Below are positions 1 through 41,068 of a stretch of 41,068 nucleotides of DNA, in pieces. How positions within the stretch are numbered: the first letter of the stretch is position 1; the number at the start of each line of letters is the position of its first letter. The notes beneath the pieces were generated by a model. That model had not been told where the DNA came from. It did not search any database and worked only from the letters and a program-made list of their open reading frames with translations. The stretch comes from a virus. A program made the position numbers and the translations under genes. The stretch covers positions 1 through 41,068 of IMG/VR virus record IMGVR_UViG_3300027840_000001; one strand, written 5' to 3'.

Positions 1-3914
<3,914 letters not shown>

Positions 3915-3915
<1 letters not shown>

Positions 3916-4385
3916 TGGCTAAACAAAAGATTAACGTATTACAGTCAACAGTATCGAACGCAAGCTTAGATACTACAGCTGGAAATATTGGCGGAGCTTG
4001 GCTTACTTGGACTCCTAGCTTTACGAATATATCTGGTGGAACTATTACAGTTGCTAAATATACTCTCATAGGTAAAACCTGTCACTTCATAATGAAATAT
4101 ACTATGGCAGGAGCTGGTGTAGCAGGCAACGCATCGTTTACACTACCTGTAACAGCACACGCTGACTTTGTGGCGGGTACTATATTAGGGACTACTCGGT
4201 TAGATGACAACGGGACTGGTACTAAATACGGTATGTTGGTAGTCAAATCTAACGCCGACTGCTTCTTGTATGTTTATAATGTAGCTGGAACATACTTAGA
4301 TATTGGCGCTCTAAGCTCTACCGTTCCTCATACCTGGGCAGTAAACGATTCTATTACCTGTAACGGAACTTACGAGATAGCATGA
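3915..4385 (+). CDS. Small beta-rich tail/fibre-associated virion protein
   Basis: 157 residues. The start is the ATG at 3915, overlapping the fibre stop (TAATG) with AAAGGA 8 nt upstream; the TTG further upstream at 3897 has no such support. The body has the pattern seen in many phage fibre accessory proteins: GGAWLTWTPSFTNISGGT, then YTLIGKTCHFIMKYT, then a FTLPV strand, suggesting a jelly-roll or C1q-like head. No enzymatic motif is seen. It lies between the fibre and a glycosyltransferase and overlaps the latter by 4 nt (ATGA). Probably a fibre tip, chaperone or second adhesin; the exact role is unknown. Confidence 0.6.
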
Positions 4386-5221
4386 AACTAACTGTTTGTA
4401 TTATCTGTAAGAACGAGTCAGAGATGATTGAGCGATGCCTCAAGTCTCTCCAGGGCTTACCCGTCGTAATAGTTGATACAGGTAGCACAGATAACACAGT
4501 TAAGATAGCCGAGAAATATGGAAAGGTCTACCACCACAAATGGAATGATAATTTTGCAGATGCCCGCAATTTCGCAAGTGATAAAGTAAAAGAGGGATAT
4601 GTCCTAAGTATAGATGCTGACGAGCAACTACTAACCCCAGTAGAAGATATTAAGAAACAGCTAGAAGATATAGGAGAGTTCAACGCCCTAACGGTTAAGA
4701 TGAAATGGGACGATAACCACTCTCATAACGTACCAAGGATATTCAAAGCAGGACTAAGATGGCAAGGTAAATGTCACGAATACATTACTTGTAACCCTAA
4801 ACCATCAAATGTCGTGATTAAGTACGAGAAATCCCCGACCCACAACACAGACCCAGACCGTAACCTACGCATACTATTGAACGATACCGACAATCCACGT
4901 TCGATGTTTTACCTAGCTAACGAATACTACGACAGGAACCAAATCGAAAAAGCTTTGGAATGGTATAAAAAGTACCTAGATGTCGGAACTTGGCGTTACG
5001 AGATAGCAGAAGCCAACTTTAAGGTCGCAAAATGCCTATGGATACTCCAAAAAGGCGATAAAGCACGGAATTACTGTCTACAAGCCATTCTAGGCAATCC
5101 TAACTTCAAAGAGGCACTTGTACTCATGTCAGAGATGTCATGGCCCAAGGAAGCGATTGTATGGCGTAGTTTTTCAGCGATAGCCAATAACGACGACGTT
5201 TTGTTCGTTAGGGGCGTATAA
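4382..5221 (+). CDS. Family 2 glycosyltransferase with C-terminal TPR-like helices
   Basis: 279 residues. The N-terminal GT-A domain has CIICKNESEMIERCL (about 6-20), VDTGSTDNT (31-39) and the metal-binding DxD in LSIDADEQL (D78, D80), typical of the GT2 group that includes SunS-like enzymes. The region from about 165 to 260 (YLANEYYDRNQIEKALEWY, then EANFKVAKCLWILQKGDKA) reads as TPR-type helical repeats. Family knowledge: such enzymes transfer a sugar from a nucleotide donor to a protein or glycan. It sits inside the tail-fibre region, translationally coupled to its neighbours (ATGA overlap upstream, TAATG downstream), so glycosylation of fibre or tail proteins is the natural inference. Acceptor and sugar are unknown. 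Confidence 0.8.
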   Translation: MKLTVCIICKNESEMIERCLKSLQGLPVVIVDTGSTDNTVKIAEKYGKVYHHKWNDNFADARNFASDKVKEGYVLSIDADEQLLTPVEDIKKQLEDIGEFNALTVKMKWDDNHSHNVPRIFKAGLRWQGKCHEYITCNPKPSNVVIKYEKSPTHNTDPDRNLRILLNDTDNPRSMFYLANEYYDRNQIEKALEWYKKYLDVGTWRYEIAEANFKVAKCLWILQKGDKARNYCLQAILGNPNFKEALVLMSEMSWPKEAIVWRSFSAIANNDDVLFVRGV

Positions 5222-5265
5222 TGTGTTTCAAAAGATTATGGGCTATACTAACAAGGAGGAGTAAT

Positions 5266-5907
5266 ATGACACAACTAGTATGTAAACCAGGTACAGACGG
5301 GTACCCAATGAATGGTTCGGTTAGAAGATACGGGGCACAGAGCTTCGCGTCTATTAGGTCTGGTGATGGTACGGAGGCTTACCAGAGCGGTGGTGCTACT
5401 ATTAGCATGTTCGTCCGACTTGATGTGTCGGCAGCTTCACCTAACTATTCATACTTGTATAGGATGATAATGTGTTTCGATACCTCGTCTATCCCTCTAA
5501 ACGCTACGATCAATAGTGCTACATTACAACTATACTATGTCGGTAGAGATATAACGCTAGGTACACCAGATTTATATATAGTTGGTTCTACACCAGCGTC
5601 TACGTCAACACTAGTAGCATCAGATTACCAACAGACAGGCGGTTCACTATGTGGGCATATTGATTATGGGGATTTAACACTCAACCAATATAATACGATT
5701 ACCTTCACTAACTTTGACGCTATTACTAAGGGCGGGACAACCACATTAGCTGGTAAAAGTTCTTGGGATTATAGTAACTCACCGCCAACGTGGTCAGCAT
5801 TAACTGGTATGTATCTACAATTCCGTAATGGTAATGTCGCCGATCAAGAGCCTATTCTAACTATTAACTATACTGTCGCTAGTCCACTACCAACATTCTT
5901 TAGGTAA
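5266..5907 (+). CDS. DNRLRE/CBM96-like carbohydrate-binding virion protein
   Basis: 213 residues from the ATG at 5266, which has an ideal AGGAGG 6 nt upstream. An in-frame ATG at 5221, overlapping the previous stop (TAATG), would add 15 residues and has only AGGGG before it; both could be used. The motif MCFDTSSIPLNATINSATLQLYY (about 69-91) is characteristic of DNRLRE/CBM96 domains, which bind carbohydrate in secreted and surface proteins. The C-terminal segment (WDYSNSPPTWSALTGMYLQF, then EPILTINY) matches the closing strands of that fold. It follows the glycosyltransferase in the fibre cluster; a role as accessory adhesin is inferred. Confidence 0.6.
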   Translation: MTQLVCKPGTDGYPMNGSVRRYGAQSFASIRSGDGTEAYQSGGATISMFVRLDVSAASPNYSYLYRMIMCFDTSSIPLNATINSATLQLYYVGRDITLGTPDLYIVGSTPASTSTLVASDYQQTGGSLCGHIDYGDLTLNQYNTITFTNFDAITKGGTTTLAGKSSWDYSNSPPTWSALTGMYLQFRNGNVADQEPILTINYTVASPLPTFFR

Positions 5908-5908
5908 T

Positions 5909-5937
5909 TTGCATTATGATAAAAAACTAGTGATAAT
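5909..5937 (+). promoter_or_regulatory. Putative promoter for internal virion protein genes
   Basis: TTGCAT (5909-5914), a 17-nt spacer, then GATAAT (5932-5937). It lies in the short gap before the gene at 5958, whose message would have a short leader containing AAAGGA. The -35 is weak (3/6); the -10 is good (5/6). Confidence 0.5.
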
Positions 5938-5957
5938 ATAAGTAAAGGAATAAATAC

Positions 5958-6686
5958 ATGGACCCCAACGCTGTTAAACCATATTACGACCAGTTAAACA
6001 CAATCTATGACCCACAGAGGCAGTTGATACAGCAGCAACAGGCGGCCTTACCCCAACAGATGGTGGCTCAGACATCAGCACTTGATCAGGCTAAAGTAAA
6101 TGCTTTTAGAGACATAACTAACGCTTCTAATACTAGGGGTATGTATTTTAGTGGTTTCCGTCCATCACAAGAAGCTAGATACACTGGTGAGACTTACCTA
6201 CCAGCTCTTGCTAAACTACAACAGGAACAAGTCGGACAACAGACAGCCCTACAACAAGCTCTTAATACCCTATATGGTAATCAACAGACACAAGCTATGG
6301 GACTATACGATACTGCTCAACAGAGAGCTGAACAGAAGAGACAATGGGAAGCTGAACAAGCTATGAAAGAAAGTCAGTTCCAACAGGAACTCGCTGCTAG
6401 TCGCTCTTCAGGCGGTGGCGGTAGTTATTCAAGCGGTGCCGTAGTAGACCCATATAAAGGCTTCACGACTAAACCAAGTAAGAACGGTGGTACTAACTTC
6501 TTCGGTCCAGGCAATCAACCTATTACTGCTGCTCAATACTATCAGGCTACTGGTGGTGGAATTAGCGCATTGGCTGGTTTCTTACAGAACTCAAATGCTA
6601 AGGGTGCCTACAAAGATCTAAACTCTGGTAAACTAAGCCCAGCCCAACTAACTGAGAAGTATCCATATATATTTGGTGGGGTATAG
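5958..6686 (+). CDS. Gln-rich coiled-coil internal virion (ejection) protein, putative
   Basis: 242 residues. The N-terminal two thirds is strongly helical and extremely rich in Gln (LIQQQQAALPQQMVAQ; LQQEQVGQQTALQQALN; AQQRAEQKRQWEAEQAMK), predicting long coiled coils. A Gly/Ser linker (SSGGGGSYSSG, about 150-160) leads to a C-terminal portion with TKPSKNGGTNFFGPGN and AGFLQN. No catalytic motif or signal peptide. It directly precedes the 1210-residue internal protein. In short-tailed phages, genes placed after the tail hub and fibre often encode proteins ejected with the DNA, and Gln-rich helical proteins are common among them. The assignment rests on composition and position. Confidence 0.5.
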   Translation: MDPNAVKPYYDQLNTIYDPQRQLIQQQQAALPQQMVAQTSALDQAKVNAFRDITNASNTRGMYFSGFRPSQEARYTGETYLPALAKLQQEQVGQQTALQQALNTLYGNQQTQAMGLYDTAQQRAEQKRQWEAEQAMKESQFQQELAASRSSGGGGSYSSGAVVDPYKGFTTKPSKNGGTNFFGPGNQPITAAQYYQATGGGISALAGFLQNSNAKGAYKDLNSGKLSPAQLTEKYPYIFGGV

Positions 6687-6689
6687 GCT

Positions 6690-9600
6690 ATGGGCTTTTG
6701 GGACGGCTACGAAGCAGGTAAGACTGGTGCGAAGTTTGTTACTAAACAAGGTTCTGGTAGGAATTCACGTCTCGTAGAGTCATCTACAAGTGGATTCTGG
6801 GGTGGATATACACAGAGGTCTCCAGAAGAGATTAAGAAGATGGATACTTTTGACCGTGTATCTAATAAACTTAATAATCTCAGTAAATTGAAATCACAAG
6901 AACAATATAACGTGCTACGAGAAGCTCGTGATGCTGGTTTAATAGATAAAGCAACCCACCTTAAATTAGTCGATGCTGTAGGTAACGCAGACCAATATAA
7001 GACCCAACAAGACTTCGAGAAGAGTATTACTCCATTAGAACGTGCTTCTATGGTAGCTGCGGATATGGGCAAGGGTGTCTATGAAGGCACTGTGGGTTCT
7101 GTGATGACTTTGACTGATGCTATTAACAAGAATATAAACTCTCAACAATATCAGGGTTTACAGTCAGCCGTTAATAAAGACGCTAACTTTGCACTCAAGA
7201 CAATAGGCGAACGAGTAGCAAGTGGTAAGATGTCTCAGGCAGAAGGTAAGAAATTATCCGATGAAATTATGAAGACAGTTAATAAGACTGGTAGTATGTC
7301 TACTAAAGCCATACAAGATTTCAGCAAACTCGATAACGTAAAAATAGCTGGTGCTGCTGGAAACACCGCCCTAAACGTACTAACAATGGGTGGTGCTAAC
7401 GTGATTAAAGCTGGTGTAGCTGGTGTAGGCAAAGTCGGTGCTAAGGAAGTTGCTAAACAAGTTGGTGCTGCGGCAGGTAAAGAAGCGTTAATCGGTGCTG
7501 GATACGGACTAGCTACAACTGCTGAAACACTAGGCAAGAAAGCTACACTAGAAGACTATATCCGCAATACCGCTATGAGTACTGCTGTTGGTGGTGCTAT
7601 ACCAATAGTTAGTGCTGGAGCAAAAGGTGTTATATCTAAGCTGAAAACAAATATTGTACCAGACAGAGTAGTACAAACAATAGATGCTGCTACTGGTGAA
7701 AAGAAATACTTTACAATACCAACAAAAGAATTTGATAAACTTAATAAGGCTATAGATGGGATAGATGGCATAGCTGGTAAAGAGATTAACGGCGTTAGGA
7801 CTCATATTACCGCAAAGACACCAGAAGTTATGGCACAAAAAGGCTTCTCGTATGGTGGAGTATATGGTGCTGTCGCTAAACCATCATTTGTTGAAAAAGC
7901 ACTTACTGGTGTTGGTAAGCAGTTGCGTAAGACTAAGGTTGGTTCAAATATCTTAGATGTCAAAGATGTAGTATCTCAGAAGATGTTGAACAACTTACAT
8001 TTCATAGAGAAGCCATTTATTGGAAAGGTAGATAAGATTACTGGTAGGTCAGTGGTTGATAGGATTAGAGAACTAGCTACTAACGTCAGACAGGCACCAG
8101 GTCTAGCCCTAGAGAACCGCAAGAACAATAAGGCATGGCAAGAACTCAGTGCCCATATACAGGCTAATGGCGGTAAAAAGGCTATGAAAGAATTTAGAGA
8201 CTTCATCAGTCTAAAACAAGATGCTATTAATCAGTCTAGGTTCTCAGGAAAAAAAGTTGCTATCCCTAAGGGTACTGCACAACAAGAAAAAGCCTATAAA
8301 TTACTTAATCAATCCACTAAAGATGAAGTACAAAAGGCATTTGACGCTGGACTCATAGATAAGACTAGATACACAGGATTCATGAAAGATAAGAACTATA
8401 CTCGTGTCCAACGCAATCTAGAAGACGCTTTAAACTTCCCAGGACAAGGTAGGGCAGAAGCAAGTATCAGTTCAACGGTATTGGGGCAAAAACTAAAGGG
8501 CTCGTCTAGGGAAGCGGTAGATCCGTTAGCAGCCTATATAGACTGGTCTAATAAGATAACTGCTCAGATAGAACGCAATAAGATGGCTACATTCGTTACT
8601 GATAACTTATTAGAAGACAAACTAGCTATTATGGCTAAAACAGGTGATAAGAATACTCTAGCTAGGTTCCGAAACGGCATAAAGGAACTCGTAACTACCG
8701 ATCCACATATAGTTGATTCTATAAAGAATATGGATAGGATACAGTTCGGTGGATTACAGAAGTACCTAGAAGCACCGTCAATGCTTTTACAGCGTGGTGC
8801 TACCGCCCTGAACCCAGCCTTTGCTATACCTAATATGATTCGTGATGAGATAAACTCATTCATACTATCAAAGAACCCACTTGCTACACATAACCCACTA
8901 TCTATATGGCAAGGTATCAAAGAAGCTATCGTTAAACCGTCTGTCAATGCTACTGCCCGTGCTCTAAAGATTGCTAGAAAGGGTGATGACGTATGGAAAC
9001 CATCTAAGGCATTTGAAACCTACATATCTCGCAACGCACAGATGACCACAGTAGATTTAACACGTAATCTGAAATCTGCTACTCGTCAGGCTGCAGAAGA
9101 GATGGGGCTAAAGGGTGAGTCGTGGGTACGCAAGTTAGAGAGTATCAACTCAGCATCAGAGAAGATGGGTAGGTTCCAGAACTTTATCGGTACTTATAAG
9201 AAAGCACTTAAAGAGGGCATCTCTGATGAAGAAGCTATTAATCGTGGTATGCAGGCAGCTAGAGAGAATGGTATTGACTTCTCGCAAAGGGGAGAATATG
9301 CTACATTCGCTCGTCTATTCAATCCATACTTTAACGCTTCTATACAGGGTTCACGCTCGCTTGCTAGGGCTATTAAACAACGACCAGTCGCTACATCTAT
9401 AAAGATAGGTGCTACTATCTTAATGCCGATAGCTGGAACAACTTATTATAATCTATCAGACCCTAAACGTGCAGCTATCTATGCCAACATACCTTCATAC
9501 GAACGAGAAGCTAACCTTATATTTGTATTAGATAATGGACAATACATCAAAGCACCACTCCCACCAGGTGTTAAAGAGTTCGGACAACCACTTAGGAAAC

Positions 9601-10322
9601 TCATCGAATCAGAGTATCTTGGTGATCCACCTGGATTCCTAGATACAGCCAAGAGTCTATTTATAGACGCCTTCAACCCACTAGGCCCAGCCGATGTTAT
9701 CCCACAAGCTGGTAAGCCGGTAGTAGAGAACCTAGCTAACTACAGTTTCTTCAAACAAGCACCGATAGTAGGTGAAAATATGACCGACTTACTACCAGAG
9801 GACCAAGTGTACAAATCAACTCCACAAGCATACAGAGACTTGGGTAAAGCGCTAAACATGTCTCCACTCAAAGTCCAGAACCTAGTTAAGGGATATGGGG
9901 CTGGTGGTGCTGAGCAACTCGTATCTGCCATTGACGCACTAAGAAGTGGTCAATCACCTGATAAGATTATGGAACAATTAACGACAGATAAGCGTGGTAC
10001 TTTAGGACAGATTAAAGGACGATTCACTGGTAAAGTAGAAGAGGGTAGTGGAGAAGTTACTACCAAGTTCTACGATGCCTATCAACCACTAAAGGCTCGT
10101 AGGAACTCGGCATCTAAGAAAGTCACCGAAGCAGTTAAAGCTGGTGACGAGAAGAAAGCCCTTAAACTAATTGATGCCTATAATAAGACTGTTGACGAAC
10201 AAGATAAACGATTCAGGACAACTTATGGCACCTATGAGAAGGACAGCGAACTATTAGATGTGTTAAACAAGTTGAAGATTAGCAAGACACCTACAGCACT
10301 AAAGTCAAGGTTAAAGGACTAG
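6690..10322 (+). CDS. Large internal virion protein with LPD38-like region
   Basis: 1210 residues, the largest gene. The N-terminus is glycine-rich and then helical. About 225-320 is Ala/Gly-rich and hydrophobic (NTALNVLTMGGANVIKAG...), possibly membrane-inserting. The long middle region is helical. From about 690 the pattern ALNPAFAIPNMIRDEINSF, later FSQRGEYATFARLFNPYFNASIQGS followed by a hydrophobic stretch (GATILMPIAGTTYYNL), matches large polyvalent protein-associated domain 38 as found in podovirus internal proteins. The C-terminus is charged and helical. Such proteins are packaged in the head and pass into the cell with the DNA. It shares a transcription unit with the Gln-rich protein just upstream (3-nt gap). 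No transglycosylase or protease motif was recognised. Confidence 0.7.
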   Translation: MGFWDGYEAGKTGAKFVTKQGSGRNSRLVESSTSGFWGGYTQRSPEEIKKMDTFDRVSNKLNNLSKLKSQEQYNVLREARDAGLIDKATHLKLVDAVGNADQYKTQQDFEKSITPLERASMVAADMGKGVYEGTVGSVMTLTDAINKNINSQQYQGLQSAVNKDANFALKTIGERVASGKMSQAEGKKLSDEIMKTVNKTGSMSTKAIQDFSKLDNVKIAGAAGNTALNVLTMGGANVIKAGVAGVGKVGAKEVAKQVGAAAGKEALIGAGYGLATTAETLGKKATLEDYIRNTAMSTAVGGAIPIVSAGAKGVISKLKTNIVPDRVVQTIDAATGEKKYFTIPTKEFDKLNKAIDGIDGIAGKEINGVRTHITAKTPEVMAQKGFSYGGVYGAVAKPSFVEKALTGVGKQLRKTKVGSNILDVKDVVSQKMLNNLHFIEKPFIGKVDKITGRSVVDRIRELATNVRQAPGLALENRKNNKAWQELSAHIQANGGKKAMKEFRDFISLKQDAINQSRFSGKKVAIPKGTAQQEKAYKLLNQSTKDEVQKAFDAGLIDKTRYTGFMKDKNYTRVQRNLEDALNFPGQGRAEASISSTVLGQKLKGSSREAVDPLAAYIDWSNKITAQIERNKMATFVTDNLLEDKLAIMAKTGDKNTLARFRNGIKELVTTDPHIVDSIKNMDRIQFGGLQKYLEAPSMLLQRGATALNPAFAIPNMIRDEINSFILSKNPLATHNPLSIWQGIKEAIVKPSVNATARALKIARKGDDVWKPSKAFETYISRNAQMTTVDLTRNLKSATRQAAEEMGLKGESWVRKLESINSASEKMGRFQNFIGTYKKALKEGISDEEAINRGMQAARENGIDFSQRGEYATFARLFNPYFNASIQGSRSLARAIKQRPVATSIKIGATILMPIAGTTYYNLSDPKRAAIYANIPSYEREANLIFVLDNGQYIKAPLPPGVKEFGQPLRKLIESEYLGDPPGFLDTAKSLFIDAFNPLGPADVIPQAGKPVVENLANYSFFKQAPIVGENMTDLLPEDQVYKSTPQAYRDLGKALNMSPLKVQNLVKGYGAGGAEQLVSAIDALRSGQSPDKIMEQLTTDKRGTLGQIKGRFTGKVEEGSGEVTTKFYDAYQPLKARRNSASKKVTEAVKAGDEKKALKLIDAYNKTVDEQDKRFRTTYGTYEKDSELLDVLNKLKISKTPTALKSRLKD

Positions 10323-10323
10323 T

Positions 10324-10352
10324 TTGACTATTGTGATAAATATATCTAAACT
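10324..10352 (+). promoter_or_regulatory. Putative promoter upstream of a tail/lysis gene block
   Basis: TTGACT (10324-10329), 17-nt spacer, TAAACT (10347-10352), followed by a short leader with AAAAGGAAA before the ATG at 10374. The -35 matches 5/6 and the -10 4/6. It would serve the fibre-like, DUF859-like and lysis genes. Confidence 0.5.
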
Positions 10353-10373
10353 AATAAGAGAAAAGGAAACAAA

Positions 10374-10892
10374 ATGTCATTAATATCATACAGTAACATA
10401 CAAGACGGAACCACAGTAGACGCAGCTGATGTTAATAACCCCCTAAACATTATTGTCAATGATTACAATGGTAATATCGACTCCAATAACATCGCTGATA
10501 ACTCAATCATCGCTGGTAAGATAAATAACGGTGCCGTAACGGAGGCTAAGATAGCTGATGGAGCCGTAACTGCTGCTAAGTTAGTATCTAAACTTACTGC
10601 TATAGTTACTGCTGCAACAATTACTCCATCTAGTCAAATATATGTTGTGACTGCTCAGGCTGAAAACGCTACTATCGCTATACCTAGTTTTACTGCTACT
10701 GACGGTATGTCGCTCATTATCCGCATTAAAGACTCTGGTTCAGCTCGAACCCTCACATGGAACGGTATCTATAGGGCTGTTGGTGTCACTATTCCACCTG
10801 CTACTGTCGCAAGTAAAGAACACTACATAGGCTGTGTATATAACGCAGGTGCCAATAAATGGGATGTAGTGGCAATAGCTAGAGAGGCATAA
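10374..10892 (+). CDS. Tail fibre-like protein with short hexad-type repeats
   Basis: 172 residues. The N-terminal third has short repeats of the type NNIADNSIIAGKINNGAVTE and KIADGAVTAAKL, the hydrophobic-polar pattern of triple beta-spiral fibre shafts seen in many phage and adenovirus fibres. The remainder is a beta-rich head (IYVVTAQAENATIAIPSFTATDG, then SARTLTWNGIYRAVGVTIPP). Start is clear: AAAAGGAAA 6 nt before ATG. The stop is one base from the next start. A trimeric short fibre or fibre accessory is likely; the receptor is unknown. Confidence 0.6.
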   Translation: MSLISYSNIQDGTTVDAADVNNPLNIIVNDYNGNIDSNNIADNSIIAGKINNGAVTEAKIADGAVTAAKLVSKLTAIVTAATITPSSQIYVVTAQAENATIAIPSFTATDGMSLIIRIKDSGSARTLTWNGIYRAVGVTIPPATVASKEHYIGCVYNAGANKWDVVAIAREA

Positions 10893-10893
10893 C

Positions 10894-11556
10894 ATGGCTA
10901 CCTATACGGCAGCACTCACTGCTCACCTAACACTCTACTATGATGTGTGGGAGTCAAGTGTTGATACCGCTAACAATACCTCTGTAGTGTCTTGGAACCT
11001 ACGCATGACAGCCAAAGACGGCTGGACATATAACGGTGGACTAGACTTTAGCGCGACAGTCAATAGTGGTGTAGTCGCTAGTGGAAGTATCTATCCATAT
11101 AATACGGGTGTTAATGGTACTGTAACTTGTAGTACAGGTTCAGTCACTGTAGCCCACGAAACAGACGGTAGTAAAACTATATCAAATAGTGGCTGGATAG
11201 ACAGTGGATTCGGTGCTGGAACTGGTAGCGGAACACTTGGACTTACGCAAATCAATCGTTATGCGACCATTACTGGAGTTACTAATACCCCTTCAGATGT
11301 AAACTTCACGACACGAGTTCAGACTAATGTTACATGCGACCTACTAGAGACTAACTTAGACGGTGCTGGATTTACTACAGCCCACTCTGGAGACTTTACA
11401 GACGTTACTGAGACGATAGGTAGCAACTTAACAAGTAATGCTGTTCATACCTTAGTAGTAAGGGTTCGACGCAAAGACTCACAACTCAAGACCACTTCTG
11501 GGACATACAATGTTACCACACTTGCACAAAATAACTTTATGGGGCTGTTAGAATAA
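10894..11556 (+). CDS. DUF859-like minor virion/tail protein
   Basis: 220 residues of mostly beta structure. The opening (HLTLYYDVWESSVDTANNTSVVSW, quoted in part: YYDVWESSVDTANNTSVV) resembles the start of the DUF859 family of phage minor structural proteins, which begin with beta-sandwich modules on tail or virion surfaces. No enzymatic motif. It lies between a fibre-like gene and the lysis block, and its stop overlaps the next start (TAATG at 11554-11558). A host-contacting tail component is inferred; the family match is by eye. Confidence 0.5.
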   Translation: MATYTAALTAHLTLYYDVWESSVDTANNTSVVSWNLRMTAKDGWTYNGGLDFSATVNSGVVASGSIYPYNTGVNGTVTCSTGSVTVAHETDGSKTISNSGWIDSGFGAGTGSGTLGLTQINRYATITGVTNTPSDVNFTTRVQTNVTCDLLETNLDGAGFTTAHSGDFTDVTETIGSNLTSNAVHTLVVRVRRKDSQLKTTSGTYNVTTLAQNNFMGLLE

Positions 11557-11948
11557 TGGAGACTACAGGCATGCAAGCACAGGAAGTAGCAATCATAATC
11601 GGGTCTGTTGCTGCTCTAGTAATAGGAATAGCAGGAGTATTTATGAAATGGTTAAATACAATATCTAAGGCAGATAGAGAAGAACGTATTTGCACATCTA
11701 AAGTTAATGCTGAAGCACTTAAGTCATTAGGTGAAGCGCTACTTGCTAATACTGAATCTAACCGAGAGATTGCTAAAGAAACTAAAAAGGCTGCATCTGA
11801 AGCCAAAGAACGTAATGGACACCTCGCGGAATTACAGATTAAATCTCAAGAGATGATTGACCGCAACCTAGCTGAATACCGAGAGATGAGCAAACAACAC
11901 GTTACAATGCAAGAAGTAGATAAACAACACATAAAGGAGGTTGTATGA
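11556..11948 (+). CDS. Membrane-anchored coiled-coil protein in the lysis cassette
   Basis: 130 residues. One N-terminal membrane segment (about 9-32: VAIIIGSVAALVIGIAGVFM), then a long charged coiled coil (about 38-125: KADREERI, REIAKETKKAASEAKE, HLAELQIKSQEM, REMSKQ). The arrangement (short N-out segment, one membrane span, coiled coil) resembles phage lysis accessory proteins such as XhlA-like or i-spanin-like proteins, but no partner o-spanin lipoprotein is present. The next gene, the amidase, overlaps by 4 nt. Likely a lysis regulator or holin partner; the function is inferred from location. Confidence 0.5.
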   Translation: METTGMQAQEVAIIIGSVAALVIGIAGVFMKWLNTISKADREERICTSKVNAEALKSLGEALLANTESNREIAKETKKAASEAKERNGHLAELQIKSQEMIDRNLAEYREMSKQHVTMQEVDKQHIKEVV

Positions 11949-12622
11949 GTTATATATACGAATCACAATGGGACAGCCCTAACTTTACTAAAGGTTATGA
12001 CAGCCGAGATTTTATCGTAATTCATTGGTGGGATGACCCAGCTAAAGGTCCAACTTACGAAGGGACTATCGCTACACTTTGTAATCCTAATCGTGGAGCA
12101 TCAGCCCACTACGTCGCTACAGGGACAGGTAGAAGAGTTGCTTGCCTAGTGAGCCCCGATGACACTGCTTGGCACGCTGGAACAACTGACCCTAACACGA
12201 ATCCAAACCCACACTCTATCGGAATAGAGGCAGACCCACGTTGCCGACCAGAAGACTATGATGTTGTAGCCGAACTTATCGCTAACATTAGAAGTGCCTA
12301 TGGAGACCTACCATTAAAACGACATAGCGATTTTGTTGCTACACGTTGTCCTGGAGACTGGGACTTAAATAGACTAGATGCTTTGGCACGAACTAAAGAC
12401 GGTTCAGGCGATTGGGGAGATGTTCACGATATTCCTAAACCACCAGTTGTAGAGCCACCTAAGCCACCTGTCGTAGTTCCACCAGTAGTTGAGCCACCTA
12501 TTGTAGTTCCGCCTGTTGTAGAGCCTCCAGTGAGTCCACCGAGCATTCCATGGTGGCAACCGATAGTCGACTTCTTCTTAAACGTAATTAACTATATAAA
12601 AGGGAAAAGAAATGCAAAATAG
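11945..12622 (+). CDS. Endolysin: N-acetylmuramoyl-L-alanine amidase (Amidase_2) with Pro-rich linker
   Basis: 225 residues. Cleaves the amide bond between MurNAc and the peptide stem. The Amidase_2/PGRP zinc site is visible: H27 in FIVIHWWDD, and the RHSDF...TRCPGDWDL segment (about 122-140) with the Cys-Pro-Gly of the family. SAHYVATGTG and HSIGIEADP match conserved strands. After the catalytic domain (to about 155) comes a proline-rich linker of repeated PPVV/EPP units (about 162-200), then a hydrophobic/basic tail (WWQPIVDFFLNVINYIKGK) that could bind membrane. No signal peptide, so release depends on the holin, whose start lies inside the end of this gene (12612). AGGAGG of the upstream gene end serves as its ribosome site. 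Confidence 0.9.
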   Translation: MSYIYESQWDSPNFTKGYDSRDFIVIHWWDDPAKGPTYEGTIATLCNPNRGASAHYVATGTGRRVACLVSPDDTAWHAGTTDPNTNPNPHSIGIEADPRCRPEDYDVVAELIANIRSAYGDLPLKRHSDFVATRCPGDWDLNRLDALARTKDGSGDWGDVHDIPKPPVVEPPKPPVVVPPVVEPPIVVPPVVEPPVSPPSIPWWQPIVDFFLNVINYIKGKRNAK

Positions 12623-12800
12623 ATTCAAATCAAAAGTATTATGGGCATCAATAGTTGCTCAAGTCGTAACACTATTACTAACACTAGGTTTTATTGACAC
12701 AGGACTTGGTGCACAGGTTAACGGTGTTGTAGCCGTAGTCTTGCAGTTGCTTGTAGCTGTAGGCGTGTTAAACGACCCTACGTCAGCTAATAAGTTCTAA
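12612..12800 (+). CDS. Holin (phi-LC3-like small holin)
   Basis: 62 residues with a basic N-terminus (MQNRFKSK), a hydrophobic segment (about 10-28), a short loop (IDTGLGAQ) and a second hydrophobic segment (about 37-53), ending GVLNDPTSANKF. The closing NDPTS motif and two-span layout fit the phi-LC3 family of holins of Gram-positive phages. It overlaps the amidase by 11 nt; AAAAGGGAAAAGAA precedes the ATG. It would form the membrane lesion that lets the amidase reach peptidoglycan. Confidence 0.8.
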   Translation: MQNRFKSKVLWASIVAQVVTLLLTLGFIDTGLGAQVNGVVAVVLQLLVAVGVLNDPTSANKF

Positions 12801-12801
12801 A

Positions 12802-12819
12802 TATAACATATATGTTATA
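12802..12819. promoter_or_regulatory. 18-bp perfect palindrome, possible operator
   Basis: TATAACATATATGTTATA is a perfect palindrome starting 2 bp after the holin stop and ending 21 bp before the -35 box of the middle-operon promoter. There is no T-run after it, so terminator function is less likely than protein binding. It is very A+T-rich, so chance is a real alternative. Confidence 0.4.
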
Positions 12820-12840
12820 AAGCGTTTACTAAGAAAACTA

Positions 12841-12869
12841 TTGACATTAGCATTAACATATAGTAATAT
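12841..12869 (+). promoter_or_regulatory. Promoter of the 12.9-16.9 kb operon
   Basis: Perfect -35 TTGACA (12841-12846), 17-nt spacer, TAATAT -10 (12864-12869). Transcription would start near 12876, just before AACGGGGAA and the structured RNA at 12896-13007. It is the only promoter seen for the operon starting at 13021. Confidence 0.75.
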
Positions 12870-12895
12870 GGTTTTAACAAACGGGGAACATTAAC

Positions 12896-13007
12896 AATTG
12901 AATGTAGTAGTGAGGGTCTATGACGTTAGGTAACGTTCCGTCTACATCGGTGTAAGCGAGACTAGTTAATCGCCCATCAAGTTACCCCCTCTCTCATACA
13001 TTCAATT
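12896..13007 (+). ncRNA. Putative structured RNA / regulatory leader
   Basis: A 112-nt non-coding element between a consensus promoter and the gene at 13021. An 11-bp perfect closing stem pairs AATTGAATGTA (12896-12906) with TACATTCAATT (12997-13007). Inside are GAGGG (12912-12916) with CCCTC (12987-12991), a local hairpin ACGTT-AGGT-AACGT (12923-12936), TACA-TCGG-TGTA (12943-12954) flanked by GTC/GAC, and GGTAAC (12929-12934), which can instead pair with GTTACC (12981-12986), making a pseudoknot or switch. It matches no riboswitch or phage RNA class that I recognise. It could be a cis leader for the operon or a separate small RNA. Confidence 0.6.
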
Positions 13008-13020
13008 AACGGGGAATACT

Positions 13021-13416
13021 ATGGAACAAGAACCAGTATCACGAACCATTCTCATAGAAGAAGTAGCCCAACTACCAGGTGATAGAGACTACCGAGGAAT
13101 ACATTATCTTAACTACGTTAGTGCACAAGTAGAACACGGTCATATAGACCGAGACGGGGCTAATGCCCTTATTGCGTCTAAACTCGCTGAGAGAGCCTTC
13201 AGTGCAGTCGTAAAGCAATCAGTTGAAGAGATTAAAAGTAAGTCAGACCTACCACTACCCTACGACGATATGTATATTAGTGAGATAGAAGACTTTAAAC
13301 CTTTTACTAATGAACAACTTGAAATGTTAGCAAACGTCTATAAGACTAATTCAAAGTGGGATAAAGTAAGACTTATCGGTAGAGAGATAGACCGAAGAAC
13401 AGTGAGTGGCGAGTGA
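13021..13416 (+). CDS. Hypothetical protein, first gene of the middle operon
   Basis: 131 residues, acidic and mostly helical, with YNLNYVSAQVEHGHIDRDGANALIASK-type helices (about 28-55) and a C-terminal segment FTNEQLEMLANVYKTNSKWDKVRLIGREIDRR (quoted as FTNEQLEML...IGREIDRRT). It carries no motif I recognise. The ribosome site is AACGGGGAA 4 nt before the ATG. Its end overlaps the next GTG start (GTGA). As the first gene behind a strong promoter and structured leader it may be an early or middle effector. Confidence 0.7.
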   Translation: MEQEPVSRTILIEEVAQLPGDRDYRGIHYLNYVSAQVEHGHIDRDGANALIASKLAERAFSAVVKQSVEEIKSKSDLPLPYDDMYISEIEDFKPFTNEQLEMLANVYKTNSKWDKVRLIGREIDRRTVSGE

Positions 13417-13826
13417 TTACAGGGTGCGAGTATCCAGTTGATTTAAAGACTGGTATGCCCGTAGACTTTAGAGACCTCAACTTAGAGTCGAGATTAAATC
13501 CAGCACAGCCACGCAATTACAACCGACATCACGAGTTTTGGACTCGCAGAGCCTACAAGCAAGTAGGTTCTTTTGTTATTTACGAGACATTAAGAGAGAT
13601 AGAGACACACGTTCCACACATGTTACTAGACATGCACATACAACTACATAACGAATACGACCCACCACGCATGCCTACACCATTACAGGCGATTACCGAG
13701 ATTGAAAGAGCGAAAGATGCTGGCGAAGTATTAACTAGATGTAGAAAGGGGTTATACGTCTGTAGAGCAATCGGTGACGACGTTTTGAAACAGTGTATTG
13801 CAAATTACGATCAATTAAAAAAATAG
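13413..13826 (+). CDS. Hypothetical protein
   Basis: 137 residues from a GTG start that overlaps the previous stop (4 nt), so the two are translationally coupled. The protein is basic and His-rich in places (NRHHEFWTRRAYKQ, HVPHMLLDMHIQLH). The segment TPLQAITEIERAKDAGEVLTR looks like a helical pair. No recognised family, signal peptide or membrane segment. A DNA- or RNA-associated role would be a guess. Confidence 0.65.
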   Translation: MITGCEYPVDLKTGMPVDFRDLNLESRLNPAQPRNYNRHHEFWTRRAYKQVGSFVIYETLREIETHVPHMLLDMHIQLHNEYDPPRMPTPLQAITEIERAKDAGEVLTRCRKGLYVCRAIGDDVLKQCIANYDQLKK

Positions 13827-13835
13827 GGGGACGAA

Positions 13836-14633
13836 GTGAAAACTGGAACAGTTAGAATAGAGGGAGACCACGCTTATATCCTAGCGATAGGCGACTTACA
13901 CATGGGCGATAAAGCCTTTGGAAAAGAGAGCAAGAAGAAACTAGAGGGTTATATTAAGTGGGTTCAAGAAAACCCCAATGCTAGAGTTATATTAAACGGA
14001 GATTTATTGAACTGTGCTACTAGGGGTTCTAAGACCAGTCCGTTTGAACAGGACATGACATTAGAAGAACAGATTACAGCAGTCTGTGAGTTCCTAGACC
14101 CAATTAAAGATAGAATTGTTGGTGCTGTCATGGGTAATCATGAGAGGCGTATCGCAGACTTCTCAGGCTATGACCCAACACTAGCTATACTATGGAAACT
14201 AGGGCTAGAGACAGAGAACATCTATTATAAGTTCACTGGTGTTATCAAGTTCCAAATTGGCAAGAAGGATAAGATTAGTGGTAGGGCTAAGAACTCTTAT
14301 ACAGTCGTATTTACCCACACTACAGGTGGTGGTAAGCTGATAGGCTCTAAACTTAACAGGGTAGACCAGATGAGACACTCAACTGTAACCAACGCTGATG
14401 TCTATATAGGTTCACACAACCACTCATTAAGTGCGGCACCAGTCGTATCAATGGAATATGACCCATATAATGAGAACGTAATCCAACGCAAACAAGTCCT
14501 TGTAAGTGCCGGTAGTTATCTAGAGTGGGACGATAGTTACGCAGAGGCAGCACAACTTGAACCTATGAAACTAGGCTCACCACGAATTAGACTAGAAGGT
14601 AAGGGCGAGAAAGACTGCCATGTTTCTCTCTAA
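13836..14633 (+). CDS. Calcineurin-like metallophosphoesterase
   Basis: 265 residues. All metallophosphoesterase motifs are visible in order: GDLHMGD (D20, H22), NGDLLN (D56), GNHERR (N101, H102), FTHTTGG (H161) and GSHNH (H194, H196). These bind two metal ions and hydrolyse phosphodiester or phosphomonoester bonds. The start is GTG with AGGGGG 6 nt upstream. The neighbours are hypothetical genes and membrane microproteins, with a second metallophosphoesterase at 15833. The substrate is unknown: phage members may act on DNA ends, nucleotides or signalling nucleotides. The last 14 nt overlap the next microprotein. Confidence 0.85.
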   Translation: MKTGTVRIEGDHAYILAIGDLHMGDKAFGKESKKKLEGYIKWVQENPNARVILNGDLLNCATRGSKTSPFEQDMTLEEQITAVCEFLDPIKDRIVGAVMGNHERRIADFSGYDPTLAILWKLGLETENIYYKFTGVIKFQIGKKDKISGRAKNSYTVVFTHTTGGGKLIGSKLNRVDQMRHSTVTNADVYIGSHNHSLSAAPVVSMEYDPYNENVIQRKQVLVSAGSYLEWDDSYAEAAQLEPMKLGSPRIRLEGKGEKDCHVSL

Positions 14634-14733
14634 TCTTAATCAGGTATTAGTCACAGTCCTAGCTATCACAGCTATACTGTATTACTTGGTGGGGATTATA
14701 TATCGTATTAAAGCAATGAGGAGGAGGAAATGA
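14620..14733 (+). CDS. Single-span membrane microprotein (37 aa)
   Basis: MFLSNLNQVLV then a hydrophobic span (about 8-29) and a strongly basic tail (KAMRRRK). The ATG lies inside the end of the metallophosphoesterase gene and the stop overlaps the next start (ATGA), so it sits in a translationally coupled chain. The orientation (basic C-terminus inside) would put the N-terminus outside. Unknown function; too short for a family call. Confidence 0.6.
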   Translation: MFLSNLNQVLVTVLAITAILYYLVGIIYRIKAMRRRK

Positions 14734-14897
14734 ACGACGCAATTTTAAGGTTTGTCTACAAGTTAGAGTTTATCTTTAAGATACTCTTTACTAGGTCTAA
14801 GATGATTATCTACTGCCGAGAAGATGCCTTCAAAGCAGGTGATACTGTTTATTTTGGAAGTGAATTAAAAGCAACTTTTAGAAAGGTTAAGAAATGA
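14730..14897 (+). CDS. Basic microprotein (55 aa)
   Basis: Starts MNDAILRFVYKLEFIFKILF, amphipathic and possibly membrane-associated, then a small beta-like part (EDAFKAGDTVYFGSELKATF) and a lysine-rich end. The ribosome site AGGAGGAGG is ideal and overlaps the upstream gene's last codons. The stop overlaps the next start (ATGA). No family recognised. Confidence 0.6.
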   Translation: MNDAILRFVYKLEFIFKILFTRSKMIIYCREDAFKAGDTVYFGSELKATFRKVKK

Positions 14898-15007
14898 AAG
14901 ACTTTGATTTTAAGTGTGTATTAGTATTTATAGCATTATTAGCTGTATCATTTATCGGTGTCTATGTGTGGCTATTAGTTGAGTTCTTCAAGGAAGTGGT
15001 AAGATGA
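14894..15007 (+). CDS. Single-span membrane microprotein (37 aa)
   Basis: MKDFDFK, then one hydrophobic segment (about 8-28, LVFIALLAVSFIGVYVWLL) and a short charged tail. It is coupled at both ends: ATGA overlap upstream, and its stop overlaps the next ATG at 15004. With the 37-aa protein at 14620 it makes two tiny membrane proteins in one operon, a pattern seen among phage host-takeover and exclusion genes. Function unknown. Confidence 0.6.
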   Translation: MKDFDFKCVLVFIALLAVSFIGVYVWLLVEFFKEVVR

Positions 15008-15309
15008 ACGCCCAACAACGTAAAGAACGACCTGTGTTCTCTGGTGTGATAAAATACTTCCCAGACGCTTTACTGGCTGTTGCTAACGTATCGTGGATAG
15101 GTAACGAACAACACAACAAAGGCGAGCCACTACACTGGGCTAGAGAGAAATCATCTGACCAACTAGATGCTGCTTTAAGACACCTAACCGACTACGCTAA
15201 GGGTATTAAGTATGACGATGACGGAGCAAGCCACCTAGGAAAAGCCGCATGGAGAGTTATGGCACAATTACAATTAGACTTGGAGGAAGAAAATGATAGA
15301 GCAGCATGA
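15004..15309 (+). CDS. DUF5664-like protein (dATP/dGTP diphosphohydrolase N-terminal type)
   Basis: 101 residues. The segment VFSGVIKYFPDALLAVANVSWIGNEQHNKGEPLHWAREKSSD (in pieces: GNEQHNKGEPLHW and ALRHLTDYAKG) is the pattern of the DUF5664 family, whose members include phage dATP/dGTP diphosphohydrolase N-terminal domains. The His/Asp-rich helices (HW, RHL, DDDGASHLGKAAWR) are typical of the all-alpha metal-dependent nucleotide hydrolases. Nucleotide-pool trimming would suit its HAD and metallophosphoesterase neighbours. It overlaps the next gene by 17 nt. Confidence 0.6.
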   Translation: MNAQQRKERPVFSGVIKYFPDALLAVANVSWIGNEQHNKGEPLHWAREKSSDQLDAALRHLTDYAKGIKYDDDGASHLGKAAWRVMAQLQLDLEEENDRAA

Positions 15310-15502
15310 CTTCACAGACGATGTTAAATGGTCCGACGAAAGACTAGTAGATTATCATAATGAGTTGGTAGATATAGTTAATTCCGACCCAATGCCTAGA
15401 CTAGGTGAACAAGCACTCAGACAACTAGGTATAGTAAGATTTGAAATAGACCAACGTACAATCGATATAGTAGAAGAAGATATGGAGGACTTAATGTCAT
15501 GA
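15293..15502 (+). CDS. Small acidic hypothetical protein (69 aa)
   Basis: Strongly acidic helical protein (DDVKWSDERLVDYHNELVDIV; RFEIDQRTIDIVEEDMEDLM). The ribosome site GGAGGAAGAA lies within the previous gene. The end overlaps the HAD-like gene start by 4 nt. The acidic DNA-mimic-like composition is notable but not diagnostic. No family recognised. Confidence 0.6.
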   Translation: MIEQHDFTDDVKWSDERLVDYHNELVDIVNSDPMPRLGEQALRQLGIVRFEIDQRTIDIVEEDMEDLMS

Positions 15503-15792
15503 AACCTAAGGTATATTCGATTGATATAGACAATACCTTAACTGTTGGTTCGGCATGGACTGAAGAAGAATGCCTCACATTAGAGCCTAGACTAGACGTA
15601 ATAGCTAGAGTAAATGAATTATACGGAACTAACTTTATAATCATACACACAGCTCGCAGACACGAACTCTACTTAAATACGATTAAATGGCTCAATAAAC
15701 ACAACGTAAGATTCCACGCTGTTAGTTTTGAGAAAATGCCTTGCGACCAGATATTTGATCTAGACGCTATTAATCGACTTGAAGACCTGTAA
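15499..15792 (+). CDS. HAD-like phosphatase, short form
   Basis: 97 residues. Motif I is YSIDIDNTLT (D9, D11) and motif II is IIIHTARR (about 47-54), as in the small HAD proteins often annotated as capsular-biosynthesis or phage phosphatases. The segment FEKMPCDQIFDLDAIN at the end takes the place of the usual K...DVYIDDRA motif. Without a cap it is probably a small-molecule phosphatase, 5'-nucleotidase or polynucleotide 3'-phosphatase-like enzyme. Last gene of this coupled run. Confidence 0.75.
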   Translation: MKPKVYSIDIDNTLTVGSAWTEEECLTLEPRLDVIARVNELYGTNFIIIHTARRHELYLNTIKWLNKHNVRFHAVSFEKMPCDQIFDLDAINRLEDL

Positions 15793-15793
15793 C

Positions 15794-15814
15794 TTGTTAC
15801 AATAGAAGTAACAA
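15794..15814 (+). promoter_or_regulatory. Extended -10 promoter overlapped by a 7-bp inverted repeat
   Basis: TTGTTAC (15794-15800), AATAGAA, GTAACAA (15808-15814) form a perfect 7+7 inverted repeat. The left arm contains an extended -10, TGTTACAAT (15795-15803). Downstream is AACGGGAGA and the ATG at 15833. A repressor bound here would cover the -10 box and start point; alternatively the arms could form a hairpin in the message. Confidence 0.5.
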
Positions 15815-15832
15815 TCTAAACGGGAGACTCTC

Positions 15833-16885
15833 ATGGAACATGAAGGAAAATTAGTAAGTACATGGGAGGGTATCACAAAGGATAATGATGGCGAAGCCCA
15901 CATACACACCCTACACAAATACGAGTATCCGGAACAAGTAGACGAGGAGAGGTTCTTATCACAGGCCTCTCCTGTTCATATAAATGCCTCCAGACCGCGT
16001 AGGAGCGCGCGTGAGACGTTATTACTCGCAGACGTTCCAGACATTCACTATGGCTTTAGAAGGCTCCCAGACGGCTCTACACAGCCCCTACACCAACCTG
16101 AAGTTATGGACAAGTGGCTACAGATAATGAAAGACCAGCAACCAGGACTTATTATTCTAGGTGGTGATATACTTGATGCCCCACAAGTCGGTAAGTATGA
16201 GATGGACTCTAACCACTTCGTAGATACTATGCAACTCTCAATAGACGGATTACACAAGTATCTAGCTAGACTAAGGGCAGACAATCCTAATGCTCACATA
16301 ATCAACACTAAAGGCAATCACGATCTACGGTTTGAGAAGTTCCTATTAAGGAACGCCAAGCCACTATTCGGTATTAAACCTGCTAATATGCCGTCAAGCT
16401 GGGCTACTAACTCAATTCCGTTCCTACTGAGATTTGACGAACTAGAGATAGAGCAAGAGACTGGTCCAGTTAAGATAAACGACAGACTAATTACAATGCA
16501 CGGAGAGTTCGCAGGTGGTACGGTCCAGAAGTATCTCGGTAGATACGCTTGTTCAGTTATGTTCCACCACGACCACCGAAGAGGTTATGGACGTAGGGTG
16601 TTCCCTAACGGACAGGCTATAGAGGCATTTGGGTTTGGTTGTCAAGCAGATATTACAGGTTCAGTACCCAGCTATCATAATAAGATAGACGATAGAGGTC
16701 AGGTAGTTGAGAGATATGAAGACTGGAATAACGGTGGCGGATTCGTAGAGTATCGTGGTGGTGATAGACCATTTAAATCAATAGCAGTTCCGATAGAACC
16801 ACAGGATAATTTTGATGCTAGTTATGATGGTAGAGTCTATAAGGCTCGTAAAGATGTCTTAGAAGCCCTTAGAACTGGTCAATAA
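15833..16885 (+). CDS. Second calcineurin-like metallophosphoesterase
   Basis: 350 residues. Motifs: PDIHYG (D70, H72), LGGDILD (D112), TKGNHDLR (N162, H163), MHGEF (about 223) and FHHDHRRG (about 243-250). A roughly 60-residue N-terminal extension precedes the catalytic core, and the C-terminal part has GGFVEYRGGDRPFKS. It shares its motif set with the 265-residue protein at 13836 but is not a close copy. Such phage proteins are often called DNA repair exonucleases; the substrate cannot be read from the sequence. It has its own leader (AACGGGAGA) and ends tail-to-tail with the HNH gene, overlapping it by 17 bp. Confidence 0.8.
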   Translation: MEHEGKLVSTWEGITKDNDGEAHIHTLHKYEYPEQVDEERFLSQASPVHINASRPRRSARETLLLADVPDIHYGFRRLPDGSTQPLHQPEVMDKWLQIMKDQQPGLIILGGDILDAPQVGKYEMDSNHFVDTMQLSIDGLHKYLARLRADNPNAHIINTKGNHDLRFEKFLLRNAKPLFGIKPANMPSSWATNSIPFLLRFDELEIEQETGPVKINDRLITMHGEFAGGTVQKYLGRYACSVMFHHDHRRGYGRRVFPNGQAIEAFGFGCQADITGSVPSYHNKIDDRGQVVERYEDWNNGGGFVEYRGGDRPFKSIAVPIEPQDNFDASYDGRVYKARKDVLEALRTGQ

Positions 16886-17198
16886 CATCATCATAAGTTT
16901 GTTTAGTAGTTAATATACGTTTAATCATAATCTTGTTATAGCGGTCTGGGTAGTGTTCTATAAACCACGCCATGAACCAGGCTGGGTCCTGATGCGCTGA
17001 TTCTGTCTTAAACGTATGACAACCTGAACATAAAGTTATACCGTTGTCCATATCCCACCTGATATTTCTGTTCCTTCTACCTATTACATGGTGAGCATTA
17101 AGGTATGCCGTGCCTCCACAGACCTGACATACCTCGTCGCGTTCTCTAATCTTCTTACTCCACAACTTATCAAGCTTCTTGATTTCAGCGGTTTTCAT
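16869..17198 (-). CDS. HNH endonuclease, NinG/recombination-type
   Basis: 109 residues. Zinc-finger cysteines C24-x-x-C27 and C57-x-x-C60 bracket the HNH core, NAHHVIGRRN (H36, H37) and the final His of SGCH (H61). This is the compact HNH layout of phage recombination/structure-specific nucleases and small HNH enzymes. It is not obviously an intron-borne homing enzyme, since no gene around it is interrupted. Its start overlaps the methyltransferase stop by 4 nt; the two may form a co-expressed pair. It is the last gene of the leftward operon. Confidence 0.8.
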   Translation of the reverse strand: MKTAEIKKLDKLWSKKIRERDEVCQVCGGTAYLNAHHVIGRRNRNIRWDMDNGITLCSGCHTFKTESAHQDPAWFMAWFIEHYPDRYNKIMIKRILTTKQTYDDVIDQF

Positions 17199-17788
17199 AG
17201 TATTGACTCATTAAGTATATGTAGGCCTAGCTCTGGCGTAACACAATTCCTTAGTATCTGCCGCTTATTCTTCAATCTATAGTTAGATAGGTCATACCCA
17301 TAAAGTGCTGATAACTGTGGTATCTGTGCAGAGCGTATGTTATCCTTCTCAAATACCTTGTCTACGATTGGAAAGTTACCCCAGAATAGATGTCGTTGTA
17401 ATACATGGTCTGGTGCTATTAGTGGCGTATAGTATGGTTTAACATTCTCTACAACCCACTTACAGGTAGCGTGGTGCTTGAGGAATACAATCTCCTCATA
17501 TAATGTCATGTCAGGGTACTTGGCTGGTGTGCCGCGGAATCTAACATTGATGTTGAATCTAAAACTAGAGTGACTCTGACAAGGTGGCGAACTCCATATA
17601 AAGTCATATTCCTTGTAATGCTCTAATAGGTACTGGTGTGCATCTGTGACTATGACTGTATCATTAGGAAAGTGGTCGGCATATACCGTAGCGATGTCTT
17701 CATCATACTCAACAGCCGTAACATCGTGTTCATCACCCCATAGCTTACGATTACCACCAATACCAGCGTATAGATTAAGTATTTTCAT
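17195..17788 (-). CDS. Minimal cytosine-C5 DNA methyltransferase
   Basis: 197 residues. Motif I NLYAGIGGNRKLWG (5-18), an acidic residue for the cofactor (VEYDED, 27-32), motif IV SSPPCQSHS with catalytic Cys70, motif VI VVENVKP (113-119), a motif VIII-like QRHLFWGNF (131-139), and a motif X-like QILRNCVTPELGLHIL (177-192). This is far shorter than the usual 300-450 residues, and little room remains for a target-recognition domain. Family members transfer a methyl group from SAM to cytosine; in a phage this usually protects DNA from host restriction. Overlaps its neighbours by 4 nt on both sides. Confidence 0.8.
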   Translation of the reverse strand: MKILNLYAGIGGNRKLWGDEHDVTAVEYDEDIATVYADHFPNDTVIVTDAHQYLLEHYKEYDFIWSSPPCQSHSSFRFNINVRFRGTPAKYPDMTLYEEIVFLKHHATCKWVVENVKPYYTPLIAPDHVLQRHLFWGNFPIVDKVFEKDNIRSAQIPQLSALYGYDLSNYRLKNKRQILRNCVTPELGLHILNESIL

Positions 17789-18156
17789 ATATTTGTCTTA
17801 GATTCTTGCGTTAAATGGTTGATCCTAGACTGTATAATACCCAACTGTTTCCAAGCTGATTTAGATATACGGTCCAAGTAATCTATCTGTGATTTAACCT
17901 CAGCCATTTCCATTTTAGTCTGGGTCTCGGCTGGTGATACTTTCATACCTAGCCTAATTTTATTTAGAATGTTAGCAGCCAACTTTACAGAGTATTCTTT
18001 CTCATAATCAGCAAGGTGTTCATCAATAACTCCCGTAAATTGGGATAGACGATACATCTCTTGGCTCATTATTGTTGGGCTAACAACAGCAGTAGCGTTT
18101 CTTAGTTTATCTTTAGCGTTAGACATGCCCTTCAGCGCGTCTTCTAGTTCTATCAT
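17785..18156 (-). CDS. Coiled-coil hypothetical protein
   Basis: 123 residues, almost wholly helical (IELEDALKGMSNAKDKL; MEMAEVKSQIDYLDRISKS; IQSRINHLTQES). A conserved-looking centre, AANILNKIRLGMKVSPAETQ, may be functional, but I do not recognise the family. The ribosome site GGAGG is 6 nt before the ATG. It overlaps the methyltransferase start by 4 nt, so it is translated with the methyltransferase and HNH genes. Confidence 0.6.
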   Translation of the reverse strand: MIELEDALKGMSNAKDKLRNATAVVSPTIMSQEMYRLSQFTGVIDEHLADYEKEYSVKLAANILNKIRLGMKVSPAETQTKMEMAEVKSQIDYLDRISKSAWKQLGIIQSRINHLTQESKTNI

Positions 18157-18165
18157 AATATCCTC

Positions 18166-18264
18166 CTACCTGAACATTATCGAAAATGTATATGTAACCG
18201 ATAAGAATAACAACATTGTTACGGTAATCATATAGATTAACGGAGCCATATCGCTACTCTTCAT
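18166..18264 (-). CDS. Membrane microprotein (32 aa)
   Basis: MKSSDMAPLI, followed by a hydrophobic segment (YMITVTMLLFLSVTYTFSIM) ending FR. Its stop (TAG) abuts the GGAGG site of the next gene. AAGAGGACG lies 6 nt upstream of its ATG. It overlaps the end of the startless frame at 18254-18403. Function unknown. Confidence 0.5.
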   Translation of the reverse strand: MKSSDMAPLIYMITVTMLLFLSVTYTFSIMFR

Positions 18265-18403
18265 ATATCGTCCTCTTCTTTAGTTTTGCTCTTATAGTGC
18301 TTAGTGTTAAGTCAAACTCGTATGTGAGCTTGAATTCTTCTAATTTACTCGTAAGCGTCCTTTCGTTAGGTGATATGGGTTTGTTTCTCGTATTTGTTTC
18401 TAC
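18254..18403 (-). pseudogene. 49-codon open frame without a start codon
   Basis: An open frame directly after the double stop (TAA-TAG) of the KGG-type gene and in the same frame. It has a protein-like, basic, helical composition (TLTSKLEEFKLTYEFDLT, then LSTIRAKLKKRTIYEE) and ends overlapping the next ATG, like real genes in this operon. It holds no ATG, GTG or TTG. It may be a gene that lost its start, use a rare start (for example ATA at 18376), or be expressed by stop readthrough. An extended -10 (18406-18414) sits just upstream. Confidence 0.35.
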
Positions 18404-18405
18404 CT

Positions 18406-18414
18406 ATTATAACA
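18406..18414 (-). promoter_or_regulatory. Extended -10 promoter, leftward
   Basis: On the minus strand TGTTATAAT, a consensus extended -10, overlaps the stop codon of the gene at 18407-18607. No clear -35 was found. It could give an internal start for the methyltransferase-HNH end of the operon. Confidence 0.4.
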
Positions 18415-18607
18415 CTGGTTTGTAGCGTCGGCTTATTGTTCCGCCTTTTCGCCCTGATTCAGCAGGGTCTGCTTTACCGTGAGCAAAGGTATGTCCTGTG
18501 CCGTTCTTACCGCCAACAGAGGCGATTGCTTTTAGGTGTGCTTTCCACAACTCTAGCGATCCATACTTCTTAATCATTGTTTCTCGTAGTTTTTCACCCC
18601 TAGTCAT
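18407..18607 (-). CDS. KGG-motif small protein
   Basis: 66 residues: a helical N-terminus (RGEKLRETMIKKYGSLELWKAH), then a glycine-rich region with GGKNGTGHTFAHGKADPAES and GRKGGTISRR. The KGG-type repeats resemble stress-induced KGG proteins and small phage/plasmid proteins with this tail. The charged, flexible end may bind nucleic acid; this is inference. Its start overlaps the stop of the CxxC microprotein (8 nt). Confidence 0.6.
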   Translation of the reverse strand: MTRGEKLRETMIKKYGSLELWKAHLKAIASVGGKNGTGHTFAHGKADPAESGRKGGTISRRYKPVL

Positions 18608-18773
18608 TGTCTTGTTCCTCCAAGAAAGCTGTCCGGTTATCTTCCATTAAATTGATAATTGTTAGTATTTCATCTTCTGGAAATCCCATGTAATCAGCTA
18701 TCTGTTTAGCGACACGCCTATTATACTTGTTGATAGCATATCGAACATTGTATCTTACGCAGTCTTCACACAT
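18600..18773 (-). CDS. CxxC microprotein (57 aa)
   Basis: MCEDCVRYNVRYAINKYNRR with one CxxC, then YMGFPEDEILTIINLMED and an acidic end. One CxxC pair alone suggests a metal site shared in a dimer or a redox pair. It overlaps the next gene by 8 nt and the previous by 8 nt, matching the tight packing of the operon. GGAGG of the following gene lies at its 3' end. Confidence 0.55.
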   Translation of the reverse strand: MCEDCVRYNVRYAINKYNRRVAKQIADYMGFPEDEILTIINLMEDNRTAFLEEQDND

Positions 18774-18948
18774 TTAAGTTCCTCCTTCTTTTTTCTATAT
18801 ATGCCATTTCTTTTTGCGAACGTCGTTCTAGTTCGTCACCCGACTTCTCGATCAGGTAGAAGATTAGCTCTGTATCCATTTCCTCTACTAATTTGTCAAG
18901 TTTCTTCATCTCTCGACGCATTCTATCTTCTGGTGCTGTGTCAACCAT
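18766..18948 (-). CDS. Charged helical microprotein (60 aa)
   Basis: Highly charged helical protein (PEDRMRREMKKLDKLVEEMD; ELIFYLIEKSGDELERRSQKE). Probably a short coiled coil. Its ATG overlaps the stop of the SSB-like gene by one base (18948). No family recognised. Confidence 0.55.
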   Translation of the reverse strand: MVDTAPEDRMRREMKKLDKLVEEMDTELIFYLIEKSGDELERRSQKEMAYIEKRRRNLNV

Positions 18949-19358
18949 TAGAAGGGTATATCCGCGATGTCAATAGGTTCACCGTCAAAATCGGCAGCAA
19001 CTACGTCATCAACTACTTTACGAGGCATTGGTGCTACACTCTGCTTACCCTGAATCAATTTATGTAAGTCAAGTATTGCGTTTAAGATTTGTGCGTTAGT
19101 TGGTTGGCTCGCGTCAACTGGTGCTGATGTTCCGGCCTTTTTAACTACACCCTTCCAGTTGTGATACTGTGGGTCCTGTTCTAGGTTGTAAACTGTATCA
19201 CCGACTGAGACTGGTCCAAAGACATTAAGCTTTGTGCCGTTCTCTAGGATAACTTCATACATTACCCACTCACCTTTTTTGCCGATGCCTCTCAATTCAG
19301 AACCATCTTTCTTGTGGGCTACACCCACGACTTCTACTACTGTTGATATATTGCTCAT
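18948..19358 (-). CDS. SSB-like single-stranded DNA-binding protein
   Basis: 136 residues. The N-terminal half is beta-rich (STVVEVVGVAHKKDGSEL; YEVILENGTKLNVFGPVSVGDTV), consistent with an OB fold. A flexible linker with Pro and Ala follows. The C-terminus is FDGEPIDIADIPF, the acidic DxxDIPF tip by which SSB proteins recruit partners. The opening resembles no bacterial SSB strongly, so the assignment rests on the tail and the fold pattern. It is joined directly to the Cas4-like nuclease gene (one-base overlap, 19358), supporting a joint role in recombination or repair. Confidence 0.65.
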   Translation of the reverse strand: MSNISTVVEVVGVAHKKDGSELRGIGKKGEWVMYEVILENGTKLNVFGPVSVGDTVYNLEQDPQYHNWKGVVKKAGTSAPVDASQPTNAQILNAILDLHKLIQGKQSVAPMPRKVVDDVVAADFDGEPIDIADIPF

Positions 19359-20098
19359 TATTTATCTCCTTTCAAAAGATTAATGTTACAGCAGGCGGTG
19401 TTCACGACCTTACCCGTCTTGCTTTTCTCTTGTGTCTCAACGTCTCCGTATCCACAATAGCCAACCTTCCAGCCCTCGCATTCACAATCAGGTATCGTGC
19501 CGTCTTTAAGGTGCTTGTTCAGGCTCTCAATCCGAGCAAGTATCCTATCCTCTAACTCCTGGGTGTAAGGTACAAAGTGTTCAGTCATCATGCCGTTATC
19601 TTTGGTGATGAGTAGAAACCTACCACGTTTGACATCTTTGCCTTGTCGTTTCAGCATTAACATATATGTTCCGAGTTGGATAACATATCTATCACTTGCT
19701 TCTAAAAAGGTTTGTTTCTGGAACTTCCGGTATTTCTCAGCTAAGATGCTCTCGGTCTTGCTGTCAATTACTTCCCACTCGTTGCCGTCTATTAGAGCAA
19801 AGTCTAGTGTCCCTTTTACATTAAGTTCTTCGTCATACATCTCCATTTGTGAGACATACTCTACACCTGATTGCTCTAAGGCTTTCTCGATTGGTGTCTC
19901 CCACATCTTACCTAGTTCAAAGTTGATCAATGCACCAGGATTTGGTGGTGTAGTCTGTTGGACGTGCTTGATAGCGAAATAATGCGCTCTTTCACAACCA
20001 CCTAATGCACTGGGGCTGATATGATTGATTACCTTATTAGGCTGTGATTTAACCCACTCGTATGTTAGTGCTGGTAGTGATACATCTAAATTACCCAT
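19358..20098 (-). CDS. Cas4/RecB-like PD-(D/E)XK exonuclease with probable Fe-S cluster
   Basis: 246 residues. PD-(D/E)XK core: KGTLDF (D99), EVIDSKT (D112, K114) and the motif QLGTYMLML (Q141, Y145) typical of RecB/Cas4 nucleases. An N-terminal cysteine in SALGGCERAHYF (C35) and a C-terminal cluster (C205, C207, C215, with C236 and C237) fit the four-cysteine iron-sulphur site of Cas4 and AddB. Such enzymes degrade DNA ends to give single strands. There is no CRISPR array or other Cas gene in the genome, so phage recombination is the likely role, with the adjacent SSB-like protein. Confidence 0.8.
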   Translation of the reverse strand: MGNLDVSLPALTYEWVKSQPNKVINHISPSALGGCERAHYFAIKHVQQTTPPNPGALINFELGKMWETPIEKALEQSGVEYVSQMEMYDEELNVKGTLDFALIDGNEWEVIDSKTESILAEKYRKFQKQTFLEASDRYVIQLGTYMLMLKRQGKDVKRGRFLLITKDNGMMTEHFVPYTQELEDRILARIESLNKHLKDGTIPDCECEGWKVGYCGYGDVETQEKSKTGKVVNTACCNINLLKGDK

Positions 20099-20426
20099 CT
20101 ATCTTCTCCTTTATAGATAACTTGACCTCTGTTAAGCAGTCATTCCAACCTAATGCGTACTCTGGTATGGCGTGTTTCTTGCCGTCATTGTGGTCGTATT
20201 CTTCATCAAACTCTACTGCGACTGTTTCTTCTGGTATTACTGACAGACATATAGATTGAACCAAACGCTTCATTCTTGCTTTTGCATCGTCTCGCACTTC
20301 GTCATTTTCTGCAACTTTATACAAATACATTAAATCGTCTATATCTTCATCTAAGTTAGTAGGTAATACATTAACTGGTTCACTATGTTGTGGTGATGTA
20401 TTAACATTTTCAGATTTCTTCATCAT
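20091..20426 (-). CDS. Acidic hypothetical protein
   Basis: 111 residues. The N-terminal third is low in complexity; the rest is acidic and helical (DEDIDDLMYLYKVAEND; AVEFDEEYDHNDGKK). A YALGWNDCLTEVK motif near the end resembles the GYN/GWN-helix seen in many small phage proteins of unknown function. Starts with a double ATG (MMKK). Overlaps the nuclease gene by 8 nt. Confidence 0.6.
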   Translation of the reverse strand: MMKKSENVNTSPQHSEPVNVLPTNLDEDIDDLMYLYKVAENDEVRDDAKARMKRLVQSICLSVIPEETVAVEFDEEYDHNDGKKHAIPEYALGWNDCLTEVKLSIKEKIDG

Positions 20427-20650
20427 TTATTTAGTCCTTTCTTTAACTCCATGTTCCTTTCTTTCATAATTTTACATATTTCTTTCGGGTCGGTAATCCA
20501 ACCGTCTAATGGTATGAACCGTATTCCGTGTTTACCCGATAACTTAGAACCGAAACTTAAACCCCATCGCCCGAATAGATATTTAACACCCAGACTCTTG
20601 GCGACTTTACGATAATTAGTCTTGCTCTCCTTTGTTTGTGAGTTGGTCAT
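20423..20650 (-). CDS. Basic hypothetical protein (75 aa)
   Basis: Lysine-rich (KESKTNYRKVAKSLGVKYLF), then GRWGLSFGSKLSGKHGIRFIPLDG and a charged end. No recognised motif. Overlaps of 4 nt at both ends couple it to its neighbours. Nucleic-acid binding is possible from charge alone. Confidence 0.55.
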   Translation of the reverse strand: MTNSQTKESKTNYRKVAKSLGVKYLFGRWGLSFGSKLSGKHGIRFIPLDGWITDPKEICKIMKERNMELKKGLNK

Positions 20651-20997
20651 AACAACCCTGCCTTTTCTAATTGTTCTTTTGTGAATATACCAGTATCTAC
20701 TATTGGTTTTGCTATTTTCTTCATATAGTTAGATTTAGTTACTAAGTAAGTTCTACCACCTGAGTTTCTAATATGATGGTTATAGGATGATAAGTATACT
20801 GTATTAGGTATACTATCCTTTGGTTTTACTTCTTCCCATATCTCTATAGGTATAGTTTTACCTCTGTCTGTAATATACATCTTAGTATATTTGAAACCTG
20901 TTATTTGGTTGTCTTTAACCCTTTGTGAGTCATATCTACGACCATAGGTTTCGTATATCATGTCTTTCATAACTACTTGTTCTCCTGTATTTCGCAT
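20647..20997 (-). CDS. Hypothetical protein (116 aa)
   Basis: The start is taken at the ATG at 20997, which has GGGAGA 7 nt upstream, rather than the in-frame TTG at 21012. Mixed alpha/beta composition with KYTKMYITDRGKTIPIEIWEE and PNTVYLSSYNHHIRNSGGR, ending in a helix (FTKEQLEKAGLL). The region looks like a small structured domain, but I do not recognise it. The start lies inside the end of the membrane microprotein at 20973-21131. Confidence 0.55.
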   Translation of the reverse strand: MRNTGEQVVMKDMIYETYGRRYDSQRVKDNQITGFKYTKMYITDRGKTIPIEIWEEVKPKDSIPNTVYLSSYNHHIRNSGGRTYLVTKSNYMKKIAKPIVDTGIFTKEQLEKAGLL

Positions 20998-21131
20998 CGT
21001 ATATTCTCCCAATTAGTTGCGTTTTGACTTCTCATATTCCAAGTTATAATCATTGAAAAGAAGAATCCTAATATAAATGCTACACCTATTATTAAGTGTG
21101 GTTTAAGTGCTTTAAAGTTTGCCGGTTTCAT
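20973..21131 (-). CDS. Membrane microprotein (52 aa)
   Basis: MKPANFKALKPH, one hydrophobic span (about 13-30, LIIGVAFILGFFFSMIIT) and a polar tail (WNMRSQNATNWENIR). Its ATG overlaps the preceding stop (ATGA) and its 3' end overlaps the next start. A single-span phage membrane protein of unknown function. Confidence 0.55.
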   Translation of the reverse strand: MKPANFKALKPHLIIGVAFILGFFFSMIITWNMRSQNATNWENIRCEIQENK

Positions 21132-21208
21132 AATGCACTCCAGACCAGGATTATGGCCAGGATAATGATCGTTACATTTGCTACTTGATTGATAGTTTCA
21201 GTCTTCAT
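21128..21208 (-). CDS. Membrane microprotein (26 aa)
   Basis: Twenty-six residues: MKTETINQVANV and a hydrophobic run (TIIILAIILVWSAL). Its ATG overlaps the stop of the 79-aa gene and its stop overlaps the next ATG, so it is linked on both sides; that coupling is the main evidence that it is real. Function unknown. Confidence 0.45.
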   Translation of the reverse strand: MKTETINQVANVTIIILAIILVWSAL

Positions 21209-21444
21209 AACAGTTCTTTCCCTGCGTATTTATCCGCCTCACTATCCATTGCGTCTATAATTTCAACTATCTTTCTCAACTTATCTGCTGGTGTCCACGG
21301 ATTTCCCTGTAATATTACTGCCCTTATCTTCTTACTCCAATGTCTCTGATTAAATGCTCTCTCAGACAAAAGGAGAAGTGAATATTCGTCTTGTCCCAGA
21401 AGTTTAATAGCCTTTTCGTGTGTCGTTCCAAGTTTATTGTTCAT
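21205..21444 (-). CDS. Hypothetical protein (79 aa), first gene behind a strong promoter
   Basis: Helical: NKLGTTHEKAIKLLGQDEYS, then LRKIVEIIDAMDSEADKYAG. The ribosome site GAGGAGAGG lies 4 nt before the ATG, and a TTGACA-17-TATACT promoter lies at 21464-21492. As the first product of this leftward unit it may be an early function, but no family was recognised. Confidence 0.6.
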   Translation of the reverse strand: MNNKLGTTHEKAIKLLGQDEYSLLLLSERAFNQRHWSKKIRAVILQGNPWTPADKLRKIVEIIDAMDSEADKYAGKELL

Positions 21445-21463
21445 GTCCTCTCCTCTTTCTTTT

Positions 21464-21492
21464 AGTATACTCTAAGCATGAGTGGTTGTCAA
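21464..21492 (-). promoter_or_regulatory. Strong leftward promoter
   Basis: On the minus strand TTGACA (21487-21492), 17-nt spacer, TATACT (21464-21469). It drives 21444 and downstream genes, including the SSB-like, Cas4-like, methyltransferase and HNH genes. Two CTATATTGC repeats lie just upstream of it. Confidence 0.8.
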
Positions 21493-21504
21493 GATATAAC
21501 TCGA

Positions 21505-21537
21505 CTATATTGCCTATACCTGACTTTGCTATATTGC
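21505..21537. promoter_or_regulatory. Two direct repeats, possible regulator-binding sites
   Basis: CTATATTGC occurs exactly at 21505-21513 and 21529-21537, 24 bp apart start to start. They lie 12 to 45 bp upstream of the -35 of the leftward promoter, the region where activators bind. No protein in this genome is identified as binding them. Confidence 0.4.
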
Positions 21538-21543
21538 GTTCAC

Positions 21544-21861
21544 CTAGTATTTGCAGGCCCATAGGTAGCCGAGTCCGTCGTTCAACATCTGAGCTGTGAC
21601 GCTGGCGTTCGCTACAGGATCAAACACGCTTGCTCCGTCGAATCCATATCGTGTAGCACGTGCCGGAAAGTATCCACTAATATGCTGAAACAATCCGCTT
21701 GGGTTTCCGTTGTCATAATAGCTAGTATTGACTGCGTTCGGGTTTAACGTGCTTTCACATCTCGCCATTTGTATAAACCTTTCTTGGTCTAGATTATATT
21801 TAATTGCTACTTGTCTTATTACTTGCTCGGTATCTGTTGCCGGTATTACCGGTATCTCCAC
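21544..21861 (-). CDS. Lysozyme-like lytic transglycosylase domain (likely 3' part of a frameshift fusion)
   Basis: 105 residues from a GTG. Lysozyme-superfamily SLT pattern: FIQMARCESTLNPNAVN with candidate catalytic E36, GNPSGLFQH, then DPVANASVTAQML, ending GYLWACKY; C35 and C103 could form a disulphide. Such domains cleave MurNAc-GlcNAc bonds in peptidoglycan. Read alone, it has a GTG start with a poor ribosome site and no export signal. The frame stays open upstream across 21862-21927 and joins the membrane-anchor gene through a -1 slippery site. The full product would be 194 residues, join(complement(21927..22127), complement(21544..21927)). Confidence 0.75.
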   Translation of the reverse strand: MEIPVIPATDTEQVIRQVAIKYNLDQERFIQMARCESTLNPNAVNTSYYDNGNPSGLFQHISGYFPARATRYGFDGASVFDPVANASVTAQMLNDGLGYLWACKY

Positions 21862-21894
21862 CGCAGGTATAAGTCTCTCAACCTGTGCCTGTTT

Positions 21895-21933
21895 AATAAC
21901 GTCGGTTGACTTCGTTATTTCGTCGATTTTAAA
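21895..21933 (-). promoter_or_regulatory. Putative -1 programmed ribosomal frameshift signal
   Basis: On the minus strand the heptamer T TTA AAA (21927-21933, spaced in the frame of the anchor gene) fits X-XXY-YYZ. A 7-nt spacer (TCGACGA) leads to a hairpin AATAACG (21913-21919) / CGTTATT (21895-21901), with an inner GTC/GAC pairing possible in the loop. The zero-frame stop (TAA) lies 9 nt after the heptamer, and the -1 frame continues open into the lysozyme-like domain. Confidence 0.6.
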
Positions 21934-22127
21934 TCTTTGATCAGCACTTTCGCTTCGTTGACTACTCGGTTGCTGTCTGTCTTGGCGTAAAATACACCAC
22001 CAACAAACGCAGCAACGATAGCAATAGCAACGATAACAGCAATAACAACGCTTTTAACTTTAATAGTCTTAGGTTGTTTTTTTGCTTTCACTTCTGCCTT
22101 GACTTGTTCTATTATTTTGTTTTTCAT
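21915..22127 (-). CDS. Membrane anchor protein, zero-frame product
   Basis: 70 residues: a lysine-rich cytoplasmic start (MKNKIIEQVKAEVKAKKQPK), a hydrophobic span (about 26-48, VVIAVIVAIAIVAAFVGGVFY) and a short polar tail ending KDLKSTK. Positive-inside charge makes it a type II signal-anchor with its C-terminus outside. By itself it is only an anchor. A -1 shift at T TTA AAA after residue 67 would replace the last three residues by 127 residues carrying the transglycosylase domain. A plain stop product may serve as a dilution or partner form. Confidence 0.75.
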   Translation of the reverse strand: MKNKIIEQVKAEVKAKKQPKTIKVKSVVIAVIVAIAIVAAFVGGVFYAKTDSNRVVNEAKVLIKDLKSTK

Positions 22128-22189
22128 CTTATACCTTTCTATTGACTTATAGCCAATCTGTCGCCCATAGTGTAAAGCCTACGAGCAAC

Positions 22190-22209
22190 AGGCTAGCTAT
22201 AACTAGCCT
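22190..22209. repeat. Inverted repeat between leftward genes
   Basis: AGGCTAG (22190-22196) and CTAGCCT (22203-22209) form a perfect 7-bp stem with a 6-nt loop in the 86-nt gap upstream of the anchor gene. No T-run follows on either strand, so it is not a clear terminator; it may act as a message-stability or processing hairpin or an operator. The rest of the gap shows nothing certain. Confidence 0.35.
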
Positions 22210-22213
22210 ATCA

Positions 22214-22366
22214 TTAAATCTCTGTTATTAATGGTGGTGTTTCTCCCTGTAAAACTTTTATCTCTTCCATAAGTTTTGTTAGTTCTTCGGTTTTCTTTCC
22301 CATTTCAAAACCGTGCTTATATCCTAAATCATAAAACTTCTGTAATATTTTTTTGTAATCTTCCAT
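22214..22366 (-). CDS. Helical microprotein (50 aa)
   Basis: MEDYKKILQKFYDLGYKHGFEMGKK, then a charged helix (TEELTKLMEEIKVLQGE). The GYKHGFEMGK pattern is common in small phage proteins of unknown role. Its ATG follows directly on the stop of the zinc-ribbon gene (TAAATG). Confidence 0.55.
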   Translation of the reverse strand: MEDYKKILQKFYDLGYKHGFEMGKKTEELTKLMEEIKVLQGETPPLITEI

Positions 22367-22564
22367 TTATTTGTCCCCAACCATTTCGGTGACTTTACCA
22401 AGATGGTCGTTATATGTTATAAGTGGTTTATCTGTTATTTTAATATCACCGTCACAATCACAAACAGGGTTTGGGTATTCCTCGCTTGTTCGGTTTTTAA
22501 CCTCCCATAGCTCGTAATATATTCCGCATTTTGTGCATCTAAAGTTTTTTATAATTTTACTCAT
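22367..22564 (-). CDS. Small zinc-ribbon protein
   Basis: 65 residues from the ATG at 22564, chosen over the in-frame ATG at 22582 because AAAGGA lies 9 nt upstream. CTKCG near residue 10 and CDCDGD near residue 38 give a ribbon-type zinc site (rubredoxin-like spacing). Such small ribbons bind nucleic acid or proteins; the target is unknown. Tightly linked to the following microprotein. Confidence 0.6.
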   Translation of the reverse strand: MSKIIKNFRCTKCGIYYELWEVKNRTSEEYPNPVCDCDGDIKITDKPLITYNDHLGKVTEMVGDK

Positions 22565-22585
22565 TTCCTTGTATCCTTTCATTTA

Positions 22586-22846
22586 TTAAAATGGTGCTAC
22601 TATAGTGTCTAACTTGTCTTTAAGTTTCTCTAACTCTGTATTATATGGCTCGAATAACCGCCTATAATACTCATCTATCAGTTCTTGTGAAGTAAAACCT
22701 GCAAGCCTTGCCTCTAATGAGTTGATAAACTCGTCTAGCTCTGCCTCTGCTTCACCTGGATAGTATCCGTTCTCGTCTGTATCGTTTACGCTATCCATAT
22801 ATGCCTCTGGGTCATATTCTGGGTCGTGATGGTCTAATTTATTCAT
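22586..22846 (-). CDS. Very acidic hypothetical protein (86 aa)
   Basis: Rich in Asp and Glu (DHHDPEYDPEAYMDSVNDTDENGYYPGE; ELDEFINSLEARL), with a C-terminal helix (FEPYNTELEKLKDKLD). The acidity is of the type seen in DNA-mimic inhibitors, but no specific family was recognised. Its ATG lies just after the stop of the next upstream gene. Confidence 0.55.
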   Translation of the reverse strand: MNKLDHHDPEYDPEAYMDSVNDTDENGYYPGEAEAELDEFINSLEARLAGFTSQELIDEYYRRLFEPYNTELEKLKDKLDTIVAPF

Positions 22847-22848
22847 CG

Positions 22849-23001
22849 TTAAACCTCCTCTGACTTTAATTCGTCTAATATGACGTTCTCTGCGAAATTA
22901 TAGAATGTTGTGCCGTCCCATGTTGTATAATTCTCAAAGTATAACTCTTCTAATTCTTCAAATCGTTCGTCGATCATTTCTACTAATTCTTGCTTATTCA
23001 T
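22849..23001 (-). CDS. Acidic microprotein (50 aa)
   Basis: MNKQELVEMIDERFEELEELYFE, then TTWDGTTFYNFAENVIL and DELKSEEV. AGGAGGAC lies 6 nt before the ATG, and AGAGGAGG at its 3' end serves the next gene. Compact and acidic, no family recognised. Confidence 0.55.
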   Translation of the reverse strand: MNKQELVEMIDERFEELEELYFENYTTWDGTTFYNFAENVILDELKSEEV

Positions 23002-23099
23002 AACACTTGTCCTCCTAATACATTTATAATTTTATCTACATCGTGTATATCGAATACCTCTAGTAGTTTTTTTACATCGCTATCTGATAATTTATTCAT
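22998..23099 (-). CDS. Microprotein (33 aa)
   Basis: MNKLSDSDVKKLLEVFDIHD, then VDKIINVLGGQVL: two short amphipathic helices. The stop overlaps the next ATG (ATGA) and the start overlaps the previous stop (8 nt). Supported by coupling and composition only. Confidence 0.45.
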   Translation of the reverse strand: MNKLSDSDVKKLLEVFDIHDVDKIINVLGGQVL

Positions 23100-23211
23100 C
23101 GTCTTGCTCCTTCATTTCATCTTTTACTATTTCCCACTCTTGCGGGTAAATATCTATATATGTTTCAGGTTCCTCGTCGCTTGCGTTATCACTTGTATAA
23201 TCATCAAACAT
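23092..23211 (-). CDS. Acidic microprotein (39 aa)
   Basis: MFDDYTSDNASDEEPETYID, then IYPQEWEIVKDEMKEQDDE: strongly acidic. Overlaps the next gene by 8 nt and abuts the previous stop. Function unknown. Confidence 0.45.
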   Translation of the reverse strand: MFDDYTSDNASDEEPETYIDIYPQEWEIVKDEMKEQDDE

Positions 23212-23282
23212 TACAGTTCAACCTCATAGGTAAATGGTCTACCGCTTTTATTTATTGTGTAGTCTTTAATGATTAGTTTCAT
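23211..23282 (-). CDS. Microprotein (23 aa)
   Basis: MKLIIKDYTINKSGRPFTYEVEL, a two-strand beta-like peptide. Its ATG overlaps the stop of the 79-aa gene (ATGA) and its stop overlaps the next ATG (TAATG). Reality rests on these couplings; it is the least certain gene in the run. Confidence 0.35.
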   Translation of the reverse strand: MKLIIKDYTINKSGRPFTYEVEL

Positions 23283-23518
23283 GATATTGTCACTCCTATA
23301 GCTAACTCTAATAACTCGTATGAATTAGGTGTAACTCCGTCGTGTAGTTTTAGAAAGTGTAATTTACGTGCTAGGTCTTGTCTCTTATTATCTTGTATCG
23401 TAGGATTCATTACATATTCATGGATGATTTTATATCGTAATTCTTCAGATATAATACTCATCCTATGCTGTTTATTCAAGAAGAATAAATGCTTATTTAA
23501 TATTCTGTTGTCTTTCAT
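23279..23518 (-). CDS. Hypothetical protein (79 aa), first gene of the leftward operon
   Basis: Basic, helical: LNKHLFFLNKQHRMSIISEELRYKI, then KRQDLARKLHFLKLHDGV and a terminal helix. AAAGGAG lies 7 nt before the ATG, after a roughly 150-nt structured leader. No family recognised; its position suggests a very early function. Confidence 0.6.
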   Translation of the reverse strand: MKDNRILNKHLFFLNKQHRMSIISEELRYKIIHEYVMNPTIQDNKRQDLARKLHFLKLHDGVTPNSYELLELAIGVTIS

Positions 23519-23562
23519 TTTTTTAACTCCTTTACAAGTTAATTAGTTTATTCAGATTGTAG

Positions 23563-23632
23563 CTAAGCAGGGTGTAGCTAGTCTTTATTGTTTAATGAGC
23601 AAAAGACGTATGCTCTGTGCTGTCCTGCTTAG
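23563..23632 (-). promoter_or_regulatory. Structured leader of the leftward operon
   Basis: CTAAGCAGG (23563-23571) pairs perfectly with CCTGCTTAG (23624-23632). Inside, GTCTTT (23581-23586) can pair with AAAGAC (23602-23607), or GAGCA (23597-23601) with TGCTC (23611-23615), the two being exclusive. Upstream in the same leader GATCC/GGATC (23648-23671) form another stem. It lies between the promoter at 23679-23707 and the ATG at 23518, so it is in the 5' end of the message. Confidence 0.5.
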
Positions 23633-23678
23633 TTGTTAATCTGTTGCGATCCGCTACTGCTGTTTTGGATCTAAGTCT

Positions 23679-23707
23679 ATATTAACACAAGCAATAGTAT
23701 AATACAA
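23679..23707 (-). promoter_or_regulatory. Leftward promoter of the divergent region
   Basis: On the minus strand TTGTAT (23702-23707), 17-nt spacer, TAATAT (23679-23684) preceded by TGT. The start near 23672 gives a leader of about 150 nt before the gene at 23518. Confidence 0.6.
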
Positions 23708-23733
23708 TACCTTTTATACATAATCATTAAAAC

Positions 23734-23742
23734 TGTGGATAA
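23734..23742. promoter_or_regulatory. Consensus DnaA box
   Basis: TGTGGATAA, that is TTATCCACA on the minus strand, the high-affinity DnaA box. It lies in the A+T-rich stretch between the opposed promoters (23690-23780). A single box does not make an origin, but the divergent location near the replication gene fits an origin or DnaA-dependent control. Confidence 0.5.
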
Positions 23743-23748
23743 CTATAA

Positions 23749-23777
23749 TTGCATAACAGTGGTAGACTTGATATAAT
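23749..23777 (+). promoter_or_regulatory. Rightward promoter of the terminase region
   Basis: TTGCAT (23749-23754), 17-nt spacer, perfect TATAAT (23772-23777). A second overlapping set, TTGATA (23768-23773), 17 nt, TAGTAT (23791-23796), would start about at the ATG of 23804 and give a leaderless message. Confidence 0.65.
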
Positions 23778-23803
23778 AGATACATAGATATAGTATAAAT
23801 AGC

Positions 23804-24238
23804 ATGAGTGAGACAGCAACAACCGGCGAAATAATCGCGAATAAGTCCTTTAATAAGAAACCTAAGTTAACACGTAAACAAAAGGCCTTTGTAAATGAGA
23901 TCATAAAGAATCCTAAGCAATCCGCAACACAGGCAGCATTAAAAACTTACGGTAAAGAAGGCAAACCACCAACGTATGATACAGCGCGCAATATCGCTAC
24001 AACCAATCTAAGAAAACCTAGCATAATATCACACTTAGATAGTTATAATAATATAGCAGAAGGTGTTATCACTAACGTAATAAGCGAATACGGTAATTCA
24101 GATGACATTAAACAGCGAAGTTTATCTGTTAGTACGGCCCAATGGTTGCATGATAAAGTGAATGGTAAGGCAACGATCCGGACTGAAAACACTAACTTGA
24201 ACATAGACATCGAACAACTATTAAATAGCATGCAATAA
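23804..24238 (+). CDS. Terminase small subunit
   Basis: 144 residues. KLTRKQKAFVNEIIKNPKQSATQAALKTYG (in parts: LTRKQKAFVNEI and SATQAALKTYG) is the N-terminal DNA-binding helix-turn-helix pattern of the Terminase_2 family, followed by TARNIATTNLRKPSIISHL. The C-terminal part (STAQWLHDKVNGKA, then NLNIDIEQLLNS) fits oligomerisation and large-subunit contact. It recognises the phage packaging site. The large subunit is about 1.9 kb downstream, with the control region and a replication gene between them. No Shine-Dalgarno before the ATG. Confidence 0.8.
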   Translation: MSETATTGEIIANKSFNKKPKLTRKQKAFVNEIIKNPKQSATQAALKTYGKEGKPPTYDTARNIATTNLRKPSIISHLDSYNNIAEGVITNVISEYGNSDDIKQRSLSVSTAQWLHDKVNGKATIRTENTNLNIDIEQLLNSMQ

Positions 24239-24271
24239 CACAACAGAGGTAGCACATTATAGATGTGTTAT
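24235..24271. promoter_or_regulatory. 8-bp inverted repeat spanning the end of the small terminase gene
   Basis: ATAACACA (24235-24242) and TGTGTTAT (24264-24271) are perfect inverted copies. The left arm overlaps the terminase stop and the right arm overlaps an extended -10. It may be an operator or a weak terminator hairpin (GTTTTTA follows). Confidence 0.4.
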
Positions 24272-24274
24272 AAT
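24266..24274 (+). promoter_or_regulatory. Extended -10 promoter reading into the non-coding region
   Basis: TGTTATAAT with perfect TATAAT at 24269-24274 and no recognisable -35. A transcript from here would begin near 24281 and contain the structured element at 24295-24367 with no good reading frame. Confidence 0.4.
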
Positions 24275-24294
24275 ATGTTTTTATGCTAACAGAT

Positions 24295-24367
24295 ACAAGG
24301 TGCTAGAAAACGCGGGTTTATATAAACGACGGATTGATCGCAGCACAATCTTGTCAAGCACTAGCAC
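24295..24367 (+). other. Foldable element with two exclusive pairings
   Basis: ACAAGGTGCT (24295-24304) pairs with AGCAC-AAT-CTTGT (24342-24354), a 10-bp stem with a 3-nt bulge. It encloses a 12-bp palindrome, GTTTATATAAAC (24316-24327). GTGCTAG (24300-24306) can instead pair with CTAGCAC (24361-24367). It could be a small RNA, a switch, or a DNA structure for packaging. Confidence 0.5.
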
Positions 24368-24424
24368 GCTACCCCTGTTATTATGTGTCGCACAATATAC
24401 ATTTTAAGACTCATGCCTATGCTG

Positions 24425-24455
24425 ATATACATGCACTCATAGTCATATACATGCA
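24425..24455. repeat. ATATACATGCA direct repeats (iteron-like)
   Basis: ATATACATGCA occurs exactly at 24425-24435 and 24445-24455, 20 bp apart. ATGCACT occurs at 24431 and 24460, and further ATGC units at 24413 and 24419. Regular repeats of this kind are binding sites for initiator or terminase proteins in other phages. Confidence 0.45.
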
Positions 24456-24729
24456 TATCATGCACTACACAGCCTTACATAGCGTTATATAGTGTTTATT
24501 TTGTTTGTTTATATTGATTGATCTGTAGGTGGTGGGGGGGCGATATACCCAGGAAAAACAGTGGCGGGTTAAGTGGACGATAAGTGTAACGGTATTAGAC
24601 ACGGACAGACCATATATTCTTAGTAATCTCCTATGTAATAAGTAGGCGGGGGGGTTATCTTTTTTTGCGCGTGGTTTAAGTTTAAGCAGTTCTAATTTTT
24701 TATAATATATTTTTTTGGAAAAACAAGTC

Positions 24730-24757
24730 TAGACAAGTATTCCGTTCGTGCTATGAT
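24730..24757 (+). promoter_or_regulatory. Promoter of the replication gene unit
   Basis: TAGACA (24730-24735), 16-nt spacer, TATGAT (24752-24757). The short leader ends with AACGGGGGCAAT before the ATG at 24790. Confidence 0.55.
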
Positions 24758-24789
24758 AGATACAACAATCTAATTCTAACGGGGGCAAT

Positions 24790-24924
24790 ATGGGTAAAAT
24801 CACTGTTACTGAAAACGAACTGTTTGAGGCACTACAAACATATTTTGGTGCGTATATAGCTGGAATAGTATCTGCCGGAATATATAAAGAACTTGGTGGT
24901 GAACGAGATGGACAACCAGAATAA
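24790..24924 (+). CDS. Small hypothetical protein (44 aa)
   Basis: MGKITVTENELFEALQTYFG, then AYIAGIVSAGIYKELGGERDG. An amphipathic helix and a short hydrophobic stretch. The ribosome site is the AACGGGGG leader, 4 nt before the ATG. Its 3' end overlaps the replication gene by 17 nt, so it may act as a leader that couples translation. Confidence 0.55.
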   Translation: MGKITVTENELFEALQTYFGAYIAGIVSAGIYKELGGERDGQPE

Positions 24925-25621
24925 GGAATATACTGGCACCTGGATACCTGCCTTCATCATGGAAGACAAGAAGCTAAAACCTCTAGAGAAGATGCTTTAT
25001 GCTGAGATCGCTTGTTTTGTTGACTGCTTCAAGTCTAATGCTAATCTAGCAGAGCGATTAGATGTATCTGAACGGTATATTAGTAGTATGATTAAGCACT
25101 TATCATTATTGGGCTATATAAAATTGACTGAGTTCGATGGTCGTTCTAGACATATAAAAGCTGTTTCTAACATAAAACCAAATAAACGCAAATTAACAGG
25201 GGAGACTAGCACTACAGTTCTACCCAGCATAGAACCACAGTTCCAGTCTGCCTATAACCACAGTTCTACCATAGATAACAATATAGAATACAATATAGAT
25301 AATAAATCTCATGTCGAAATTCAGAGAATTTACGACCTATACATTTCTTCCTTTAAATCTAATCCCAATATGTACAAGCTATCTCCTCTTAGAAGGCAAA
25401 AGATCTCTAAACGATTGAAGGATGCTGGGGCCGATATGCTCGAGAAGGCTATTAAGAATACGTCGAAGTCAGATTTTCACCGTGGTGAGAACGATCGGGG
25501 TTGGAAGGCAGATTTAGATTTCATCATTAAAAGCTATGAGCAGGTCGAGCGTCTAGCGAACATGGAACTAGTAAAAGGTAAAGAAGTCGTTGAATACACG
25601 ATAGACTGGAGTAAATTGTGA
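24908..25621 (+). CDS. Winged-helix replication protein (DnaD/O-like)
   Basis: 237 residues from the ATG at 24908; TTG/GTG codons upstream are less likely starts. The N-terminal part has WIPAFIMEDKKLKPLEKMLYAEI and a helix-turn-helix, NLAERLDVSERYISSMIKHLSLLGYIKL (about 45-72), typical of phage replication initiators. A polar linker follows, then a C-terminal domain, LSPLRRQKISKRLKDAG...DRGWKADLDFIIKSYEQVERL, like the end of DnaD-like proteins that load helicase. No helicase or polymerase gene is present, so the phage must recruit host machinery. It overlaps the next GTG start by 4 nt. Confidence 0.7.
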   Translation: MDNQNKEYTGTWIPAFIMEDKKLKPLEKMLYAEIACFVDCFKSNANLAERLDVSERYISSMIKHLSLLGYIKLTEFDGRSRHIKAVSNIKPNKRKLTGETSTTVLPSIEPQFQSAYNHSSTIDNNIEYNIDNKSHVEIQRIYDLYISSFKSNPNMYKLSPLRRQKISKRLKDAGADMLEKAIKNTSKSDFHRGENDRGWKADLDFIIKSYEQVERLANMELVKGKEVVEYTIDWSKL

Positions 25622-25857
25622 ACTATAAATGGGTTAAGAACACTTACACAGGAAAGAAAGCCGATAGCGTGCTAGGACATGCTGCCGCCGGAATCGGTTA
25701 TATCATTCTAAAATCAAGTAAAGATGGCGTCGAGGCGGCGTTCAGAGTAGCAGAAAACCAAGAACTTAGCTACACTATGGAAGATATGGACGAATACGAA
25801 TCAGAGAAAATGGACCGAACATTATTTAGGAAACAAGGCTTACATCAGGAGGTATAG
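25618..25857 (+). CDS. Hypothetical protein (79 aa)
   Basis: GTG start overlapping the replication gene stop (GTGA). NYKWVKNTYTGKKADSVLGHA, then GYIILKSSKDGVEAAFRVAE and an acidic end (MDEYESEKMDRTLFRK). Mixed alpha/beta, no recognised family. Ends with AGGAGGT, which serves the next gene. Confidence 0.6.
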   Translation: MNYKWVKNTYTGKKADSVLGHAAAGIGYIILKSSKDGVEAAFRVAENQELSYTMEDMDEYESEKMDRTLFRKQGLHQEV

Positions 25858-26100
25858 GTGGAAACAATCTTTAAGCGATGTGGCGACTGTGGTAACCCAT
25901 TTATGGTTACATGTGATACTGACTGGATTTGCGACGTATGTGCCGATAAGTTATTCTCACCACCACACCACATGTCAGAGAAAGAACTACAAGGTAGGAA
26001 CTTTGAAGACCGGCAGATCAAGCAACAATGGAAGAAATCATATCAAGAGTCACAAGACAGACTCCTTAAAAAGTGTAAAGGTGTAAACTATCATAATTGA
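25858..26100 (+). CDS. Small zinc-finger protein (80 aa)
   Basis: GTG start right after a TAG stop, with AGGAGGT 4 nt before it. CGDCGNPF (about 7-14) and CDTDWICDVCADKLF (about 20-34) supply a two-CxxC zinc ribbon. A basic helical C-terminus follows. Such proteins are common next to phage replication genes and probably bind nucleic acid. The gene's end contains the -35 box of the large-terminase promoter. Confidence 0.6.
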   Translation: METIFKRCGDCGNPFMVTCDTDWICDVCADKLFSPPHHMSEKELQGRNFEDRQIKQQWKKSYQESQDRLLKKCKGVNYHN

Positions 26101-26126
26101 CAGTTACCCGCGAAAGGTGTTATAAT
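26097..26126 (+). promoter_or_regulatory. Consensus promoter of the large terminase gene
   Basis: TTGACA (26097-26102), 18-nt spacer, TATAAT (26121-26126): both boxes perfect. The ATG at 26133 starts 6 nt after the -10, so the transcript is expected to begin at or next to the start codon. The -35 overlaps the stop of the zinc-finger gene. Confidence 0.85.
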
Positions 26127-26132
26127 AGTGTA

Positions 26133-27827
26133 ATGGGGGCTTTATCTCAACAAGAACAACTTCAAAAGATGAAGGAAATCGTTGATGATTTCGACCGCTA
26201 CTGCAAGAACAATCTTAAAATCAAAACTAAATCTGGAGATATAGTCCCCTTCGAACTTAAACCAATCCAGAGAATAGTTGCCGATATGGTCATAGACGAC
26301 CTAAAGAACGAGCGACCTATTCGCTACATTATCCTAAAAGCCCGCCAAGAAGGAGTTTCAACACTGATTGAGGCTCTTATTTATTGGTGGACCGCAACTC
26401 ACAAGAACGTAGAGAGTAAAATCGTAGCCCACGACCAAGACACGGCAGAGAAACTCTATGCTATGTTCCGTAGGTATTATGATAATTCAAGCCCTATATT
26501 CCAACCAAAGACCAAATATAATACCCGTTCAGACCTAACCTTTGATAATGACGAAGGTACTGGTCTTAAAAGCTCCATTGACGTTTCATCAGCTAAGAAC
26601 ACAGGCACGGGTCGTGGTATGACTATTAACTGGCTACACGGTTCAGAGGTTTCGTTATGGCCTAATGGTTCGGAGTTGATGGCAGGTCTAATGCAGGCTG
26701 TACCGATGCAAAAAGATACAGCCATATTCCTAGAGAGTACAGCTAACGGAATGGGTGACTTCTTCCATAAAACGTGGCAAGCAGCCAAAGGTGGAAACTC
26801 AGTCTTTACACCGCTGTTCTTTAAGTGGTCTGATGACCCTACTTATGTAGCACCAATACCTCCTAATTTCAAATTGACAGACGAAGAAAAAGCCCTCAAG
26901 ATTACTCACGATTTATCAGACGAACAGATTGCTTGGCGTAGGGAAAAGATGAAAGAGTTCCCAGACGACGAGTCTAAGTTCTACCAAGAATACCCAATGA
27001 CTGACATCGAGGCGTTCCTAGCTAGTGGAACATCTAGGTTCAACATCAACGCCCTAGTTAAAATGGAAGAACTAGCTACACCAGGAACACAATACGAACT
27101 TATAGAAAAGGAACTTAAGAACGGTCAGATGCAGTTCGGAAAGAAACAAAAAGAAATCATACCAGTTGAAGTCCGAGGCGCATCACTCACTATATGGAAG
27201 AAACCAGAACAGAACCGTAAGTATGTTATCGGTGCTGACGTTGCCGAAGGTATAGGTGGAGACTACTCAGTTGCAACCATAATGGATACCGAGAACACCG
27301 AAACTGTTGCTAGGTGGCGTGGGGACTGCGAACCATCAGACTTTGGCGAGATACTCGAACAACTAGGCAGATACTACAATGACGCTCTAATCGCCTGTGA
27401 GATAAACAATCACGGTCTTACAACTGTCCAGAGACTCAGGGATATGCACTACGGCAACCTATATCGCAGGGAAAAGGGTGAAGACGAGCGATTTGAGCAG
27501 TACACCTCTAAACTAGGCTGGAAAACAGACCGAAAGACTAAACCATTGATGATTAACGCCCTAGCAGAGGCTATTTTGGCCAGTAAAATCAAGGACCCAG
27601 ACCCTATGTTTATCAGGGAATGTATGGAATATGTGGTAGATGACCGTGGTAGAACCAACGCACAGATAGGAGCACACGACGATACGGTGATTTCAACAGC
27701 TATTGCCCTCCAAGTATTTGATTGGCAGGACGTAATTATCCAAAGTAGGTCCATTCCGTCTAAATTACCAGCAAAATACATGGCTATACGTCAAAAACAC
27801 GCACAGATGGCTAAAAAACGGCAGTAA
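26133..27827 (+). CDS. Terminase large subunit (ATPase-nuclease)
   Basis: 564 residues from the ATG at 26133; the in-frame TTG at 26097 is the promoter's -35 and cannot be the start. ATPase: Walker A KARQEGVSTLIEA (about 74-86) and a Walker B-like strand INWLHGSEVSLW. The C-terminal RNase H-like nuclease has ADVAEGIGGDYSVATIMD, CEINNHGLTTVQRL and GAHDDTVISTAIAL with the acidic residues expected to bind metal. It drives packaging of phage DNA into the head and cuts it. No Shine-Dalgarno is present. The portal follows after a short gap with its own promoter-like boxes. Confidence 0.9.
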   Translation: MGALSQQEQLQKMKEIVDDFDRYCKNNLKIKTKSGDIVPFELKPIQRIVADMVIDDLKNERPIRYIILKARQEGVSTLIEALIYWWTATHKNVESKIVAHDQDTAEKLYAMFRRYYDNSSPIFQPKTKYNTRSDLTFDNDEGTGLKSSIDVSSAKNTGTGRGMTINWLHGSEVSLWPNGSELMAGLMQAVPMQKDTAIFLESTANGMGDFFHKTWQAAKGGNSVFTPLFFKWSDDPTYVAPIPPNFKLTDEEKALKITHDLSDEQIAWRREKMKEFPDDESKFYQEYPMTDIEAFLASGTSRFNINALVKMEELATPGTQYELIEKELKNGQMQFGKKQKEIIPVEVRGASLTIWKKPEQNRKYVIGADVAEGIGGDYSVATIMDTENTETVARWRGDCEPSDFGEILEQLGRYYNDALIACEINNHGLTTVQRLRDMHYGNLYRREKGEDERFEQYTSKLGWKTDRKTKPLMINALAEAILASKIKDPDPMFIRECMEYVVDDRGRTNAQIGAHDDTVISTAIALQVFDWQDVIIQSRSIPSKLPAKYMAIRQKHAQMAKKRQ

Positions 27828-27828
27828 T

Positions 27829-27857
27829 TTGCTAAAAAGTAAAAAAGTATCCATAAT
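27829..27857 (+). promoter_or_regulatory. Putative promoter of the portal gene
   Basis: TTGCTA (27829-27834), 17-nt spacer, CATAAT (27852-27857), 8 nt before the ATG at 27866. With no Shine-Dalgarno in the gap, a leaderless or near-leaderless start is likely. Confidence 0.5.
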
Positions 27858-27865
27858 AATCGTAT

Positions 27866-29725
27866 ATGGCAAAGAAATTACCAAAGATGAAGCAAAACGA
27901 CACGGTGGACGAAACATTAGTTGAGGTTATGGGCAAGTTTAGGGCTGCTCGAGACTACGCACGCAAAGGTTATTGGCAAACTTGGAAAGACGCTCGAAAA
28001 CTCTATAATTCACAGCGAATCAACGTCTCTTACGAGGGTAATTCGGATACTTTTGTACCTGAGACATTCACAATTATCCAATCTGTCAAATCTAACGTCG
28101 TGGGTGGAAAGATTAAACTAGAGTTCCTACCTACCAACTCAGAGCAAATCGGTGATACCAAAGTCCTAAATGCCTTAATGGACCAAATATGGACACAGGA
28201 CAAGACTAAACTTAAATCATCATGGGCGGTTGACGACTCTCTACAAGTAGGTAACGGATACCTATGGCAATACTGGAACGGAACACATCCTTGTAACCTA
28301 TACATTCCGACTGAAGACAACTTCTTTGACCCAACTGCAACTAACTATTCTAACTTACGTTACGCTGGTTACCGATACCTCACGACTCGAAAAGACCTAG
28401 AAGCCGAACAACTTACTAACCCAGAATACAATGCTGAAGACAAAGACTCAGAACTCCGTGTTAAACGCTACAAGAACCTAGACAAGATTGACGACTACGG
28501 TGGAACTGGTCTATTTAAGACCGGAAACGACAAGACAGCTAAACAACTACGAGAAGAGATGGTTGCGGGTTCAGTCTTAGCATCCGGAAACGATAAGAGT
28601 GATGTTGTCGAAGTTATAGTTTACTACGATAAAAAGAAACTTGTTAAAATAGCAAATCGATGTACTGTTATCGAAGAGACTGAGACACCATTCAAACGTG
28701 AAGCACAGATGATTCAGTCAGTTGATGATATGGGAAATCCTGTACCATTTGAACTACCTGAAATACCTGCATTCATTCCGGTCGCACCTTTCCGTGATTA
28801 TGTAGATGGTGCTATGTGGTACGCTCGAGGCGAAGTTGAGGTCATTGGTGATTTACAAGAATTGCTTAACGACACCCAGAACCAGAAGAGCGACAACCTC
28901 AACTTTACCCTCAACCGAATGTGGGTATTAGACCCATCACAAGCTCATAAACGAGACGAAATCCAATCAGTTCCAGGAGCAGTCTTTACTCTTCCTCCAG
29001 GAAGCCTAACCCCACTAGAGACAGTATCAATCGGTGTAGATGCCGATAACGAGATGTACCGAATCCAGAAGATGATGCGAAGTGCTACTGCTGCTGACGA
29101 GATTGTACAAGGTTCAGCTCCAAAGGGTGCAGCTACAGCAACCGAGATTAACTCACAGATGATGCAAGCTGGAACACGCTTCGCAAGCAAGTTAGAGAAC
29201 TACGAAGCTGAAGGCTTTGCTATCCTTGCTAACAATATGTTCAAGATCCTTCAAATCTTCCTTACACAGGAACAAGCTGTTCGTATAGTCGGACAATCAG
29301 GTGTTGAGTGGAAAAACTACAACCCAGGTGAATACCTTGGTGATTGGGACGTTAAAGTCGCCCTAGAAGCTAACGCACGACAAATGAAAGAAGAAGAGAA
29401 ACAGAGTGCTATGCAATTCTACCTAATGGCAGCCAAACTACCATTCATTAATCAGGAATCACTATTCAAGATTACTGCTGAGAAACTATTCGATATTGAT
29501 AAGAGTGAACTTGACAAAGTTGCACCATCACAACAAGCTCAGTTAGTCCAACAGATGCAAATGCAACAGATGGCCGCAGAAACTCAACAAGCACAGATGA
29601 ACGCTATGCCACAAGCTGGTGAAGGCGAACTAGCATCAGCTCCACAATCAGGTGCCGAGAACGCAGTATCAGCCAGTGCTATGCAAGGACAAGGATTAAA
29701 CGTACCAGGAATGCCAACGGCTTAG
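27866..29725 (+). CDS. Portal protein, P22/N4 type
   Basis: 619 residues. VKSNVVGGKIKLEFLPTNSEQIGDTKVLNALMDQIW and WAVDDSLQVGNGYLWQYWN (quoted in part) are portal-type helices and strands. The region with DVVEVIVYYDKKKLVKIANRCTVI is followed by FRDYVDGAMWYARGEVEVIGDLQELLNDTQNQ, the usual portal wing/stem core. The C-terminus is Gln/Met/Ala-rich (QQAQLVQQMQMQQMAAETQQAQ), like the long barrel helix of podovirus portals. It would form the dodecameric ring through which DNA enters and leaves. It sits directly after the large terminase. Confidence 0.85.
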   Translation: MAKKLPKMKQNDTVDETLVEVMGKFRAARDYARKGYWQTWKDARKLYNSQRINVSYEGNSDTFVPETFTIIQSVKSNVVGGKIKLEFLPTNSEQIGDTKVLNALMDQIWTQDKTKLKSSWAVDDSLQVGNGYLWQYWNGTHPCNLYIPTEDNFFDPTATNYSNLRYAGYRYLTTRKDLEAEQLTNPEYNAEDKDSELRVKRYKNLDKIDDYGGTGLFKTGNDKTAKQLREEMVAGSVLASGNDKSDVVEVIVYYDKKKLVKIANRCTVIEETETPFKREAQMIQSVDDMGNPVPFELPEIPAFIPVAPFRDYVDGAMWYARGEVEVIGDLQELLNDTQNQKSDNLNFTLNRMWVLDPSQAHKRDEIQSVPGAVFTLPPGSLTPLETVSIGVDADNEMYRIQKMMRSATAADEIVQGSAPKGAATATEINSQMMQAGTRFASKLENYEAEGFAILANNMFKILQIFLTQEQAVRIVGQSGVEWKNYNPGEYLGDWDVKVALEANARQMKEEEKQSAMQFYLMAAKLPFINQESLFKITAEKLFDIDKSELDKVAPSQQAQLVQQMQMQQMAAETQQAQMNAMPQAGEGELASAPQSGAENAVSASAMQGQGLNVPGMPTA

Positions 29726-29734
29726 GAGGGCCAC

Positions 29735-29959
29735 ATGAACGACGAAATGACACCCGAAGACATTAACACGCTACGAGCATACCTAGCGACTGAATCAGGA
29801 CGAAAGTTTCTGATGTTGCTCGTAAACCAAGAAACGACCCTATTAGCAGAGGCCTACGGTTCGAAGTCCTCCTTAGAGAAGCAAGGGCAGAATGTTAATA
29901 GGGTAGCAGGTTTATATTGGGTCAGGACCCTAATACAGAGTCTAGTTGACAAGAAATAA
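29735..29959 (+). CDS. Small hypothetical protein between portal and scaffold (74 aa)
   Basis: Mostly helical: MTPEDINTLRAYLATESGRKF, then LMLLVNQETTLLAEAYGSKS and YWVRTLIQSLVDKK. AGGAGGGCC lies 3-4 nt before the ATG. Proteins of this size at this place are often head-assembly accessories; no motif shows this directly. Confidence 0.6.
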   Translation: MNDEMTPEDINTLRAYLATESGRKFLMLLVNQETTLLAEAYGSKSSLEKQGQNVNRVAGLYWVRTLIQSLVDKK

Positions 29960-29969
29960 GTATTATAGC

Positions 29970-29998
29970 GGATGGGATAGATGCACCTTACCCCATCC
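29970..29998. repeat. GGATGGG / CCCATCC inverted repeat
   Basis: GGATGGG (29970-29976) and CCCATCC (29992-29998), a perfect 7-bp stem with a 15-nt loop in the gap before the scaffold promoter. No T-run follows; it may be a weak attenuator or message 3'-end hairpin. Confidence 0.4.
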
Positions 29999-30012
29999 CC
30001 CGTGGTACTTAT

Positions 30013-30042
30013 TTGACACTTGTTGTTAATTAGTATTACGAT
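30013..30042 (+). promoter_or_regulatory. Promoter of scaffold and capsid genes
   Basis: Perfect TTGACA (30013-30018), 18-nt spacer, TACGAT (30037-30042, 4/6). The start falls about 30 nt before the scaffold ATG, giving a short leader with AAAGGAAA. Confidence 0.6.
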
Positions 30043-30078
30043 ATAAATGGTGCAAGTAATTTAATAGAAAGGAAAGTG

Positions 30079-30768
30079 ATGTCAGAAGATACCACAACCC
30101 CAACGGAACTAGAAACCGTTCAGGCTCCTCAAGAGGAACAACCTGAAGAACTAGATACGCAGGCGGTACAAGCAGAAACTGAACCTAGTTCAGATGAAGC
30201 CGACACTACAGACCAGACCGAAAGCTCAGAAGAAGACGAGTTGAAGGAATGGGCAGAGAAGAAAGGGATTAAAACAGACAATACTGTTGCCCTTCTAAAA
30301 ATGGTCAGAGAGAGTGAAAAGCAAATGCACAATGCCACTAAACAGGCAAAGGAATTGCAAGCAACTGTCAAGACTGTTGGAGAAGAAGCAGGATTCGACG
30401 AAACGTCTCAACTACTCAATCGCCTAAAGGTTACAGATTTTTATCTTAACAACCCAGACGCAAAACAACTAGATGAGCAAATGGCAGAAATCGTCACCTC
30501 TAAACCGTATCTCGCAGATGACTTAGAGACTGTGTACGAGTTAGCGAAAGCTCGTAACCAACCAGTGAAAGATGTCGAAGCCAGAAAAGTAGGTCAAAAA
30601 GAAGCGCTTGCCCAGGTGGCAAAGGCTGAAAAAGCAGCCCCACCAAACGCATCTGCTACGACTAGACAAAGTATTACTACCGTAACCGACCAAGACATAG
30701 CTAATATGTCAGCAGCCGAATACGTACAGTGGAAAAAAGACACGGGATTCGTTCCGTTCCAAGACTAG
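30079..30768 (+). CDS. Scaffolding protein
   Basis: 229 residues from the ATG at 30079 (AAAGGAAAG upstream; the GTG at 30076 would add one residue). The first 70 residues are very acidic and disordered (QAPQEEQPEELDTQA; SSDEADTTDQTESSEEDE), the middle is coiled coil (SEKQMHNATKQAKELQATVK), and the end is short and aromatic (AAEYVQWKKDTGFVPFQD), the usual layout of a scaffold with capsid-binding C-terminus. It lies directly before the capsid gene. Scaffold guides capsid assembly and is lost from the mature head. Confidence 0.75.
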   Translation: MSEDTTTPTELETVQAPQEEQPEELDTQAVQAETEPSSDEADTTDQTESSEEDELKEWAEKKGIKTDNTVALLKMVRESEKQMHNATKQAKELQATVKTVGEEAGFDETSQLLNRLKVTDFYLNNPDAKQLDEQMAEIVTSKPYLADDLETVYELAKARNQPVKDVEARKVGQKEALAQVAKAEKAAPPNASATTRQSITTVTDQDIANMSAAEYVQWKKDTGFVPFQD

Positions 30769-30808
30769 AAGTACAGTGCTTTAACAACTTAGAAAAGAGA
30801 AAATTGAA

Positions 30809-31657
30809 ATGGCACTTGGATCAGACCAAATGACAGGAACAACTCTTGCTGTAAAGCGTCCCAATATATGGGCCAAAGAATCGCTTGTAGCACGAGAAAG
30901 CACATTGGTACTTGTACCTAAGATTAAACACTATGACCGAGACATCAAAAATTCAGGTCAAACTGTTGAAATCCCTAACACAAGCAACCTAACAGCACAC
31001 GTTAAAGCAGCTAACACAGCTGTCTCACTTAACGCACCAACAGAAACCAAAACAACTATCACTATCGACCAACACTACGAATGCTCATTCCTTATCGAGG
31101 ACTTTGCAGACGCACAAGTTGCTTACGATGTTGCTAGTGAATACTCAGCAAAGACTGGCTACGCTATCGCAGAAGCTATGGACACAACTGTCGTAAATGA
31201 AATTACTGACAATGCTACATACGAAGCAGGCGCATTCGGTACAGCTTTGAGTGACACGACTATCTTAGTAGCTAACCGCTACCTAGATGACGCTAAAGTA
31301 CCTGGTAGTGGACGCACATTCGTTGTCTCACCACAGGGTAAACAAGAAATGCTAGCTATTGACAAGTATGTTCGTTACGACGCACTTGGAACCGGCTCAG
31401 CTATCGTAAATGGTAAAATCGGAACTATCTATGATATGGACGTTCTTATGAGCCATAACCTACGAGTAACAGCAGCAACTCCTGTTGAGAACAATCACTT
31501 ATTGTTCCACCAAGAGGCTTGTGCTATTGCCGTACAAAAAGACATCAAGTTTGAATCACAACGCAAAGCAGAATACTTGGGTGACCTATACGTCGCTCAG
31601 GCTCTATGGGGCGTTGAGATGCTACGACACGATCACGCGGTCGTCGTTAAGAGCTAA
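30809..31657 (+). CDS. Major capsid protein (HK97 fold, P22/N4-like)
   Basis: 282 residues. The pattern of alternating strands and helices, with SNLTAHVKAANTAVSLNAP, TTITIDQHYECSFLIEDFADAQ, ANRYLDDAKVPGSGRTFVVSPQGK, and the tail YVAQALWGVEMLRHDHAVVV, matches coat proteins of the N4 gp56/P22-type group. No protease or delta-domain processing site is seen. It is followed by an intrinsic terminator, consistent with high expression. Ribosome site AGAGAAAA is weak. Confidence 0.85.
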   Translation: MALGSDQMTGTTLAVKRPNIWAKESLVARESTLVLVPKIKHYDRDIKNSGQTVEIPNTSNLTAHVKAANTAVSLNAPTETKTTITIDQHYECSFLIEDFADAQVAYDVASEYSAKTGYAIAEAMDTTVVNEITDNATYEAGAFGTALSDTTILVANRYLDDAKVPGSGRTFVVSPQGKQEMLAIDKYVRYDALGTGSAIVNGKIGTIYDMDVLMSHNLRVTAATPVENNHLLFHQEACAIAVQKDIKFESQRKAEYLGDLYVAQALWGVEMLRHDHAVVVKS

Positions 31658-31675
31658 AACTCTCTGTCAAAGATT

Positions 31676-31700
31676 AAAGAGCTTTCGGGCTCTTTTTTCT
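31676..31700 (+). terminator. Intrinsic terminator after the capsid gene
   Basis: AAAGAGC (31676-31682), 6-nt loop, GCTCTTT (31689-31695), then a T-run TTTTTTCT (31693-31700): a 7-bp stem followed directly by Ts. It separates the capsid unit from the sugar cassette, whose promoter begins 13 nt further on. Confidence 0.85.
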
Positions 31701-31712
31701 TACCCCAACGAT

Positions 31713-31742
31713 TTGACAACGTAAAAAGTTTTACTATATAAT
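31713..31742 (+). promoter_or_regulatory. Consensus promoter of the sugar cassette
   Basis: TTGACA (31713-31718), 18-nt spacer, TATAAT (31737-31742), both perfect. The short leader ends AACGGGGGAAAAT before the ATG at 31770. Confidence 0.85.
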
Positions 31743-31769
31743 TAACAACATAATATAACGGGGGAAAAT

Positions 31770-31994
31770 ATGAAGATTGACGACAAATATCTACCAACAG
31801 TTGAAGATAGGATTCTGTTTATCCAGAACCGTATCGGCGAAAATAAGAAACAAATGCACGGTGGACAATTAGAAGTATTAATGGCTACCGCAAATGGCGA
31901 AGCACGTTCAGTAAAACAAGTTGAAGACCAAATGGAACAAATCCAAAAGAATATCGACATCTATGAACAAGAACTCGCAAAACTTAAAGGATAA
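31770..31994 (+). CDS. Small coiled-coil protein, first gene of the sugar cassette (74 aa)
   Basis: TVEDRILFIQNRIGENKKQM, then KQVEDQMEQIQKNIDIYEQELAKLKG: a charged coiled coil with no catalytic motif. Its ribosome site is the AACGGGGG leader, and its promoter is consensus. It overlaps the glycosyltransferase gene by 32 nt, so it may couple or regulate it. Function unknown. Confidence 0.65.
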   Translation: MKIDDKYLPTVEDRILFIQNRIGENKKQMHGGQLEVLMATANGEARSVKQVEDQMEQIQKNIDIYEQELAKLKG

Positions 31995-32784
31995 GATTGC
32001 CGTTATCCTACCATCTAGGGGTATGAGTTATTCTCAGACTCTTGATGAGTTACTCGTAGAATTAAAGGGTTTTGACTACAAGATATTCTTTTCAATCGGT
32101 AATCCGTTACCAGATTGTTTTAACATCCCGATAGAAGAGGCACTCAAAGATAAGACATTCTCGCACTTCCTAATAGTAGAAGACGATATGATTATCCCTA
32201 AAAAGATACTTCAGCCGATGATAAACAAACGCTACCCAGTTGTGGCGTTAGATTATCCGTTTAAGAAAGACGGTGATGCTACTACCCTACACGATCCGAG
32301 CGGGACAGCTCTTTATACTGGCACGGGGTTCATCCTGATTGAGAGGTGGGTTTTAGACGCTATGCCTAAGCCCATCTTCAGGACTGATATAGCGTGGGAT
32401 ATGATGATTACAGTTGACAACAAGTTAGTCTGTTGGCCTAGAGACGTAAGTAAGATTAAGACCTATGGTTTACACGATGTCAATTTCGGTGTAACGATGT
32501 GGGCTAATGATATGCCGATATATGTTATGACGAGGACAGCAGGACAACGCAAACTGCTATCTAAGGGCAAAGCTAACTCCAACGCAGGAGCAGATAAGAT
32601 TTATGAACTAACTACTGTCTGGAGAGATAACACAGCTAAGAGTAGTAATGAGATACTTGTCCAAGGATACCTAGACCGACTACACAGCATTACAACGATT
32701 GAGATACTAGATAAGGTTCCAGCACACATTTATTACAAGGACGGACAAGCTCGTCTTAGAAAGGGTAAAGATGTCGTCATATAA
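31963..32784 (+). CDS. GT-A-type glycosyltransferase, copy 1
   Basis: 273 residues. IAVILPSRGM (12-21), CFNIPIEEAL, FLIVEDDMII with the acidic triad E73-D74-D75 (DxD-like metal site), ALDYP, LYTGTGFILI, and TYGLHDVNFG. Paralogous to the next gene, with which it shares PSRGM, the VEDDM core and the order of these motifs. The start is taken at the ATG at 31963; a shorter ATT start near 31995 is possible. The family is GT-A-like; sugar and acceptor are unknown. Confidence 0.65.
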   Translation: MNKNSQNLKDKIAVILPSRGMSYSQTLDELLVELKGFDYKIFFSIGNPLPDCFNIPIEEALKDKTFSHFLIVEDDMIIPKKILQPMINKRYPVVALDYPFKKDGDATTLHDPSGTALYTGTGFILIERWVLDAMPKPIFRTDIAWDMMITVDNKLVCWPRDVSKIKTYGLHDVNFGVTMWANDMPIYVMTRTAGQRKLLSKGKANSNAGADKIYELTTVWRDNTAKSSNEILVQGYLDRLHSITTIEILDKVPAHIYYKDGQARLRKGKDVVI

Positions 32785-33628
32785 CATAGGGGTAGTCTAT
32801 CCATCACGGGGTATGTGTTTTACCGAGACTTTTAAGGAAGTCCTAGACAATTTGGCTGATTCTAAGGCGCTGTACACGATTTATTGGTCGCATGGTAACA
32901 AATTACCAGCTTGCTTCAATAAGCCCCTACAACGGGCGTTAAAAGGCTCACACACGCATATATGGTTCGTTGAGGATGATATGGTGCTGAAAAAAGGCAT
33001 ATTGAATGAACTATTAGCTGAAGACAAGGACATCATCTCGTGCGACTACCCAATCGTTAAGGCTCCTAGCGGCACTATCCTCTACGACAAGGCAGGAGAC
33101 GCTATATTTACTGGTACTGGTTGTATGTTGGCTAAAGTAGGAGTCTTTGAGACTATGCCAATGCCAATCTTCCGAGCTGATATTCGTTGGGGTTTCAAAC
33201 AATACACCGATAAAGTTAAGTTTACTGCTGAGAACGTGGACCCAGACAAGGTATATGGTCACCACGACATAACTTTCGGACTTTATCAATACCTAAATAA
33301 CCAACCTATATCAGTTTCCAAGACCACATTATCGCAACGTAAGCTCAAGAAAAGGGGTGAAAACGGCAATAACATAGGAACGGATACCATAGAATTATTC
33401 GATGATTACCGTAAAATTAACTACTACATGGTCGAGGTAGAGCCTGAAAAGGATGAGAGATTTGTAACAGTTTATATTGACAAGAAACCTGTATGGGTAA
33501 CTCCAGAGCAGGCTAAACGGTTGGGACAGTTTGATAGCGTCTCACCAACGATATTTGAAAAGGGACATATCATAGTAGATTTAAATAATAATAAGATAGC
33601 CCGAAAGGCTTTAAGGAGAAAGAAATGA
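32771..33628 (+). CDS. GT-A-type glycosyltransferase, copy 2
   Basis: 285 residues. IGVVYPSRGM (6-15), ACFNKPLQRAL, IWFVEDDMVL (E68-D69-D70), SCDYPIV, FTGTGCMLA, and YGHHDITFGLYQYL, in the same order as in copy 1. It overlaps copy 1 by 14 nt and the epimerase gene by 4 nt. A tandem duplication followed by divergence is likely; the two may add successive sugars. Confidence 0.65.
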   Translation: MSSYNIGVVYPSRGMCFTETFKEVLDNLADSKALYTIYWSHGNKLPACFNKPLQRALKGSHTHIWFVEDDMVLKKGILNELLAEDKDIISCDYPIVKAPSGTILYDKAGDAIFTGTGCMLAKVGVFETMPMPIFRADIRWGFKQYTDKVKFTAENVDPDKVYGHHDITFGLYQYLNNQPISVSKTTLSQRKLKKRGENGNNIGTDTIELFDDYRKINYYMVEVEPEKDERFVTVYIDKKPVWVTPEQAKRLGQFDSVSPTIFEKGHIIVDLNNNKIARKALRRKK

Positions 33629-34638
33629 AAAGACTATTATTAACAGGGGCGGGAGGATTCTGTGGGGGCCACTTCGTCGATCACTACCTAGTCAACACTG
33701 ACTGGGAATTAGTATGCCTAGATAGTTGGGCACATAAAGGTATCCCAGAACGAATCTTGGATAGCGAACACTATCAGAATAATAAAGAACGTGTGACTGT
33801 ATTTACACACGACCTAACAGCACCAATCTCCCAAGTCTTGATAGATAGGATAGGACATATTGATTATATTGTCAACCTAGCCAGTTTGTCCCATGTTGAT
33901 ACATCAATTGATAGCCCAGGTCCATTTATTAAAAACAATGTTGATTTGGTAATAAATATGCTAGAACTAGCTCGTAAGATTAAACCAGAGAAGTTCATTC
34001 AGTTCTCAACAGATGAAGTCTACGGACCGATGCTAGACGATAGACCACACCCAGAATGGGACCCAATTATACCATCAAACCCATATTCAGCAAGTAAAGC
34101 AGCACAAGAAGCGATTGCTATATCTTACTGGAGAACATACTCGGTACCGGTTATCATCACCAACACAATGAACATTATCGGCGAAAAACAAGACGGCGAG
34201 AAGTACCTACCAAAGATTGTCCGCAACGTATTAGACGGAACTTCACTAACTGTACATGCTAAAGACGGTGTAGCTGGATCTAGGTTCTATCTACACGCTC
34301 GTAATGCTGCTGATGCTGTGATGTTTATCTTGAATAATATCACGCCACCATTATTCCCAGATGTCAATGAACCAGAACGATTTAACGTCGTATCTGATAA
34401 TGAGTTGAACAACCTAGAGTTCGCAAAGATTGTCGCTGACTTAATGGGCAAAGAACTTAAATACGAGTTCATAGATGTCCACACAGTTCGCCCAGGACAC
34501 GACCCTAAGTACGGACTTACAGGACAGAAACTCAAAGACGCTGGTTATAACTATCCGGTATCGTTTGAAGCCAGTTTACGACAGACAATAGATTGGATGA
34601 CTAAACCAGAGAATAAGAGATTTATCGAGGCTCTATGA
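33625..34638 (+). CDS. NAD-dependent epimerase/dehydratase, dTDP-glucose 4,6-dehydratase-like
   Basis: 337 residues, extended SDR fold. The NAD site is TGAGGFCGG (G8, G11, G14); active-site TDE in STDEVYG (T129-D130-E131) and YSASK (Y154, K158) are hallmarks of the RmlB class of 4,6-dehydratases, which convert an NDP-hexose to the 4-keto-6-deoxy form. HTVRPGHDPKYGL also fits. The presence of TDE favours the dehydratase over a plain epimerase. Overlaps its neighbours by 4 nt on both sides. Confidence 0.85.
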   Translation: MKRLLLTGAGGFCGGHFVDHYLVNTDWELVCLDSWAHKGIPERILDSEHYQNNKERVTVFTHDLTAPISQVLIDRIGHIDYIVNLASLSHVDTSIDSPGPFIKNNVDLVINMLELARKIKPEKFIQFSTDEVYGPMLDDRPHPEWDPIIPSNPYSASKAAQEAIAISYWRTYSVPVIITNTMNIIGEKQDGEKYLPKIVRNVLDGTSLTVHAKDGVAGSRFYLHARNAADAVMFILNNITPPLFPDVNEPERFNVVSDNELNNLEFAKIVADLMGKELKYEFIDVHTVRPGHDPKYGLTGQKLKDAGYNYPVSFEASLRQTIDWMTKPENKRFIEAL

Positions 34639-35504
34639 CCTATTCGATAGTAGGTGGAGGACTGGCAGGGGCGACAATAGCCGCCCTCTTGCCAGATTCA
34701 GTAATATACGAGAAAGACCGAGTAGGTGGACTCTGTATCGATAACAAGAACTACCAAGAGTTTGTTCACATATTACACACAGACTACGAAGATGTTTGGA
34801 AGTTTGTTAATAACCACACGACAGTTATGCCCCACACCACAAGACTATTATCATACGTTAATGGTGAACTCAAACAGTGGCCAGTAAAAGAGATGACTGA
34901 CCAAGTAATCAAAGAGCAGATGGACGGATACAACAAGAAGATGTGGTTACGAGAAGTTCCTAAAGAAGCTCTTGCGCGCGTGATAACATCAGAGGACGGA
35001 CTCATATTCCACGAGAAGTATCAAGGTGTTCCAGACTTTAAGAGATTATTTCAAAACCTTACAAGATACACAGATGTTATCAAGAAAGACGTTAGAGACG
35101 GAGATGTTAAGGGTAAGATTATCCTAACAGGTGCTATTGACGAATACTTTAACTACTGCTTTGGTAAGTTACCATATAGAGGTATGCAAGCTGTTCACTA
35201 TCTGTCAGAGACTAGCTTACCAGCTGACTTCGTTACATTCTCAGATGAACTGATACCATTCCAGAGACTTGTAGATTACGGACGACTAGGTTATGAAGGA
35301 ACGTGGATAGGCGTAGAGAGTGCTTGCGATGCTATACATTACCCAATACGAGACGATGAGAGTGAAAAGATTTACGCCAAGTATAAGAAACTAGCCGACG
35401 AAAAAGGTATCCTACTATGCGGTAGGTTAGCTAACTTTAAGTATCAAGACATGGACGATGTGATGAGAGACGCTATTGACTTAGTGAGGTCATTAAATGA
35501 GTAG
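34635..35504 (+). CDS. glf: UDP-galactopyranose mutase-like flavoprotein
   Basis: 289 residues. GGGLAGATIA (7-16) and YEKDRVGGLC (25-34) bind FAD. FVHILHTDYEDVWKFVN, LTGAIDEYFNYCFGKLPYRGMQ (in parts) and CGRLANFKYQDMDD near the end match the Glf family signatures (usual GPIDEYFDYRFGKLEYR; GRLGTYRYLDMD). Family members convert UDP-Galp to UDP-Galf. At 289 residues it is about 80 shorter than most bacterial enzymes, with the mobile-loop region condensed. Galactofuranose is absent from many hosts, so phage-supplied substrate for the neighbouring transferases is a reasonable inference. Confidence 0.8.
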   Translation: MTYSIVGGGLAGATIAALLPDSVIYEKDRVGGLCIDNKNYQEFVHILHTDYEDVWKFVNNHTTVMPHTTRLLSYVNGELKQWPVKEMTDQVIKEQMDGYNKKMWLREVPKEALARVITSEDGLIFHEKYQGVPDFKRLFQNLTRYTDVIKKDVRDGDVKGKIILTGAIDEYFNYCFGKLPYRGMQAVHYLSETSLPADFVTFSDELIPFQRLVDYGRLGYEGTWIGVESACDAIHYPIRDDESEKIYAKYKKLADEKGILLCGRLANFKYQDMDDVMRDAIDLVRSLNE

Positions 35505-36207
35505 AGCTATATTCACTCTTCAACACAACGAGCAATACTATTTGCCGAAGTGGATTAAGTATTATAGGCAGTTCTTTGCGCCTAGTGATATATACATACT
35601 ATCACATAATTGTTCTGGTATTACTAATGACATCTTACAGGACGCAGAAGACGACGGAATTAATGTCCACGAACTTGCGACTGATGAGATATTTAACCAT
35701 GACTGGCTCTTGAATACGATACAGGGTTTCCAACGAGAACTACTAGAAAGATACGATTATGTAGTGTTCACAGATTGTGATGAGTTCCTGTGTCCTACAG
35801 ACTGTACGCTAGGTGAGTTCTTAGATAAAGCTACCGACGAAGCATATCGAGCAAACGGAATTGACGTTATAGAAAATAAGATGTACTACTCGTGGGGGTT
35901 CAGCAAGACCTTGATAAGTCGGATACCACTGATGTGGGTTCACGGCTATCATACATCAGTTCCAGAGTTTCAAATAACACCTAATCTAAATCTGTATCAT
36001 ATCCACAAACTCAACTATCAAGAGGCGTTGGAACGCAACCTACGACTATCTCAAGAGAAGTGGGACGCACACGCTGTCGCCAATGCACTAAGTATCCAGA
36101 ACCAGATAGCCAATGAAGAAGATTTTAGGAAGATGTTCTGGGACACAGGAGAACTTATTGAGCAAGATGACACACTTAAGAGGTTATTAGATGTTATCGG
36201 TGATTAG
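35497..36207 (+). CDS. Glycosyltransferase (GT2_4/GT92-like)
   Basis: 236 residues. RAIFTLQHNEQYYLPKWIKYY (3-23), IYILSHNCSG, then YDYVVFTDCDEFLCP with the DxD D93/D95, and LYHIHKLNYQEA. This is the layout of Glyco_tranf_2_4-type enzymes. It overlaps the mutase gene by 8 nt and the next gene by 17 nt. Donor may be the Galf or deoxysugar made by the two enzymes upstream; this is inferred from gene order. Confidence 0.7.
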   Translation: MSRAIFTLQHNEQYYLPKWIKYYRQFFAPSDIYILSHNCSGITNDILQDAEDDGINVHELATDEIFNHDWLLNTIQGFQRELLERYDYVVFTDCDEFLCPTDCTLGEFLDKATDEAYRANGIDVIENKMYYSWGFSKTLISRIPLMWVHGYHTSVPEFQITPNLNLYHIHKLNYQEALERNLRLSQEKWDAHAVANALSIQNQIANEEDFRKMFWDTGELIEQDDTLKRLLDVIGD

Positions 36208-36820
36208 TGCCTACTATCAGAATGAGGAAATGACCGAGCAGTTCTTAGACAATCTGTTACCATTAGATGCTGAAGTTATACTTGTAAATGCTGGTAGCAA
36301 ACCAATCGTGCGAGAGGGTGTTCGCAGGATAGATCTACCAGAGAATGTAAGTTTCTCCAACTCAATGAACGCAGGACTCAAAGAGGCTAAGGGCGATTAC
36401 GTCTGTATTATTGGTAACGATGTATTTCCACCAAAGGGTTGGTTGAACAGGTTAGCCTCAGTAGCTATACAGACAGGGGCGTTTATCGTATCTCCAGCTA
36501 ATAACCAGAGAGGTGTTGACCTATATGAACCAGTATTTATCAGGGAGGAATTGTACCATACAGCATTCTTCCCTGCTATATGTTGGTTGATTAGTCGAGA
36601 GTGCCTAGATAAAGTCGGACTGTTTGACGAGAGATACATCGGTGGAACGTATGAAGATAACGACTACGCCCTACGAGTCAATATTATGGGCGGTAAGATA
36701 ATAGTTGATAACTCAGTTGTAGTGAACCACCTTGAGAGCCAGACTATGAAACTACTAGGTGACTTGAACGAGATTATGGAACGCAACGCAAAGATACATC
36801 AAGGCAAGTGGTTGTATTAA
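36191..36820 (+). CDS. Family 2 glycosyltransferase (rhamnosyl-/Galf-transferase-like)
   Basis: 209 residues. VISAYYQNEEMTEQFLDNL, VNAGSKP, FSNSMNAGLKEAKGDYVCIIGND (the D of GND replaces DxD), and the typical CLDKVGLFDERYIGGTYEDNDYALR with the ED catalytic region. This is the GT2 group containing rhamnosyl- and galactofuranosyl-transferases. It is the last gene of the cassette, and the next unit starts 28 nt later with its own promoter. Confidence 0.75.
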   Translation: MLSVISAYYQNEEMTEQFLDNLLPLDAEVILVNAGSKPIVREGVRRIDLPENVSFSNSMNAGLKEAKGDYVCIIGNDVFPPKGWLNRLASVAIQTGAFIVSPANNQRGVDLYEPVFIREELYHTAFFPAICWLISRECLDKVGLFDERYIGGTYEDNDYALRVNIMGGKIIVDNSVVVNHLESQTMKLLGDLNEIMERNAKIHQGKWLY

Positions 36821-36841
36821 ATTAAGAAAGTACTGTAATAT
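36812..36841 (+). promoter_or_regulatory. Promoter with -10 six nt before ATG
   Basis: TTGTAT (36812-36817), 18-nt spacer, TAATAT (36836-36841), then TAGAGT and the ATG at 36848. Same layout as at 26097 and 40065; leaderless message expected. Confidence 0.6.
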
Positions 36842-36847
36842 TAGAGT

Positions 36848-37909
36848 ATGAATCCAAATGATTTCCTAACAGAGAACGAATCAATAAACGAGGCGAAGAA
36901 TAAGGACCTACAAGATAGGACCAAGCGTCAAGAACATAAAAACGAGATTTCTCAGGTGTTAAATAACATCTCGGCTGTCGGACAGATAGTATCTAATGCA
37001 ATAGACAAAAAGTCAAATGATGTTAAGGTATTGAACTTCCCTACATCTATCAAGACTCCTGATGTAGAGCGATTAGTCCTAGAGATTAAGGCCCTACGAG
37101 ATGAGAGTAAAGTCAAGGAACCAAAGGATACTACAACTCACGACCTACTCGGTAAGCTACTTACCTCTATACAGGCACTACCTACGAGTATGCCAGAGTC
37201 CAAGGAGTTCCCTAGTGAGTTTACTGTTAAGAACCAGAAAGACTACGACGCTAAACTAGATGCCGTCGTTAGTGCTGTCCAAGCAATTAAGATGGACTTC
37301 CAGCCAAACATCACAGTTAAACCTGCTGACGTAAAAGTCAAAGAAACAGACCTATCGTTATTAGAAAAGAAACTAGACATTCTTACAAGTGCAGTCAAGG
37401 CTATCTCAATCGTCGTACCAGAACAAGACGACAGCGAATTACTTAAACGCATATCGGCTACAACAAAGGCTATCAACAGCCTATCGTTCCCAGTACCAAA
37501 CTATATCCTACCATTTAAGAAAGCTGACGGATCTGCTACTCAAGCCCTAGTAGATGATGACGGTAAACTAAATGTTGATATAGATATGGCTACCGAGGGA
37601 CTTGCCACAACAGCTAAGCAGGATACTCAGATAACTTCACTAGACAATATACTAGCTGAACTTGTGCAAAAGACCGAGGCTACTCAGAACCAACAGGTAG
37701 AGTTAATCAACGCTATACGAGTATTGATGCAAGCAACAGTAAATCCTCCATACCTTGATAAATCAGCTAACCAGACACGCTCACAGGTAACTGGTTCACT
37801 TACAACCCTTACAAACCTTACTAATATGGGTGCTTGGTCAGGCACTCAGTTATCATATACAGCCAGTCAAAACACATGGTCAAATATGTGTAGAAGTTTA
37901 ATAACATAA
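36848..37909 (+). CDS. Helical/coiled-coil virion protein, putative
   Basis: 353 residues. Charged helices dominate (NESINEAKNKDLQDRTKRQE; LEKKLDILTSAVKAIS), and the segment IVPEQDDSELLKRISATTKAIN continues the coil. From about 215 (VPNYILPFKKADGSATQALVDDDGKL) it becomes beta-rich, and the final part (SGTQLSYTASQN) looks like a small domain. The pattern suits a rod-like structural or tail-fibre-attachment protein. No sign of an enzyme. Followed by two more virion-type genes. Confidence 0.55.
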   Translation: MNPNDFLTENESINEAKNKDLQDRTKRQEHKNEISQVLNNISAVGQIVSNAIDKKSNDVKVLNFPTSIKTPDVERLVLEIKALRDESKVKEPKDTTTHDLLGKLLTSIQALPTSMPESKEFPSEFTVKNQKDYDAKLDAVVSAVQAIKMDFQPNITVKPADVKVKETDLSLLEKKLDILTSAVKAISIVVPEQDDSELLKRISATTKAINSLSFPVPNYILPFKKADGSATQALVDDDGKLNVDIDMATEGLATTAKQDTQITSLDNILAELVQKTEATQNQQVELINAIRVLMQATVNPPYLDKSANQTRSQVTGSLTTLTNLTNMGAWSGTQLSYTASQNTWSNMCRSLIT

Positions 37910-37918
37910 AGGAGTATC

Positions 37919-39535
37919 ATGGCAAACAACTTTAAAAAAGTAATAGACAGACAAATGTGGGTGCAAGTAGCACCAGCACCTAATGCACACGCAGCAGGTG
38001 GAAGTATCGCAACTGATTTAAGGAATGATATATCGCGTAATCCCTTTATCTATCAGATAGCATCAGCAACAGTCTTAAATAGATATAACTTCGTCACTAA
38101 GTCGTGGAACTTCGTGCAATCACCAGCACTAGGTGGAACATTCGGTGCGGGAACTGGTATCGTGTTCGTACCATCTCTTGGTCTTATAGGTAATATCGGC
38201 GTAGGCTCAAGCACAACATCAGTAGTGACCTCTACTACCATAACTGCAGTTGGCGTAAATATGCTCGCTAATCGCGGTGGCTCAGGCGACTACGGATTTA
38301 AGGTGAGGATAAATGGTAAATCGGCAGGTGGCTCAGGTAAAGTAGAAGAGCGTTGGATAATTGCTAACACTGGTGGTACTACCCCGACCCTTACATTAGA
38401 CACTCCTCTTACATTCACACCAGCTAGTGGCGATACGTATGAAATACTAGCGGGTCGTATTCTTATGTTAAATGCAGGTGCTCTAGCAGCGACTTCATTT
38501 AGATCAATAGAACTATCAACTAATACTCTTACTTCGCTAACTAATACAAACCTACCTTCAACAGTTGCGACTGACTTCTCAGGCATAGCCCTAGATGAAC
38601 AATACGTCCCCTATGACAGACAGCCAGGCGAGGGATTCATTGTCGGTGCTGGGACTTACGACGCAAGTAACCCAAAGGACTGTCTAGTCGCTACAGCAAG
38701 CGCTGCTGCAACAATAACAGGTCAAGCAAGCGGTGGTGATGCTAGTGTATTAGAAAACGAATACCGAAACTTCCAAATAAGAATCGTAGAAGATACTGCC
38801 GCACCAACCGCAGTAGGACAACGAAGTATCATCAAATCACATACAGCAGGTGAAAGTCCTGTCTACACAATGGGAACTAACTGGGGAGTTCAACCAAGTG
38901 CAACAGCTAAGTTCGTGATTGAATATCCTAATCTACTTCTTGTATGGTCAAGTGCTACCGCAGTAACTTACACATATAATTATGGTCCAGCTACGATAAA
39001 CAACGGAACTAACTCAATCACGGCAGGTGCTTGGCACGTTACTTACTTCGGAAACAGAGGTGGTAATATGGGTGCTGGTTGCACAACCTTTGCATCATTT
39101 GGTATCCAACCAGACGCAGCCAAGAACTCACGACACTCGTTTATATTCTCATTTAGAGGTGGTGCGGCATCAACACTTGACCTACTAGATATAGCTGGTG
39201 GTGCAGCAGGATTATGGTCAAATGCAATCGTATATGATGGTGCAGTTACTCTAACTACAGGTTCGTGTGGTAAATACGCACCATTTGATAACGAGGGTAA
39301 GTTCGGATACTTAGACTCTTATACCGCTTCGGCAGTAAACCAGATATACAGGTTTGACGTAAAGAATAGAGTATTAGCCCCATTCACACCTACAGATTGG
39401 ATACAGTCAGGAACAGCAGCCGCAGGTGATAGGATAGCATCTTTCTGTGCGATAGATGGAAGCGATAAATATACAGTACTTTACTTACTTGCTCACACAT
39501 CAACTGTAGGTCAAGAACTGATAGTGCAGGTATAA
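37919..39535 (+). CDS. Large beta-rich virion protein
   Basis: 538 residues, Gly/Ala/Ser/Thr-rich and beta-structured (GTGIVFVPSLGLIGNIGVG; SSTTSVVTSTTITAVGVN; TPTLTLDTPLTFTPASGDTY). Composition and length suit a head decoration or surface/tail structural protein. Propeller-like repeats are possible (WSNAIVYDGAVTLTTGSCG; GYLDSYTASAVNQIYRFD). AAAGGAGTATC gives a clear start. No enzymatic motif. Confidence 0.6.
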   Translation: MANNFKKVIDRQMWVQVAPAPNAHAAGGSIATDLRNDISRNPFIYQIASATVLNRYNFVTKSWNFVQSPALGGTFGAGTGIVFVPSLGLIGNIGVGSSTTSVVTSTTITAVGVNMLANRGGSGDYGFKVRINGKSAGGSGKVEERWIIANTGGTTPTLTLDTPLTFTPASGDTYEILAGRILMLNAGALAATSFRSIELSTNTLTSLTNTNLPSTVATDFSGIALDEQYVPYDRQPGEGFIVGAGTYDASNPKDCLVATASAAATITGQASGGDASVLENEYRNFQIRIVEDTAAPTAVGQRSIIKSHTAGESPVYTMGTNWGVQPSATAKFVIEYPNLLLVWSSATAVTYTYNYGPATINNGTNSITAGAWHVTYFGNRGGNMGAGCTTFASFGIQPDAAKNSRHSFIFSFRGGAASTLDLLDIAGGAAGLWSNAIVYDGAVTLTTGSCGKYAPFDNEGKFGYLDSYTASAVNQIYRFDVKNRVLAPFTPTDWIQSGTAAAGDRIASFCAIDGSDKYTVLYLLAHTSTVGQELIVQV

Positions 39536-39536
39536 C

Positions 39537-40064
39537 ATGGCATACCTACCTAACGAAGACGAAGCAACCAAGGCTCTAGTAATGATTGACTATGAGCATC
39601 ACGAAATCCACGAGGGAGACCACTTCGTTTACTTTGATTATGATGCTGAAGTCGATACTGCTGGACCAAAGTATTACAGGATAACAACCCCGAATACGAC
39701 TAAATGGGCACACATAATGTTTGGTTTACAATCAGAGGGTGCTGGTACTTGGCAGCTGTTTGAGAATCCAACCGTAAATGCTGCTGGGACTACTGCTGCT
39801 ACCTTTAACAATGACAGAAACTCTGCCGCTACTGCAACCCTAGTAGTAGCCTATGACGCAACTGCAACTGCTGACGGAACTCAAATTAAGGTATGGCGAA
39901 CTGGTGGCGGAACAACCGCTCCATCAAGGGCAGGGAGTGAAAGTAGGTCATCAGTAGAGTTAATCCTAAAACAGAACGAAGATTACTTCTTGAAGTTCAC
40001 ACCAGATGCAGATAACGCAAAAACCAAAGTAGAAATGCTATGGTATGAGCATACAAACAGGTAA
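39537..40064 (+). CDS. Virion structural protein
   Basis: 175 residues. YEHHEIHEGDHFVYFDYDAE (about 19-38) followed by beta strands, then TAAPSRAGSESRSSVELILKQNEDYFLKF and MLWYEHTNR. The pattern is common in podoviruses as a small protein between capsid and tail genes. It may form a decoration or head-completion part. It starts one base after the previous stop and ends just before the promoter of the adaptor gene. Confidence 0.55.
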   Translation: MAYLPNEDEATKALVMIDYEHHEIHEGDHFVYFDYDAEVDTAGPKYYRITTPNTTKWAHIMFGLQSEGAGTWQLFENPTVNAAGTTAATFNNDRNSAATATLVVAYDATATADGTQIKVWRTGGGTTAPSRAGSESRSSVELILKQNEDYFLKFTPDADNAKTKVEMLWYEHTNR

Positions 40065-40094
40065 TTGTAAAAAAGAAAGAATATAAGGTAATAT
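40065..40094 (+). promoter_or_regulatory. Promoter with -10 six nt before ATG
   Basis: TTGTAA (40065-40070), 18-nt spacer, TAATAT (40089-40094), then AATAGT and the ATG at 40101. An overlapping TATAAT (40092-40097) lies 3 nt before the ATG. No Shine-Dalgarno is present. Confidence 0.6.
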
Positions 40095-40100
40095 AATAGT

Positions 40101-40754
40101 ATGACATACAATCTTGGAACAGTCAGAGGTAGGATAGAACAGAAATTAGACGACACATCATTCGGTGTTGCTAAATTAAACCAGTTCATTAACGACGGAC
40201 AGAGAGACATATTGAACTCTCGTCGCTTTATATTCATGGAACGAGAAGCCGATGTTACTACTAATGAGGGTAGCCAGACACTACTGAATATGCCGACAGA
40301 TATGCAGACACCTCTATCACTACGGATACACACACCAGTAGGATACGCAACCTTACTACCATACCTAGAATACGAAGACTTTGACCGATCAATACCTAAC
40401 CAGAGTATATCTGGAAACACAGTCCCTAGTGCATGGAGGGTATTTAATAGGGACATCCTAGTCTATCCTAACCCAGATACCGCTTACTACTTGAAACTAA
40501 AATATATAAAAGAAGTTACTGAACTTACATTAGATGCTGATGTCCCTGAGATACCTGAGTCATTCGGTGAAGCACTTGTCCTAGCTGGATACAAACGAGC
40601 CTTAGAACATAACGATGACTTCGACCAAGCGCAGGTTGTTCAATTACAGATTGATGAGTTGACTAATAGAATGGACGACAGATACAAACGACAGGGTAGT
40701 CAGCCACATATCATGAGGACACCAAATCGGGCTGTAAGACGTAGGGGGTTCTAG
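40101..40754 (+). CDS. Head-tail adaptor protein (P22 gp4-like)
   Basis: 217 residues. LGTVRGRIEQKLDDTSFGVAKLNQFINDGQRDIL is the N-terminal helix pattern of P22 gp4-type and podovirus adaptor proteins; the middle has VPSAWRVFNRDILVYPNPDTAYYLKLKYIKE, and IPESFGEALVLAGYKRALEHNDD fits the helical bundle. The C-terminus is very basic (MRTPNRAVRRRGF). The protein would ring the portal and receive the tail hub, whose ATG follows immediately. Confidence 0.8.
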   Translation: MTYNLGTVRGRIEQKLDDTSFGVAKLNQFINDGQRDILNSRRFIFMEREADVTTNEGSQTLLNMPTDMQTPLSLRIHTPVGYATLLPYLEYEDFDRSIPNQSISGNTVPSAWRVFNRDILVYPNPDTAYYLKLKYIKEVTELTLDADVPEIPESFGEALVLAGYKRALEHNDDFDQAQVVQLQIDELTNRMDDRYKRQGSQPHIMRTPNRAVRRRGF

Positions 40755-41068
40755 ATGGTCTCGCGATTTGGACCTAACCGAACCTTTATCCCAACAAAGG
40801 GTAGTGCTCTTAAAGAGGATAACTTCTTCACTATGGGTGGTCTTAACTTACTCGTACCAGATGAACTATTGAAAGACAATGAGAGTCCTTATGGGCGTAA
40901 CTTCCGTGTATTCAAAGAACAGACTGATGAATCTAGAGTTGCTATATCTAAGAGAGATGGACACACCTTTTATTCAGTCCCAGTAGGTGAAGCAGACGCA
41001 GGACATAACCACGACACGACTGAAGCGGCAGATAACGCTATCACGATACTAAAGTGGTTCTCGCAACC
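40755..41068 (+). CDS. Tail hub/nozzle protein, 5' part (continues at 1-1784)
   Basis: First 104 complete codons of the 656-residue hub protein. The ATG follows the adaptor stop directly, with AGGGGG 7 nt upstream. The N-terminus has TMGGLNLLVPDELLKDNESP, a segment shared by many such tail proteins as attachment to the adaptor ring. The gene runs off the window within the 127-bp repeat and resumes at position 128. Confidence 0.85.
   Translation, partial: MVSRFGPNRTFIPTKGSALKEDNFFTMGGLNLLVPDELLKDNESPYGRNFRVFKEQTDESRVAISKRDGHTFYSVPVGEADAGHNHDTTEAADNAITILKWFSQ
40942..41068. repeat. Right copy of the 127-bp terminal direct repeat
   Basis: Identical to 1-127. See the left copy for interpretation as assembly overlap of a circular map. 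Confidence 0.95.

Follow-up and report, generated by a model that had tools for sequence, protein, structure and literature searches.

The window, that is, the whole stretch of 41,068 nucleotides analysed here, is a 41-kb viral contig whose plus strand carries the genes for terminase, portal, tail, and LPD38. No tRNA genes were found in it. A leftward operon carries an exonuclease, an HNH protein, small ORFs, and a gene that is split between two reading frames. A separate late endolysin of the Amidase_2 family (11945-12622) is found together with a holin (12612-12800). The layout agrees with an earlier, sequence-only reading of this DNA, which had placed the split gene's enzyme in a leftward, presumably early operon and apart from the late endolysin. 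Elsewhere in the window, the ORFs at 31921-32784 and 32771-33628 (region 31921-33628) look like tandem paralogues, each matching both copies in contig L014. In the region 16869-17788, an ORF of 197 aa matches a C5-cytosine methylase in its N-terminal 77 residues only; an HNH ORF comes next and overlaps it, and the methylase, which has a 55% homologue in L016, is possibly truncated or rearranged. Two metallophosphoesterase-like genes (13836-14633 and 15833-16885) are also present, and for one of them the best match is a PHROG annotated as DNA repair exonuclease.

The zero-frame part of the split gene is an ORF on the minus strand (22127-21915) that encodes a 70-aa, 7.6-kDa protein, with an ATG at 22127, the Shine-Dalgarno sequence AGAAAGG 5' of it, and a TAA stop at 21917-21915. 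The protein's cationic N-tail leads into a single transmembrane segment (residues 27-45), beyond which lies a short external tail. In the -1 frame, 169 codons run without a stop through a transglycosylase (SLT) domain down to 21544; the part beyond the slip site discussed below (21927-21544, minus strand; stop at 21546-21544) comprises 127 aa of linker and SLT domain. The sole standard start (ATG, GTG, and TTG were considered) in this frame 5' of the domain is a GTG at 21861-21859 on the minus strand. It is judged to be unused, as no Shine-Dalgarno sequence was seen at normal spacing before it, whereas the anchor ATG has one. That the GTG is a weak start and that the -1 frame is open from the slip site into a lysozyme-like domain had both been noted from the letters of this DNA, and both points are borne out, the latter also by a PF01464 match. 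The positions given at that time for the anchor, its TAA, the slip heptamer, and the arms of a downstream hairpin were rechecked and all match.

Single-sequence searches with the SLT domain or the anchor gave no relative in the viral, genome, or phage collections, and there was no match in the genome_contigs collection. The family was revealed by a degenerate DNA pattern around the residues CEST, which identified two loci with the same layout (L028 and L031). Alignment-based scans of viral contigs then gave ten further distinct lineages, L033, L034 (equal to L036), L035, L037, L038, L040, L041, L078, L079 (close to L081), and L080, making 11 with the window. In all 11, an anchor of some 70 aa, divergent in sequence, precedes an SLT domain in the -1 frame; the window anchor is 42% identical over its length to that of L031/L034, and the window's SLT domain shares 54-66% identity with its counterparts in seven viral loci. 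A filter for the cassette, run over both strands of 1.39 Mb, retrieved these ten genes and one chance match, which starts with ATG. In seven other homologues (L039, L043, L046, L047, L055, L056, and L094), a membrane segment and the SLT domain are joined in a single frame, so a fusion is the expected product of the split gene.

These single-frame homologues, together with the fact that the window is one metagenomic contig, would also fit a broken gene, in which a 1-nt deletion or a sequencing error split a membrane-anchored SLT gene. This explanation is refuted by the conservation of the split across the lineages: it recurs in 11 of them, always with the frame changing in one direction and at one position with respect to the slip core and the pseudoknot (see below), and the -1 frame protein is still 54-66% identical in several of them. 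We regard a broken gene as extremely improbable.

In the relatives tested, nothing matched the window's terminase. Conversely, phages with the closest terminases (47-75% identity) gave no SLT match, several of these records being fragments; the gene thus appears to move among phages. In a tree of SLT domains the frameshifted members cluster (4 changes; 0/500 shuffles as low), which fits both a single and a repeated origin. The L034 phage encodes a late endolysin of its own as well as an Erf-like protein. The L038 contig encodes a serine integrase whose nearest counterparts are those of actinobacteriophages at about 40%, which is a hint only as regards the host. Given this integrase and the origin of the contig in an IMG genome entry, L038 may be a prophage. 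Three further observations concern the gene and its neighborhood. The near-identical anchor, slip site, and linker of L034 (2681-3288) and L036 (2681-3303) are followed by a strongly different second half of the SLT domain, including a 5-residue insertion, which looks like recombination within the gene. A single-frame homologue (L032, 2752-2830) has a hydrophobic segment with no ATG, GTG, or TTG before it and perhaps uses an ATT start after GAGG. Finally, a family of 115-230-aa ORFs, by eye HNH/zinc-ribbon like, lies 0.5-1.5 kb upstream of the anchor in 10 of the 13 loci compared within L033-L041 and L079-L081.

Near the end of the anchor ORF in the window lies the heptamer T TTA AAA (21933-21927, minus strand). 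An in-frame NNA AAA is present 0 to 5 codons before the anchor stop in all 11 lineages, as against 6.9% of random stop contexts. The zero-frame codons of the overlap read GAT TTA AAA TCG ACG AAA TAA in the window. The pair TTA AAA is also found in L033 (GAG TTA AAA TCC CAA GAA CAG AAT TAG), L034 (GAG TTA AAA GAA AAC CAG TAG), L037 (ACG TTA AAA GAC GAG CAG TAG), L041 (GAG TTA AAA AAG TAG), and L078 (CAG TTA AAA TAA). The corresponding codons are TCA AAA in L038 (GCG TCA AAA GCA GTA GCC CGT TAA), L040 (ACG TCA AAA GAC GCT CAG TAG), L079 (GTG TCA AAA ACA AAG AAC TAG), and L080 (ATT TCA AAA ACG AAG CAG TAG), and GTA AAA in L035 (GTA GTA AAA TAA). Thus, when the window's heptamer was sought in the relatives, as had been suggested, its A_AAA core, which allows re-pairing in the -1 frame, was found in 11 of 11 lineages; the full T TTA AAA, and with it the X XXY YYZ pattern, is confined to the window, its equivalents elsewhere being G TTA AAA, G TCA AAA, T TCA AAA, and A GTA AAA. 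Simultaneous slippage of both tRNAs therefore cannot be the general rule, and the shared event would be re-pairing of Lys-tRNA on A_AAA. The two frames overlap by just 8 to 10 codons in L034, L037, and L078, so a -1 shift must occur within that overlap. Inspection by eye gave no Shine-Dalgarno-like stimulator 5' of the slip site that is consistent across the lineages.

Downstream of the heptamer, a 7-nt spacer (TCGACGA, 21926-21920) leads to the hairpin AATAACG/CGTTATT. The sequence-only reading had proposed this hairpin as the stimulator, and its exact position and spacing hold, a comparable stem being found in 8 of the 11 lineages. A structure downstream is likewise retained (10 of 11), but the plain hairpin is not: in the window, the loop sequence TCAACC pairs with GGTTGA further downstream, giving a predicted H-type pseudoknot. 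All four arms are on the minus strand. Stem 1 is formed by AATAACG (21919-21913), which includes the zero-frame stop codon, and CGTTATT (21901-21895); stem 2 is formed by TCAACC (21909-21904), within the stem 1 loop, and GGTTGA (21883-21878), which follows an 11-nt loop, AAACAGGCACA.

The hairpin is part of such a pseudoknot in 10 of the 11 lineages, the exception being L078. Stem 1 and stem 2 are GAACAG/CTGTTC and GTTGTC/GACAAC in L033, CAGTAG/CTACTG and ACAGCC/GGCTGT in L034, GATTG/CAATC and TTAGCC/GGCTAA in L035, AGTTGTA/TACAACT and AGCC/GGCT in L041, and AACTAG/CTAGTT and TTACCGTC/GACGGTAA in L079. In L037, L038, L040, and L080, stem 2 is CCGTC/GACGG, combined with stem 1 CAGTAGC/GCTACTG in L037, CGTTA/TAACG in L038, and CAGTAG/CTACTG in both L040 and L080. 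Stem 1 starts 6 nt after the AAA in seven lineages, 7 nt after it in the window and L035, and 9 nt after it in L038 (where both stems have 5 bp), and the 3' partner of stem 2 is located 10-13 nt past stem 1. No stem 1 was found in L078 in the tested range; here (1207-1300), where the slip reads TTA AAA TAA, AAGGG/CCCTT around TGCG/CGCA may replace it, and AACGCT/AGCGTT as a second stem is an alternative possible substitute.

Ten of the 11 lineages have a stem 1 with 5 bp or more that begins 5-9 nt downstream; such spacers fall in the range commonly studied, and bacterial ribosomes use pseudoknots for -1 shifting (PMC5009743). When 6 bp or more and a spacing of exactly 6-7 nt are required, the count is 8 of 11 against a background of 0.0048 per position (binomial about 1e-14, independence assumed), and the combined P for stem 2 in the same 10 lineages, relative to random segments of the same loci, is 6e-8; both values are overstated, since they treat as independent lineages that are related, four of which share the stem CAGTAG. 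The compensatory changes point in the same direction: 50 of 50 core pairs are kept in each stem, compared with permuted means of 32.8 and 39.9, and when the 3' arms were dealt among the lineages the observed pairing was reached in 0 of 5000 permutations for either stem, a figure to which the same caveat on independence applies. The two crossing stems, with compensating substitutions in both, argue for a pseudoknot of the H type. When single sequences were folded with ViennaRNA, which does not score pseudoknots and played no part in the case for them, the folds of several lineages favoured stem 2 or alternative pairings.

A short run of A is present in every lineage, and slippage of RNA polymerase on it, rather than of ribosomes, might in principle change the frame. 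The runs used in polymerase slippage are typically longer than four A, however, and the run here has just four in nearly all lineages (six in L041). Moreover, a 3' structure at a fixed spacing of 6-7 nt is the ribosomal type of stimulator (PMC5009743). Slippage by the polymerase has, in our estimate, a negligible probability.

The enzyme encoded in the -1 frame matches PF01464 (SLT) with 33.3 bits against a gathering threshold of 21.3 (E 4e-8), and the match is above cut-off in 11 of 11 records tested. Its catalytic-type Glu lies in a CES motif, in which E58 and S59 are invariant among 15 homologues; the glutamate that the sequence-only reading had called intact is thus conserved in the family. 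Conservation extends to C57, beside the catalytic Glu, and to C125, close to the end, as would be expected of a disulfide formed outside the cytoplasm. An AlphaFold model, limited to the -1 frame part, has a pLDDT of 74, with low confidence in the linker. The best fold matches in Foldseek are MltC (4cfo, probability 1.00, E 0.037) and then MltE, with E-values that are weak (0.04 and up) though the probability is near 1 for both; the T7 ejectosome chain 7k5c is a weak match. Family and motif support the assignment as a putative lytic transglycosylase.

If the SLT part were made as a second protein, started independently or by reinitiation, a start at GTG 21861 would retain the whole domain, and termination-coupled initiation is common in phage operons. 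However, this GTG is not conserved and, as noted, is without a Shine-Dalgarno sequence. L034, L036, L078, L079, L080, and L081 have no standard start 5' of the matched domain, and the first one falls inside the domain in L034, L036, L078, and L080. An enzyme started internally would also lack an export signal, in conflict with the outside location implied by the conserved Cys pair and the peptidoglycan substrate, and the slip core and the pseudoknot would be left unexplained. Production of two separate proteins is therefore quite improbable.

The anchors of all lineages combine an N-tail of net positive charge with a single hydrophobic segment. By the positive-inside rule, such an anchor would adopt an N-in/C-out topology, and the window protein is accordingly predicted to be a type II membrane anchor. 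In addition, the transmembrane segment of every lineage contains or adjoins small-xxx-small patterns, and GxxxG is found in the anchors of L033, L037, L038, L040, L041, L078, L080, and L081. These patterns are compatible with assembly of the free anchor and the fusion together.

Collectively, the comparisons make it highly probable that the gene is expressed through a programmed -1 ribosomal frameshift, yielding mostly free anchor and a minority of a 21.4-kDa anchored enzyme. A frameshift joining the anchor to a transglycosylase had been proposed for the window, and the proposal gains from the recurrence of the split, the A_AAA core, and the downstream structure among the 11 lineages. In the suggested mechanism, ribosomes would initiate at ATG 22127 and translate the anchor, and the pseudoknot, 7 nt ahead, would hold them on NNA AAA (T TTA AAA in the window). 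A fraction would slip back one base, mainly by Lys-tRNA re-pairing from AAA to AAA, and then read on in the SLT frame; in L035 and L078, where the stop directly follows AAA, the slip may take place with Lys-tRNA in the P site. The majority would terminate three codons later, releasing the free 70-aa anchor, while the minority product is predicted to be a 194-aa fusion of 21.4 kDa, which in the window would read ...VLIKDLK-IDEITK... across the junction. Inserted N-in/C-out, the fusion would place a small amount of transglycosylase, tethered, outside the cytoplasmic membrane.

The arrangement resembles lambda gpG/gpGT and other tail-assembly-chaperone shifts in that a short phage ORF, with a -1 shift close to its end, would give two products with a common N-terminus, the shorter one expected in excess. 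Here, in contrast, a membrane anchor is the common part, to which a peptidoglycan-cutting enzyme is appended; the operon containing the gene is non-structural, and a conserved pseudoknot is the putative stimulator. We rejected a tail assembly chaperone of the G/GT type as an identity for the gene, which carries an SLT domain and lies in the leftward non-structural operon, not between major tail and tape measure genes. In IS3-family orfA/orfB a low-level -1 shift likewise adds a catalytic domain to a short zero-frame protein, the slip sites of that family include ones that work without re-pairing in the P site, and stem-loops or pseudoknots act as stimulators (PMC5009743); there is no transposase here, the anchor being a membrane protein and the catalytic domain an SLT domain. 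Escherichia coli dnaX and classical heptamer-plus-structure sites share the AAA-based slip and a 3' RNA structure (compare TTA AAA AAG in L041), but no upstream Shine-Dalgarno-like element is seen here and the structure is a pseudoknot, not a simple hairpin. Compared with MltC, MltE, and other PF01464 enzymes, which have an SLT domain with the same catalytic-type Glu, the present domain is very short, has a conserved Cys pair, and would receive an inner-membrane anchor by frameshifting, not a lipoprotein signal. The T7 gp16-like virion transglycosylases also have a phage SLT domain (hence the weak 7k5c match); the present enzyme is a small anchored protein encoded outside the structural module.

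The open-access literature searched holds nothing comparable among frameshifted transglycosylase, endolysin, or lysozyme genes. The accessible portions of a comprehensive recoding review and of the PRFect paper present DNA-phage cases dominated by tail chaperones and do not contain the words transglycosylase or lysozyme. Programmed -1 shifting itself is known; we did not find a description of its recurring use to join an anchor to a wall enzyme.

As to function, the most likely role is that of a metered, tethered enzyme loosening the wall locally in early or middle infection, rather than in final lysis. Superinfection exclusion and aid to lysis are alternatives that we do not favour over the metered enzyme. 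A broader and more tentative suggestion, which we consider possible though somewhat doubtful, is that the metered enzyme belongs to a widespread phage module, in which the pseudoknot-driven frameshift fixes the ratio of free anchor to anchor-hydrolase, and the free anchor co-assembles with the enzyme and restrains or places it, giving local early wall opening without lysis.

Standard annotation would break such a locus into a very small orphan membrane protein and an SLT fragment that has neither an export signal nor a start. The at least ten natural variants of this small, portable -1 pseudoknot cassette for bacterial ribosomes are directly comparable. Known phage frameshifts are mostly structural, producing tail chaperones and capsid or tail extensions. 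Here, a conserved recoding cassette would instead control a potentially lethal peptidoglycan enzyme in phages with unrelated terminases.
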